The notes beneath the pieces are model-generated. The model was not told the DNA's origin, made no database searches, and saw only the letters and a program-made list of their open reading frames with translations. Below, piece after piece: positions 1 to 64,000 of a DNA stretch of 64,000 nt; position 1 is the first letter of the stretch, and the number at the start of each line of letters is the position of its first letter. Origin of the DNA: Bolinopsis microptera (taxonomy: Eukaryota > Ctenophora > Tentaculata > Lobata > Bolinopsidae); contig NC_087074.1 in assembly GCF_026151205.1 (NCBI RefSeq), positions 19,895,240 through 19,959,239 of the forward strand, given 5' to 3'. The translations under genes and the position numbers were made by a program.

Positions 1-1205
1 CGATTGAGGTGCTGGAAGTTTGATTTCGGTCGGAAGAAGCCCACAGCAGAAAGCTTAACAAAACGAAAAGTTGCATTTTCAAAAAGCTGTCCCATTTTCA
101 AATATGAAATGTTCTGAACCCAAATTTGACAGATTGGATAACATTTTTGCCCACAAACCAATATGTCAGTTAATTGATGATGGTATGAAACCAAATTGAG
201 GTACTGGGAGTCAAAATCCCGGATAAAATTGCAAAATCATATTGTCCCAATCTCTGTCCCATTTTCAGTTTTTGAAGATGAAATTTCCAGGACCGAAATT
301 TTACAGTTTTGACTGAATTTTTGACCTGCAACCAATTAGTAAGTCAACTATAAATGGCATATGACACGATTGAGGTGCTGGAAATTTGATTTCGGTCGGA
401 AGAAGCCCACAGCAGAAAGCTTAACAAAACAAAAAGTTGCATTTTCAAAAAGCTGTCCCATTTTCAAATATGAAATTTTCTGAACCCAAATTTGACAGAT
501 TGGATAACATTTTTGCCCACAAACCAATTAGTCAGTTAATTGATGATGGTATGAAACCAAATTGAGGTACTGGGAGTCAAAATCCCGCATAAAATTGCAA
601 AATCATATTGGCCCAATTTCTGTCCCATTTTCAGTTTTTGAAGATGAAATTTCCAGGAGAGAAATTTTACAGTTTTGATTGAATTTTTGACCTGCAACCA
701 ATTAGTAAGTCAACTATAAATGGCATATGACACGATTGAGGTGCTGGAAGTTTGATTCCGGTCGGAAGAAGCCCACAGCAGAAATCTTAACAAAACGAAA
801 AGTTGCATTTTCAAAAGGCTGTCCCATTTTCAAATATGAAATTTTCTGAACCCAAATTTGACAAACTGGATGACATTTTTGCCCACAAACTAATAAGTCA
901 GTTAATTGATGATGGTATGAAACCAAATTGAGGTACTGGGAGTCAAAATCCCGCATAAAATTGCAAAATCATATTGTCCCAATCTCTGTCCCATTTTCAG
1001 TTTTTGAAGATGAAATTTCCAGGACCGAAGATTTACAGTTTTTACTGATTTTTTCACCTGCAACCAATAACTAATAAGTAAGTCAAATATAAATAACATA
1101 TGATTATGACACGATTGGGGTGCCCAAATTTGACAGACTGGATGACATTTTTGCCCACAAACCAATAAGTCAGTTAATTGATGATGGTATGAAACCAAAT
1201 TGATG
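1..1205. repeat. Dimeric satellite array, copy A
   Basis: Units start at 1, 367, 733 and (truncated) 1112, a 366-bp period. Each 366-bp unit is itself two diverged monomers of about 183 bp: both halves share an ATTGAGGT start, a CTGTCCCATTTTCA block, a GAAATTT..CAG block and an AACCAATTAGT block in the same order. This is a two-monomer higher-order repeat. The array ends at the unique sequence near 1205. Short reading frames on its minus strand are by-products. Confidence 0.9.
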
Positions 1206-2721
1206 TGCCCCACGTTTTGTGGCATATTGATAGAATAAACTATTTCATTTATTATGATCTTTTGAAAATGTCCCCAGAATAGACTCGCCAGTCGCCACCC
1301 GACTACCATCAGCCTTACTTTTCTTTGTTTTCAATTATGAAAGAAATGTAAACTGTTTGAAACGCGACGTTCGATTGTTTAAAGCATCGCTATTGGACTC
1401 ATAGTTGTGCCACATCGGCTTTATGAATCTGTGATACTGTGCATCTATTTTTACTATAGCGGTTGAGAACATTTCATCCATACCTCATATAAGCCTTATA
1501 TGATAGTAATAATGACCCATATACCATCATCTAAGGACCGGTTTTAACCGTTTTGGAGACAAAATTGTAGTTGTATCGCGTAAACTGCCGCAGTAAGGAA
1601 ATCTTCTTATGACTAAAAAGTCACCGGCTACTACTAGCCTACATTTACTTTGCCTTAGACCGCAATACAAGCAGGAATTACAGATAAACGGTAAATAATT
1701 TGAAAAGCGAACCCACTCCCAGGTTTCGAGAGCCTAGTAATTCTCTGTGCGCTTATACTAATACTTATAGTTATTTGGCGCAATGCACAATGAGCAACCG
1801 ATCTCGTTTACAGAGGTAAACCCTTATTTTATCCACGTGATTTGACTGGTTTCAGCTTCTATGTGCGTATTTCTGAAAGGAAGATGTGGTACATGGTAGG
1901 ATGGTGAAAAATCGATTTCAACGACACTTATTATTTTGTGTTTTAATCAGATGGTTTTAATAAAGGTGTCAGATATATTATGGATACAATATTCATATAT
2001 GTATCAACCAGAGTGTAACCGTTAGCATTCTATCGAGAGGCTTTTCCATGATTTCAAGAATTTATTTTAATTTTAACTAATAGTACAAGTGCTACCTACG
2101 ATCGAAATAAAACTATTCATATAATGATAATAAAACGAAATTCGTAAGAATCCAATTTTATTAGTATCAAAAGAAGGGGCAGGTTAAAACTAAAAAGTGG
2201 GTTATTAAAAATCATGAAGCAAAAGCATGCACAAGTGCAGTGGCTACCGCCTGGTCTAATGATATCTCCATCTCTACCACCACCGTACAAAATTAAAATA
2301 TAAAACATCGCCTTGGTTATTCGTGTGTGTGGCAAACCAAAATTCCGAATTCTAGGCTTTTCTCTCCGCTTCACTGCTTGATTTGAAAGCCAAGGGGTGA
2401 GTTAAAAACACAATAAATAAAACAAATGATACTGATATAGTGGACAAAAACAGCAGAAAATATACGTGACCCATTTTACATACCATTGTTATCATATACA
2501 TCAGCACTCTGCACTTATTGTTATAATCATCATGGTAAGATCTGACGCTCTATACAACAGAAATATCACACAAATATTCTTCGTTTGCAGCGTTTGAGGT
2601 GCACGTGCTCAAAACTTGGTGCACGTGCAGAGCCGCGCGCAGCGCGCACATCCTGCACTGTCTGAAACTTGCAACCCTTGGGTAACACATAACCACAGTC
2701 ATTTGGTGTTATTAACGTACG

Positions 2722-5700
2722 TCACGTCAACTTCCAGTCACTCTCCATGTGATATAATAAGTTAGCGATCATGGCTCCGATCCGGGGGTGGGTAAACCGG
2801 GACATGGCCAGGTTGAGGACCCGGTGTTGGTGGGTCAGGAAGAGTTTCTTGTTGTCCGAATACTTGGCCAAGTGTATCAGAGTGAGCGCAGCACGTCGTA
2901 ACATGTCGATACTGGTTCCCCCGCACAGTTCTTCCTGTGATATGTTAGACGGTAACGAGCTGTGCCCCGCCATGTGGGCGTTCAGCGCGAAATTAGCCGC
3001 CGAAGCTTCTGCGTCCTCCAGGAACTTAAGGAGAAGTGAAATGACTTGGGTGAAGTTAGCGAGTTGGTGTGCCACCTCGACACCCTCGTTCCCACCAGTC
3101 TGTGATAAGTTAGACATGATAACCAAGGCGAATTCTCGGGCGACCTGCTGCGTTCTGTCCCCTAACAATAAGACAAGAGCTTTAAACAACGCGGGAATCT
3201 GGTCTTTTATACTCCGAACTATCGGCTGGAGATTGGATGATAATATTGACATTTTTGACAGAGCTTCAAGCATGAGTCTCTGAGGGGTAATGGTAGAAAG
3301 ATAGGCGGGAGGGAACGGGTCAACTGCTTCCGATGACGAGCATGTGACCCAGTGAACTACTGATTGAATCAACGGTGTATACAAAGACTGATTAAAGTTA
3401 CTGAAGTCCAGCTGCCCGCTTATATTTGCCATTATACAAAACGATGATTCTCTGAGAGAGTCCAGAGTTTTCGAAAAGCACCAGCCGCTCGGAAGTCCCA
3501 ATGCTTCTTTTTCTTTGATAGAGCGCTTGCTAGTGCGTTCGAACGATTGATTGCAATCCTGTGACTCCAGTTCACTGTAATGGACATGATGAAGAGACAA
3601 CAACTGAGAAATCATAAGGAGAAATCCGGGATGATGTGAGAGGATCATGTCATTACCGGGGATGAAGGAGAGACTCCGGAAGATGTTCATCACGGACGAG
3701 CACCTGCTGCTAAGATGACGGTCCTGGTCCGACTGGATGAACAGGAACTCGTCCTCAATCTTCACACTTTCGTTTTCTACTCGTTTTTCGTTGGAACTTC
3801 GCAAGCGTTTCCACAGAGCCCTCAGCGATTCTTCGCTGATGTTTTCGTAGTCAATAGCTTTCGCTGCGACTTTGGGGTCTTCTTTCTTGCCGTCATTTAC
3901 TACTGCAACTGTCTCAGGTTTGACACCGTTGACTCCATTCATTTGCGGTATTATAGGATCCTTTATCTGAAGATTATATTAATTAGTTGCTCATTAAGTA
4001 GATATTTGATATTGATAAGGTTTTGATTTAGTCAAGACTGCGCTGAAATCACGAATAATTTGAGTGGTATCGTGGCACTGTACAAAAATGACAAACTAGT
4101 TTGACCTTCTATTACAAAAAACATGAGGCCCTTACCTTGCTAAGTTCCTCCTTGAGTTCCTCTGATGGAATACTTGGAAGATCTGGCTCCATCTTTAGAA
4201 CAGGCTCGTTCTCCTTGTCGGCCCCAACCTCCAACGGTTTAGAGTCACCGAACTTCTGGTCAAGTTCCGACAGATTCACGGGGTATGACGGTGTTAACTT
4301 TAACTTGCTGTTGATTTCGTGCATGGTGTCGATGTAGTCCAGGGATTTGAGACAGTTGTGTTCGATGGTGGGGTAAGGGTCCGCAGACTCCTTAATGGCT
4401 GGGTCTATCACAAGAGTGACAGGAGCAACGTCTTTGTATTTCTTGGTACTCGGCTGTAGGCCGACCAGCTTAGCATCGCTGTACAGCTTACTACCAACTA
4501 CCTTCTCTCCGAATATATCCACTAATACCTGATGATGAACGCAATGTTACACATCGCACAGGTATTGGAAATGTTTATAAAAATGTAAGATGTTTAATTA
4601 ATACTTATATTACTTGTATCATCCATATTTCATGCCTCGTTAAAGGTCAAGTCATAGATCCATACGGCACTCAAATACGGGATTACGGAAATGTTTGTTT
4701 ACCTTTTGGAAGTGGTCCAATAGTCTATCCAGCATCCTGAGCAGGTTGGGATGGTGTCCAAGGTAGAAGTAAGCTACCATTGTGTTATCACACAACAGAA
4801 TGTTCAGCACGTTAACAACCCACGTAGACTCAGTCAGCAGCCCCGATTTCAGGGACATTACCAGTCTGATAGTCTCTACATATCCTGGGGTGGGTTATGT
4901 AATAGAAAACAGTACGGTGTTTGGGAATTCTACCTGTCCCACGGTACAAGTCACAACATGAAATACAACACGAAATCTTAGAGGATTTCCATTACAGTCG
5001 TCCCTTAGTATTATAGAAAGTTGGCGATGTTCTTATACAAAATTAGGGAAATTGGGGGATTAGGTTCTGCCACAATACGGCCAAACAATCTCCCAATTTC
5101 CCCGAAAGTTAAATGCGCATGACTGTATATTAAAGTGTATTATATATATAAAGTGTATATTAAAGTGACTAACCTAGCTCTTTAGAGGTGAGTTTCCTTC
5201 TCTTACTGATGTTGGGGGTCGCCTGTTCGATTGTGGGCGGACCGGAAGGAGGAGCAGGTCGCTCTGAAGGGTGCATCCGAACTGGAGCGAGATGGGAGGA
5301 AGCTGAGGTGGGCATACTGCTGATGGACGGAGTAGTCACGGTAGGGCTGATGTGAAGTGGTTGTGAGGATACTTGTAGGGCCGCTGTTGGGGCCGCTGGG
5401 GCAGAGGAGGAGCTCTTTTTCTTGCTTGAATCGGACTGATTCTGCGGTAAGGTTCAGGTTTAATCGTGGTAAGGGGTAAATAATCTGTTTTCAATTTTTA
5501 ATGAGCAGAGGAACGTCTATTTTTAAACTGTTTAATTAGTCAGAATATATCCTGGTTAAAGCCGTAACAGCAAATAGGGCCCCAAATACATAGCAAAATA
5601 AAAACCTTGGCTCTTTCATTGCTTCTGCCTAAATTGCTCATTTTGGTTGGGGCTGGAGCGACCTGCAAAAAAGTGCTTTAAAACTCAGCCAGCCGATACC

Positions 5701-6704
5701 CATGGAGTGTCTAATATGAGTGAGATCTAAAATGTAAAATGTTGAGATACTCAACTGTTTAAAGCATGAAAAATGATTTGTTTGCAATTTTTCCGGCTGT
5801 TGAAGTTGATGGTGATGATAGCAGTGAAACTCTGGCTACACTCACCTGTAGCCTTGGAGCGGGACTGGGTTGGTAAGGAGGTTGGACTGCGTTAGCCGGG
5901 TACCGATGTATCGTCTGTTCCCCGTATATAGTCGGGCCTGGAGGTGGTTGGTTGCCGGGGTACGGCTGTCTGAATCTCCAGCTATCAGGCCCATGAGGGG
6001 ACATGTGGTCCGGCTGATAAGGTGGTCTCATGTACCCCATGTGGGAGGGGTGGTGTCCAGGATGCCCAGGTGGGTACTGGCCTGGATAATACATGGGAGG
6101 TCTGTACCCAGGGTGGTCAGAAGGTGGGGGTGGTCCTGTAGGAGGAGGACCGTGGAACCCAGACGTCATATTTGGGGGTGGGCCCCCATTGTGAATGTCA
6201 GGAGCAGGATGAGGTCCACCAGGATGGGGTCCAGGGTGGGAGGAGGGAGGGTAGTAGCTGTTATAGTATGTGTTGGGTGGAGCGTACCTCTCCGGCTGCA
6301 CACTTGTTGGTCCCTGTGGAGGTTCTCTGTCAGTACATCCAGACTGTTAACTCTGTTAACACATTGCTTACTTAACGACATCTCAGGACCTAACTTGGCT
6401 AAAGAGTACCAGGTGTTGACCTAAACTAAACCTTACAAAACGGCCAACATATATATCTCACGTTAGTGGTCGCTTGACGTTTTGGAGCGGGCTGTTTGTC
6501 CATGTCAGGACCTCGTCTCATCTCATGGTTTAATCTGAGTGGCTCAGGACCGTGGTCACTCAGGAAGTCCAAACTGTGGTCGAACTTGCATTCAAATGCA
6601 AACAAATACTTGATGTACTGCTTCCTGAGGAAGCTCACGGCACTCTTGTCGTCTTTAATATTGAGGGCTTTAGCTACTTCGTTCCAAGACTTGTTCTTGT
6701 TGAC
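2722..6704 (-). CDS. Partial tandem duplicate of ARID1 (copy A, exons 8-14 only)
   Basis: Seven exons correspond one-to-one to ARID1 exons 8-14: 6462-6704, 5846-6313, 5606-5662, 5174-5441, 4703-4884, 4136-4528 and 2722-3966, in total 952 codons with intact splice sites and no internal stop. Exons 1-7, including the first half of the ARID domain, are absent because homology ends in a minisatellite at 6896-6958. Visible protein differences from copy B are few: Asn/Lys in exon 10, Leu/Ile and Ala/Pro in exon 11, Asn/Thr in exon 14. No 5' exon or promoter of its own is evident. It could be spliced from upstream ARID1 exons as an alternative 3' end, be a dead duplicate, or reflect two haplotypes assembled side by side. 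Confidence 0.75.
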
Positions 6705-6895
6705 CTGGGAGATGGGAGAATTACATTCTCAGAAAAATGTTAATAATGGCTTCATCGCCTATTATTGAAACTACTGATAAGTAGTGTTAATACTAGAAGC
6801 ATGCTCAAAGGAGTTTCATAAGCGAATGACAGCGGCAAACGCAGTTTTGTATCCCAAGGGAACCAATAACTAACTGAAGGACCCTGCATTAAGTC

Positions 6896-6958
6896 TGCAC
6901 TATACACACTACACAGCGCACTATACACACTACACAGCGCACTATACACACTACACAG
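6896..6958. repeat. Minisatellite at right edge of copy A
   Basis: About three units of a CACTATACACACTACACAGCG motif. Homology between the two duplicated segments stops here, so this is a likely recombination breakpoint. Confidence 0.85.
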
Positions 6959-9418
6959 TTTTACCATTTACTCAGTTTTTGAAAATGTACAATTTAACCT
7001 GGTTTGATGCATCTAATTTATCGTTTTGTTGTTGTTGCATATTGTTTGCATCCATGGTAGCTTGTCAATTGTATAGAGTTTCATTGGTGTGTAATCCGAA
7101 TTATAAATATCATTAACATTAATTGTTTACTTTTATTTTAATTTATCCTTGTATGATACAACTATTATTGACCACGCAGCTGTGAATCTTAACTAATTAA
7201 AGTAGCTGAATAGGTCGCATATTTTTGCGGTTTTAAATGGCGCATTTCAATTCTCCGCTATTTAATCTGGGTTTTTATTTTTCTTTATTTATTTGATGCC
7301 ACGTTTAAGTTCTTACTCAAAGTTAAACTTATTAATGTGGAAAAAATCTTGATTTTTCAGTTAATTCTTATCAGCATATTCTTGACTCAATAATGAATAA
7401 CACGGACCACCGTTTGTTATCACGATCAAGTTTTTCAATTTCCATTCCTTTTTGGATGACGAACTTACCGTGATAAAATATTTATTCTTATATAGCATGA
7501 TTTAAACTTATTAAAGTTACCGGTTACATATCTTCACGAACTATTATTTCAGGTTATAATAGGAATATTTATTTTTGCCATCGTCTTAAATGATTTAACT
7601 TCAATATTTCTTCTCTCACATCATTGTTACATATCATTTTGAACGGAATTGTATGATGTATTGCATGTTAATATAATACGATAACAAAATTTTGTGTTAT
7701 TTTAAAATTAGATGAAATAACATCGTTTTATTATATATTTGGGTGGGAATAATGTACACGTTAGAGTTAGACAGAAATTAATTTAAGGGTTAAGACGACC
7801 TGGTCACTATACGGTCTGAAAATAACTGCGAAATAACTTTCGTGTTTTGATGAATAAGGTCAAAGTGAGAATTGTAAATTATAATTTCATCGCATAATTA
7901 CCACGTCAACCTCTAATTTAATGATAATTAATTCCAGAAAACCTTGCATGAAATGAAACTTACTTGATCGCGCTCAGACTGCCAAAAAAGCGCTTATTAG
8001 GCGATTATTATTGCAGAATAGAATATATCCTTCAGGATTTAACACACAGTTAATTGTATAACAATCTCGAAGATCGACTGTATTGGAAGATATGGAACAG
8101 TCGACTAACTATAGTAGAGTGTAGAACTAGACTGACTAATTGGTTGCGGGTCAGAAATTTGGTCAAAACTGTAAAATGTCGGGCCGGCCCTTGACTTCCA
8201 GTACTTAAGCTAATTCCCATATTATAATCCCTAAAGTAACTTTACATTCATTAGAGTCTTCCTCTGAAGGAAGGCTCGCCAGAACATGTGAAGCCGGAAG
8301 CGTGCTCTTCTCCTGGGAGAAAATGCACACCTGAGCTGCTGCACTAGATCGATTTCCTGCTCCACCGTCAACTATTAGAGTTGAAATAGATCTTAAATTC
8401 GACTGCAGAATGAGAGGGTTCTTGCCTATTTGATGCTCAAACTAGCATTTTCCTAGTTTCCGTCACACACAGAGAACTTCCTTTAATCGGTCACGTGAGG
8501 GTCACGAGATAGCGATTCAGCGCGCTTAGTGGCGGCATCTAGCACGTGATATTTGCACAGGTAATTACACGCCATATAAGTCATAATTAACAGGGGGACT
8601 GTTGAGCTAGCTCTGATCGGTGTATCACTTGCAGGCTGCATCTAGCACGTGATATTTGCACACCTAATTACACGCCATATATGGGAGGAGCTAGGGGTAG
8701 CCGTACGTACAAGTAAATGTTCCGCGTAAACTATGTTGGTATAAAAGTAACTTTGGTTTAATGAAAGTGTGTGAGGACCGTGTACAGTTGGCAGTGCACT
8801 GGTTTGTCGTTCAAGTGGTTAGAACGTGGGTCTGTCCGAACTATCCGAAATCGTTGTTACGTTGAAAGCTGTACCTCAGTTCGATTATCATGTTACCTAG
8901 CTAGTAACTTGGTGATTGAACAGAGAGTGGAAAACCAGACGAAAGTAAAGATGAAGTCTCGGGGACTGGGGTAGCGGCTGATGATGGGCATGATTAATTA
9001 AAGAGCCCTAGGTCGCTCCCCAAACCGGTCCAATAACACATTTTCTAAAAATTTTTACTAGCCTGTCACGTGACCAAAATAGACGCTGCTGTTGTCAGCT
9101 ATATTCGTCTAGTCCAGTGCACATTTCTAAAAGCTCTAGTTCCATGAATCAAGCTGATGTTTATGTGTTTGCTACCAGCCAATGGTCCAATATTCTTTTT
9201 AATATCGTAGTTTTGCTATTGCAGCTCATCATATGTATTTTAGCAAATTTTGTTTTATCATAATCGTAGTTATCCAAATTTATCAGCCGGATTTATTTGG
9301 CAAAAATTAGAGAAAGATAAGCAAATATTGAACCTGAAATTCCCAATTCGGCTGCTTACTCTTGACAGGCACGTAGCCAGGGTGCCTCACTCTTGATTAC
9401 TTGGGGTGGCCGCTAACG
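6959..9418. other. AT-rich spacer between the two duplicated segments
   Basis: I see no convincing gene. It contains a 44-bp near-perfect direct repeat (8535-8578 and 8638-8681), each copy with a CACGTG E-box, a TATAAAAG at 8740, and a weak tRNA-like stretch from about 8812. If the duplication is a simple tandem event, this spacer should be the start of the repeat unit and recur left of the window. Confidence 0.5.
8812..8893 (+). repeat. Possible tRNA-derived SINE head
   Basis: An A-box-like segment (AAGTGGTTAGAACG) and a B-box-like segment (CAGTTCGATTAT) lie about 55 bases apart, in the right order for a Pol III internal promoter. Stems are not convincing enough for a functional tRNA. Low confidence. 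Confidence 0.25.
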
Positions 9419-10547
9419 TTAATTGATGATGGTATGAAACCAAATTGAGGTACTGGGAGTCAAAATCCCGGATAAAATTGCAAAATCATATTGTCCCAAT
9501 CTCTGTCCCATTTTCAGTTTTTGAAGATGAAATTCCAGGACCGAAATTTTACAGTTTTGACTGAATTTTTGACCTGCAACCAATTAGTAAGTCAACTATA
9601 AATGGCATATGACACGATTGAGGTGCTGGAAGTTTGATTTCGGTCGGAAGAAGCCCACAGCAGAAAGCTTAACAAAACGAAAAGGTGCATTTTCAAAAAG
9701 CTGTCCCATTTTCAAATATGAAATTTTCTGAACCCAAATTTGACAGATTGGATAACATTTTTGCCCACAAACCAATATGTCAGTTAATTGATGATGGTAT
9801 GAAACCAAATTGAGGTACAGGGAGTCAAAATCCCGGATAAAATTGCAAAATCATATTGTCCCAATCTCTGTCCCATTTTCAGTTTTTGAAGATGAAATTT
9901 CCAGGACCGAAATTTTACAGTTTTGACTGAATTTTTGACCTGCAACCAATTAGTAAGTCAACTATAAATGGCATATGACACGATTGAGGTGCTGGAAATT
10001 TGATTTCGGTCGGAAGAAGCCCACAGCAGAAAGCTTAACAAAACAAAAAGTTGCATTTTCAAAAAGCTGTCCCATTTTCAAATATGAAATTTTCTGAACC
10101 CAAATTTGACAGATTGGATAACATTTTTGCCCACAAACCAATTAGTCAGTTAATTGATGATGGTATGAAACCAAATTGAGGTACTGGGAGTCAAAATCCC
10201 GCATAAAATTGCAAAATCATATTGGCCCAATTTCTGTCCCATTTTCAGTTTTTGAAGATGAAATTTCCAGGAGAGAAATTTTACAGTTTTGATTGAATTT
10301 TTGACCTGCAACCAATTAGTAAGTCAACTATAAATGGCATATGACACGATTGAGGTGCTGGAAGTTTGATTCCGGTCGGAAGAAGCCCACAGTAGAAATC
10401 TTAACAAAACGAAAAGTTGCATTTTCAAAAGGCTGTCCCATTTTCAAATATGAAATTTTCTGAACCCAAATTTGACAGACTAGATGACATTTTTGCCCAC
10501 AAACCAATAAGTCAGTTAATTGATGATGGCATGAAACCAAATTGATG
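9419..10547. repeat. Dimeric satellite array, copy B
   Basis: Same 366-bp dimeric units, starting at 9615, 9981 and 10347, preceded by a partial unit from 9419. The junction to unique sequence is the same as in copy A, but copy B lacks about one to one and a half monomers before it. Position 1 of the window corresponds to 9615. Confidence 0.9.
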
Positions 10548-11223
10548 TGCCACACGTTTTGTGGCATACTGATAGAATAAACTATTTCATTTATTATGAT
10601 CTTTTGAAAATGTCCCCAGAATAGACTCGCCAGTCGCCACCCGACTACCATCAGCCTTACTTTTCTTTGTTTTCAATTATGAAAGAAATGTAAACTGTTT
10701 GAAACGCGACGTTCGATTGTTTAAAGCATCGCTATTGGACTCATAGTTGTGCCACATCGGCTTTATAAATCGGTCATACTGTGCATCTATTTTTACTATA
10801 GCGGTTGAGAACATTTCATCCATACCTCATATAAGCCTTATATGATAGTAATAAGGACCCATACCATCATCTAAGGACCGGTTTTAACCGTTTTGGAGAC
10901 AAAATTGTAGTTGTATCGCGTAAACTACCGCAGTAAGGAAATCTTCTTATGACTAAAAAGTCACCGGCTACTACTAGCCTACATTTACTTTGCCTTAGAC
11001 CGCAATACAAGCAGGAATTACAGATAAACGGTAAATAATTTGAAAAGCGAACCCACTCCCAGGTTTCGAGAGCCTAGTAATTCTCTGTGCGCTTATACTT
11101 ATAGTTATAGTTATTTGGCGCAATGCACAATGAGCAACCGATCTCGTTTATAGAGGTAAACCCTTATTTTATCCACGTGATTTGACTGGTTTCAGCTTCT
11201 ATGTGCGTATTTCTGAAAGGAAG

Positions 11224-11418
11224 AAGTTGTAGTACTAGTAATACTAATAGTATAGATTAACAGGAATGCCACCGTTTCCATCGTAACTAACACGGTTTTC
11301 ATCTTTTAATGTTTTACTTAAACACTGTTAAAGACTATGCTTAAAATAGCCCTCAATAGTGCAGCCAGGAAAACAAGTTAAATATCCAGGATATTTGTTA
11401 TCTGCTAATCAGAATAGC
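11224..11418. other. Segment of about 195 bp present only in copy B
   Basis: Sits between AAGGAAGA and TGTGGTACATGG, which are adjacent in copy A near 1884. No clear terminal repeats or target duplication, so insertion in B and deletion in A are both possible. Confidence 0.7.
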
Positions 11419-12243
11419 TATGATGTGGTACATGGTAGGATTTCAACGACACTTATTATTTTGTGTTTCAATCAGATGGTTTTAAAGGTGTCAGATATAT
11501 TATGGATATAATATTCCTATATTTATCAACCAGAGTGTTACCGTTAGCATTCTATCGAGAGGCTTTTCCATGATTTCAAGAATTTATTTTAATTTTAACT
11601 AATAGTACAAGTGCTACCTACGATCAAAATAAAACTATTCATATAATGATAATAAAACGAAATTCGTAAGAATCCAATTTTATTAGTATCAAAAGAAGGG
11701 GCAGGTTAAAACTAAAAAGTGGGTTATTAAAAATCATGAAGCAAAAGCATGCACAAGTGCAGTGGCTACCGCCTGGTCTAATGATATCTCCATCTCTACC
11801 ACCACCGTACAAAATTAAAATATAAAACATCGCCTTGGTTATTCGTGTGTGTGGCAAACCAAAATTCCGAATTCTAGGCTTTTCTCTCCGCTTCACTGCT
11901 TGATTTGAAAGCCAAGGGGTGAGTTAAAAACACAATAAATAAAACAAATGATACTGATATAGTGGACAAAAACAGCAGAAAATATACGTGACCCATTTTA
12001 CATACCATTGTTATCATATACATCAGCACTCTGCACTTATTGTTATAATCATCATGGTAAGATCTGACGCTCTATACAACAGAAATATCACACAAATATT
12101 CTTCGTTTGCAGCGTTTGAGGTGCACGTGCTCAAAACTTGGTGCACGTGCAGAGCCGCGCGCAGCGCGCACATCCTGCACTGTCTGAAACTTGCAACCCT
12201 TGGGTAACACATAACCACAGTCATTTGGTGTTATTAACGTACG

Positions 12244-13488
12244 TCACGTCAACTTCCAGTCACTCTCCATGTGATATAATAAGTTAGCGATCATGGCTCC
12301 GATCCTGGGGTGGGTAAACCGGGACATGGCCAGGTTGAGGACCCGGTGTTGGTGGGTCAGGAAGAGTTTCTTGTTGTCCGAATACTTGGCCAAGTGTATC
12401 AGAGTGAGCGCAGCACGTCGTAACATGTCGATACTGGTTCCCCCGCACAGTTCTTCCTGTGATATGTTAGACGGTAACGAGCTGTGTCCCGCCATGTGGG
12501 CGTTCAGCGCGAAATTAGCCGCCGAAGCTTCTGCGTCCTCCAGGAACTTAAGGAGAAGTGAAATGACTTGGGTGAAGTTAGCGAGTTGGTGTGCCACCTC
12601 GACACCCTCGTTCCCACCAGTCTGTGATAAGTTAGACATGATAACCAAGGCGAATTCTCGGGCGACCTGCTGCGTTCTGTCCCCTAACAATAAGACAAGA
12701 GCTTTAAACAACGCGGGAATCTGGTCTTTTATACTCCGAACTATCGGCTGGAGATTGGATGATAATATTGACATTTTTGACAGAGCTTCAAGCATGAGTC
12801 TCTGAGGGGTAATGGTAGAAAGATAGGCGGGAGGGAACGGATCAACTGCTTCCGATGACGAGCATGTGACCCAGTGAACTACTGATTGAATCAACGGTGT
12901 ATACAAAGACTGATTAAAGTTACTGAAGTCCAGCTGCCCGCTTATATTTGCCATTATACAAAACGATGATTCTCTGAGAGAGTCCAGAGTTTTCGAAAAG
13001 CACCAGCCGCTCGGAAGTCCCAATGCTTCTTTTTCTTTGATAGAGCGCTTGCTAGTGCGTTCGAACGATTGATTGCAATCCTGTGACTCCAGTTCACTGT
13101 AATGGACATGATGAAGAGACAACAACTGAGAAATCATAAGGAGAAATCCGGGATGATGTGAGAGGATCATGTCATTACCGGGGATGAAGGAGAGACTCCG
13201 GAAGATGTTCATCACGGACGAGCACCTGCTGCTAAGATGACGGTCCTGGTCCGACTGGATGAACAGGAACTCGTCCTCAATCTTCACACTTTCGTTTTCT
13301 ACTCGTTTTTCGTTGGAACTTCGCAAGCGTTTCCACAGAGCCCTCAGCGATTCTTCGCTGATGTTTTCGTAGTCAATAGCTTTCGCTGCGACTTTGGGGT
13401 CTTCTTTCTTGCCGTCAGTTACTACTGCAACTGTCTCAGGTTTGACACCGTTGACTCCATTCATTTGCGGTATTATAGGATCCTTTAT
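12244..13488 (-). CDS. ARID1: ARID1 terminal exon (copy B), BAF250_C Armadillo-like region
   Basis: The acceptor AATCTTCAG opens a 415-codon exon ending in a TGA. It encodes a short linker, an [13 protein letters not shown] motif, then a long helical, Leu-rich region ([37 protein letters not shown], a C-terminal [10 protein letters not shown]) typical of the BAF250 C-terminal domain, which contacts the core of the remodeller. Copy A (2722-3966) differs by a single residue in the part I compared (Asn versus Thr near the start). TTTATT motifs at about 11583 and 11673 are possible poly(A) signals on the minus strand. Confidence 0.9.
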   Translation of the reverse strand: MKDPIIPQMNGVNGVKPETVAVVTDGKKEDPKVAAKAIDYENISEESLRALWKRLRSSNEKRVENESVKIEDEFLFIQSDQDRHLSSRCSSVMNIFRSLSFIPGNDMILSHHPGFLLMISQLLSLHHVHYSELESQDCNQSFERTSKRSIKEKEALGLPSGWCFSKTLDSLRESSFCIMANISGQLDFSNFNQSLYTPLIQSVVHWVTCSSSEAVDPFPPAYLSTITPQRLMLEALSKMSILSSNLQPIVRSIKDQIPALFKALVLLLGDRTQQVAREFALVIMSNLSQTGGNEGVEVAHQLANFTQVISLLLKFLEDAEASAANFALNAHMAGHSSLPSNISQEELCGGTSIDMLRRAALTLIHLAKYSDNKKLFLTHQHRVLNLAMSRFTHPRIGAMIANLLYHMESDWKLT

Positions 13489-16400
13489 CTGAAGATTATA
13501 TTAATTAGTTGCTCATTTGGAGATACTGATAAGTAGATATTTGATAAGGTTTTGATTTAGTCAAGACTGCGCTGAAATCACGAATAATTTGAGTGGTATC
13601 GTGGCACTGTACAAAAATGACAAACTAGTTTGACCTTCTATTACAAAAAACGTGAGGCCCTTACCTTGCTAAGTTCCTCCTTGAGTTCCTCTGATGGAAT
13701 ACTTGGAAGATCTGGCTCCATCTTTAGAACAGGCTCGTTCTCCTTGTCGGCCCCAACCTCCAACGGTTTAGAGTCACCGAACTTCTGGTCAAGTTCCGAC
13801 AGATTCACGGGGTATGACGGTGTTAACTTTAACTTGCTGTTGATTTCGTGCATGGTGTCGATGTAGTCCAGGGATTTGAGACAGTTGTGTTCGATGGTGG
13901 GGTAAGGGTCCGCAGACTCCTTAATGGCTGGGTCTATCACAAGAGTGACAGGAGCAACGTCTTTGTATTTCTTGGTACTCGGCTGTAGGCCGACCAGCTT
14001 AGCATCGCTGTACAGCTTACTACCAACTACCTTCTCTCCGAATATATCCACTAATACCTGATGATGAACGCAATGTTACACATCGCACAGCTATTGGAAA
14101 TGTTTATAAAATGTAAGATGTTTAATTAAATACTTATATTACTTGTATCATCCATATTTCATGCCTCGTTAAAGGTCATAGATCCATACGGCACTCAAAT
14201 ACGGGATTACGGAAATGTTTGTTTACCTTTTGGAAGTGGTCCAATAGTCTATCCAGCATCCTGAGCAGGTTGGGATGGTGACCAAGGTAGAAGTAAGCAA
14301 CCATTGTGTTATCACACAACAGTATGTTCAGCACGTTAACAACCCACGTAGACTCAGTCAGCAGCCCCGATTTCAGGGACATTACCAGTCTGATAGTCTC
14401 TACATATCCTGGGGTGGGTTATGTAATAGAAAACAGTACGGTATTTGGGAATTGTACACGTCCCACGGTACAAGTCACAACATGAAATACAACACGAAAT
14501 CTTAGAGGATTTCCATTACAGTCGTCCCTTAGTATTATAGAAAGTTGGCGATGTTCTTATACAAAATTAGGGAAATTGGGGGATTAGGTTCGGCCACAAT
14601 ACGGCCAAACATGATCTCCCAATTTCCCCGAAAGTTAAATGCGCGTGACTAACCGAGCTCTTTAGAGGTGAGTTTCCTTCTCTTACTGATGTTGGGGGTC
14701 GCCTGTTCGATTGTGGGCGGACCGGAAGGAGGAGCAGGTCGCTCTGAAGGGTGCATCCGAACTGGAGCGAGATGGGAGGAAGCTGAGGTGGGCATACTGC
14801 TGATGGACGGAGTAGTCACGGTAGGGCTGATGTGAATTGGTTGTGAGGATACTTGTAGGGCCGCTGTTGGGGGCGCTGGGGCAGAGGAGGAGCTCTTTTT
14901 CTTGCTTGAATCGGACTGATTCTGCGGTAAGGTTCAGGTTTAATCGTGGTAAGGGGTAAATAATCTGTTTTAAATTTTTAATGAGCAGAGGAACGTCTAT
15001 TTTTAAACTGTTTAATTAGTCAAAATATATCCTGGTTAAAGCCGTAACAGCAAATAGGGCCCCAAATACATAGCAAAATAAAAACCTTGGCTCTTTCCTT
15101 GCTTCTGCCTAAATTGCTCATTTTGGTTGGGGCTGGAGCGACCTGCAAAAAAGTGCTTTAAAACTCAGCCAGCCGATACCCATGGAGTGTCTAATATGAG
15201 TGAGATCTAAAATGTAAAATGTTGAGATACTCAACTGTTTAAAGCATGAAAAATGATTTGTTTGCAATTTTTCCGGCTGTTGAAGTTGATGGTGATGATA
15301 GCAGTGAAACTCTGGCTACACTCACCTGTAGCCTTGGAGCGGGACTGGGTTGGTAAGGAGGTTGGACTGCGTTAGCCGGGTACCGGTGTATCGTCTGTTC
15401 CCCGTATATAGTCGGGCCTGGAGGTGGTTGGTTGCCGGGGTACGGCTGTCTGAATCTCCAGCTATCAGGCCCATGAGGGGACATGTGGTCCGGCTGATAA
15501 GGTGGTCTCATGTACCCCATGTGGGAGGGGTGGTGTCCAGGATGCCCAGGTGGGTACTGGCCTGGATAATACATGGGAGGTCTGTACCCAGGGTGGTCAG
15601 AAGGTGGGGGTGGTCCTGTAGGAGGAGGACCGTGGAACCCAGACGTCATATTTGGGGGTGGGCCCCCATTGTGAATGTCAGGAGCAGGATGAGGTCCACC
15701 AGGATGAGGACCAGGGTGGGAGGAGGGAGGGTAGTAGCTGTTATAGTATGTGTTGGGTGGAGCGTACCTCTCGGCTGCACACTTGTTGGTCCCTGTGGGG
15801 GTTCTCTGTCAGTACATCCAGACTGTTAACTCTGTTAACACATTGCTTACTTAACGACATGTCAGGACCTAACTTGGCTAAAGAGTACCAGGTGTTGACC
15901 TAAACTAAACCTTACAAAACGGCCAACATATATATCTCACGTTAGTGGTCGCTTGTCGTTTTGGAGCGGGCTGTTTGTCCATGTCAGGACCTCGTCTCAT
16001 CTCATGGTTTAATCTGAGTGGCTCAGGACCGTGGTCACTCAGGAAGTCCAAACTGTGGTCGAACTTGCATTCAAATGCAAACAAATACTTGATGTACTGC
16101 TTCCTGAGGAAGCTCACTGCACTCTTGTCGTCTTTAATATTGAGGGCTTTAGCTACTTCGTTCCAAGACTTGTTCTTGTTGACCTGGGAGATGGGAGAAT
16201 TACATTCTCAGAAAAATGTTAATAATGGCTTCATTGCCTATTATTGAAACTACTGATAAGTAGTGTTAATACTAGAAGCATGCTCAATTCTCAAAGGAGT
16301 TTCATATTCGAATAACAGCGGCAAACGCAGTTTTGTATCCCAAGGGAACCAATAACTAACTGAAGGACCCTGCATTAAGTCTGCACTATACACACTACAC

Positions 16401-19400
16401 AGTGCACTATACACAGTGCACAGTGCACTATACACAGTGCACAGTGCACTATACACACTACACAGTGCACTATACACACTACACAGTGCACTATACACAG
16501 TGCACAGTGCACAGTGCACTATACACACTACACAGTGCACTATACACACTACACAGTGCACTTTACACAGTGCACTATACACAGTGCACTATACACACTA
16601 CACAGTGCACTATACACAGTGCACTATACACAGTGCACTATATATCAGAAAACGACACTCAACGAAGCGTATCAAGCCGCCGCTAAACAATACAACTGTA
16701 CGCAGCTTGAGTCTGCTCAGTGCACGTTACTCTCTTACAGACAGTACAATTTATGTCTAAATACCGTCACTGAACTAAGTCGGATATGATAATAATATAT
16801 ATATATAATATATATGTTTTGCGTCATGGCTCTCAATACTATACAACAGGAGAGAGAGAGAGAGAGAGAGAGCATGTAATGCAATTAGCCAATGACTGCA
16901 CAGCGTGCACCGACAACAGATCAATAAGGCCAGGTTCACGTGATATGTATTAGCCAATCACGCCCCACCATAGCAACGCTATAATTAGCGGGAGAGAGCG
17001 TAAAGCGGCAATTTCAAACACAGCACACTTGGCTTAGTTAATTTCGTGTCGTGCGGGTATATGTCTTGCAATCTGTACTCTTTTTCGGTGTGGGTATATG
17101 TCTTGCAATCTGTACTCTTTTTCGGTGTGGCTGTTGTGTTATTTTTGAGGTTGTAGAAGATACTCGGTACAATATCACAAGTTACGGGCGTGATCCTTAC
17201 CTCGGGCATTCCGTTTCTCCGGCAAACTTCTCTGTAAAGCTTGTACAGATCCAGAGGAATGTTGTTGGTGTTGTCTGCCATGGGGACCCGTAGGCACGGC
17301 GTCCCGTTTTGCTCCATGAAATCTTTGAAGGTGTCGAGGAACTTCTTACGCTGGGGTTCGTCCCCAAGTTCGTACTGCTTGGCGTAGGGTAGGTGACCAC
17401 TGGAACTGGCACTGTTTTTAATGTCGTCCTCTGAGAGCTGCGGAGACGGACTCGACAGTTGGGGAGTAGCAGTAATGTTCGGGGTGATCCTGTAAAACGG
17501 GCTGGTTGAAGGAAACATCGATATATCATCATGAATTATAACCCATTAAGAGAATTCGAGCGTAATTAGATATGCGTAAAGAGGAAATTATAAGTGGCGA
17601 ATAAAAATCATGAAATTTGGTTGAAATGAGAAATGAGCACTCACAGGGTGTGCCTGGTGTTGTGAGGGAATATGTTGATGGTTTGAGGAGTGAAACTCTT
17701 CAGTGTAATCACAGCATGTTTTTGATGTTGAGAATAGCTTATTTGACGGTCAGTAAGTTTATGAGCTGTCGGTGAGGACATATGAATATACGTAGGAATA
17801 ATGCTCAAATTAATGTTTAAATAATTAAATCGATTGTGAAAATAAGCCTTTAAAGAATGAAATTTTAATTTGTAAAATGGAGGTATGAATGTTGATGCGA
17901 TAGTATTGGAATAACTGACCCATTATTAAGAGCAGGGGGAGGCTGCTGGTTCATGCCATGCTGAGTGGGCGGAGCTGCACTCATGACATGTTGTTGAGGA
18001 TGTTGGGGTTGTCCTCCCGGAGACATCTGAGAGCGCTGCTGCATGGCCACAGAGGAAGGGGGTGGCACTGGTCCTCGGGGACTACTCGGTGGCTGGGACC
18101 GGTGCTGGATGTGCACGTTGTTTGGGGTCGAGATCATGGGGTTTGAGTTGTGCGGTGTTCGCATGTTGTAGTTCATTTGGCTCTGTGGCGGCACTGAGTT
18201 AGATATAGGAGACTTCGTCCCTGGAAAAAAGAGAGGTTAAATTTGAATTAGAAAGATTAGAAAACAGTTTGGACAGTTTGATAGATCGAAAGAAACCATT
18301 TGAAGGGTGGTTTTGTCATAAAGGACCAATAATTAATGATGCTTACTCGGGACGTGATGTGGCATTGGTCCGTTGAGAGAGGACGGAGGTGGTCCCTGGT
18401 ATTGAGAAACAGGTGGCTGACTGTGAACATATCTTATCTTATCAGAGGGGTGCAACCCGGCTGTAGGAGGGTAGTACCCCTGGTGATCCACCGACATTGG
18501 GGGTGCTGGATACTGGTGCATGTAACCCTGTAAAATATAAGAAGTTTAGGAATATAAACCAAGGAAGCCTCTAACCACCAATAATCGAATGAAAGTACTG
18601 GAGAAGGGACAGTGAGATTAGATGAGGTGAAACTGACTGACCCGATGATCCGGAACAGAGCTATTCTTGTCGTGTGGTTGGTTGGGAGGTGGTCCATGGT
18701 GCACAATACTAGTCTTCGGTGGGTAAGGGAGTCTGGAGGCGCCATAGGGCGGATAGGGGGGTCCGTTGTAGTGGGAATGGTGGTATTGCTGCGGTAACAT
18801 TACCGTCCGAGGACTACCGGACATGTGGTTGCTGGCGTGTTCCACTCCTGGCTATAATAAAGAAGGGTGGTTAGTTTAGTTATTTTACATCTGTTCTAAA
18901 ATCCAAGTTTATTTCTTTCGGAGTGACGACGTGTCGCCCCATTTTAATTTCTACAAAGACTGCGCCAGAAACGCACGTGCGAACTACTGAAGTGGACGAT
19001 AGCAGTTGGATACTTTTATTGTTCCAAGACGCGCATTGACTCAAAATTCGCAATTGTTAGTATTATGAGGTGCGCGCGTTGAACGAAACAGTGTGAGGCC
19101 GGTAGGTTCAGTGGCGCCAATCCATTACTCAATAACGTGACTCCCACCAGAGCGAGAGACCTCCCTTTACAGTACGCATGTTTTGACCAACAATGTGATG
19201 TCCACTAACTAGAACGGAGAAGAGGAGAGCACGGTTTTAGATTATCACGGTCTGATTGAAGGGAAGGACGTGGTTTTATAGGACTAGATAATGAATGTGT
19301 AGAATGTACATTGCGGTGTAACTGTGTACTTTTTATCTTACCTTAGTCGTAACCCCCATTTGACCCATTCAAACAAAGTATCTGAAGATTTTCCATTTAA

Positions 19401-22400
19401 TGATCAGACAGGCCCTTACATTTAGAGCTCATCCCTACCAACGGACACTAAAATCAACATTAAAACAATCCCAAGAGGACAGAAACAATGCCCACCCTGT
19501 ACACTGTACACAGCACCGTACAGAGCACTGTACAAAGCACTGTACAAAGCACACAGAGCATTTTACAGATCCCATCTAAATCTACAAGCCCAGCCTGTAC
19601 CACGTGAAATTGTTGCAATTCAGCGTGGTCCACAGTGAGGCTGTTCAGCGTGGTCCTAACGATCAATTATACCTTACTCTGAGACTCCCGCGTAATAAAA
19701 ACCCTGGAATTCACACCCCGGTACATATCATTATTTGTGTTATTATTACGAGTGTAATTACTTATGCACATAATATGTAGCATCTCTCTCTCTCTCCCTC
19801 TCTCTCTCTCCGAGCGACAAGATTATCAAACCAAAAACAAATCAACACCTCTATGTTGCTCCTTTATAATATATTTAGATATAATATATATTACATAACA
19901 TCACTCTTGTCATTGTGTGTATTAAAGAGATATATATTTTCTATTATCATATATACTATACGCCTGGGTGTCACGTGATAGTCCGTGTGCAGAAATCTGC
20001 AGAAATCTGCTGGACGCCTCCCAAGAATGCAGCTACGTCATTCAACAGCGCCGAGTAAGTCAGAATATATATAAGTACATTGTAATGCATGAGTCGTATA
20101 TATTATATACAATACGACGTTATATAACACGACACGTCATTACAGTACACAAAGCAAGACGGCAGCGGCATATTAATTACTAGCGTACAAGTTGTGTATT
20201 TATATATACTATATCATATACGCCGTGAGGAATTTATATTTGATGTATTTGATTTGTAAGTTGCCGCCATTGGAGTCTCGAGATTAAATAGAAAGACAAT
20301 CATTATAATGCGATTAGATCGTTGTTGTCAGAAAGATCGGTACAGATGTAACTCACATAATCTGAATCAGGTTATCAACCATTATATCCTACATATCCTA
20401 CAGGAATATCTTCCATAGAATTAAGAAAATGCGGTATATCCTACAGGAAATGCAGTATATCCTAGGTAGGGTAGCTATGTAATATAGAGGCACATTAGGG
20501 AGGACCCTGTATCCTAGGTAGGGTAGCTATGTAATATCCTAGGTAGGGTAGCTATGTAATATAGAGGGGTATATCCTAGGTAGGGTAGCTATGTAGAAAT
20601 GCGGTATATCCTAGTGCGGTATATCCTAGGTAGGGTAGCTATGTAATATAGAGGCACATTAGGGAGGGCCCTGTAGTATATCCTAGGTAGGGTAGCTATG
20701 TAATATAGAGGCACATTAGGGAGGCCCCTGTAGCTATCACTAATAATATTAGAGGACATGGTCATGTGCACCATCTATAATATAGGCCACCTATATTTAA
20801 CGCTACTCAAAATCGCGATCATATTATACATGCGGTGTGCAATATATTATAGAGGACGAAAGGGCGATTCCGTCTCGGAATTAAATGAATTGCGACTGAA
20901 ACTGTTAGTATGATGATGAGAAGAAAACGATTGGATTTCCGGGAAACGATAAGTTATTTTATGAGAGGGGATAAGGTAACAAACCTATGTTCTTTAAGCG
21001 ACAAATTTAAACGGGAAATTTGATTCTGAAGGTGGGATACAATTCATTAAGTTGATTTCAAGTTGGATACAAGCAGGTAAAAGTTGGCAAATTCAGGATA
21101 GCAGCGGCTAAAGTGGCAAGATTAAATTACAAATATTTAAGAGGCAATTGACAGATTGACTAGATTCATTAAACTGAAATAAGTAATAACTAATTAATCT
21201 CCCTACTAGAATGAAAAGCTGATCACCTTGATTTAACTAACTAACAAGACGTACAATCCTCCAACCCAACAACTAACGAACCCAGCAAGAGCAAACTTCC
21301 CCACACCACAACCCCTGTGTACAGGACACAAACAGGACACGTGACAGCCATCACGTGACCTCATCTGACAGTTAAATGAGAGCGCCCCAGGTCACGTGGT
21401 CAGGTCACGTGGTTATCTATCACGTGATTTACTCGGAGGTGCTGCCTGTAGCATAGACCTACTTCTCTTTCAAATAAAGTGCCCTCATTTGACCCATTTG
21501 CCTCATTGCTCTCCAAATTGGAGATATTAAGCTGCTAACAGCTAATCAATCAAGCAAAATGGAGGCGCTTTCACTGGGCAGTTAGAGGTCCAAATTACAC
21601 AGTAAGTGCGAGAGCACATGAGCAAATTAACTGTCCCCCTATTTGATATAACACAATATATGAATTAATCATCAGCTCAAATAAAATATCATTAATGTGA
21701 CAAAGAGAAAGCTCCTCTCAGCAACAATGAGGGTTCACAACTTAACGATCCCAACTGAGCGGGTAAAATAAATAGTTTGATTAATTACGAGACACTGCAG
21801 AAACTTGACTTTTCAGCGATATCGCAAGCTAAATACTTTAAGTAGTTTTAAGATGATTTACAGTGTCATTAAAAAACTCCGCAAGCAATACTGATGCAAT
21901 GAACGGTAGTCAGAGATAAGTTCAGTTACCAAATGATTGTAAGACTGCGTGGTAAAAATTGGCGGGAATGTAATCAAGGAAACAGATTGTTCAAGAAGGC
22001 ACATTCCTCAATCTTAATCGATAAGAAAACGGAAAATCTTCCGCCGTTAAATGCGGCAATCAGCTTATTTCTAAACATTTCATGTCAAAACAGGTCATAT
22101 GAAACAAAGCTATGCTGAGGTAAGTCGTAATTAAGAAAGAACAGCCAGTTTGAAAGAAAAGAGCAGACCGTTAAAACGACAACATCATTGTCCAACCGAT
22201 TTACAACCACAGCAATCCAGAACAAAGCAACCCCTTTAGGAACCACTGAACAAATATACCAAAACAAAGCAGAGCACAGAACAAAGCAGTCAGATCAGAG
22301 CCGCGAGGTGGGAGATATGCAGCTCGAGAGCCAGCTCAGAGAGAGAGACACAGAGAGCTCACTCTCTCTCTCTCTCACTCGCCCGCTCTCTCTCTCTCTC

Positions 22401-25400
22401 GACTCTGTACAGAGAGAGCTAGTCGGTGGCTGACTGGTGAATAGCGCGCTGCTCAGTAACGCGCTCTCTAATAACTTAATATCAGAGCACACACGGCTCT
22501 CTCTCGACTGCCTCGCTCTCTCTCGCTCTCTCTCTCTGGCTGCGAGCTGTGCATTATGGACGTTCTCCCGTATCACTATTTTGTATATAGCATTTCCCAA
22601 AGGTGGTAACTACTAAACAACTTTGAAGTTAATGTATGGGCTACAGGTGTGTCTGGTGCCCCTGTAGAGGGTGTCGGTTGGATATAGGGCCCTCACATAA
22701 CCAGATATCATCCACAAACCCTATTATTCCAGCTAAATATAACATCAGGCACCTACCCCAACCCATCTACCATGAATAATCATGGGTTACAGGTCAGCTT
22801 GCAGACTGTTGGACAACTATTGACCATGGCCATAATAAGGTGAAGTCAAAGAGATTATTGACATGGCTTGAGGCAGAGCAGATTAGCTGATTAGCAAGTG
22901 AGATGAACAGGGGGGTAATTTAGTAATTACACACACTTACACTCATCTCACACACATAGTGTAGGAATAAAATGGGGAGGGGAGGAGCTGAAAAACGTGT
23001 CAATTAGCTCAATTAACGTCATCAGAGTTATGAAACCGTGATGGAGAGACGAGACTATATCTTTCTAAGTATGTGCTCAGCAGATAATAATGGCTAATTA
23101 ACTTAAATAATGGTTATGTAACCTAAAAACGGTTGAATTACCAACCGATAACCGGCTTATCTCTTTGTTCAATTAATATTGACATGCCAAAAATAACTGA
23201 TACAAGTTATATAACCGTTACATATTTTATTCTGTAAGTAACCCTACTTGAAGCAGCACTGAATTCAAGGTGATAACGATGAGACTAATTTGATGTAATA
23301 AATAGCAAGTGCGTGGTAATAAATAGCAGGCAGCTCAGTATATGTATTATGTACGGTTGAATTTACAATGATTGTTGATTAAAGTCAATCTCAAGTAACT
23401 TCATAAGATATACAGCGCAACTCATCTCAAAACCAATCATCGATTACTGTGGATTGATTGCACTATATTGTATCCCAGATTACATGATATAGATACAGAA
23501 TTTATGGCAGTACAAATCGGTTGATTGGATATGACACGTACGTCTCGAGTGTTATTTGGTCTGGGGCAATCATTTAACACTGATATAAACTCGCTAGCGT
23601 ATCTCGGTGTGTGTCGTTTATCGAGCTGGAGTATTTAAATAATGCTGTCTTGTGCTTCGTCAGAACACACGGGCGATCATTTGAGGCATTGGTCCTTGCT
23701 GGTGCCTTACTCTATGTAAGTTATTATTGTGCAGCCTTTTTTTAAAGGTATATTGAACTTTTTGTAAGTTTAAGTTCTTGTTCGAAAGCCAAATACCCTG
23801 TTTCATTTCATAATATTCAACGATCATCGGTGCCTCATTTTTTCTTAATCTTAGTGTCCCAAAAATTGGCCTCATTTTGATAATATCATAACATTCTATG
23901 GTCAGCTTTAGTTCATTCTATTCAATTAATAAATCAGTTTGGTTCTAAGATAAATGCATGTTGACCGTCCAGGCTGGTAAATGATTGAGCTCGATAACTG
24001 ACCCCGTGATAAATAATATTATTACATTTCTGATAAATGATAAATCATGCTACTGTAATCAGTCCTTCACATTTTGATGTCGAATTTTTGCTAAATGGTT
24101 TCATTCTCATGATGCCTTGCATTGTTTTTAATGTGGTGCCGATGAAATTAATACGCTAAAAAAGTAAGCGTGTGCGTTTTTGAGTAGACAATGTAGATTA
24201 CATGTCCGGCGTAACAAAGCTAAAGGATAAAAATATCCTCAAATGAAGTGAAATCAGGTACTTTTATTTTGTGGTACACAGTCTAAAATAGATACAGTGC
24301 ACAGTAATAGTACGGGTAAAGTTTAGTGGCTGAAGCAAATGCAATACTAGAAGCTATTAAGTTCGGTCATTGTTTTCAAATCTTGTAATGCAAGTAAGAT
24401 ATCAAATAAAATGCCTGGATCAAAGCTGAATCTTAAAGAGCTTTCTTAAGAATACAAAATTTGATTGCTGAGGAACAATTTATTATTTGAGTCCCGTTTC
24501 AATGATCATGTTTCTTGACACCTTGAAGTTAAATATCTAAATTCTATCATTTTGCGAACCTTTTACCGCAACCATTGGGTATTTCAGCCATTTATTCGGC
24601 ATATGAATTCCTGGAAGAATATCGAACTTTTGAGATTCTTCGGATAAATTTCGGTTATGTCTGAATTCCGAAATATGAACACTGTCAAAAACATCGTGTA
24701 ATTTTCGAAAGTGTTAAAAAAGTAATCGTGCATCTCGATTTCGGAAAAGTTCTCGCAATTTTGACATTTTCGACATGCTAAAAAATACGGTCATTTGTGC
24801 ATGGATAAAAATTTCGGACATTTTTTTGATGGCGAAAATTAAGAATTTACTTCATAAATGCCAAGTCCTAAAATAAATTCTGATTGCGGTTAATTAGATA
24901 ACCCTGCAGCTGGTGAGGGATCCTATAAGAAACGTGAAAAATACCGCTGCAATTTCCTTTTATCCTTATCCTCGAAATTCAGGCTTTGGCGCGAAGCGCC
25001 AAAAAATTTAGGCTTTGGCGCGAAGCGTCAAAAAATATTTAGAATTCGGCCCCCCCATGAAGAAAATCATTCACCCCTGTTAATTAGATAACCCTGCAGC
25101 TGGTGAGGGATCCTATTAGACATGAGAAGGTGGAATTGTAGTGAGACATGGCATGAGAAGGTGGAATTGTCCCATATCCACAAAGTTGGCAAACCCAACA
25201 GATATCTGGGAGGAAATTTGGGAAGAATGAGGAAATTTTTGGCATCTGAGAGGAAATTTCTTGGTTAGCGACTGACAATTGCAGTCCGCAAAGAGCAGTT
25301 CAATCATTGGGTATCGAGAGGAAATTTTTCCTCTCTAAATGACTTAAAATTCGTGCCATCTTTAATTTTAATTTGTCCAATGTTTTGAATCCAAAATATT

Positions 25401-28400
25401 ACCGAGTGTCTAATCAACTACTTTGAACCTTCTCTATTGATATCCTATTGGTTTAGCATATAATCCAGTTAAAATTTTCCGGGGGCTGCGCCCCCGGGCC
25501 CCTGCCGCAGTAGCCTCGAAGCCCACCCCTTTTAAAAATCCTGCGCACGCCCCTGTTGGGAAAGTAACTTAGCCACAGCGAGCGAAGCGAGCGGGCCACA
25601 GAAGGGTCTGAAAATGGGTTTGGGAGGAAATTTTTAATTATGTGGATATGGGGCCGAATTGTGCAGTACCGTGGCATCACGGGAGCCACACAAACCACCC
25701 ACCAACAGTTGTAATTTCACAATGCTGATCAATGTCAAGAGTATGATCATTTTTGATCATTTGTGACGCTGACCAAGGGTGTAAAACAAGGGTGTAACAC
25801 AAGGGTGTAACACAGTGGCGTAACGTTGCCTGTTGGCGCCCCCCTGCCGAAAAGGCGCCCCCCTGTTGGCGCCCCCTCTCCTTTTGGTGCCCCTCCCTAA
25901 AATTGAACAAATTAGACGATTTAAGAGGATACGTCGGTAAAATCTCTAAAAAAGTGTGTATCTAGAGCAAAACGCGCAGTTTTGCTAGTACTTTAGTTAA
26001 GTTTTCGAAATTGTCCCACATTCAAACGACGATTTGGCGCCCCCCTAAGGCGGCGCCCCCCTGCACAGCGGGGTCAGCAGGGCCCTTCGTTACGCCACTG
26101 GTGTAACACAAGGGTGTAACACCAGATACTGCGTGTACCGTGGTTGTGGTTGTGGTTCCTACTCCCCTCACCAAACTATAGTTACAACATGCTAGAGGAC
26201 AGGGAATCTAGTAGCACTTCACGCTTAGAATTGATACTACCACAATGTAAGAGTTACTGATACAGTGCCAGGTAATGTAAGCATGAAGTATAATGATTTT
26301 TTGAGCTTGATAACTTTACACAACTTAGCCACTTCCGTATTAAATGTTCTGTAGCTCCCTCAGACATGACACTTCTTATACCTTAGATTCAACGAATAAC
26401 ATCGTTCTGTCTGTGATACATGGTCTAAGCAGTAAGCACGGTGTTGTCCAATGTCCAACCACGATGTTGATGCTTTGCTCATGTCATCTTGTCAAGTAAC
26501 CGTCCCAGTGCCATTTAATGGCAGTGGTTGGCACAGTGCCAACCATCGTCTACTAAATCTTGTCAAAAATATTCAGCAGTGTGCTGTCAACTTCTTTTAT
26601 CAGAAGTATGCGTTTTATGGAAGCTTATAACGCCGGAAATGTCAATCACGATGAACACCAGATCCCCTGGGAGTTGGACAAATATTTTTAACTAGTTTGA
26701 AAGATTTTAAAAAGCTTCGTGTGAGTAATTGTTTTAATTCGAAGAGAAAAACGTAACTCAAACTGAACGGTCGTGGAAATTATCATAGCTTTAACTGGAA
26801 GTATGTTTTGTGCCTGGTGAACAGTGCATTATAAATATTCCACCCGAGATGTTTCTACGCCTTATTTTGTAGTTATTTATATGAAGCAAAGAAAAATATC
26901 AATAGACCAAACATAAAGTATATTATAACGAGTCCTGCTATAAACAAAGGTTTACGACAGTTTAACTGTAAACTATACAGACTGCACAACTAAATTGACA
27001 GTGCTAGCAGATTTTTGAGGGAAAGTCTACCATCCTGGTTTTTAAGCCATTGTCTAGAGAGATAAGAACATTAACTTTAAGATATAACCGACAAAAGTCT
27101 GTTCCCTAGTCAAAGACAACTAGAAATCACTTATGCGTGATTTACTTACTTTTTGTAAGCTCACTCTGCGACCTGAACAAGACAAGTCGTTGATCTATTT
27201 CTTTATCTAACTATAATTGCCGTCAATAAATCAGAGCCAGATGTACTGAACTACCCTCGGAAGAGCGGTCATGCATTAATTATGTTATGTCATCACAATA
27301 TATAAACCGATAATTTCCATTTATTTATTTATTTCGTCTATTCATTTCTGTCAAGAGTTCAAACACGTTAATATGCCACCAAAGCGTTATAAGACATAAT
27401 TTGGTTTAAAATTCATAGCTTGATCGGCAGTTCTTTATGATTGTAATACAAAAAACTGTTTATGTTTGACGATGAAACATTATTTGTTTGAGGGCTGTAA
27501 GCTGTTAAAGGGCTGTAACCGTAATAGCCGACTTATAGCCCTCTAACAGCCGGTCGGCCCATCTTAACAGAAAACTGAAAACCTCCATAATAATACATAT
27601 GTTAAGTGTAACCTATGCTCCATGAATCTCAGACATTAATTTTGTAGTTAGACCTAATTAACTTGTGAACAAATGAACAAAGAGGCATTTTCGAAAGTTT
27701 GACTGTGTTAAACTTTTTATCTGAGTGATATATGTTCATCAAATAACTTACGAATTTTTCATGTGCAGAAGAGTTCAGAGGTGCACCGAGTGAGGGAAAA
27801 TATCGATCTTGGTGGCTGAATTGCGGTTAAAATTAATCTTGAATTTCTTTGTCGTGTCTTTTATACTCTTTATCCTGGCTCAGAAATTGGAAGCAAGATT
27901 CGTAATGCGGAGAATACAGCGAGAAGAATCTTTTGTCTTGTTCAAAAGAATAGGAATTTTGTTATTAGATCGAAGAGATAATGTAATCACAGTTCGTTTA
28001 GTTTTGGCAGTTTGGCATGATATTTATTGTTATGTGATAGACGACCACATGTGGCTATTATACATATCATTCGATAATCAATAAAAACCCCAAAGAACTC
28101 ATAAATTTATTCTTATTAGTGCTTACATATTCATTTGACATCAATAATATTGATGCAATATCAGCTGATCTCGAGTACTAATCCCGGGAAATTTTGGTCA
28201 AAAAGATTATTCTGCCGCTTCGAAAAGAATTCCCGTCTCAGTTAGGGTTAAGAACAGATAACCGGCCATTATAATACATATAATTCGGCCAATAATTGTT
28301 AAAAACCGGAGGAAGTTATAAGTTTATTCTTAGTGCTTACATAATACATAGTCACTTGATACCAATAGATCTGATCTCGAGTACTTCTTCCTCTAGCAAA

Positions 28401-29686
28401 TTAGTCAAAACATCATTCGACCGAAAGGAATTCCCGGACTAATTAGAGGTCGGTAAAATTAAAAAGTTACAAGTTTATTCTGGGCGCTAACCTAGTGATT
28501 TGACATCAATATCTGATCCCACATACTTGCCCCCACCAAATTATGGTCAATAGAAAATAATGCCCACCTCAATTAGGGTAAATCTCAATTAACCAGGTCT
28601 TCAAGAAGATTAAAAATACCGCGACAATAAACTGTCTACCTAACAGGAATTGTGATAAACGTTTTGACCAGGTGTGGGCTGCAAACAACCTGTCTGTATC
28701 TCTACCTTACTTCATGCTGTCTGTACCTCACTACAACATAATATAGACTGTATATAATATATATGAGCGGTATATAATATAGATATAGAATATAATGTGT
28801 ATATACCGCCTGGCAGGACCTATTAACAAATACAGTCAGGGTCACATGATGAAGTGCGTGACGTCACATCTGAGCGCGTGACGTCACACCTCTGAGCGGT
28901 TCACAGGCCAGTGCACTGTTTCCCCACTTTCGTAGTATCATACCTAGCTCTTCATGGGTAATTGACAGGCCATGGAACTCTGTTCCGACCCGAAACAACA
29001 ATCTTAAGTGTTGTTCTTCGAAATTCAGTAAATTCATGAAATTAAAAAAACCCCCAAACAGGTTCAAAATGAACCGCCATTGGCTGAGGCTCTTGACACA
29101 CTGGACTCATTAATTAATTTAAACCAATTAATCAAAGTCACACATTGTGAGATATCAAGATTTCCTTACGGCAGCACTATGTAAAAAAGTGATACGAGAG
29201 AACGTCCTCCCTGTAGAGAAAGCTGTACTGCTAGAGAGCAAATTAAGGAAGGAGTGACGTCACGGCGCAATTATTCCATATATGCAGCAGGCGGCTCTCA
29301 CTCGCACTCAACACTTAGATAATACAGCGAGACTCTCCTAGTGTTATTATATGTCAGCCGGCAACTGTGCCGTTACTTTCCGCAGCTCCCACCGCCCCCA
29401 CCGAGAAGGGAGGGAAATATTTCCCGAGAGGGGAGGGCCGCTAGTTCCCGGGGAAGGGTGCGGGACTTGAATTAGAGCAGGAATGGCCGGGCAGGGAAAT
29501 AATGCGGCGGATAATTGCCCCATCCTAGTTGCATGTAATTTATACTGGCTGGTCTGCACGCGGTCCAATGAGTTGCTAGCATGTAGGTCACGTGTTGTGC
29601 GGCAACAAATGAGCTCTAAACGGGAAACCACGTGACCACAGCGGTGTGCACGTGACGAGTAGCAAGAGCTCAGCTGAGAGAGAGAG

Positions 29687-29722
<36 letters not shown>

Positions 29723-32700
29723 GGCTCGCCTGAGATGCAGGGAAATCGCCATTGTCAGGGAGTTATTAATTACTATTCTGCCTCAAGGAACTGGGCGTTA
29801 CCAGCCCCTCAACTTGCCCGGAACGAGGGGACCGGGAAACGGAAAACAGGGGACGAGAGGGGGGTGTGGGTGTAACATGTGATGTTAAACAGTTAGTGCA
29901 TGACACCGCACTGCGGAGTACATTTCTTTCATGAACACCGGCAGAAATGGAATTTTTTGCTGATACAGGACGCAATCTATCCGCTTTGTGGCGAGCCGAT
30001 TGGTCGACAGACAGCCAATGAAAGGTGGCCAGTGAAACGGCAACCTCAATTAGGTAATAACAACTAGGGGCTTCGAATACATGTGCTCTTTAGCCTTTAC
30101 CACTGTGAGAGTGAGTGACCACGTGACTGCTAATTCAACACCTGATAGTCCATTTCCTGGTACTGGTATTATCGCCATTATCAAAACGGAGTATGACGCG
30201 GTAATGAAGCGTATTAGAAGCTGTGAAAACTAATAATAACTAAATCCCATTACATATAACATGACAGTATGAGCCAGCCAGATCACAGGAGTGGTGGAGG
30301 AGGCCCCTTTGTTCGGGCCAATATGAAGCTGTCTGTCTCAAAGATTACAGACTTCTCTATATATAATATATATTATATATATTATATATAATGAGATTGT
30401 GCAGACAATAGGTGAATATAATTATTGGCAGCAGGACAGATAGGACCCGTTAAGTGATTATGACATTACGTGGCGCTGCTGCTGCTGATGTCCTGACCAA
30501 GCTCAACAGTGCAGATCATGTTGTTGTTGTTGCTTTGTGTGCTGCAGACTGCGTAGTGTGTGTCTCCAGGGGTTCCTCTTTTGGATGATGAGCTGTTGTT
30601 GGGGAGGGGGGAGGGTAACAAGTTGTGGATCCCGTCAAGTTGATTGTTGGGGGCATGTTTGATAGTGGTTTGGGGTGTTGTCAGTGCTGATTGGTTAAGT
30701 TTTTGGGCAGGTTTGAAGTTGTTCTGCTGTATACACTACACAGCTGCTGTTTTCTGAGTATCTGACTTTTCCGTCCTAACTCAGCTAAGAAAAAAACCCA
30801 GCAGCAGGCATGAATCCTGACAATTGCTAAAAATTGATCATATAAAACGATATCAAAACCTTATATTTGTCCTCAGGTATTGCTCATCTACTTTTCTCAG
30901 TTTATCACAACTGTAACTTGGCTTCAGTACGTGCCAAAACATGATATACACATTGCATCTCAGAAATTCAGATCAAGGGATGATCTAGATTCCTCGGGGC
31001 AAATCTAGGCCTCTCACGATGAATAATGAGGATATTTTAATTAGCTTTGAACTCGCACAGGAACTTCAAAGGGGGTAGTATCTTTTTAACACCTCATGGA
31101 AATGCGAGCTGCGTCCTCCTGGAACTTGGTAAGAAGCATGGTGAGATCTAGACAATATCTAGACAGCTGAAGACGATTAAAATTTAAATAATTTAAATGT
31201 TTCTGAAATAATAACCGCTCATAGCAATTAAATGTTTCCAGAACCCCCTTCAGTGCTGAGATCAAGTTACTCCGGTTTGCCAAATTCATGTTTGGCCAGG
31301 TAAGGCACTGCACACTAAGCAAGCATCCGTTTTACTTTTCAGCGACTTCTACTGAGGAGTACAGGAACCAGAGGTTGTATGATTTTCTTACCTTACAAGT
31401 CAAAACACGGCTAATATGCATCATATCACCTTTCGAGCAAAATTTAGGCGGCAGCGATAATCAAGAACTTCATCTGCTTCATGCTTGGAAATCGCGAACA
31501 TGGCATGTGGAAGAAGAAACTATGAATTTAGAATTTAGAATTACAGTCAAACCTCTCTATTTATGCCGTGCCTCTCTATACCGGGTACCTCGATATACCG
31601 GGCCTCTTCTTGTCCCCCGAACTTGCTCGTTTTGTGCAAGAAATGTGATTTGTCATAGTTCATACGGCATTATTTGGTGGTGATTTGAGTACATTTCCAT
31701 CACGACACAATACGTGCATATTATATTATATACCCTTTATAAGACCCAACTGTGGTACATGATACATGTTATCTGCAAGGCTACACTTTACAAGTACTCT
31801 GGAATGGGATCATTTGAACCTCTTTATATCGGGTTTTTTCTATACCGTGCACTTTAAGGTTTTAGGATAAGAGAAACCATGAGAAAAAATAATACTTGAA
31901 CGAAACAAGATCAAAATAGATTTCATGTTGACGTTCCATCCACCTTCTCCTCACTAGCATTTTTGGCCCTTACCCCTGTTAGTACTGTCTGAGCACTGAG
32001 AGAGGAGAGATATGTTTAATTTTGTCTCAACAACTGCACCCAATTGGACAAAGTTAACTAGGTAGACTGAATGGATTTAAAATAATTTTCCCAATCTACC
32101 CTGTCTAGGAAAACTCTTGAGTGCAGTTGTCTGGTAGCCTGGGTTAATCATGAATACAGGAATAGTTATTCTCGCATGTCTTACAAACCAGGTGGGATGG
32201 AGGACTCTACTAGCGTGGATACTAGCCATAGTATTCATATGTGGTAGATTCTCCATCACCACACCAGCAACGACATTAACGTGCAGTTTGTCTCCAGGCC
32301 ACGTTTTGGAAACCTTGCAGTCATTCCATCTGCATGCAGACACAGCTCAGCAGCAAATCAGTCACTGTATGATAATTCATTTGCAGTCATATGCCCAAAA
32401 TTGTGGAATGCAATGCCTTACCATTTGAATTCCATCGGCGACCGAGAGCATTTCAAATCGCAGCTCACCCAGTTCATGCTATCTCTTCCGGATACACCGC
32501 CCATCAGGGGCTCCACTCCTCAGAACTCAAACTCGCTGCTTTGCTGGAGGAATGACAGAGAGATCTCCACTCTGTGGGGTGGTCACACAATGTGATGGCC
32601 CTGTTAAAGCTTAACGAATCTTAACATAGGTGACATAGGTAGGTAGAGGGCTCCACAACTTTAGTTCTTAATCAGCACGACATAGAGGGCTCCACAACTT

Positions 32701-35700
32701 TAGTTCCTAATCAGCACGACATAAAGGGCTCCACAACTTTAGTTCTTAATCAGCATTAGAAAGTTTGGACCGCTATATCGTGATGATACGGACACGAGGC
32801 TTCTCTACCTGATACTATTTGACAGATCAAGCTAATTTGGTCGAAAAAAAAGTATACTACTCATACACTATAATATAGTCTTCGGAGCAAAACTTAATGA
32901 GTCCTGCGCTTAGCTTAAGTAGCAATATGATAATGTGAGGCACCGGTCGATGTAAACTTCGTTCCCCCTAAGTCTGCACTCTGCAGGATCATAGCAGTGT
33001 CACCTAGTCTAGGGAGTAGCTAAGGATCCATTGGATCTATTATGCGATCTCATCGGTCGACTCAGCCGAATGATAGGAAACTTAATTGAGGGTTAAATGA
33101 GGAGGGGTACCTGTTAAAAGTTCAAGAAACTTCCTAGGATACCCCTTCAGTGCATACTGTAAACATAGTACTATTAACTATTATAGCCACCCCACCTCTA
33201 CAGTCTACATGATACTACTGAGGTTACATATTTTCAGTCAAGATTTTAGTCCATATTCCTCTCATTATTCTTTAATATCCGGTTAGTCCTTGTCCATCCC
33301 TACCATTTAGGGCAATTAAAGACAGCGAAACCTTAGTAGAAGAAAAGGAACGCCTCCAACAAGATCAATATTTCTAAATGCAATAACATTAACCGTATCT
33401 ATCATTACAGGGTGGACCACAATAAACTTTGTGTAAGAGCAGCTGCATAATGCTGGCAGTGGGTACGGTTACTTAATGAAGTACCTTAAAGGTGGGTAAT
33501 TTTGGGCCACCCTGCCACCTTGCGTCATACAGACGCAATCGAGGAATTACCAATCTAGCGCCGCTATTTCCGTCTTGACGTGTTCGTGAAAAAAGATACT
33601 ATTATTACTACATACTAGGCATGTAACCTGAAGGTAATCGCACGTTACGGAGGCCGTCAAATTACTGTTATTGATACGGTACGATAGCATAAACGCCTGT
33701 TGCTAGGGACCCTAGTAGGGTTGGTATAAATAAAATAAAAGGCGCTCCAGGTGTACTGTACAAGACACTAGTTACAACAAAACTCCTCTTTACAACAAAA
33801 CCTCTAACTTTTGTAATGAACAAATGAAAATTGTTTTACCGGGAATTGAAGCATGCAACGTCGATATTCATATTGAATATTTAATAAATAAAAGATAAGA
33901 ACTGGTAGTTCGAAAGTTGGTACGCTCGGTACGCTAGCGTACCTGGTACCGGGAAATTTTTGAGGGATCGAATTATATATTTTTTGAAACAAAAATCAAA
34001 ATATGTAGGTATAGCAATTAGCAGAAGATCCTCGATACAGGGGCTTGACTTCCGAGTAGGAAGAGAAAGCTTCCCGGCAAGAAGGCAGGAAGGTTTTTGT
34101 AGGAAAATGTTGAAGCTTTTCGGTGGTAAGGCAGGATGTTTTCCCCATTTCAATCCAAGCAAAAACGTAACAAATTGGCAAACAAATTCTGGCACATAAT
34201 ATGAAAGATGTCTGTGGAAATGACCGTCTCAGTGATCTAGGTTATCTGTATTAAATTGAAGTTGCTTAATGCCATTTATCATATATAAAAGTAAGATTTT
34301 TATTTTTTTAATGCTCATTTTTGCGCCCCTTTAAAATTTAATTACTGACGAGACACGTACAAAACGGGCACGCACAAAACAGATTGTTCCCTTACTGGAG
34401 ACTGCAATTGAAGATAATGATATTTCGAAGCTGTCTATCGAACTATCGAACATACATGTGCTGTCTCCTTGAAAAATTACCCAATTATTACCAACCTTAT
34501 TATTTTATCACAGGATTCGCCATTTACCTATTTTTAGCCGTCAAATTTTGTATAATGAAACCGTCGAGTCTTACTACCAAATTCAAGATATTGCTTTATA
34601 ATTGGGAACCAAAATGCTTCCATGAAAAAATCAGTCACACAAACTGATGGTTAAGGAGTTATGAGTAAGATATTAGTTACTTATTAAAATCGAACTGACC
34701 TGATGTTGAGGTCTGGAATAATAAGCGGAGGGATGTTCATAACTGCCAGCTCCAGGAGGGGGCATGCTGCTACCAGCGGGCGGCATACCACTTCCAGGGG
34801 GTGGCATACTCGTGATAGGGAGTGACGTATTGGGAAGTCCTCCTCCATTCACTGTGTATGGCATACTTCCCGCCGACGATGCAGGCATCTGCAGTAGAAA
34901 TGAAATGTCAGTTAATTGTGCACAAAGTTGCTTCACAGCCTGAAACTGTACGATTGTTTATTTATTTCTAGGAAAGTTTATATGCTCCACTGTGATTATT
35001 AATATTATTAAATCAAAGTTCTAAACAAGGGATAGTTACAAAACAACGCCTAAGTCTAATCTTTCCCTAAAACAAATAACTAAATATCAAAAACTTCATT
35101 GTAATTTCTGCCAATATCTTTTGTCATTTAAGCTAAATTACGGAGATAATACAGATCAAAAACATGTCCAAAACATGTCCTAACATTCTTCACCGACTAC
35201 GGGCCACTTTTTCTGACAATGGTTCAGTATTGCAGCGTTCATACAAGTTTTTGTTGGAGATGACTCCTGGGTACTTTATATTAAAAAAAGTGCGAAGATG
35301 TCTGCGGTGAACAACATCTACTTTTTTAAGGAATATTTTGGGGACGGCCCAGCAGGATGAGTTGTACATAAGAACCGATACGACTAAAGCATTGTACAGT
35401 ATTATACGTTTGTTTAGAGGCAGTTTATCACTCCAGGCCTTCTTGTAATTGTTGAAAGCAGCATATCCCAGGTTTATGTGACGCTGAATATCAGCTTTGC
35501 TACACAAGACGGACCCTAGAGTGATACTTTTCCTCCATGCTTCATTCCCCGATAATAATTTTTCCATCACTGTCAACTTCACCCGTACTAGCTAAATAAA
35601 CATGAGTGAAGTCCGTGTTGTCTTCATTGACAAAGAGGTTCTTCTAAAGTACAGCTGTTGCCTGGGGCAAAATAGCTCCCAAGTTGTCTTCCTCTTCATC

Positions 35701-38700
35701 ATTGAAGTCGACATCATCAGCGTATTCAGTGTCAAGTGGAAGGCCAGCAGTAGTAATCGGGGAAATCGGCCTATCTAAACTGATTGTTATAGTCCATCTA
35801 AGTTCATTCAAAGCACCAGCTAAGACAAGGGTGAACAGACAGCCGGATAAACAGTCACCTTGGAAAACTACATGGAGACTTAAAAACTTAGCTGAAAGAA
35901 CTCCATTGACCTTCACCCGTAGCCCTGTGTTGGACAACAACAACCGGACAATCCTCAGCTCATCCTCAGTACAGCCACACAGTTTCAGGAGTTCAAGAAT
36001 CGTAGTGCGTTTGATCGTGTCAAACGCACTAGACATATCAATGCCCATGCGATGATACTCCCATTTCTTCCTTTGGACAACTGACAGTAGAACTCGCTGA
36101 CACCATACAATATCAGCACAAGAACGGGCGCGTTTTTTAAGGACGATTGATCCCCGACAATAATTGACCCCCTATGTAATTACACCGGGGTCAATTATCG
36201 GGGGGTCAATTGTCGCCCACCCGCCATAGACAGAATTTTTCTGGCTGCATTGGACAAGGTGAGTGCACGTAAATTCTTCAGAGGACCGATGGGTTTTTTT
36301 GGCTTCTGTTAGGGTGTTATAGTAGCCTCTCCAATGGAATTGGGGAAAGTGTGTGTCTCGAAACAACTGTTGATGATTCCAGCATAATGTTCATGAACTG
36401 TACTATTAGAGAACTTAATTAGCTCGTTGGGTATTCCATCAGGACCATTAGCCCTCCCATTTTTCAAGCTAGAGGTGGCTGCATGTATTTCAACTCCAGT
36501 AAAAGGGACATAGAGAGCACACGTGGTAGACCCTCAAAAGGCTCGAGAGGTTGCTCATTGCGAGTCAGCTGTTTTCGAGATAGTCTCTAACAACAGAAGC
36601 TTTCATGTCATCAGATGCAATTGACAACCATATTCATCATGAACATCAATCGAGTTATTAGGTGGTTTACTTTTCTGAAGATGTCTTACTGCTTCAAACA
36701 TTTTCCTGGAATCGTTTGTTTTAGCAATTTCACTATAGGTCTGATCAGCTTGAGCAGACCTCACTTCAACTAATCTACTCTGGATACTATTAAAAGATTA
36801 AAGTGAGGTGGTTGATGGATGACCTCAATGTAGATCGATCAAGAGATTGATTATTGTTCAGTAGCTGTCGGAGATCGTGTCATCCACTGTGATGGAAACT
36901 AAAAATACTTACTTATTGACCAATTATTAATAAATTTATATTCTGATTTATTCCGTTACAGGGCCAGGGGCCAGGTATGGATAATTCGGTTTTGCTGACG
37001 ACATAATATATTGACATCATGTATTGAATTGTCAGCTTATCGAAACAACAAATCAAACTACAAAAGCATTGTGTCAAAATGAACGAGATATATCATAACT
37101 TAAATAATATATATTATAAGTTATGATATATCGAAGTTATGATATATCGTCTGGTTTTGAAGGCAAATCTATATTTATATATTAAAATTACGTTATTCAT
37201 TGGTTCTTTACCAATGTAAAAGAGAGCCGCTACATCGGCTACTGTACCTTAAATGGTGTGAACTGTTAACTGGTGGGTAACGAATACTGTTTTAATTTCA
37301 TTTCCCAATTAAGTGATCATTTCCTTAATGATTTCAGTACCTTCAATTAAATTAAACTTGCTTATCCTGTGATTGGGCATTTTTTTTGTGACTTACATTA
37401 CCGAGATAGCAAATTTTTACCTTTGAGGAGTCATGACTCGGTAACCATGCATGATGAGATGATATTTTGATATTTATTTCCGTATCCGGAATCTATTCAG
37501 AACAATGCAGTTATAATTTAGTCTGTGTCTTAAGGAAATTTTACACAATCGCCTGCCAAAGAAGTGTGACTTACATTACAGGATAGACTTTGATTTTCGG
37601 ACTTAGGTGTATTTAAACTGCAATTCTATCTCGAATATGTCAGATAGCAGCTTTCATCTAGAATTTCTGCAAATTTGAGGCCTTAAGCTGCTAAAAAATG
37701 CTAAGTTTAAGATTCGTTCATTCGTTTATTACATACATCACCCTCATACATTTGTGACTTACATTACAGACATTTGTGACTTACATTACTTTATCTCCTG
37801 AAACCAAGATAAAAATTCATTTTCGTGTGATATTAACTTGGAATACAAAATTTGTTTGATTCTACATGCTCATTTGGTAATAACATAACACATAAATGTA
37901 ATAATCCCCAATAACTTGAAATCATATTTTAATAATATCGACGAAATACATCATTGCCTTTAACTCAAAAAATAAAGGTTCTAGGCATATAGTTGATTGA
38001 TAAGTTGAATATAAACTTGACTATTCCGGTTCTTTTAAGCTATAACACAGTTCTCTAAGTGGTATGGTTCTCCAGATATGAATTTAATTGAACAGTAAAC
38101 GCGACCGTGACAGAGTGGTTACCATGGAAACGAAAAATACCACGGTATAAGGTTGGAGTTGAACTCTAAATTTTTTTCCAAACTCACAATGACCAAATGC
38201 AACTTTTTTGAAGGTGCATCAATTATTGGACCATGTTTGTGTTTTTTGATACAGCCTTATCGACAATCTTAGACAGCAACACAACACAGCAAAGACAGTT
38301 CACAAATAGGAAGTTTTTCCAACTTCCTAGATCACGCTCTTTTACAGGTGAATTTGTAGGAAACAGAACAGTCGAACTACATTAAGTCTGAACTGTATTG
38401 TTGCTCAGCAGGGATTTTAAGGTGTCGTTTTGGTATGTGTGACATACATTACATTGTGACTTACATTACACTGTGACTTACATTACTACTTTATACACTT
38501 AATTACAGGCACATTTAACCCACTAGCAATCATGCAGTAATTGATCTATCGTACTTGAAGGTAGTAGAGATAGGTCTGAGAATTCGATTGTGGCTAGATT
38601 CGATTATTTGTCGGGAAAAAAAACTTTTGTGGCAATATTGTGACTTACATTACATACTTTTGAAGGCAGATTTTTTTCTATGAAGTAATACTTGTCACAA

Positions 38701-39767
38701 GTTTATCACTTGATTAATAAGTTAATACATACTTATACACTAAACGTACAAACCAAATTGCGGTAAATTTAAATCGATAGTATTATTCCTACTTGTCGAA
38801 GTAAGACTTGAGAAAAAGGTAAATAATTGGAGCAAAATTAACGGCAGACTTCAGCTGCACTTTTCATGAACTAAAATTTGCATTTAACGGTAAACCCTTA
38901 TCGAGTCTGGCATTTGAGACCTTTTTAAACAACAAACAATCATTTTTTGATGCTTTCTATTGATTTAAAATTTTCACCAAAGTGGAAGTTTTAGAAAAAA
39001 ATGCCCAATTATTCATAAAGGTTTTGACGAAAATGATTTCAAACAGGTGTTGCAACTGGGTAAAACAGCAGTACCGTGTCTGCCTATTGCAGAGCGTCAA
39101 TTTCAGAGCGTTTTAAGTTAGTATTTACATAGTAAAGCCATAAACTAGGAAACAATACTTGTACCTATATTATACTATACTTATATTATAAGAAAATTAT
39201 ACTGTACTGTGAAAACCTTGTTAGAGCTTCCGAGAAATAAGGGATCATGAAAAAAAGAAAAGTGAAAACTGAAGGGAAAAAAACATTCAATGCTGCAAAT
39301 GAAATTAAGATTTTACAAAAAGGAAAACAATGAGTTGAACGTACCCTAACTTGCATGGAAGGTCGGTGCTGCGAGTGATAAGGCATGTTAGGGCCAGGAA
39401 TTCCTTCACTATAACCACTCATTTGATGTCCTTCTACTTGCCCTGAAATATTGAATAAAAATATCAGCACGTATTGCTATTCTCACACGGATAAAAAATC
39501 CAATAGAATACAAAATGGGTAATTACTTATATATTAATGGATATGAACATAAAAAGAATGAATAACAAAACCATAGTTATAATCACACTGCTGTTTATGG
39601 TGCGGTGTGCTTTGGTGGTAACCATTGCATTGCATGTGACCACCAAAACATATTGATATTGAGATTGGGGTTGTGCAACACACAAGAGCTGCTATGCACT
39701 GTATACACTAACCTGGATAGTGGCTGGCACTGACCACTACAGACATGTTAGGGGTATATGTTGCCAT
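12244..39767 (-). CDS. ARID1: ARID1/BAF250/Osa-type SWI/SNF subunit, 14-exon model
   Basis: Predicted ARID-containing subunit of the BAF (SWI/SNF) chromatin remodeller, acting in the nucleus. Model exons, 5' to 3': 39713-39767, 39351-39442, 34700-34888, 18642-18851, 18347-18527, 17920-18220, 17201-17489, 15941-16183, 15326-15805, 15086-15142, 14654-14921, 14227-14408, 13665-14057, 12244-13488. Every boundary is GT-AG and phases agree, giving about 1,394 codons plus stop. The N-terminal half is rich in Pro, Gln, Ser and Gly with HQ and PPP runs, as in the family. The ARID domain spans exons 7-8 and the BAF250_C region spans exons 11-14. The ATG at 39767 has an in-frame TGA a few codons upstream, so I chose it as start; a start at a later Met in an internal promoter transcript is possible. 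It is shorter than human ARID1A (about 2,285 residues). Oddities: exon 9 carries a 1-bp difference from copy A, and the whole 3' half is duplicated to the left. Family assignment is firm; the first three exons are less certain. Confidence 0.85.
13665..14921 (-). CDS. ARID1: ARID1 exons 11-13 (copy B), start of BAF250_C region
   Basis: Exons 14654-14921, 14227-14408 and 13665-14057. Exon 11 ends in a basic [10 protein letters not shown] stretch, which in ARID1 proteins precedes the C-terminal domain and may be a nuclear localisation signal. Exon 12 encodes the conserved [13 protein letters not shown] segment and a Leu-rich helical run. Exon 13 encodes 131 residues containing a VLVDIFGE segment and a Glu/Lys-rich tail. 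Phases run 1, 0, 0. Copy A equivalents are 5174-5441, 4703-4884 and 4136-4528, of identical lengths. Confidence 0.85.
15326..15805 (-). CDS. ARID1: ARID1 exon 9 (copy B), Pro/Gly/His/Tyr-rich, with 1-bp indel near its start
   Basis: Low-complexity exon rich in Pro, Gly, His and Tyr ([19 protein letters not shown]) between the ARID domain and the C-terminal region. Compared with copy A (5846-6313, exactly 156 codons) copy B lacks one C near 15772. With copy A's acceptor (exon from 15792) the frame would be lost. With an acceptor 13 bases upstream (exon from 15805) the exon is 480 bp, phase 0, and rejoins the same frame. So it is either rescued by alternative splicing, a real frameshift, or a sequence error. 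Confidence 0.65.
15941..16183 (-). CDS. ARID1: ARID1 exon 8 (copy B): second half of ARID domain
   Basis: Encodes 81 codons in phase 0, beginning [16 protein letters not shown] and continuing to a [16 protein letters not shown] stretch. This is the C-terminal half of the ARID domain and closely resembles the family's VNKNKKW and KKQYIQCLYAFECK motifs. A charged linker follows ([10 protein letters not shown]), possibly a nuclear localisation signal. Acceptor and donor (GTGAGA) are clear. The same exon is present at 6462-6704 with only a few synonymous changes visible. Confidence 0.88.
16382..16642. repeat. Expanded minisatellite at right edge of copy B
   Basis: Mixed 10- to 20-bp units of GTGCACTATACACA and CTACACA type, about 260 bp in total, against about 60 bp in copy A. 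It lies in ARID1 intron 7. Open frames read through it on both strands only because the repeat has few stop codons. Confidence 0.9.
16793..16873. repeat. TA and GA microsatellites in ARID1 intron 7
   Basis: A TA-rich run at about 16793-16815 and a (GA)n run at about 16850-16873. Immediately right are two CCAAT boxes (near 16890 and 16954) and a CACGTG near 16938, a promoter-like combination but with no transcript evidence. Confidence 0.7.
17055..17128. repeat. 37-bp perfect tandem duplication
   Basis: Two copies of a 37-bp unit starting GGGTATATGTCTTGC, in ARID1 intron 7 about 70 bp from the exon 7 donor. Confidence 0.85.
17201..17489 (-). CDS. ARID1: ARID1 exon 7: first half of ARID domain
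   Basis: The acceptor enters in phase 2 and the donor leaves in phase 0 after a GMPE tetrapeptide. The exon encodes a short Pro/Ser linker, then the start of the ARID fold: [19 protein letters not shown] followed by a Leu-rich helix ([16 protein letters not shown]). These match the first helices of ARID1-type domains. The exon lies right of the duplicated segment, so only the full-length gene has it. Directly 3' of its donor, in the intron, is a 37-bp tandem duplication (17055-17128). Confidence 0.88.
19781..19812. repeat. CT-rich microsatellite
   Basis: Interrupted (TC)n run in the 15.8-kb ARID1 intron 3. The intron from 18852 to 34699 otherwise shows no protein-coding gene I can support. 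Confidence 0.8.
20403..20733. repeat. Complex minisatellite with TATCCTAGGTAGGGTAGC core
   Basis: Six full copies of a core TATCCTAGGTAGGGTAGCTA plus truncated ones, some followed by an AATATAGAGGCACATTAGGG module and an AGGNCCCTGTA end. Copies are of unequal length, suggesting nested duplications. The core contains the palindrome CCTAGG. In ARID1 intron 3. Confidence 0.85.
21338..21426. promoter_or_regulatory. Cluster of five CACGTG E-boxes
   Basis: Exact CACGTG at 21338, 21352, 21393, 21406 and 21421, five in 89 bp. Three are in TCACGTG context, like sites bound by bHLH-zip factors (Myc/Max, USF, MiT/TFE). It lies in ARID1 intron 3, so could be an intronic enhancer or internal promoter. 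Function is inferred only. Confidence 0.45.
22316..22540. repeat. GA/CT-rich stretch with inverted GAGA runs
   Basis: Alternating (GAGA)n and (CTCT)n blocks that can pair with each other. Resembles GAGA-factor type elements, but the composition alone explains the motif count. Confidence 0.6.
24889..25116. repeat. 38-bp direct repeats flanking two GCGAAGC mini-hairpins
   Basis: A 38-bp sequence (GTTAATTAGATAACCCTGCA and on) occurs at 24889-24926 and again at 25079-25116. Between them are two tandem copies of a TTTGGCGCGAAGCGCCAAA hairpin (24985-25003, and 25014-25032 with one change). Looks like DNA-transposon debris. Confidence 0.7.
25475..25600. mobile_element. GC-rich DNA-transposon/MITE fragment
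   Basis: A GGGGGCTGCGCCCCC hairpin, then a segment ending in CTGCGCACGCCCCTG, and a GAGCGAAGCGAGCG stretch. Such sequences recur in non-autonomous hAT-like elements of marine invertebrates. Borders are uncertain. Confidence 0.45.
25813..26100. mobile_element. hAT-like MITE with 8-bp target-site duplication
   Basis: Terminal inverted repeats CAGTGGCGTAAC (left) and GTTACGCCACTG (right) bound a 288-bp element. It is flanked by identical 8-bp GTGTAACA at 25805-25812 and 26101-26108. The 8-bp duplication and CAGTG ends are typical of hAT elements. The interior has several GGCGCCCCCCT blocks. It has inserted into a short ACAAGGGTGTAAC tandem repeat, so the flanking match is partly expected. Confidence 0.75.
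28104..28605. repeat. Three diverged direct repeats of about 150-210 bp
   Basis: Starts near 28104, 28318 and 28467. Each has GTTTATTCT, then a TTGA(C/T)A-CAATA block, a GATC-rich block, a GGTCAA-like block and an AATTCCCG-like block, in the same order. An old, decayed tandem repeat in ARID1 intron 3. Confidence 0.55.
28859..29655. promoter_or_regulatory. Candidate regulatory region with CRE and E-box sites
   Basis: Exact CRE palindromes TGACGTCA at 28859, 28879 and 29255; CACGTG E-boxes at 29589, 29629 and 29649; a 14-bp palindrome GGGAAATATTTCCC at 29412; and a local rise in GC between about 29370 and 29480. An (AG)n run follows at 29672. This is a plausible CREB/ATF- and bHLH-bound enhancer or an internal ARID1 promoter, since exon 4 could serve as a first coding exon. 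Inference only. Confidence 0.4.
29672..29720. repeat. (AG)n microsatellite
   Basis: Nearly uninterrupted AG dinucleotide run next to the CRE/E-box region. Confidence 0.9.
31548..31860. mobile_element. Possible pogo/Tigger-like remnant
   Basis: CAGTCAAACCTCTCTATTTA at the left resembles the end of pogo-like transposons, and repeated CTCTATACCGGG and CTTTATATCGGG segments follow, as in their subterminal repeats. I find no matching right inverted end, so this is tentative. Confidence 0.3.
32281..32595 (+). pseudogene. LINE reverse-transcriptase C-terminal fragment
   Basis: Encodes about 104 residues with the pattern typical of the end of a non-LTR retrotransposon polyprotein: a basic-aromatic start, [29 protein letters not shown] and LPDTPPIRG. 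No RT core is attached; the rest is lost or decayed in 31900-32280. Degenerate and inside ARID1 intron 3. Confidence 0.6.
32643..32760. repeat. Three tandem 39-bp repeats
   Basis: Unit contains GGGCTCCACAACTTTAGTTC, three copies with single-base changes, just beyond the LINE fragment and possibly part of its 3' UTR. Confidence 0.85.
35190..36560 (-). pseudogene. LINE reverse transcriptase, frameshifted remnant
   Basis: Read 5' to 3' on the minus strand in several frames: a [18 protein letters not shown] motif (about 36480-36410), an RT segment with NAARKILS, then [14 protein letters not shown], a [19 protein letters not shown] block and the catalytic EYADDVDF (about 35720). The thumb region follows at 35190-35582 ([30 protein letters not shown]). 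At least three frameshifts and a foldback insertion near 36152-36205 break it. It lies in ARID1 intron 2, same orientation as the gene. Non-LTR retrotransposon; clade not assigned. Confidence 0.8.
36152..36205. repeat. Foldback insertion inside the LINE
   Basis: Arms CCCCGACAATAATTGACCCC and GGGGTCAATTATCGGGG pair except for a 3-bp gap. It splits the RT between the KILS motif and the KKRARS motif, so it is younger than the LINE. Confidence 0.6.
37087..37149. repeat. Inverted repeat with 16-bp perfect arms
   Basis: GATATATCATAACTTA (37087-37102) pairs with TAAGTTATGATATATC (37117-37132); a third partial copy follows to 37149. In ARID1 intron 2. Confidence 0.75.
37388..38653. repeat. Dispersed 14-bp motif GTGACTTACATTAC, seven exact copies
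   Basis: Exact copies start at 37388, 37566, 37754, 37776, 38456, 38473 and 38640; one with a single mismatch starts at 38439. Spacing is irregular and flanks are unrelated, so it is not a normal tandem repeat. On the minus (ARID1 sense) strand it reads GTAATGTAAGTCAC, containing the 5' splice-site core GTAAGT. Lies in ARID1 intron 2. Confidence 0.85.
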
Positions 39768-40410
39768 GTTGCTATTTCATTTTAGTCCATTCCTAACCTA
39801 TACGATAAGAGTTGATTAAAGCACTTAAATTGGAACTTATATTGCTGAGCTTCAAATCACCCACATCAATATTATGATGAGAATTATGGATTGAAACAAA
39901 CAAGAGTTGCGGAACTTCACTACCATCCGCCTTCAACAGTTGGAGATGTTAACCCTGTTATGTTGATCCACAATTTAGCCTGTTACCTACCCACAGTACA
40001 TACATCTAGGTTTGTTTAAGATTAAGGTTATAAATAGATCGACCCAAGATAATACAATGACTTACTACATATCCTTACATTACAAGTCTCCAGTGTTCCG
40101 TTCTATAATGTGCTTTGGAAATTTTCCAACAAGAGCAACCACATCAAGCTACTGTTTTCAAAGCTTAAATAGTATAGTATAGTACTATGTTTACAGCACG
40201 CTACTATGTACTATGTAGATTTACTGAAAGAATATCCTACTAAGAGATATCCTGTTCTAAGGGATATCCTGTACTAAGGGATATCCATCGGAGATTCTTG
40301 ATCTTTGGCAGGGCCCCTCCCCATTTAGCCCTCAATCATGGTTTCAAGAGACGCCAAAGTGTAACTTCGCATAGATCCATTATCCAATGATCCTTAACTA
40401 GTATCTCCCC

Positions 40411-40443
40411 AGACTAAGTGACACTGGGATTCGAACCCTGGAC
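40411..40443 (-). other. tRNA T-arm-like sequence beside LINE 3' end
   Basis: Minus strand shows an exact Pol III B-box GGTTCGAATCC with partly paired flanks, directly after the LINE tail. No matching A-box in register outside the LINE, so probably a SINE or tRNA fragment into which the LINE inserted. Confidence 0.35.
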
Positions 40444-41900
40444 CTTCTTCTTCGTAGGGGACTGTGGTCAGGGTTACCACTATAAGATAGAGCATTGGAG
40501 CCCTGTCCTTACCCCGGTAAAATATTTATAAGTGGAAAAAAGTTAAACTTTGTTTTTTCCACATTTGGTGAACTGTTTAGTTGCTTGTATGAAGCCGACG
40601 ATCCTTGGTAGTGAAAATTTGTCCACTATGTCTGTCACACTAAGGTAGTAGGAGTCAAAGTATCCTTCTCGTTGGAAAGACCATTTCGGGCACTGACCAA
40701 TAAAGTGGTTAGTGGTTCATTGTCTACTCTTCCATGAGACAGTGTGGACAAGTTTTAGGGATAGTTGTCGGCTTGAACTTGTTAAGGTGTTAGTTTAATT
40801 TACAGTGTCCAGTAAGGAATTGTGTTGCTGTTCTTGTGCTCTCTTTACCAAGTTTCGGGATTGATCTGGCGAACTTGTGTCTTCATATTACTATTAGTTT
40901 GAAATGAGTGTTGGGCAACGTTCTCCATTTTTCCCTAATTTTCCGATGATTTACACTCCGCAGTGCTATCTTCCATAATACTTAAATTGGGATTGGAAGT
41001 AGCACTTGGGCGGAGTCCAAGCTATCAGAGCCTTTCTTGGCAAGAAAGTCTGCCTTTTCATTACCATCATAGCCTTTGTGAGCTGGTATCCATCGTAGTA
41101 GGACCTGGTTGTCCATTGCTATTTGGTTAAGCTCACTTATTGAATATTGCTGTGCTGGTGCTTTTAAATTTGACTTTGGTGTTGCTCATTGCCATTATTG
41201 TTGCCTGGCTATCGCAGTTTATGATGATTTTTCTTGTTTTGGTTCCAGATTCCCGTAATATTTTTGCCGCTGTACCTACGGCAAAAGTATTTGCCTTGAA
41301 GACAGTTGAGTTGTTTCCTAGGTGGTAGGACTCCTCACGTGGAGGAGTGTCGTTATCCATAATGTACACTCCTGCTCCAACTTGTTCATTCATTTTGGAG
41401 CTGTCCATGTAGCATTGTATGGTGTTCGTATCGTTCTCGATTTCCTCATACTCTGAGGAATTTCTGTGGTAAAACCAATGTTAACTTTCAGTGATGTAGT
41501 CTATTAGTCTTGCCCTTCAGAATTGAGGTCGATAGCCTTTAGTAATTAGTAATTAGTAAATATTATTAACTTTAGTAACTGTTCATTTAGTTTTGTGTGG
41601 ACCCTTCTTGTTAAAAATTGGCTCATATATCCAATGGTTGTTTGATTTGAGTCTAAGAGCTCCTTTTGCCGCTTCTTCTCCTATCACCAGATCAATGGGG
41701 AAGATTCCGGTGTCTAGAGCTGCTCCAGGAGCGAGTTGATGGTAACCCTCCTGTTATGAGAATATTCCCTAGCCGCTGTATGCTGCTTAGAATCGTTAAG
41801 TTATGTTTTTGGGTAGACCATTGAGCCAGATTGTGCATCTTGCCAATAGTTAGTGTTTTGCTTCGTAGTATGTTAAGAATAAAAAGTTATGGGGACAACT
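40444..41900 (-). pseudogene. 3' part of a LINE with RNase H domain
   Basis: Minus-strand remnants in order: an RT thumb-like segment (GAALDTGIFPIDLVIGEEAA, near 41700), an RNase H domain starting near 41425 (YMDSSKMNEQVGAGVYI, then a FAVGTAAKILRES helix and IINCDSQA), a RWIPAHKGYDGNEKADFLA motif near 41090, and a Cys/His tail (CPHC...FIGQCP-like). Several frameshifts and stops. The 3' end is a GAAGAAGAAG tail at about 40444. The RNase H suggests an I/Jockey-type non-LTR element; exact clade uncertain. It lies upstream of the ARID1 start. Confidence 0.75.
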
Positions 41901-42337
41901 GAGGACCACAACACTTCTTCAATGACTTATGAGCAGGATAGCATTCCTTATTCGAATATTGTGAGAGAATTTACTTTCCTAATTATATGGCATCTATATG
42001 GCATCTATGCCAACTGCCATGGTATGATACCAGAGACTCAGAGTAGTCACTCATCAACCATAACTTGATATCAAGAATGAGGATCTTAAGATGATCAAGA
42101 AGGCACTAAGATTGTGGTATTAAACTGAGTTGCATTGCTTAACTGAACTATCTAACATTTTCAGGTAGGGTAGATTACTGTCTATTACATTCAGAGAAAG
42201 GCTGGGTACCCTGGGTAAACAATATGGTACCTATGTCTAAGCGGCTCTTCTCGAAAATATGTCCTGCCTAATCGGAGCAGAAAGTTAAAACAAACAGTTG
42301 CCTTACAATATACTCCAAGGACTAGATACTCATTTCA

Positions 42338-44097
42338 TGAGAAAAGACAATTTTTTTTTGAGAAAAGACAATTTTATTATTTATCACCAATTCAATACAC
42401 AATCAATAAATATACAATCAATAAATATATATAATATCCAAATAAACTTAATTTCAAAGTAAATGATACAAGTATGCTAGCAGCTATGATACAAGTATGC
42501 TAGCAGCACGCTTGCATTAATCAATAGTACACACTGTTAAGGTGGGTCTGACCTGAATAAGATGGTATAAATTTAAACTCAACTTATAAAGGTTAAACGT
42601 TCAAACAGAATGCAGAAGTTCTTTTTTTATTTACGTCTAGCATGCTTTTTTATATTCTGTTTTTTTGTGTACTAAAATGTGTTACAAATTATTTACATTT
42701 TAATAATTTGCATCCTGATTATGTTTACACTAGTATATTATAATCACAATGTCAAGGCTGTTGTAGGAAAAATCCTTCTTCACAACTACCCTCAGAGGCA
42801 GTATCCAACCACTAAGGATAGACATAAGCCAGTCACTGGCTTGTTATAACCATTGATACAAAGGCCATAATCTTTCGCCAGCTCTCCAATATCCACCTTG
42901 AAGTTGCAATTTGCATTTTATATCCTCCAACTACACAACATAAACTTAAGCATATTATAGTGTAGACTTTCTGTCACAACAAGACTGCAACTTAACCCAT
43001 TATAGTAACAACTATAAACAGAACCCCTAATGTCTGCTAACTTTTTTTTATCAATAAACTTTCAAATTGTTACACAAATACATCATTTTATTTCAAAGAA
43101 AATATCGCCGAATGACCTTACATGCCTTGACAAGTGACCGAGTGTATACAAAATAAGGGACACCGAAACACCAGTTGACCAGTAAACTGATCATAGCAAT
43201 TACATCGGGCCCTCAATGCACCTATAAGTGAAGCGATGCTGCAACCAAGGCATGCTAGGTTTATTCCATTGAACTAATAAGGTTACAGCCTAAAATATAA
43301 ATATAATAAATAACAATGTACCATAAATCATAATTATAAACACACTTTATTTAACATATTTTATTAATTATACTTTTTATCAATTTATATTTAGACAATA
43401 TAGTTACATTAAGGTAAATTGTTTAACTGTCAGAGGATGTTATATGGTCGTTTAGAACTGTCCAGAGGTACTTAATTAAATGGGTTTGGCTATGGGTATG
43501 GCTCACGAGACTGAGAAGAAAAGAGCATATAATGCAAGGGTCCTAGAAGTGGAAAAAGCTACCTTTACACCTTTAGTTTTCTCCACAACAGGAGGCATGG
43601 GAGTCGAAGCGCAACGCTTGATTAAAAAGCTTGCACAAAAGATGGAATCTCCAACGGGTCAGCGTTATTCAGACTCAGTTACATATCTTAGAAAGCGCTT
43701 GCGCTTTGAGGTATTAAAGACAACTGTTATTTCGATAAGGGGGGACAGAGGGCCCAAGTTGCGATATAAACCAGACAATATTAAAGATTTAGATTTAAAT
43801 ATTGAGCCCTTTGGCTAGAGAATACTTTCTTGAATATTTTCGATAGTTTTTAATATTGGTAATATTAATGAATTGTAATTGATTGATATGTAATATTTAG
43901 GCCCGTGGCCAGTTTTCACTCAATTAAATGGGTTTTAAACACGGATGGCCTTGAGATTTCCCTTAATTCATAAGGGAGTTTATTCCAAAAAAAAATTTTC
44001 TTCTGGTCCTAATATGAGCCTTGTCTCTGAAAAACCAACTGAACTGGTGATAAATAATAAAATTGTCTTTTCTCAAAAAAAAAATTGTCTTTTCTCA
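42338..44097. mobile_element. 1.76-kb unit with terminal inverted repeats of about 52 bp
   Basis: Left end 42338-42389 and right end 44045-44097 are inverted copies. Each carries two tandem GAGAAAAGACAATTTT modules and then ATTATTTATCACCA. Inside is one reading frame (43480-43818) with retroelement character. No convincing target-site duplication is visible. May be a non-autonomous DNA transposon, a DIRS-like remnant, or an inverted duplication around a LINE fragment. Confidence 0.6.
43480..43818 (+). pseudogene. Retroelement C-terminal tail domain
   Basis: 112 residues with the recurrent pattern FTPLVFSTTGGMG, KKLAQKME, and LRFEVLKTTVISIRGDRG. This block is common at the C-terminus of reverse-transcriptase polyproteins in invertebrate genomes. 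No RT precedes it, so it is a fragment. It is centred within the inverted-repeat unit. Confidence 0.6.
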
Positions 44098-46656
44098 ACT
44101 AGCGTTCGCGTTTGGGTGTGTGCAAAAGCTTTCAGGCATGCACTAGCAGTCTAGGACAAAAAACATGTAATTGACACTACATTCACAAACCTTCTAAACT
44201 GCAGTAATTCTTGAATACCCAGGTGGCTGACATAGCCACCAGATTACAATGTGCAAGAAACTAGCGCTTCTAAAGTGCAAGAAACTAGAGTCACATACAT
44301 GCCTACACACATCTCAGAGATTCCTAAAACTTACTAATAAGTAGCCAACAAAAATTGTTGTTTTCTTTTATTGCATTCCAGATATGATAGCTTGGCGTAG
44401 TTGGTTAAGCCAAATCACGTATTGTGATCATAGCGTATTTGAGATTTTAATTGTTTTGGCAATTACAAACACTACTAACTAAGTTGATCCATTTAAAAAG
44501 AAACCTTCCTAAAAGAAAAAACTCCCCGAAAAGCTCTGATTTAGAACCATCATCCCCTGTAGATTCATCCTTAATAAGATTTGTTTAAACATTTGGAATT
44601 GAGATCCGTTGAGATTGGTATGATGCGATGGAGATAGTGGAAAATTTAAACCATCCTCAGAATCATCTTTAAATTTCTCAAGAACATCAAGCAGGTGGAT
44701 ACATAAAGCCAATTTAATCAGCATGTTGAAAGAACATGTGGTGGAACAGAGTTACATGCTGAAAATAGCGGGCTGGCTAAGACAAAACTGGTAACTTAAT
44801 TCTTGTGAATATGGCAGGAAAGTTACATCAAAACTGGTAACTTTGGGAGAACATAACAAGCAAGATACATCAAAACAGGTAATTTTTAGTGAAGGTACAC
44901 CTCTGACCTCAGTACACATACCCTGATGTGTATATAGTACTATGTTCACAGTGCACCTAACACTACCTGTGTATGAAATCATACCGACAAGAGAACAGCC
45001 CTTAGGAGGCACATTCTAATATTTGTAGCTAGATGTCCCAGAATTATTCTTTTCTCTTTCGTGCTCTCTGTGTACTGAATTTAGTTATCTTGCTTTGGGG
45101 AGATGGGGCATTTTGACGAAAGACTTTTATGTCCATGAGGTTTCTCTGCATAGGACTCCACAATCCAACACTGGAGCCATCTAGTCGTGCCTTTTCCGCT
45201 CTTTTTCTCGACGGATTGATTTTGGAATCAGGTCCAATGGGGATCAGCTCAGCTTCAACCTAAACGACCTTTTAGCTCTCCTTTTAGGATTTCAGCAATT
45301 CTACAGGGTATCTTACACAGTGTTATGTCAGAGTGAAGTATAACCACCTGTTTTACTGACTAAGGAATGGTGGACCCTGTCAGAGCCACGAGTATGAAGT
45401 ATAACAGTATAAGCTGTCAAGGCATTTTCTATAAACTCAAGCCATATCTAATACACAGACAGCCTGTAGAGCCTTCCCTATAGCTTATAGGCAAAGGTTT
45501 TGGTCTTACTTTACTCTCAGTTTCTGTTAATAGGCCATTCATAACAATAGTGGAATCGGCAGGTCTGTCTTGGTCTATGGATTGGGCATCCCTCCGGCCT
45601 CCTACTAAGTCAAACCTGATAAAAGATCGAAAATTATGAGCCTTACTACCAACCACATTCGAAGATGATTACGGTACACTAAGTTGTATTGGTGGTTCGG
45701 CACCGGAATCGTGGCTCTACTCTGCTGGACATTTTAAGCAGCCAAAGCAGTGAAAACGGTTCAACCAACGATTATTCTTCTAACACCGTCTTAACGGGTG
45801 ATAATCGTTCCAAATATTCCAAGACCGTCTAGTCGACGAGTCCAACTCGGCGCGTTTCTTTGAAGGCTATAAACCTACAAACAACAAACACCTGACACCG
45901 TCGTAAAATAATTAACGACGGACCATTTTAAAAAATTTTATTTATACATTTAAAGTTATACTTCTAAGATTAATCGATCCTCTATCAATTAAGCGAAAAC
46001 GCCTGCGGAGTGTAAGAAATAATACATCATTCATCAAGTGGATATTTTTCGGACAAAAGAAATTTAGTCAAACACAATACAAATATTTTCAAAGTGGTTT
46101 AATATCCCCGGTTATACAAATTGGTGCAAAATTTGTTCTTCAAATCTTTTTATTATCTTCACTATTACTTTAAAAACTAAAATTAACACGAATCCTAAAG
46201 CATTTTCATATGTTGTTGTTGTTTTCTTGAAATTGTTGTTTTCTTTTTGTATGACCCGCCGCGCACAAGTGCGCGGCTCCCCCCGTGAAACGACCGTGGG
46301 GGTCGCAACGTGATAAAAGTAGCTGTGCTATAGCATAAAAATCATTTTTTGACGAATTATGAGCAAATAACCATGTTTGTCAGACGCGCGCACGTGATAG
46401 GCTTGTAAAACGATATTTGAGCTGTTTATGTTTTATTTGTATCACGTCGTGACCCCCATTGTCGTTTCATTATGCTATAGTGTAGAGTTTTTACGATACA
46501 TTTATAAATGATTTTTGTCAAGGTGTTTAAAAATAAAAAGGGTTTTAAACTATTCCCCGTTCTTCACATAGTATATAGCATATAGCCATGTGCCTACGCG
46601 TACTGCGTGACGCGCTTGTTTCACAAGTAGGATAGGTCGCGCGCTACTGCAAGCGA

Positions 46657-46722
46657 GAGGGCTCTGGTTAGAGCAATCCCCTGGTTAGAGCAATCCCCGT
46701 TAGAGCAATCCCCGTTCAGTTT
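46657..46722. repeat. Short tandem repeat GGTTAGAGCAATCCCC
   Basis: Three adjacent copies of 14-17 bp with small length differences. Confidence 0.8.
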
Positions 46723-46757
46723 TGGTCACACAACGTCAACTTAGTGCAGAATCAAAC

Positions 46758-47222
46758 TTAATTGACGATGTCAAATCATCGCAGCTCGGCGCGGCACAGT
46801 AGCGCATCCCGCCGATCTAGCGTCATATACATACATTTTTTTTCACGGAGAAATAATACAGTATATAGTGTTTTTGAATATATATATGTTATTCTTTTTC
46901 AAAAGTACTCTAAGTCCAATACAAGTCACAAGTAATTTATATGATATTATCTGTATAATATAATTATAAACCATAAAACATTTAACAGTATTGGCATTGC
47001 TTACCTGGCACGCCAATCCCAATGCGTGGCGCTCTTTTGGGATTAATTTGGTTTGTAATAATTGACGATGTCAATTCTTCGCAGCTCGGTGCGTAGCGGC
47101 CCAGTAACGCATCGCGCTACAAATTTGGTTATAATTTTTAATTGAATCGTTAAGATAAAAGTTAATTGACGATGTCAATTCATGGCAGCTCGGCGCGGCA
47201 CAGTAACGCATCGCGCTACAAA
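46758..47222. repeat. Three dispersed copies of a 50-60-bp repeat with a palindromic head
   Basis: Copies at about 46758-46807, 47059-47119 and 47162-47222. Each begins with AATTGACGATGTCAA(T) (perfect palindromic arms ATTGAC/GTCAAT in two copies), then GCAGCTCGG and a CAGTARCGCATC block. Not adjacent, so likely a short dispersed element or decayed array. Confidence 0.75.
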
Positions 47223-47331
47223 GATAAAAGTAGTTTGCGGTTCATGGAAGGTCTCGGTTTGTAAAATATGCAAATACTTAATCATAAGGATCACATTTTG
47301 GCTGGCTAAAATAGTAATTGGTCCTTTAATC

Positions 47332-47428
47332 ACCGGGGTAAGCACAGGGCTCCAATGCTCTATATTACAGTGGTCACGATCTTTCCATTAGTGAACTGAT
47401 AATGACCACAGTCCCCTACGAAGAAGAA
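47332..47428 (+). mobile_element. 97-bp LINE 3'-end insertion with 12-bp target-site duplication
   Basis: Matches the 3' end of the LINE at 40444-40520 (shared ACCGGGGTAAG, CAGGGCTCCAATGCTCTAT and CCACAGTCCCCTACGAAGAA segments). It is flanked by identical GGTCCTTTAATC at 47320-47331 and 47429-47440, a clean target-primed reverse transcription footprint. Either a severely 5'-truncated LINE copy or a SINE sharing the LINE tail. Confidence 0.8.
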
Positions 47429-47439
47429 GGTCCTTTAAT

Positions 47440-47530
47440 CCCCCTCTTATCTTCTCCACTCTATACTACTCCCCCTCCACTCCACTCTACTCCCCCTCCA
47501 CTCAACTCTATTCTCCCTCCACTCCCATAG
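47440..47530. repeat. CTCCACTC-rich repeat
   Basis: Imperfect repetition of CCCCCTCCACTCYACTCTAC-like units. Nothing coding. Confidence 0.6.
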
Positions 47531-48098
47531 TTTGAGTATATTATCAATGATTGAATGATCTTGAGTGGTCACTAATCAAGCTGCAAGTATAATTTCAAAA
47601 ATATAACAGATGATATTAGAATAAAAGATCAATCCTAAGCGTGTAACCTGATTATAATTGAAAGTCCCTTATCTTACTTTAAGTTTCCTTATCTTACTGA
47701 CGACTGAGGTAATGTTAGACTGAGAGATTTTTGATGTAATCTCTTTCATTTTCATTGACAACATTTAACTTGCTATCCAGTTATATATTAACAGTTTGCT
47801 GTTTAGCGTGACATTCACATAAGTCGATGTCATGGAATTCGTCATTAAGGCCAGTCTTGTTACTTTTGTGAACTTCTTAGCAAACATCAAAATACTTCTA
47901 GACGGTATGAGTCGAGTGTTTTGTTCTTGAATTGACCTCTTAACCGTTTGGAGTTTTCTATTCTATGAATAACAATAACCACCTTAGATTTAGTTTTTTT
48001 GGTAAGCATACAGGGTTATTGTTATTATTAAAGGCATCGCATTTTCAGGAGTTGATCAGGTCCAAACAGCTATTATACTTCCGGCAGTCCTCATCACC

Positions 48099-49274
48099 AT
48101 GGTAACACTTCTTATCTGTTTCTACCTCTCATTCCTAGCGTGCACGCCTCTGGTTGTGGCATTACCTGATAATAATCGTCAGCTTCTCACCACATCCCAT
48201 CGTCACACAACAAAACATTTAAGCAGCAATTACAGATGGTTTCACCGGCAGTTTCCCTTTCAGATCAGTAGTCCCTGGTTTAGATCACAAAATCCTTTCA
48301 ATCTTAGTGATACGATTATATCAGAGTGTGGCATTTTGAGAGGTCCATCCAGAGTGAGAGTTTTTATTTATCTACCACTCCGTATAAATCCGAGATGTGG
48401 TATTTGGTCTCGAGTGCTCTCAGACCCTGTACTAGATAACTTCAAAAAGAACCTTCTTTCAGGAAAATTTGTCATTAAACTTCAGGATGACGACAAGTGT
48501 AAAGAAAATGACGAGAGACGAGTGACTACAACTACAAGCGGGTTTAAGTTTGACACGACATTCCGTGCAATATTTTGCAACAACAGCAGGATGGTCTCTC
48601 TTAATACCACTCCGGCAGAGAGAGAAGCCCTGGACCGAACACCAGGCTTCAACCCCTACTTATCTGTTACAATAAAGTTTGAAGAGCACAGAACTGACGA
48701 CTACCTGTTGGGAGACGTTTTTGTGTTTGGAGGAGGAGTCATGGAGTTGGAGACGGATGAAACTGCCCTGTTTCACTATAATGAAAGTGAAACTGCCCTG
48801 TTTCACGATAATGAAAGTGAAAGTAGAGCTGACAGTGATCATGGTAATCCTGATGAAAGTATAATATCAAGCGGGAGGTCATCTGTCTCGTATTCCTCTG
48901 ACAGTGAGATAGAAGATGAGGTTATAGATAGTTATGCTAATAACGCTATCATTGCTGATGATATATTCGAGCTGTTGAGTCAACTTTCCCGCGTAACCAC
49001 AAGTTCTACACTCGGAAGAGCAAGTGCAGTGCTAGACTTCGCACTCGCTGCACTCAAACCAGACCACGAGGTTTTGCAAGGAGTGATTGACAGGGTTTTA
49101 GTTTTGATTGGGTGGATTAAAGGTGAAAATGATTCTCACGGTGAGGAAAGCGATATAATTTATAAGGGGAATATGCTATTGCTGTTGTCAGAACTTGTGA
49201 CTAAACCATATTTCCCGATAGCAGGAGTTGAAGTTATTTTAGCTTTTCATGATAAGAATCGCGAGGAAAACTAA
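48099..49274 (+). CDS. Predicted secreted protein of unknown family
   Basis: Single-exon frame of 391 residues; ATG in good context (CACCATGG). Residues 1-21 form a hydrophobic signal peptide ending near LVVALP. The region 22-215 is Ser/Arg/Pro-containing with Cys residues at about 77, 99, 134 and 159, possibly disulphide-bonded. Residues 222-245 contain an exact-looking internal duplication (ETALFHYNES then ETALFHDNES), followed by an acidic, Ser-rich stretch (about 245-275). The C-terminal third is helical and Leu-rich (DIFELLSQLSR, LRQ-poor, LDFALAALKPDHEVLQGVID), perhaps a helical repeat. I do not recognise a family. An AG at 48048 suggests a 5' UTR intron may exist. Base composition is similar to the other genes. 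Coding status rests on length, signal peptide and codon pattern. Confidence 0.65.
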   Translation: MVTLLICFYLSFLACTPLVVALPDNNRQLLTTSHRHTTKHLSSNYRWFHRQFPFQISSPWFRSQNPFNLSDTIISECGILRGPSRVRVFIYLPLRINPRCGIWSRVLSDPVLDNFKKNLLSGKFVIKLQDDDKCKENDERRVTTTTSGFKFDTTFRAIFCNNSRMVSLNTTPAEREALDRTPGFNPYLSVTIKFEEHRTDDYLLGDVFVFGGGVMELETDETALFHYNESETALFHDNESESRADSDHGNPDESIISSGRSSVSYSSDSEIEDEVIDSYANNAIIADDIFELLSQLSRVTTSSTLGRASAVLDFALAALKPDHEVLQGVIDRVLVLIGWIKGENDSHGEESDIIYKGNMLLLLSELVTKPYFPIAGVEVILAFHDKNREEN

Positions 49275-50068
49275 GCAGCTAGCTGATTATACGCAGGTGC
49301 GTTCGAAAATTATTGTCATGAGATTCTTTTCGGTATTTGTATATCTAAATGAGTTGTTTTTATCAGTCTAGTTTTTGAAGGATTTGAATATTTAACAAGA
49401 ATTTCGCCGCGGTTACACCACGCACGATCAAATTTCCCTGGCCCTACAATGTAATTTTTAACAGTTAACTTGTATTGCAATTTGCATCCCTGATCCCAGA
49501 ATGGTGTTTGGCGAACGTGATACATAATAATCGTTTATATTATATTTTTAACGAATAATAATTTTATGAGCAAAAACGTCGTTCTCAATGTCAAGGTAAC
49601 ATAACTAATAATACATTCATATTCAGCAATATACTAAAGTCTTCCATTTTTCACATTTCACAAGTTCCAAGGCAAAATTGCAGATTCAGTTAATGATCGC
49701 ACAACATGGAGTTGAGCTATCTTCTTTGTGATTCCACAATCCACAACAACTAGACTGGCCCTAAAATTAAAATTAATGACACATGCCCAACTAAATAATG
49801 TAACCGAATGAAATTGAATTAACATTCCCGATTATCGATGATCGATCACATTAATTATTAACATTTTTAAACGAGTGTTTTAATTTACTGTATCTTAAGC
49901 CTAAGGTAAGGCTTACATGGGGACCCCAGGCTATTATATTTATGTTCATAATCATATAGATGATAGAGATTAGGCGGAATGTCAGGCTGAGCGCCGCCCA
50001 GTAAGGTAAGGCCAGTTTTATAGACCATAAATTTGTATAAATATGTGACTTTGAGATAATATAATATA

Positions 50069-50157
50069 ATAATAGCTTGGCAATTGAGTGCTGAGCGCGA
50101 TAATTCCCGACAGCTTGCTGGAGGGAACGCGCGGGCACGAATTTGCCAAGCTATTAT
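50069..50157. repeat. Long hairpin with 15-bp perfect arms
   Basis: ATAATAGCTTGGCAA (50069-50083) pairs exactly with TTGCCAAGCTATTAT (50143-50157). The 59-base interior has secondary pairing potential (GAGCGCG near GCGCG, TTCCC near GGGAA). Could be a MITE-like foldback or a structured RNA. Nothing else is seen in 49275-52541 that I can call a gene. Confidence 0.6.
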
Positions 50158-52541
50158 GTATTATAATATTTTCCGGTTCCGAATTGGAAGGGGTGTAATC
50201 CGATACGTGCGCATGATACAATATAGTGTCTAATATATAGAACGCCAGTGTTATTTGTTTTACAACTTGCCGCCAGCCAGTCTGAGGTCTATGCTGATAA
50301 TACCTTGGCTTCCCTTGCGGGATATATCGGCAAATTATCAGCTCTCAGTGTCCGAGACTTTTAGTGGATATAATTCCCGGAAGGTATTATAACTATAAGT
50401 AGCTGTAGAATTTACCGCTATAATTACATCGTATACTTCTAGTTCTAGCCAATAGCTTACTTACAGTTACTGTCTTTTATCTGGCATTAAGGTTAGGGGT
50501 CTCATCATGGTCTTGAGTAAATCTTAGTTTATCTTTCGACTTTCGAAACCGTTCGATCCATAATTACCATTCTGCAATCATGATTTACGAACCACCTGTA
50601 AATAATCATTGCCGATGAATTTCGCTTAGATCTTCGTTAAACTTTAAATGTTAAAGGGCACAGCTTTCGACTTTCGCTTATTCAAGTTCAAGTTCGTGCC
50701 TTTTAATTTAAATTTGTAAATTGGACGTAAAATTTATAAACCAGACTTGGCTCGGGAATGAATTTTCACTTGCAGACGAATAACTCTGAACTCGCACCTG
50801 AGCTGTGACCGCGACAACTCGATATTTTAATCTGGTTACTAATGAGTCATACTCGATCATAGTACCAGTAGTAGTCGGGGTATCGTTAATAATAATAACT
50901 GCACGGCTTATAGTTTGTAATTATAATATTGGCCAAATTGGGGGTACGAGTGGCCAGTTCTTACCGCCGCGAACATGTGCTACAAATGAACTGCTCAACT
51001 TAATTATAATTAAAAATATAAATATAATCAACTGTTAGCCACTCGTTCACTTTCTGAAGTTCATTATCATATGTATTTCCTTGGGGCTTGGGGCAATCAA
51101 AAATGTGCTCCAACATCGCAATTCGCAACACAAGTTCATTTTATATTACCTAGAAGTTTGAGTTTATAGACCAAACATCGACAGTTAGAATTAGGTACTG
51201 TCAGAAAATGTTGAGTAACACGTGTATTGATGTGAATCACTAGATCATCAGAGCATATGAACTATCCACATGAAACGTAGGCCTCACAAACTATTATACT
51301 ATGAGTATGACGTAGGCCTTCTATATCATCAATTTTTATCAACTAAATTAAAGACCACGCTTCAATAAATTTGTTTAATGTCCATGCGAGATAAAATTTC
51401 CATTAAGTGACAAGATTTACTAAGTTTCCTTAAATTCAATACCTTTTACTATTACTCGGCAGTCGGCTTAAACCTGTAGCTGTTAACAGCCATGAAATTA
51501 TGTTGGGTGTCTATTTGCTCTGTCCAGCTGACATTTAATCCACAAAACCAGGTGCTTATAATTCCATTTCCACTAAGTCCTTGTCCTTAATATTATTGGA
51601 AAAGTGTTTCTAATTTAATCATGAAATGTTGGCTTAATCTATTCTTCAGTAAATATTATTTCGTCCATTACATTTCCGATTTGTTATAAACTTCATTTCA
51701 CAATCTGAAATTTGATTTGATTTTATAAATTTGAGTGCTGAACTATACATCCTTTAACTTTCCACATCTAAAATTGATAGTTTGCTGTTGTTCATTTGTC
51801 ATTGGCAGATACATATGATGTTTAGGTTCAAAAGTAGTTTGTAGTTTAATATTATATATTAAACGGGCATATCCTGTCCAAACCCAGGATGCACGGCATA
51901 AAGAATTTGTTTTAACTTGTTTGTATGAAAAGCATCAATATATAATCTTAATCTAAAACTGTTATGTCACTTGCCTGCCCACAAAAGACATGGACAACGA
52001 GAACTTACATTTTTTCGTGTTGCGTAAGCTAAGCTAACTGCAAGTTTTTACTTTAAACATAGGCATTATTTTCAAGATATCTACTAGTACTGTGAAGTGG
52101 ACGGAGCCCTTTGTAACACTTTGTAGCGCTGGAAGTGGACCTTATACCGTATAAAATACAGGTGCAGGTTCTGTAAATCCGAAATTATTAACTATGCCGA
52201 TTCGCTTTTTAATAGAGTTACAGGTGCAGTGATAATTGCACCCTCATAATAGTGACCAGTGAGACTTGAGCGACGTTCTTAATAAAAATGGTGGATAAAT
52301 TACTACACATAATTAATGCCTCTGTGCTTGGAAGTAAGCCTCGATAGTCGATACTAGTAATAATCGCATGTTTGCACGCGTCTGTCAATATGTACAGTGA
52401 AACTGATGCCACGAGGCATTCCGTATTTACTTTTAGTTCTTAATGCTGTGCACCTTGCCAAGTTGAAATATTTGACGACCTAAATTACTAAACATCTTTT
52501 ATACAAGTTTATGATTATAACGAGAACAAAACATTTAGCAA

Positions 52542-53693
52542 ATGTCTGAAACTTCAACGGGAATATTAACCCTAGCAGAAACAGGGTTCACTAACCGGGT
52601 AACAGCAACCAGCGAATATCCTGACCCTGATAATACGCATAACCTCGGGCACACAACAAACATTGTGATCCTAGTGTGTACATTCACTCTAGCAGTTCTG
52701 GCAGTGTCCCTTAATTTGGGGGTGGTCACTTTCTATCGGAGCCAGATCAGAAACTTAGTACCCTTCATCTACTCGATATTAGGGGGAAGTGACTTGTGTA
52801 CCGGGATCTGTGCAGGCCTACACTCTGTTATCTTCTTAGTGTTGCTAGTAGTTAAAGATAAGGAGGATGTCATCCTCTTCTGGATCACATTCCTCTCGTA
52901 CTACACTACCATGATCTCCTTCAGATTGTCCGCCTTTGTAAGTTTGGTGTTCTCGGTCATCCGTACCATCAACATCTTATCACCATTTAGCAGGATCATC
53001 AGAGGAGCAGTTTACATTTCCATAGCAATTTGCTTTGCATTCATATTGGCATTGACCTCGGCAGAAATAGTTCTACTAGAATTTAGTACTACTAATTCAG
53101 TCAAATTCATGAAAAGTCACTTCTTTCGACCAGGAAGCCTGAATCAACTGTACGTTTCATCGCTTAGAGGTGAAACCCTGAGTAACAAACACATGTGTGC
53201 GATAAACTGGGCATCCACCCTGCCAACCATTCTCCCAGCTACTCTGGCATTGATAGCCACCGTCGTGCAAATCTACTCTCTCCTCAGACCTGAAGTAACG
53301 AGCTGCAACATTGATACAAGGAAAGACACCGATAGTACAAAGAAGAGAATAAGCATCACGATCGCCACCATTTCCACTATCTTCTTCCTCTGCTCGCTGT
53401 TTATGCTGGCCCAACCCATCATATTCTGTAATAAAATGTTCCCCGAGGACGTGAGGAGAAGGAGAGCTGTCCTGTACATGTCCGGGTATATACCACTGTT
53501 CCTGAACGCCGCACTTAACCCACTAATCCTGATACTGAGAGGCGAGAAACTGAATAAGTACATCAGAGACAAACTGGGGATAAGACAAGGCCAGTCTGAG
53601 GGAGAGGTATATGGAATGAGGAGCATGAAGAAGGAGGGGCAGAGAGTGGGCGGGAGTCCAGCTGGTGAGCGGACTGAATCACTACCGGACTGA
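52542..53693 (+). CDS. Class A (rhodopsin-like) G protein-coupled receptor, orphan
   Basis: Intronless 383-residue receptor. Seven hydrophobic segments at roughly 40-63, 73-103, 110-140, 146-168, 226-248, 269-293 and 310-333. N-terminus of about 39 residues has no clear signal peptide. At the end of TM3, where DRY is usual, it has S-V-I-R-T-I, keeping the Arg. TM7 ends N-P-L-I-L (about 326-330), a form of NPxxY lacking Tyr. Cys residues before TM3 (near 86-90) and in loop 2 (near 219) may form the usual disulphide, though the first is not in the canonical place. The C-terminal tail is Arg/Lys/Gly/Ser-rich and its last codons lie in a repeat. Ligand not predictable. A poly(A) signal AATAAA follows at 53833. 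Confidence 0.85.
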   Translation: MSETSTGILTLAETGFTNRVTATSEYPDPDNTHNLGHTTNIVILVCTFTLAVLAVSLNLGVVTFYRSQIRNLVPFIYSILGGSDLCTGICAGLHSVIFLVLLVVKDKEDVILFWITFLSYYTTMISFRLSAFVSLVFSVIRTINILSPFSRIIRGAVYISIAICFAFILALTSAEIVLLEFSTTNSVKFMKSHFFRPGSLNQLYVSSLRGETLSNKHMCAINWASTLPTILPATLALIATVVQIYSLLRPEVTSCNIDTRKDTDSTKKRISITIATISTIFFLCSLFMLAQPIIFCNKMFPEDVRRRRAVLYMSGYIPLFLNAALNPLILILRGEKLNKYIRDKLGIRQGQSEGEVYGMRSMKKEGQRVGGSPAGERTESLPD

Positions 53694-53783
53694 ATCCCTA
53701 ACGGACTGAATCACTACCAATCACTATTGGTAGGGATTGAGGTATATTTTCGGACTGAATCACTACCGGACTAAATCACTACC
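53671..53783. repeat. GGACTGAATCACTACC repeat overlapping the GPCR stop codon
   Basis: Five 16-bp modules of GGACTRAATCMCTAMC type at 53671, 53687, 53703, 53752 and 53768. The first supplies the last sense codons (Thr-Glu-Ser-Leu-Pro) of the receptor, and the second starts with GGACTGA, giving the final Asp and the TGA stop. A GGTAGGGATTGAGGTA segment at about 53729 recurs at 54133. Confidence 0.8.
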
Positions 53784-53832
53784 GCTAATATCTAGACCTA
53801 ACCACTTTGATGTGATCCCTACTGAACTTTGC

Positions 53833-53838
53833 AATAAA
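53833..53838 (+). terminator. Poly(A) signal AATAAA of the GPCR gene
   Basis: Canonical hexamer 140 bp after the GPCR stop codon. Confidence 0.6.
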
Positions 53839-54132
53839 GGCATAATTATTCGTGAGGAAGACATAGTGGTATAAGATAAACACAGGCGTTGCGGGTTTAT
53901 ATATTATTCCCGCTAGCTGATTGAGATACCGAGCATGTGAAGGTTCACATCACTGTATTGTCGTATAGCAGGTCATTATGGATGACTTGATCCGAACCAG
54001 TTCTCATTAGGGCTCCTCGTTGCGTACGTAAGTCTGTGGATCACATGTCTGACAGGCCCCATAGCAAGCACTCCATGAGAGCCCCGGCTCAGATCATGTC
54101 ATGATATTAGAACTAGTGAACTAAGATCAACT

Positions 54133-54235
54133 GGTAGGGATTGAGGTACATTTTCGGATCGAATCCCTAACGGACTAAATCACTACCAGTAGTGATATTT
54201 GGGTGGTAGTGATTCCGTCCGTTAGGGATTCAGTC
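54133..54235. repeat. Foldback related to the GPCR 3' repeat
   Basis: Arm 54163-54187 (ATCCCTAACGGACTAAATCA and on) pairs with 54205-54229 over 25 bp with two mismatches. Same modules as at 53671-53783, so a MITE-like foldback with decayed relatives. The rest of 53839-54890 holds nothing I can call. Confidence 0.7.
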
Positions 54236-54636
54236 CTACAATCAAGTGACCCACGGCCACCCCGTGTCTCTCTTCATTGAGAAACTGTCTTAATTAGAAT
54301 ATGACCTTAATGATAAGTAATTAGTTTGATTAACAACAATAGGAACAGTATTGATCCCAGAATGTTCCTGTTCGATAGACTAAATCTGATCATCCTATGA
54401 TTTATTAATCATTATAACAAACAAATGTGTTTTACTAGCTCAATGATTTGTTTCTGTATACTATTTTTGTGATACATATCGTCATAACTATATGGCAAAC
54501 AACGAAAAAATCATCCTGATATTAAAAATTAGATAAATGAAATACAAAGCTTGAACAAATTAAATTTGTTAGGTTTTAAAAATAAGCTTTACAGTTGAAC
54601 AAAAAAGCTTGAATAAAAGAAAACAAACTTATTTTC

Positions 54637-54642
54637 TTTATT
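54637..54642 (-). terminator. Candidate poly(A) signal for C2orf76 homologue
   Basis: AATAAA on the minus strand about 255 bp past the stop codon. Position is plausible; no other support. Confidence 0.35.
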
Positions 54643-54895
54643 TTGCAGTGTGCACAGCCTAAAAGTGTGCAATGCCTAAAAGCGGTCCTTTAAAGTACTA
54701 AACGCACGATTAAAGATTATGAACCAGTTTTTCATCGTACGATCTCTCAAGAAAGGCCTGCCTAATAGCGAAAAGTCAGTCTTAATGTTTTTCCAACCGC
54801 AATGACGTTGAAGCACCGTCAGGTAATGAACACTGTAGATACCATCTCACAGTAAAACATTACACCTGAAAGTGTAAACGAAAAAAGAAGGACCC

Positions 54896-55261
54896 TCACC
54901 ACTTGGTCTCCGGTTTCAGTTTGTACGCTTGATACGCGGCCAGAGTGAAGAATGACAACTCTGTCTCGGACATCACTCCACACTCCTCTAGGGTCTTCTC
55001 TCCGGGGAGGATCAACAGCTCATCATCCTCTAGGTTGATGACGATATCATTTGCTTTGAAGCTGCCGGCTTGGTGGGATATCTTGAGGGTATCGTAGGGG
55101 TGTGTTTTGAAGGGTGGTGGGATACCTTTTACTGATTTGAGGTCCTGGACAAGACGAGCGATGAATTGGTCTACTGTTTGAGTGATGTCCACCTCTCGGA
55201 TAGGAATGGTGCGGATTGTGCGGTATTCGAAATTTCGAATAAGCCGAACCGTAACTATCAT
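54896..55261 (-). CDS. C2orf76: C2orf76 homologue (UPF0538 family)
   Basis: Intronless 121-residue protein, close to the 126 residues of the human protein. It opens MIVTVRLIRNFEYRT, aligned with the family's TVTVRLIRSFEHR start, and has the conserved PPPFKTHPYDTLKI, HQAGSFKANDIVINLEDDE and SETELSFFTLAAY segments. The fold is probably ubiquitin-like; molecular function is unknown. The open frame extends upstream to an ATG at 55324, but homology starts at 55261, so I chose that Met. It is the last gene of a minus-strand cluster, about 790 bp after the eRF3 stop. Confidence 0.88.
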   Translation of the reverse strand: MIVTVRLIRNFEYRTIRTIPIREVDITQTVDQFIARLVQDLKSVKGIPPPFKTHPYDTLKISHQAGSFKANDIVINLEDDELLILPGEKTLEECGVMSETELSFFTLAAYQAYKLKPETKW

Positions 55262-56047
55262 GTAATCACCTATCTTGGCGATAAGTCGGTTAGGTGATAA
55301 TAATTCAGACAATTTGATATTCAAAATGTTTTGATTGAAAATATTATAGTTTTGTCTATAATCATGATTTCAATACTCATCGAATTTTGATGTCAATCAT
55401 CAATCAATCACTCTAAGCCATTTGTATACTTTAAAGCTCTGAAGAATTGAAACATGGATATGAAATCTTGAAAAAAAAAACCACCACAAGGAAACACATA
55501 GTTTTGAAACAAAGAAAAAAGTTTTAGATCTCAAAAGTTAGAGAGTTAAACAAAATCTTGACTTTCAACAGGCAAGAGAGCTCAACACATACGGAGTTTG
55601 TTGGATGTAGAAACGCTATTTTAACAAAGGGTGACAAGACATAATCCAGACATTAATAAATATTAAAGATCTTCTTAGGTTAGACTTCTGGATCGAAATG
55701 TCTCGAATCACACCCGTTTGAGCATGTATGTTTTTAGATTTTGATTTGATAAATACCCAGTTATCTTTTACTAATATAAGCGCGGCAGCTGTTAGTTTCC
55801 TATTCACTCAACATATCAAATATAATAGTTCAGTATCAAACTCGACCACCAGAAAAATTACGATTTTGATTAAAAATCACGTGACTAAAACCACGTGGCA
55901 ACTAAAGAGTTTTCCTAAACTAGAATCAATAATCAATCCGACTCTAAAAACCACAAAACGACACCAAGATTTAATCTCTCAAGAAAACTGAGACTCTGGG
56001 GTGTCTGGAATCAGATCCTGCCAAATCCTCATGGAGCAGCGACAATT

Positions 56048-59000
56048 TTAGTTGGTCTGACTTGAAAGCTGATTGGACGTCTTGAGCACCACACCCACTG
56101 CGATCGTTTTACCTGTAAAAGGTAACCATAAAACAAATCGTATTACATACTGAACTAAAAATGAACAATGCCGGTTTTAAATAGAGTTGTTTGTGTCAAC
56201 TGTAAAATAAATTTGAACCAGACTAAACAGCGACAGCAAACAGTAACTTCAAACCACAGTTCTAATCGACCACTAACCTTCATCCCTCAACGTGAATCTG
56301 CCCAACTGAGGGAACTGATCAAAAGACTCGATACAAATGGGTGTGGCCAGCTGTAACTTAGCGAACACCACCTCCCGTTCTTTAGCGCAGCGCGGCTTAA
56401 CTGGCTTCCCATTCTTTTCCACCATCTTCTTACCTGTCTTCTTATCCATCAGACCAACCAGTTCCTGTAGAGACAAAATTGTTTATTTTTGGTCTCTTGG
56501 ATGGTTGCCAAAATAAATTATTTATAATTTTGATTGATGGAGATAAAACCTTCCAGAGATTTTCTTATAATAGTATTGAAACCTCTGTGCAACGCAACAC
56601 CAAGATAATGTCCTGTTTACCTCAAAAGATACTTCAGTGACCGAAGAGTGAATGTGCATGATACAATTGAAACCAGGAGCTATGATATTCCGCAGCTCCA
56701 CAAGTTGAATCTTTGCTAAGAATCTGTCGGCTATTTTACACAAGCTATCCATACTGCACAGCACAAATCCTGCAGGATAGAGAAAAGTCACTTTTAGAAA
56801 TTTCTACTGTATTGATTACTATAAGTCGCACCTTAATAATAAGTGGTCGGATTGCCCAGCCTTAGAAGGCATAATTATTATTTTCCGTTGAAACTACTGA
56901 AGATCTAGATTTGGTATTATCACTGACCTGGAGAAATGTCTTCTTCTTCAACGTTTCTCAGTTTCAGTTTCACGTTGTCTCCAGACTCAGCCACCTCTGA
57001 GTCCATGTCGTCGATCAGAATTTCCGCGATTTGCACCACCGTCTGTAAAGAGTGTGTTGCGTAAGAAAAACATAATAAAACAAATCAAATGCAATTAAGT
57101 ACAGCAACCTTGACCCTTCATTCATCTGACAAACAAAAGGTATTCGATAGATTCACAACATTTTTGGATTCCTTACCTTGTTTGGCATAATAGTAAGGCT
57201 CTGATTTTTGCGGCATTCCCCACTTATAACTTTTCCCATAACCATAGTTCCCATATCCTTAAACTTCTCAACGATAGACATCCTGAAAGATTATCATGGT
57301 TAAAAATAGAAGGCACTGAGTATTTAAAGCTTATTCGAACAGAGCAAATTATGGTGGATTCTACCTAATCAAGAGAATATCTAAGTTGATTAACAGGTAT
57401 CAATTCTAAAGAAAAGGTGCTAAACATTACATACTATTTGACAGAATTTCTCATATTACCTGAATGGCTTGCCGGTTTGATTTGTCTTAAACGATGGCAA
57501 TTCGTCCAAATAGCTCAAGAATGGCGGTCCTTTGTACCAAGGACACACTTTGGGATCTAGCGGTTCCTTTAGATTAGCTCCAGTTAGACCTGATGCAGGC
57601 ATAAACTTGATGTCACTTGTCTTGAAGCCACTTTGCTTTAAGAAGGGCAGCAATCGACTGCAAATGTCATCGTATCTGAGAAAATGAGAATACAATCAGA
57701 GCGGAAACATAGTTACGTATTTAAGTTCAGAAGTGGTTATTGAATAGCGAATAAATAGTGAGGGGGTTAGGGACAAACCTTCCTTTGTCCCATTCTACTG
57801 AGGGGTCGTCCATTTTGTTGATTAACACAATTAGATGCTTCACGCCTGCAGTCTTTGCGAGCAAAGCGTGCTCTCTAGTCTGACCACCTCTGTCGAATCC
57901 TGTTTCAAATTCTCCCTTTCTTGCTGAGATTACCTGACAGATGGAACATGTCTTGAAAAACGAATTTCGGTTTAAAAAATCGTTAAGATATTTCTGCCCA
58001 AAATTCAATGAACTGAACATATATATATATATATACGTCGTTTACAAAGGGGATTCCAAATAAAAATATCAGATGTTTTCTTACCAAGATTCCCACATCA
58101 GCCTGAGCAGCACCTCCTATCATATTAGACACAAAGCACCTATGGCCGGGGGCATCCAAAAGGGTGAATCTCTTCTTCTCTGTTTCAAAGAATCCACGGC
58201 CGACTTCGACAGTCTTTCCCTTGTCTCGCTCTTCATCATTTGTGTCCAGTGCCCACGATAAGTACCACGATTCTCTGTTCATTTCCTTAGCTTCGCGCTC
58301 GAACTTCTCCAACGTTCGTTTGTCCACCTGTAAAGTAGTTGGTTCTGTCAATAACGATGTGAGATAAGTCAAATTAGAACGGAAAGATGAAAACCACTAT
58401 AATTAAATTTTAGATAAAACAAAGATAATCTGACCTGTCCTGTCAGATAGAGAATGTGTCCACCAATAGTGCTCTTTCCGGCGTCCACGTGACCGATAAA
58501 AACAATATTAACGTTATCCTTCCTCTTCTCCTTTGGTGGCGGGGGCGGCTTCTTAACTGCAATATCAATACTTACAGAGCCATCAAAACTTAGTTTAAAT
58601 CCTTTAAAAAAATGAGTTTTCGTTTTCAAAATCTGTAGTGAGTAAAATAGTCAAATAGGAAATACAAAGGGATCCGAGCGACTTTACTGGGCCCAGAAAA
58701 TTCCCTCCACGACAAAAAAGCGCTGTTTCTGAGGTGGAAACCCCCGAGGCAAAGGCTTCGATTTTTGGAGGTAAAACAGGTAAACTTATCTAAAAGGGAA
58801 TCAGATAAAACTAATTTGTTCCAGTCTGTAAAACAGACAACAATAATTGCCCTAACCTGGTGCTGGTTGTGGTACAGCAGCTGGTACTGGGGCTTCTGGT
58901 TCCGATTCTTCTTCAACCTCCATTACTTCTTCTTCTGGTTCTTCTTCTGTTACTGGTGGTTCTTCTTCCATCTTTATTGGCTCTTCCAGTTTGATTATTT

Positions 59001-59342
59001 TAGGTTCCACAGGATCATTTCTGTGAATAATTTTTTTGGTCACTGGTAAATATCTCTATTACTCCATCATAATCACAATTGACGAATAAAATTGGTCGTT
59101 GAGCTTAAGAATGTAATAACTAACCTGTTTGAGTCTGATACGGGGTTCTCTACCAATTTAGGCTGTAAGTGCCCATTGAACTGAAGAGGTAAGGGGACAG
59201 GAGCTGGATCGAATCTGGGGACGAATGATGGAGCGAAGGCGCTAGGTACAAAAGCCGGGGCCTCGATATTAAGATTACCTAAGTTACGAGCTGCGTTGTC
59301 GACTTCGTAGTCGTCTTCCCATGATTCTGGTTCATGTGACAT
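56048..59342 (-). CDS. GSPT1: Translation release factor eRF3 (GSPT1), 11 exons
   Basis: GTPase partner of eRF1 in translation termination, cytoplasmic. Exons: 59125-59342, 58857-59020, 58435-58556, 58085-58327, 57779-57933, 57460-57675, 57177-57282, 56928-57042, 56621-56769, 56278-56464, 56048-56112; all GT-AG, phases agree, 579 residues plus stop. The N-terminus has two overlapping PAM2-like motifs ([10 protein letters not shown] and a following FAPSFVP) for binding poly(A)-binding protein, then an acidic Glu-rich stretch. GTPase motifs: GHVDAGKST (G1), DAPGH (G3), NKMD (G4) and ASGL (G5 region); switch region [11 protein letters not shown]. Domains 2 and 3 follow, including the [15 protein letters not shown] region. 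Full-length for the family with no missing key residues. The ATG at 59342 follows a TTTACAG, so a 5' UTR intron or trans-splice acceptor is possible. Confidence 0.95.
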
Positions 59343-59819
59343 GCTGTAAATAGTAGCGGAGTTTACAGGGCATTAGAGACTATGTTGGGGAGTTGTAAGT
59401 TGGACACGTTTGTTTGAAACCCCACGGTGGAGGGTGGCGTGTGCCGCAATTTATTACTGCACTAGTAATCTTGACTCGATGAAAGAAGAGTCTACAAGTT
59501 ATATAATAAAGAGACTGTAGGATAAAACATAATTATTCACATTTAAATAATTAAAAAGATGAAGTCTGCAAAGCCGTAAAAGAGACCGAAAATGAAAATT
59601 TAACAACCCGGTATATATTCTATTCTACAATTATACGAACAAATCATCGCGTGAAGATGAGAAAGACCTCAAGATTTTCGTGACATTTTAACGCCGCGCG
59701 TTACGCAAACCAACAATTTTCGGCTCTAAAACGTGCCCGAGGCAGGACCAGTTCATGTGACGTAACTCCAGTCTCCACAGTCCACGGTTTACTCTAAATT
59801 GCAACATTTAATGGCCAAA
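59343..59819. other. Short intergenic region GTF3C5 to eRF3
   Basis: 477 bp between the GTF3C5 stop and the eRF3 start, both minus strand. It must hold the eRF3 promoter and the GTF3C5 poly(A) site; a TTTATT at 59450 (AATAAA on the minus strand) is a candidate. Confidence 0.5.
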
Positions 59820-62800
59820 TCACATAACAACATTCGCATCATCGTCTCCGACTCTTTCTGACTCTTTTTTCTTCTCCAAAACGTTCTTAAACTGCTCAGT
59901 CATAACCTTCCTGACCTCATTCAGAGCTCCCTTAGTGTAGAACCCATGCTCATGAGAATACACGTCAGTTTCAAAGTTTTTGAGGACTGCTTGACATCTT
60001 GTGTCCTGTATATCACAAACCTGGACAAGAAGTATTAATCATTAGCATTAAGTTAAGCACTTTAAGTGCATTGTCATCATTATTTTTACATAGTTTAATA
60101 GATTACATAACTTAGTATGATGCGTCTACTGATACGATATATCGGTGCGGACTAAGATTTGTACAATCGTCAACATTATTTTTACTCCATACCACATACA
60201 CACTCATCATTGGCGGTTGGCAGTTGCAACGTTTCGCAATTATACTATACATGCTTGATAAGCTTTTAACTTTCAACATATATTATGTTGAAAGTTTAAG
60301 GCTTGAATGAATACGTTCCAGTAAAACTGATTCCTATAATTATCAGTAATGGCCCTCAAATTAAGAGAATTATATCCTATAATTACAATATAATAACCCT
60401 TAACCACAAGCAACCTGGTAATGCGACTGTCGTTTAAAAGGAAGCTTGTCAGCTTTGTAGATATGACTTGTTAAAGCATCCTCGCTCGATTCTATCTCAC
60501 TCGTCTCAGGTTTACCAATCCTTGACCTGTTCGTCTTGTTGTAACTGTACCGCTGTGGAAGGTGTGGTCTTTAAAAATAAGGATAGGTATCCCACAAAAT
60601 AGTTAAAAGTTGGTGTATAAAACCGTGATTAGCGCTTATTTCTCAGAAATGTGATTCTTAGTATCATTATATAAATGAATTGAAGTAGAACTTTATATTT
60701 TAATATTTTCACCACTACTTTAAATACTATTTATAGTTATATATATAACGAGTTATATTATACAACGAATAATTTGAGGAAGCGATGTAACAGAGCCAAT
60801 GTATTTAAAGTCCCCAATCATTACAACCTGCTAATTTCACTGCCTCTTAATACAACACAGTACAATACATAATACATAATACATAATACATATACCCCAT
60901 ATAACATATTCATATCATCATACCATTAGGATATTAACGAGAAGCGTTTAAGTGTGGTGGATACTTTAAGTCAAACAGTTGCTTTATATGGACATATTAC
61001 ATAGAAATAAGACACATTGTCTCGTTTTACCTCAATATGACCAGCAGTCTCTCAATATGACCAGCAGTCTCTCAATATGACCAGCAGTCTCTCAATATGA
61101 CCAGCAGTCTCTCAATATGACCAGCAGTCTCTCAATATGACCAGCAGTCTCTCAATATGACCAGCAGTCTCTCAATATGACCAGGTCTCTCAATATGACC
61201 AGCAGTCTCTCAATATGACCAGGTCTCTCAATATGACCAGCAGTCTCTCAATATGACCAGCAGTCTCTCGATATGACTAACAGTCTCTCGAAGATGGTCC
61301 GCTATACTTTTTATAAACGTTTTTAAATTCAATCATAACTTAAAGAATTAGTAACGTGGAGTAAAGTATAATTAAATAAAAGTAAAGTAGAGTGGAGTGA
61401 AAAGTAAAGAAAAGTCGATATAAGATAAACTTGTCACTATATGGTGCTGTCACTATATAATAGTGCGTTTTGCACGCTATATAGTGACAAATATCAGCTG
61501 TCATTATAAAGTGCTTGTCATTATATAGTGTTGTCACTATATAGTGCGATTACCGACCAGATTACAGGGAGAGTGTGTGAAACTAACCTTGACAGCAGAT
61601 TTAGCCTGAACTATTCTCGGTGCTCTGAAGTCTATAAGTTGGTAGGTTCTGTTTAGGGCGTTTGTTCTCGGGTCACAACCCAACTTAATCCACATACCTC
61701 TCCACGGACCTGTAGGTGAAAAAGTTCGTTTAACATTGCATACTGGCATTAGTTTGAAAAATTTACAGAATTTCGAATTGTTTGCTCAAACATTAAAGTT
61801 TAAAATTGAGATAAAGCTACTAACTATACTAACCAGTGTTACAGTAGAATTAAGGTTTAAAGTTGAGATAAAGCTACTAACTATACTAACCAGTGTTACA
61901 GTAGAATTAAGGTTTAAAGTTGAGATAAAGCTACTAACTATACTAACCAGTGTTACAGTAGAATTAAGGTTTAAAGTTGAGATAAAGCTACTAACTATAC
62001 TAACCAGTGTTACAGTAGAATTAAGGTTTAAAGTTGAGATAAAGCTACTAACTATACTAACCAGTGTTACAGTAGAATTAAGGTTTAAAGTTGAGATAAA
62101 GCTACTAACTATACTAACCAGTGTTACAGTAGAATTAAGGTTTAAAGTTGAGATAAAGCTACTAACTATACTAACCAGTGTTACAGTAGAATTAAGGTTT
62201 AAAATTGAGATAAAGCTATTAACTATACTAACCAGTGTTACAGTAGAATTAAGGTTTAAAGTTGAGATAAAGCTACTAACTATACTAACCAGTGTTACAG
62301 TAGAATTAAGGTTTAAAGTTGAGATAAAGCTACTAACTATACTAACCAGTGTTACAGTAGAATTAAGGTTTAAAATTGAGATAAAGCTATTAACTATACT
62401 AACCAGTGTTACAGTAGAATTAAGGTTTAAAGTTGAGATAAAGCTACTAACTATACTAACCAGTGTTACAGTAGAATTAAGGTTTAAAGTTGAGATAAAG
62501 CTACTAACTATACTAACCAGTGTTACAGTAGAATTAAGGTTTAAAGTTGAGATAAAGCTACTAACTATACTAACCAGTGTTACAGTAGAATTAAGGTTTA
62601 AAGTTGAGATAAAGCTACTAACTATACTAACCAGTGTTACAGTAGAATTAAGGTTTAAAATTGAGATAAAGCTATTAACTATACTAACCAGTGTTACAGT
62701 AGAATTAAGGTTTAAAGTTGAGATAAAGCTACTAACTATACTAACCAGTGTTACAGTAGAATTAAGGTTTAAAGTTGAGATAAAGCTACTAACTATACTA

Positions 62801-63265
62801 ACCAGTGTTACAGTAGAATTAAGGTTTAAAATTGAGATAAAGCTATTAACTATACTAACCAGTGTTACAGTAGAATTAAGGTTTAAAGTTGAGATAAAGC
62901 TACTAACTATACTAACCAGTGTTACAGTAGAATTAAGGTTTAAAATTGAGATAAAGCTATTAACTATACTAACCAGTGTTACAGTAGAATTAAGGTTTAA
63001 AATTGAGATAAAGCTACTAACTATACTTACCAGTGTTACAGTAGAATTAAGGTTTAAAATTGAGATAAAGCTATTAACTATACTAACCAGTGTTACAGTA
63101 GAATGCGAAGTGGGGCAGGAGGGTAGTTCTTAAGGGCACTTCTCTAATCTCAATAATATTAGCAAACGATGACGTAGTCCAAATGGGTCTACTCCGGAAC
63201 ATTTCGTCTATTTTATCTCTAAACTCGTTTATGTAGTTTTGTTTGAATACGTTCAGTTCCAAATC
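59820..63265 (-). CDS. GTF3C5: TFIIIC subunit GTF3C5 homologue (TFC1-like), 3' part
   Basis: Subunit of the Pol III factor TFIIIC that helps bind tRNA-gene promoters. Four exons seen: 63088-63265, 61588-61709, 60415-60552 and 59820-60020, phases consistent, ending in TGA. Together about 213 codons. Recognisable segments are MFRSRPIW, LLPHFAFYCNTGPWRGMWIK, LGCDPR, TYQLIDFR, SAVKRYSYN and a C-terminal Lys/Glu-rich tail, all matching the C-terminal half of GTF3C5 (for example SRNA..LLP, TGPWR.LWIRFGYDPR, YQVLDFR). The 5' exons lie beyond the right edge; I find none between 63266 and 64000. The first intron seen is almost filled by a 57-bp minisatellite that copies the exon end and donor. Confidence 0.88.
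61031..61292. repeat. 20-bp minisatellite in GTF3C5 intron
   Basis: About thirteen copies of CTCAATATGACCAGCAGTCT, with two shortened 17-bp units (CCAGGTCT) and diverged right-end copies. Lies in the intron between 60552 and 61588. Confidence 0.92.
61434..61548. repeat. Cluster of CACTATATAGTG palindromes
   Basis: Five full or partial copies of the 12-bp palindrome CACTATATAGTG, several preceded by TGT, forming overlapping hairpins (for example around 61446-61489). Ends about 40 bp from the exon at 61588. Confidence 0.7.
61797..63104. repeat. 57-bp minisatellite, 23 units, carrying splice donors
   Basis: Units differ at very few sites (GTTGAG/ATTGAG and CTACTAA/CTATTAA). On the minus strand each contains TTCTACTGTAACACTG then GTTAGTATAG, which is the last 16 bases of the GTF3C5 exon plus its donor. 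The true donor is at 63086-63087; 22 copies lie every 57 bp down to 61832. Because 57 is a multiple of three and stop-free on the plus strand, it produces a long artificial reading frame. Confidence 0.95.
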
Positions 63266-63605
63266 CTGATAAAGGTAAAATTGCTACAAAGATTTGTTAC
63301 AGATTTAAAAAAGATTTAATCTACAGCTATATTGATGATGATTTTTAACCTGATATTAATTTACATTATTGTGCACCGTGGTGCTCCCAGTGCTACAACA
63401 ACAACAGTTGTTCTTGTTGCTGTTGTAGTTGTACAATGTACAATGTACATCCATGTATGTAATCAGGGTAATTTGAAGACATGATTTTTTAAATTTTAAA
63501 AGACTTACTCTACTCTTATAAGTGACTTAATCTAGAAAATGTGACATCATCTGAACCTGCCAAAGTCTAGATCCCGCAGAATTGAAAAGGGCACAAGAAA
63601 CCGCA

Positions 63606-63646
63606 AGAAACGGTTACATCATGCTTTTCATGGTGTAACCGTTTCT
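63606..63646. repeat. Hairpin with 13-bp perfect arms
   Basis: AGAAACGGTTACA and TGTAACCGTTTCT around a 15-base loop, in the putative GTF3C5 intron at the right edge. The rest of 63266-64000 shows no exon I can support. Confidence 0.7.
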
Positions 63647-64000
63647 GTACGGCTAGTTAAACAGGGAATTGAAACTGTGGGGCTCCGTGCAGACCAACCT
63701 ACCTGTGGCTAAAGCTATAATATACAAAAACAATACATGGATAAACTTGTACCACTTACCCATGCTTTTAGTATTTCTACAATATGGTCTACGACTTTTA
63801 CACAGCATAATACCCCATGATGTCGTTTATTTTTAATTCTCTTTGCTGTATTGTATATGTACTATTTGTAAAAGTTTCAAATCAAATCAAATCAAGAAGT
63901 AAGTTTGAACTTGGGAAAGTTCTTCTTGAAATATATATAATATAAGTGATTACTTTCAAAACAGATGACATGTCCGCGACCTGCAAATTTGTATATTTTA

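Follow-up and report, generated by a model that had tools for sequence, protein, structure and literature searches.

The locus and its features

The window, by which we mean the whole stretch of 64,000 nucleotides of the Bolinopsis microptera genome that was analysed, carries on its minus strand the 3′ part of GTF3C5, the gene of a TFIIIC subunit, and one intron of this gene consists almost wholly of a minisatellite built from its own 5′ splice site. The features are given below by their position in the window, all on the minus strand, together with the evidence for each of them; slashes in sequences here and throughout the text mark exon–intron boundaries.

61792–63104, minus strand: minisatellite of 57 bp × 23.0, each unit made of 17 nt of exon end and 40 nt of intron including the donor (TRF, unit table)
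63088–63265, minus strand: GTF3C5 exon encoding the HTH part of tau95; the 17 nt at its 3′ end belong to the first unit of the array, and its 5′ end, with the acceptor ATCAG/GATTTG, was set by eye (sequence, splice reading, Pfam Tau95, PDB 9gi4/8clk)
63082–63087, minus strand: authentic donor GTTAGT of unit 1, exon phase 1 (the frame goes on into 61709–61588)
63025–63030, minus strand: donor of unit 2, the sole GTAAGT (unit table, predicted U1 duplex)
61710–63087, minus strand: array-bearing GTF3C5 intron of 1378 nt, or 124 nt after subtracting 22 units
61588–61709, minus strand: next GTF3C5 exon, acceptor TTCACCTACAG/GTCCG (sequence, splice reading, PDB alignment)
61031–61289, minus strand: 20-bp × 13.1 minisatellite in the following intron of 1567 nt (60021–61587), touching no junction (TRF)
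59820–60020, minus strand: final GTF3C5 exon with the stop (sequence)

The identity of the gene was established with the conceptual peptide, which was matched to Pfam Tau95 (E 1.1e-21) and to two PDB entries of General transcription factor 3C polypeptide 5 (9gi4, E 4.4e-14; 8clk, E 1.8e-13). The exon ending at 63088 closes with ...TTCTACTGTAACACTG followed by GTTAGT, and when joined with 61709–61588 it reads ...LLPHFAFYCNTG/PWRGMWIKLGCDPR..., giving the spliced peptide ...HFAFYCNTG/PWRGMWIKLG... in phase 1. The PDB alignments cross the exon boundary through '..TGPWR..', and this supports the exon end, the acceptor and the frame. An earlier note on this DNA had placed the authentic junction in the rightmost unit and had stated that its idea of a junction origin would fall if the reading frame did not continue into 61588–61709; the frame does continue, the homology to Tau95 and to the PDB entries spans the junction, and the placement therefore stands.

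Anatomy of the donor array

The array was reported by TRF with a period of 57, 23.0 copies, 98% matches and a score of 2514, and it holds 23 donors at a spacing of exactly 57 bp on the minus (sense) strand, which confirms the 23 tandem copies of the GTF3C5 5′ splice site first noticed in the sequence. The donors lie at 61833 + 57n up to 63087, and the series starting from 61832 given previously was off by one. The exon end had correctly been seen in every unit, but it comprises 17 bases (63088–63104) and not 16, and these are invariant in 23 of 23 units. Altogether 1291 nt (61797–63087) of the 1378-nt intron belong to the array. The donors had been described as identical, which holds for the 22 units with CTG/GTTAGT but not for unit 2, which has CTG/GTAAGT (first intron base 63030). 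Four positions only are variable in the whole array, and the two main types of unit, ..TTAATAG..AATTTT.. (6 units) and ..TTAGTAG..AACTTT.. (15 units), follow each other in irregular order, units 2 and 23 being of mixed type; from the few variable positions and the irregular order it follows that the array is young or homogenised.

The array DNA was also used as a query against its own genome, and one location was returned (one candidate scored, very common words being skipped by the search), so that the DNA matched itself alone and no introner-like or dispersed intron element was seen at this setting. Searches with the array and both flanks, in which the best 40 of 378 and the best 40 of 210 candidates were scored for the flank queries, gave the locus itself and short interspersed repeats, with no second array that would indicate a second copy or allele. 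The unit reads ACTGTAACACTG/GTTAGT without AG ahead of the GT, and thus it does not show the arrangement of a recursive-splice (ratchet) site, a pyrimidine tract and an AG immediately ahead of the GT. In two other arrays of this genome a reading of the AG-before-GT type was observed, namely TTTATCAG/GTTAGT (L030) and TTATTTCAG/GTAAGT (L037).

Donor strength and consequence for the mRNA

The use of a downstream donor in the GTF3C5 array adds the in-frame codons GGT TAG and hence an immediate stop, as had been anticipated, and this was found for 22 of 22 downstream donors; a premature stop after each of them is what a rheostat coupled to NMD would call for. The predicted U1 duplex is −11.7 kcal/mol for the GTAAGT of unit 2 vs −7.8 kcal/mol for the GTTAGT units. 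The 5′ end of U1 is ATACTTACCTG in the four copies read (three loci cut out, with 10 U1 matches listed), and for these four a U1 variant fitting GTTAGT was rejected. Among the 13 donors of GTF3C5 and of the GTPase gene next to it, GTTAGT occurs 3 times and is the commonest hexamer, which makes the donor of unit 1 an ordinary one in this genome. Since its neighbours are equal or better in predicted U1 pairing, the exon-proximal donor would have to beat them for the proper GTF3C5 mRNA to be made.

Acceptor array in the same gene

In the upstream GTF3C5 sequence (L010, C3:19958740-19966000) there is a second array, with a unit of 54 bp in 15.9 copies (L010 1909–2761). The unit reads ...TAATAACAGTACC...CTGATTTCCCTTTTCCCAG/AGTGCC... 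and comprises a branch-like word (by eye), a pyrimidine tract and AG. Sixteen acceptors are present with spacings of 53, thirteen times 54, and 49 bp, and the last of them opens the exon leading into the Tau95_N domain (Pfam E 3e-8); the N-terminal peptide of GTF3C5 gave no match in the PDB at 1e-3. The four nearest upstream acceptors were translated, of which the nearest leads to a frameshift and the other three to TGA, the first exon before this intron (MADDDPIAMD...), and hence the intron phase, being a guess by eye. This acceptor array is the mirror image of the donor array, in an earlier intron of the same gene.

Recurrence at other genes

Arrays of donor words were collected by four genome searches with three donor words at minisatellite spacing, and 24 of the 25 arrays listed were fetched with their upstream flank; they are the first listed and were selected for donor words, and are not a random sample. 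Of the 21 arrays listed by control words, 20 served as controls. At each locus we took the longest open frame in contact with the array on either strand and submitted it to Pfam if it had at least 25 codons, as was the case for 22 of the 24 donor-word loci and 14 of the 20 controls. The loci with a match to a plausible gene are the following.

L029, donor side: dynein (Pfam; PDB E 2.9e-13)
L030, donor side: zinc finger (Pfam)
L032, donor side: SMC2 (PDB E 1.1e-25; the alignment extends to the residue just before the donor)
L035, donor side: WD40 (Pfam)
L040, donor side: homeodomain (Pfam E 3.2e-13, aligned to the last residue)
L049, donor side: thrombospondin C-terminal domain, TSP_C (Pfam; the match ends 17 residues before the array)
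L044, other strand, that is the acceptor side: CEP76 (Pfam)
L045, other strand, that is the acceptor side: rhodopsin-type receptor, 7tm (Pfam)
L062, control locus: Ras exon (41 residues lie between the end of the match and the array)

At a threshold of E ≤ 1e-3, the array-touching frame thus matched a plausible gene at 8 of 24 donor-word loci vs 1 of 20 controls (Fisher p 0.027), a count that includes SMC2, which was found by PDB searches made for six donor-word loci and for no control. With Pfam alone the numbers are 7 vs 1 (p 0.054), and with Pfam alone and the match ending within 20 residues of the array, which is the fairer comparison, they are 6 of 24 vs 0 of 20 (p 0.025). The dynein match ends 47 residues short of its array; the open frame continues, and it repeats the matched part through a 171-bp duplication.

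The remaining donor-word loci were inspected by eye. Eight of them, without significant homology, look junction-like, namely L027 (sushi-like), L028, L034, L039, L042, L043 (acceptor side), L046 and L050. Weak homology was seen in the PDB for L042 (E 0.027) and L046 (E 0.0096), L028 gave no homology match, and the PDB matches of L034, down to E 6.2e-6, fall in a Thr-Pro repeat and were set aside. No junction was recognised by eye in 6 of the 24 loci (L031, L036, L037, L038, L047, L048), and 2 of the 24 (L033, L041) had too little flank; the repeats of L033 gave a Pfam match to Phage_holin (E 4.2e-5), which was discounted as spurious. Among the controls, L051 resembles by eye an array of GTGAGT donors.

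The SMC2 donor array has at least 44 donors with a unit of 61 bp (42 matches listed), and just ahead of the next SMC2 exon (E 2.8e-17) lies a 43-bp × 5.0 array (L078), whose unit ends in ...CTTATAATTGCAG/GTTGGGTTC, so that one SMC2 intron is arrayed at both ends. Four arrays of acceptor words (L074–L077) were also fetched and translated, and a junction was found in 0 of 4: the array of L075 ran beyond the stretch, in L076 an exon that looks coding lies about 130 nt past the array and not at it (by eye), and in L074 and L077 nothing was recognised.

For 13 donor arrays, including that of GTF3C5, a frame could be set, the frames of L027, L028, L034, L039, L042 and L046 by eye or from weak homology. 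The fetched stretches show 137 of their downstream donors, of which 136 lead to a stop, 1 to a frameshift and 0 to an open frame. The length of the insert is a multiple of three for 73 of the 137, a figure strongly influenced by the arrays of 54 bp (43 donors) and 57 bp (22 donors).

Word counts in the whole genome

The word GGTWAGT, three times at a spacing of 45–75, gave 14,574 matches genome-wide, and the counts for control words of equal composition were 1,044 (GGTWAGT backwards), 4,068, 960, 4,342 and 7,624, where the control GTGWGAT may itself contain a GTGAG donor. Stricter words were compared with their own reverse only: AAGGTAAGT gave 648 vs 2, CAGGTAAGT 171 vs 0 and TGGTTAGT 2,393 vs 626 matches when read backwards, and for the acceptor word TTTNCAGG the numbers were 1,433 vs 117. 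As a proof of genome-wide enrichment of donor arrays the word counts were given up, the controls being too noisy (960 to 7,624 vs 14,574); the case rests on the inspected junctions because the counts are of matches and not of arrays and are dominated by a few large arrays. The first 100 matches of the tripled GGTWAGT form five arrays in the first 1.084 Mb of C1, and extrapolating this density to the whole genome gives about 1,200 donor-word arrays (Poisson range about 400 to 2,850, from one stretch), not all of them at junctions.

Two further measures were taken beside the arrays. The codon-usage score was passed by L032 and by 0 controls, and it was set aside as underpowered, since only 46% of the windows known to be coding reach its 95% level. 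Taken on the strand of the word, the longest open frame in contact with the array had a median of 44 vs 32 codons (p 0.01, a weak difference; 23 donor-word and 18 control loci, three loci with less than 300 nt of flank being dropped), and for both strands together the values were 66 vs 40 codons (p 0.013).

Known systems compared

A minisatellite with multiple donors in the human gene IFI6 (6-16, G1P3) was reportedly described by Turri et al. 1995, and it is said to have a 12-bp unit in 26 copies. According to the part of a later article that treats it, two downstream repeat units serve as donors and three mRNA species result (PMC4526556); these are said there to encode different isoforms, whereas the downstream donors of GTF3C5 lead to a stop.

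The human ABCA7 intron 18 VNTR is, in the sections of the article that describe it, a repeat of 25 bp with 23.7 copies in the reference genome which adjoins the exon and includes the exon 18 donor, and use of the donor one unit further on adds one unit and brings a frameshift and a premature stop; with increasing allele length expression is lower and exon 19 is skipped more often, and the retention of units stays the same (PMC5954066). By this account ABCA7 is like GTF3C5 in that the repeat sits at an exon and includes its donor, and in that the use of a downstream unit ends in a premature stop. The same sections give the donor GT as the first two bases of the VNTR and describe no exon sequence in its unit, whereas the GTF3C5 unit holds 17 exonic bases; the stop in GTF3C5 is immediate and the gene has a separate acceptor array, whereas in ABCA7 as there described a frameshift precedes the stop and human population data are at hand. 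The hTERT intron 6 VNTR, which the portion of its report concerned with it presents as a 38-bp intronic tandem repeat whose copy number alters splicing (PMC3948165), resembles GTF3C5 in being an intronic tandem repeat.

The GTF3C5 array has both the minisatellite-sized tandem array (57 bp × 23.0, 98% matches) and the first unit serving as the authentic exon donor, with homology spanning the junction, which mark the IFI6/ABCA7 type. The single GTF3C5 case is therefore of a known kind, with human precedents in IFI6 and ABCA7. New are the exonic bases in the unit, the separate acceptor array in the same gene and the recurrence over unrelated genes of one genome; among the matches listed in the open-licence literature no report of splice-junction minisatellites in ctenophores or genome-wide was found.

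Origin of the array and alternative explanations

On the anatomy of the array, its junction, frame and stops, the second array and the recurrence at other genes, we give a probability of about three in four to the reading that this is a junction-born minisatellite, in which a 57-bp segment of exon end and intron start was duplicated, expanded and tolerated with the original splice site kept, leakage giving unproductive mRNA. The unit nearest to the acceptor is AAACTTTAATG and then ordinary intron, and the inner units are AAACCTTAATTCTACTG, with intron joined to the exon end, from which a tandem duplication across the junction follows. The exon-distal end unit passes into ordinary intron as AAACTTTAATGTTTGAG, and the array grades into intron on the distal side alone; together with the exon end fixed by frame and homology, this upholds the junction origin claimed in the earlier note.

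The duplicated segment would have comprised the 3′ end of the GTF3C5 exon and the 5′ end of an intron of about 124 nt, a length within the range of the seven introns of 103–300 nt in the neighbouring GTPase gene, which contains an EF-Tu-type GTPase domain and which we take to be an eRF3-like translation GTPase. At the presumed break of the duplication only AT is in common, by eye. By arithmetic, a 57-bp duplication in a 124-nt intron has 180 possible placements that leave the exons readable, and 112 of these span a splice site; no special attraction to junctions is therefore needed. Slippage or unequal exchange would then have expanded the segment to 23 copies with partial homogenisation, and we infer slippage as the likely origin. 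The outermost, exon-proximal junction would have been left unchanged, and because of this the protein can still be made if the spliceosome takes unit 1, which is presumably the predominant choice. Splicing probably leaks to some degree to unit 2 and the units beyond it, since the other 22 donors are equal in strength and unit 2 is stronger in predicted U1 pairing, and the leaked mRNA, with its premature TAG, should be degraded or yield a truncated protein. The same process would have acted at the acceptor of the earlier GTF3C5 intron and at the junctions of other genes. Tolerated slippage, as the plain alternative to a rheostat, accounts for the anatomy of the GTF3C5 array.

A copy-number rheostat, in which the share of mRNA lost to NMD is governed by the number of units and by the stronger unit 2, and the length of the array tunes the level of the TFIIIC subunit, is an unlikely explanation. 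The stop after each of the 22 downstream donors and the best predicted U1 pairing at unit 2 fit it, and so does the donor-carrying ABCA7 repeat, where by the sections cited single-unit retention brings a frameshift and longer alleles are associated with lower expression; however, the same sections report unit retention unchanged with length and exon 19 skipping changed instead (PMC5954066). Similar junction arrays at unrelated genes (SMC2, dynein, homeobox) also argue for a general mutational process and not for TFIIIC control. The rheostat is a testable possibility and not a finding.

A selected redundancy, by which many donors would recruit more U1, protect the exon from mutations of its splice site or make exon definition stronger, agrees with the intact GT of 23 of 23 donors and with the 17 exonic bases that are invariant in all units, but it is very improbable: there are four variable positions only, and (40/57)^4 = 0.24 is not significant. 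Recent homogenisation explains the absence of variants in 17 of 57 positions. Tandem repeats are often misassembled and a single assembly was the source, but an assembly artefact with an inflated or collapsed number of units is scarcely credible against two unit types in irregular order, a single genomic location and similar arrays at other genes, even if the unit number may still be wrong.

Meaning of the finding

Studies of how the spliceosome chooses between equal 5′ splice sites have mostly used two-site constructs. The arrays described here supply a natural case, with 23 sites of equal type in GTF3C5 and at least 44 in SMC2, where the downstream choices that could be read end in a stop or shift the frame. 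Clean use of the first site would mean an exon-proximal rule far stronger than site strength predicts; otherwise the length of the array would be a mutable dial of expression. The question of donor choice should be answerable from existing data, because RNA-seq and Iso-Seq evidence is reported in the part of the Bolinopsis microptera genome paper that deals with it (PMC10232365). The arrays are also a warning for gene annotation, as junctions within them are easily mis-called.

A wider view, which we offer tentatively and hold to be rather unlikely as a whole, is that the splice junction is a recurrent birthplace of minisatellites in this ctenophore genome. Many genes, including the essential SMC2 and GTF3C5, would then carry arrays whose near-identical donors or acceptors number from a few to over 40, in some cases at either end of one intron; the spliceosome of this lineage would follow a dependable exon-proximal rule, and the length of the array would set a heritable and fast-mutating level of unproductive mRNA.

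Repeats accompanying the minisatellite

Besides the donor-bearing minisatellite, several other repeats were tracked in the window under the following positions.

1-1068 and 9418-10545: one 366-bp satellite array each
near 6205-6958 and 15685-16642: similar 15-bp and 21-bp arrays
61294-61559 and 63744-63895: short interspersed repeats that have tens of additional copies elsewhere in the genome among the matches scored

Since the two 366-bp arrays, lying about 9.4 kb from each other, are accompanied by the similar 15-bp and 21-bp arrays, a larger duplicated block in the window is suggested.

Upstream region of GTF3C5

The stretch holding the upstream part of GTF3C5 (L010, C3:19958740-19966000) carries the following features.

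L010:1909-2761: acceptor-bearing array, 54 bp x 15.9, preceding the Tau95_N exon of GTF3C5
L010:3521-6106: TELO2-like gene, same strand as GTF3C5 (PF10193, E 6.7e-25)

The TELO2-like gene is one uninterrupted open frame of 861 codons, and its end lies about 260 bp upstream of the presumed first GTF3C5 exon.

Arrays at other loci

Arrays were also observed at both ends of a single SMC2 intron (L032 and L078, C2:10946440-10950260).

L032, intron 5′ end: donor array with a 61-bp unit, 44 or more copies
L078, intron 3′ end: acceptor array, 5.0 x 43 bp

About 43 kb from the SMC2 donor array there is a second array of nearly identical unit, which runs from C2:10992771 to at least 10993816 among the matches listed.

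The reverse complement of the donor word GGTTAGT is ACTAACC, which is branch-point-like. Three arrays picked by donor words look like acceptor-side arrays of the opposite strand, namely L044 (CEP76) and L045 (rhodopsin-type receptor) by homology match on the other strand and L043 by eye.

In the units of L030 and L037 an acceptor and a donor stand back to back, as a pyrimidine tract followed by CAG|GTTAGT or CAG|GTAAGT; this direct abutting of CAG with GTTAGT or GTAAGT is their likeness to recursive splicing. The units of four donor arrays (L027, L028, L029 and the SMC2 array L032) contain at least four consecutive G (GAGGGG...), and this G run might favour the birth of repeats or splicing.
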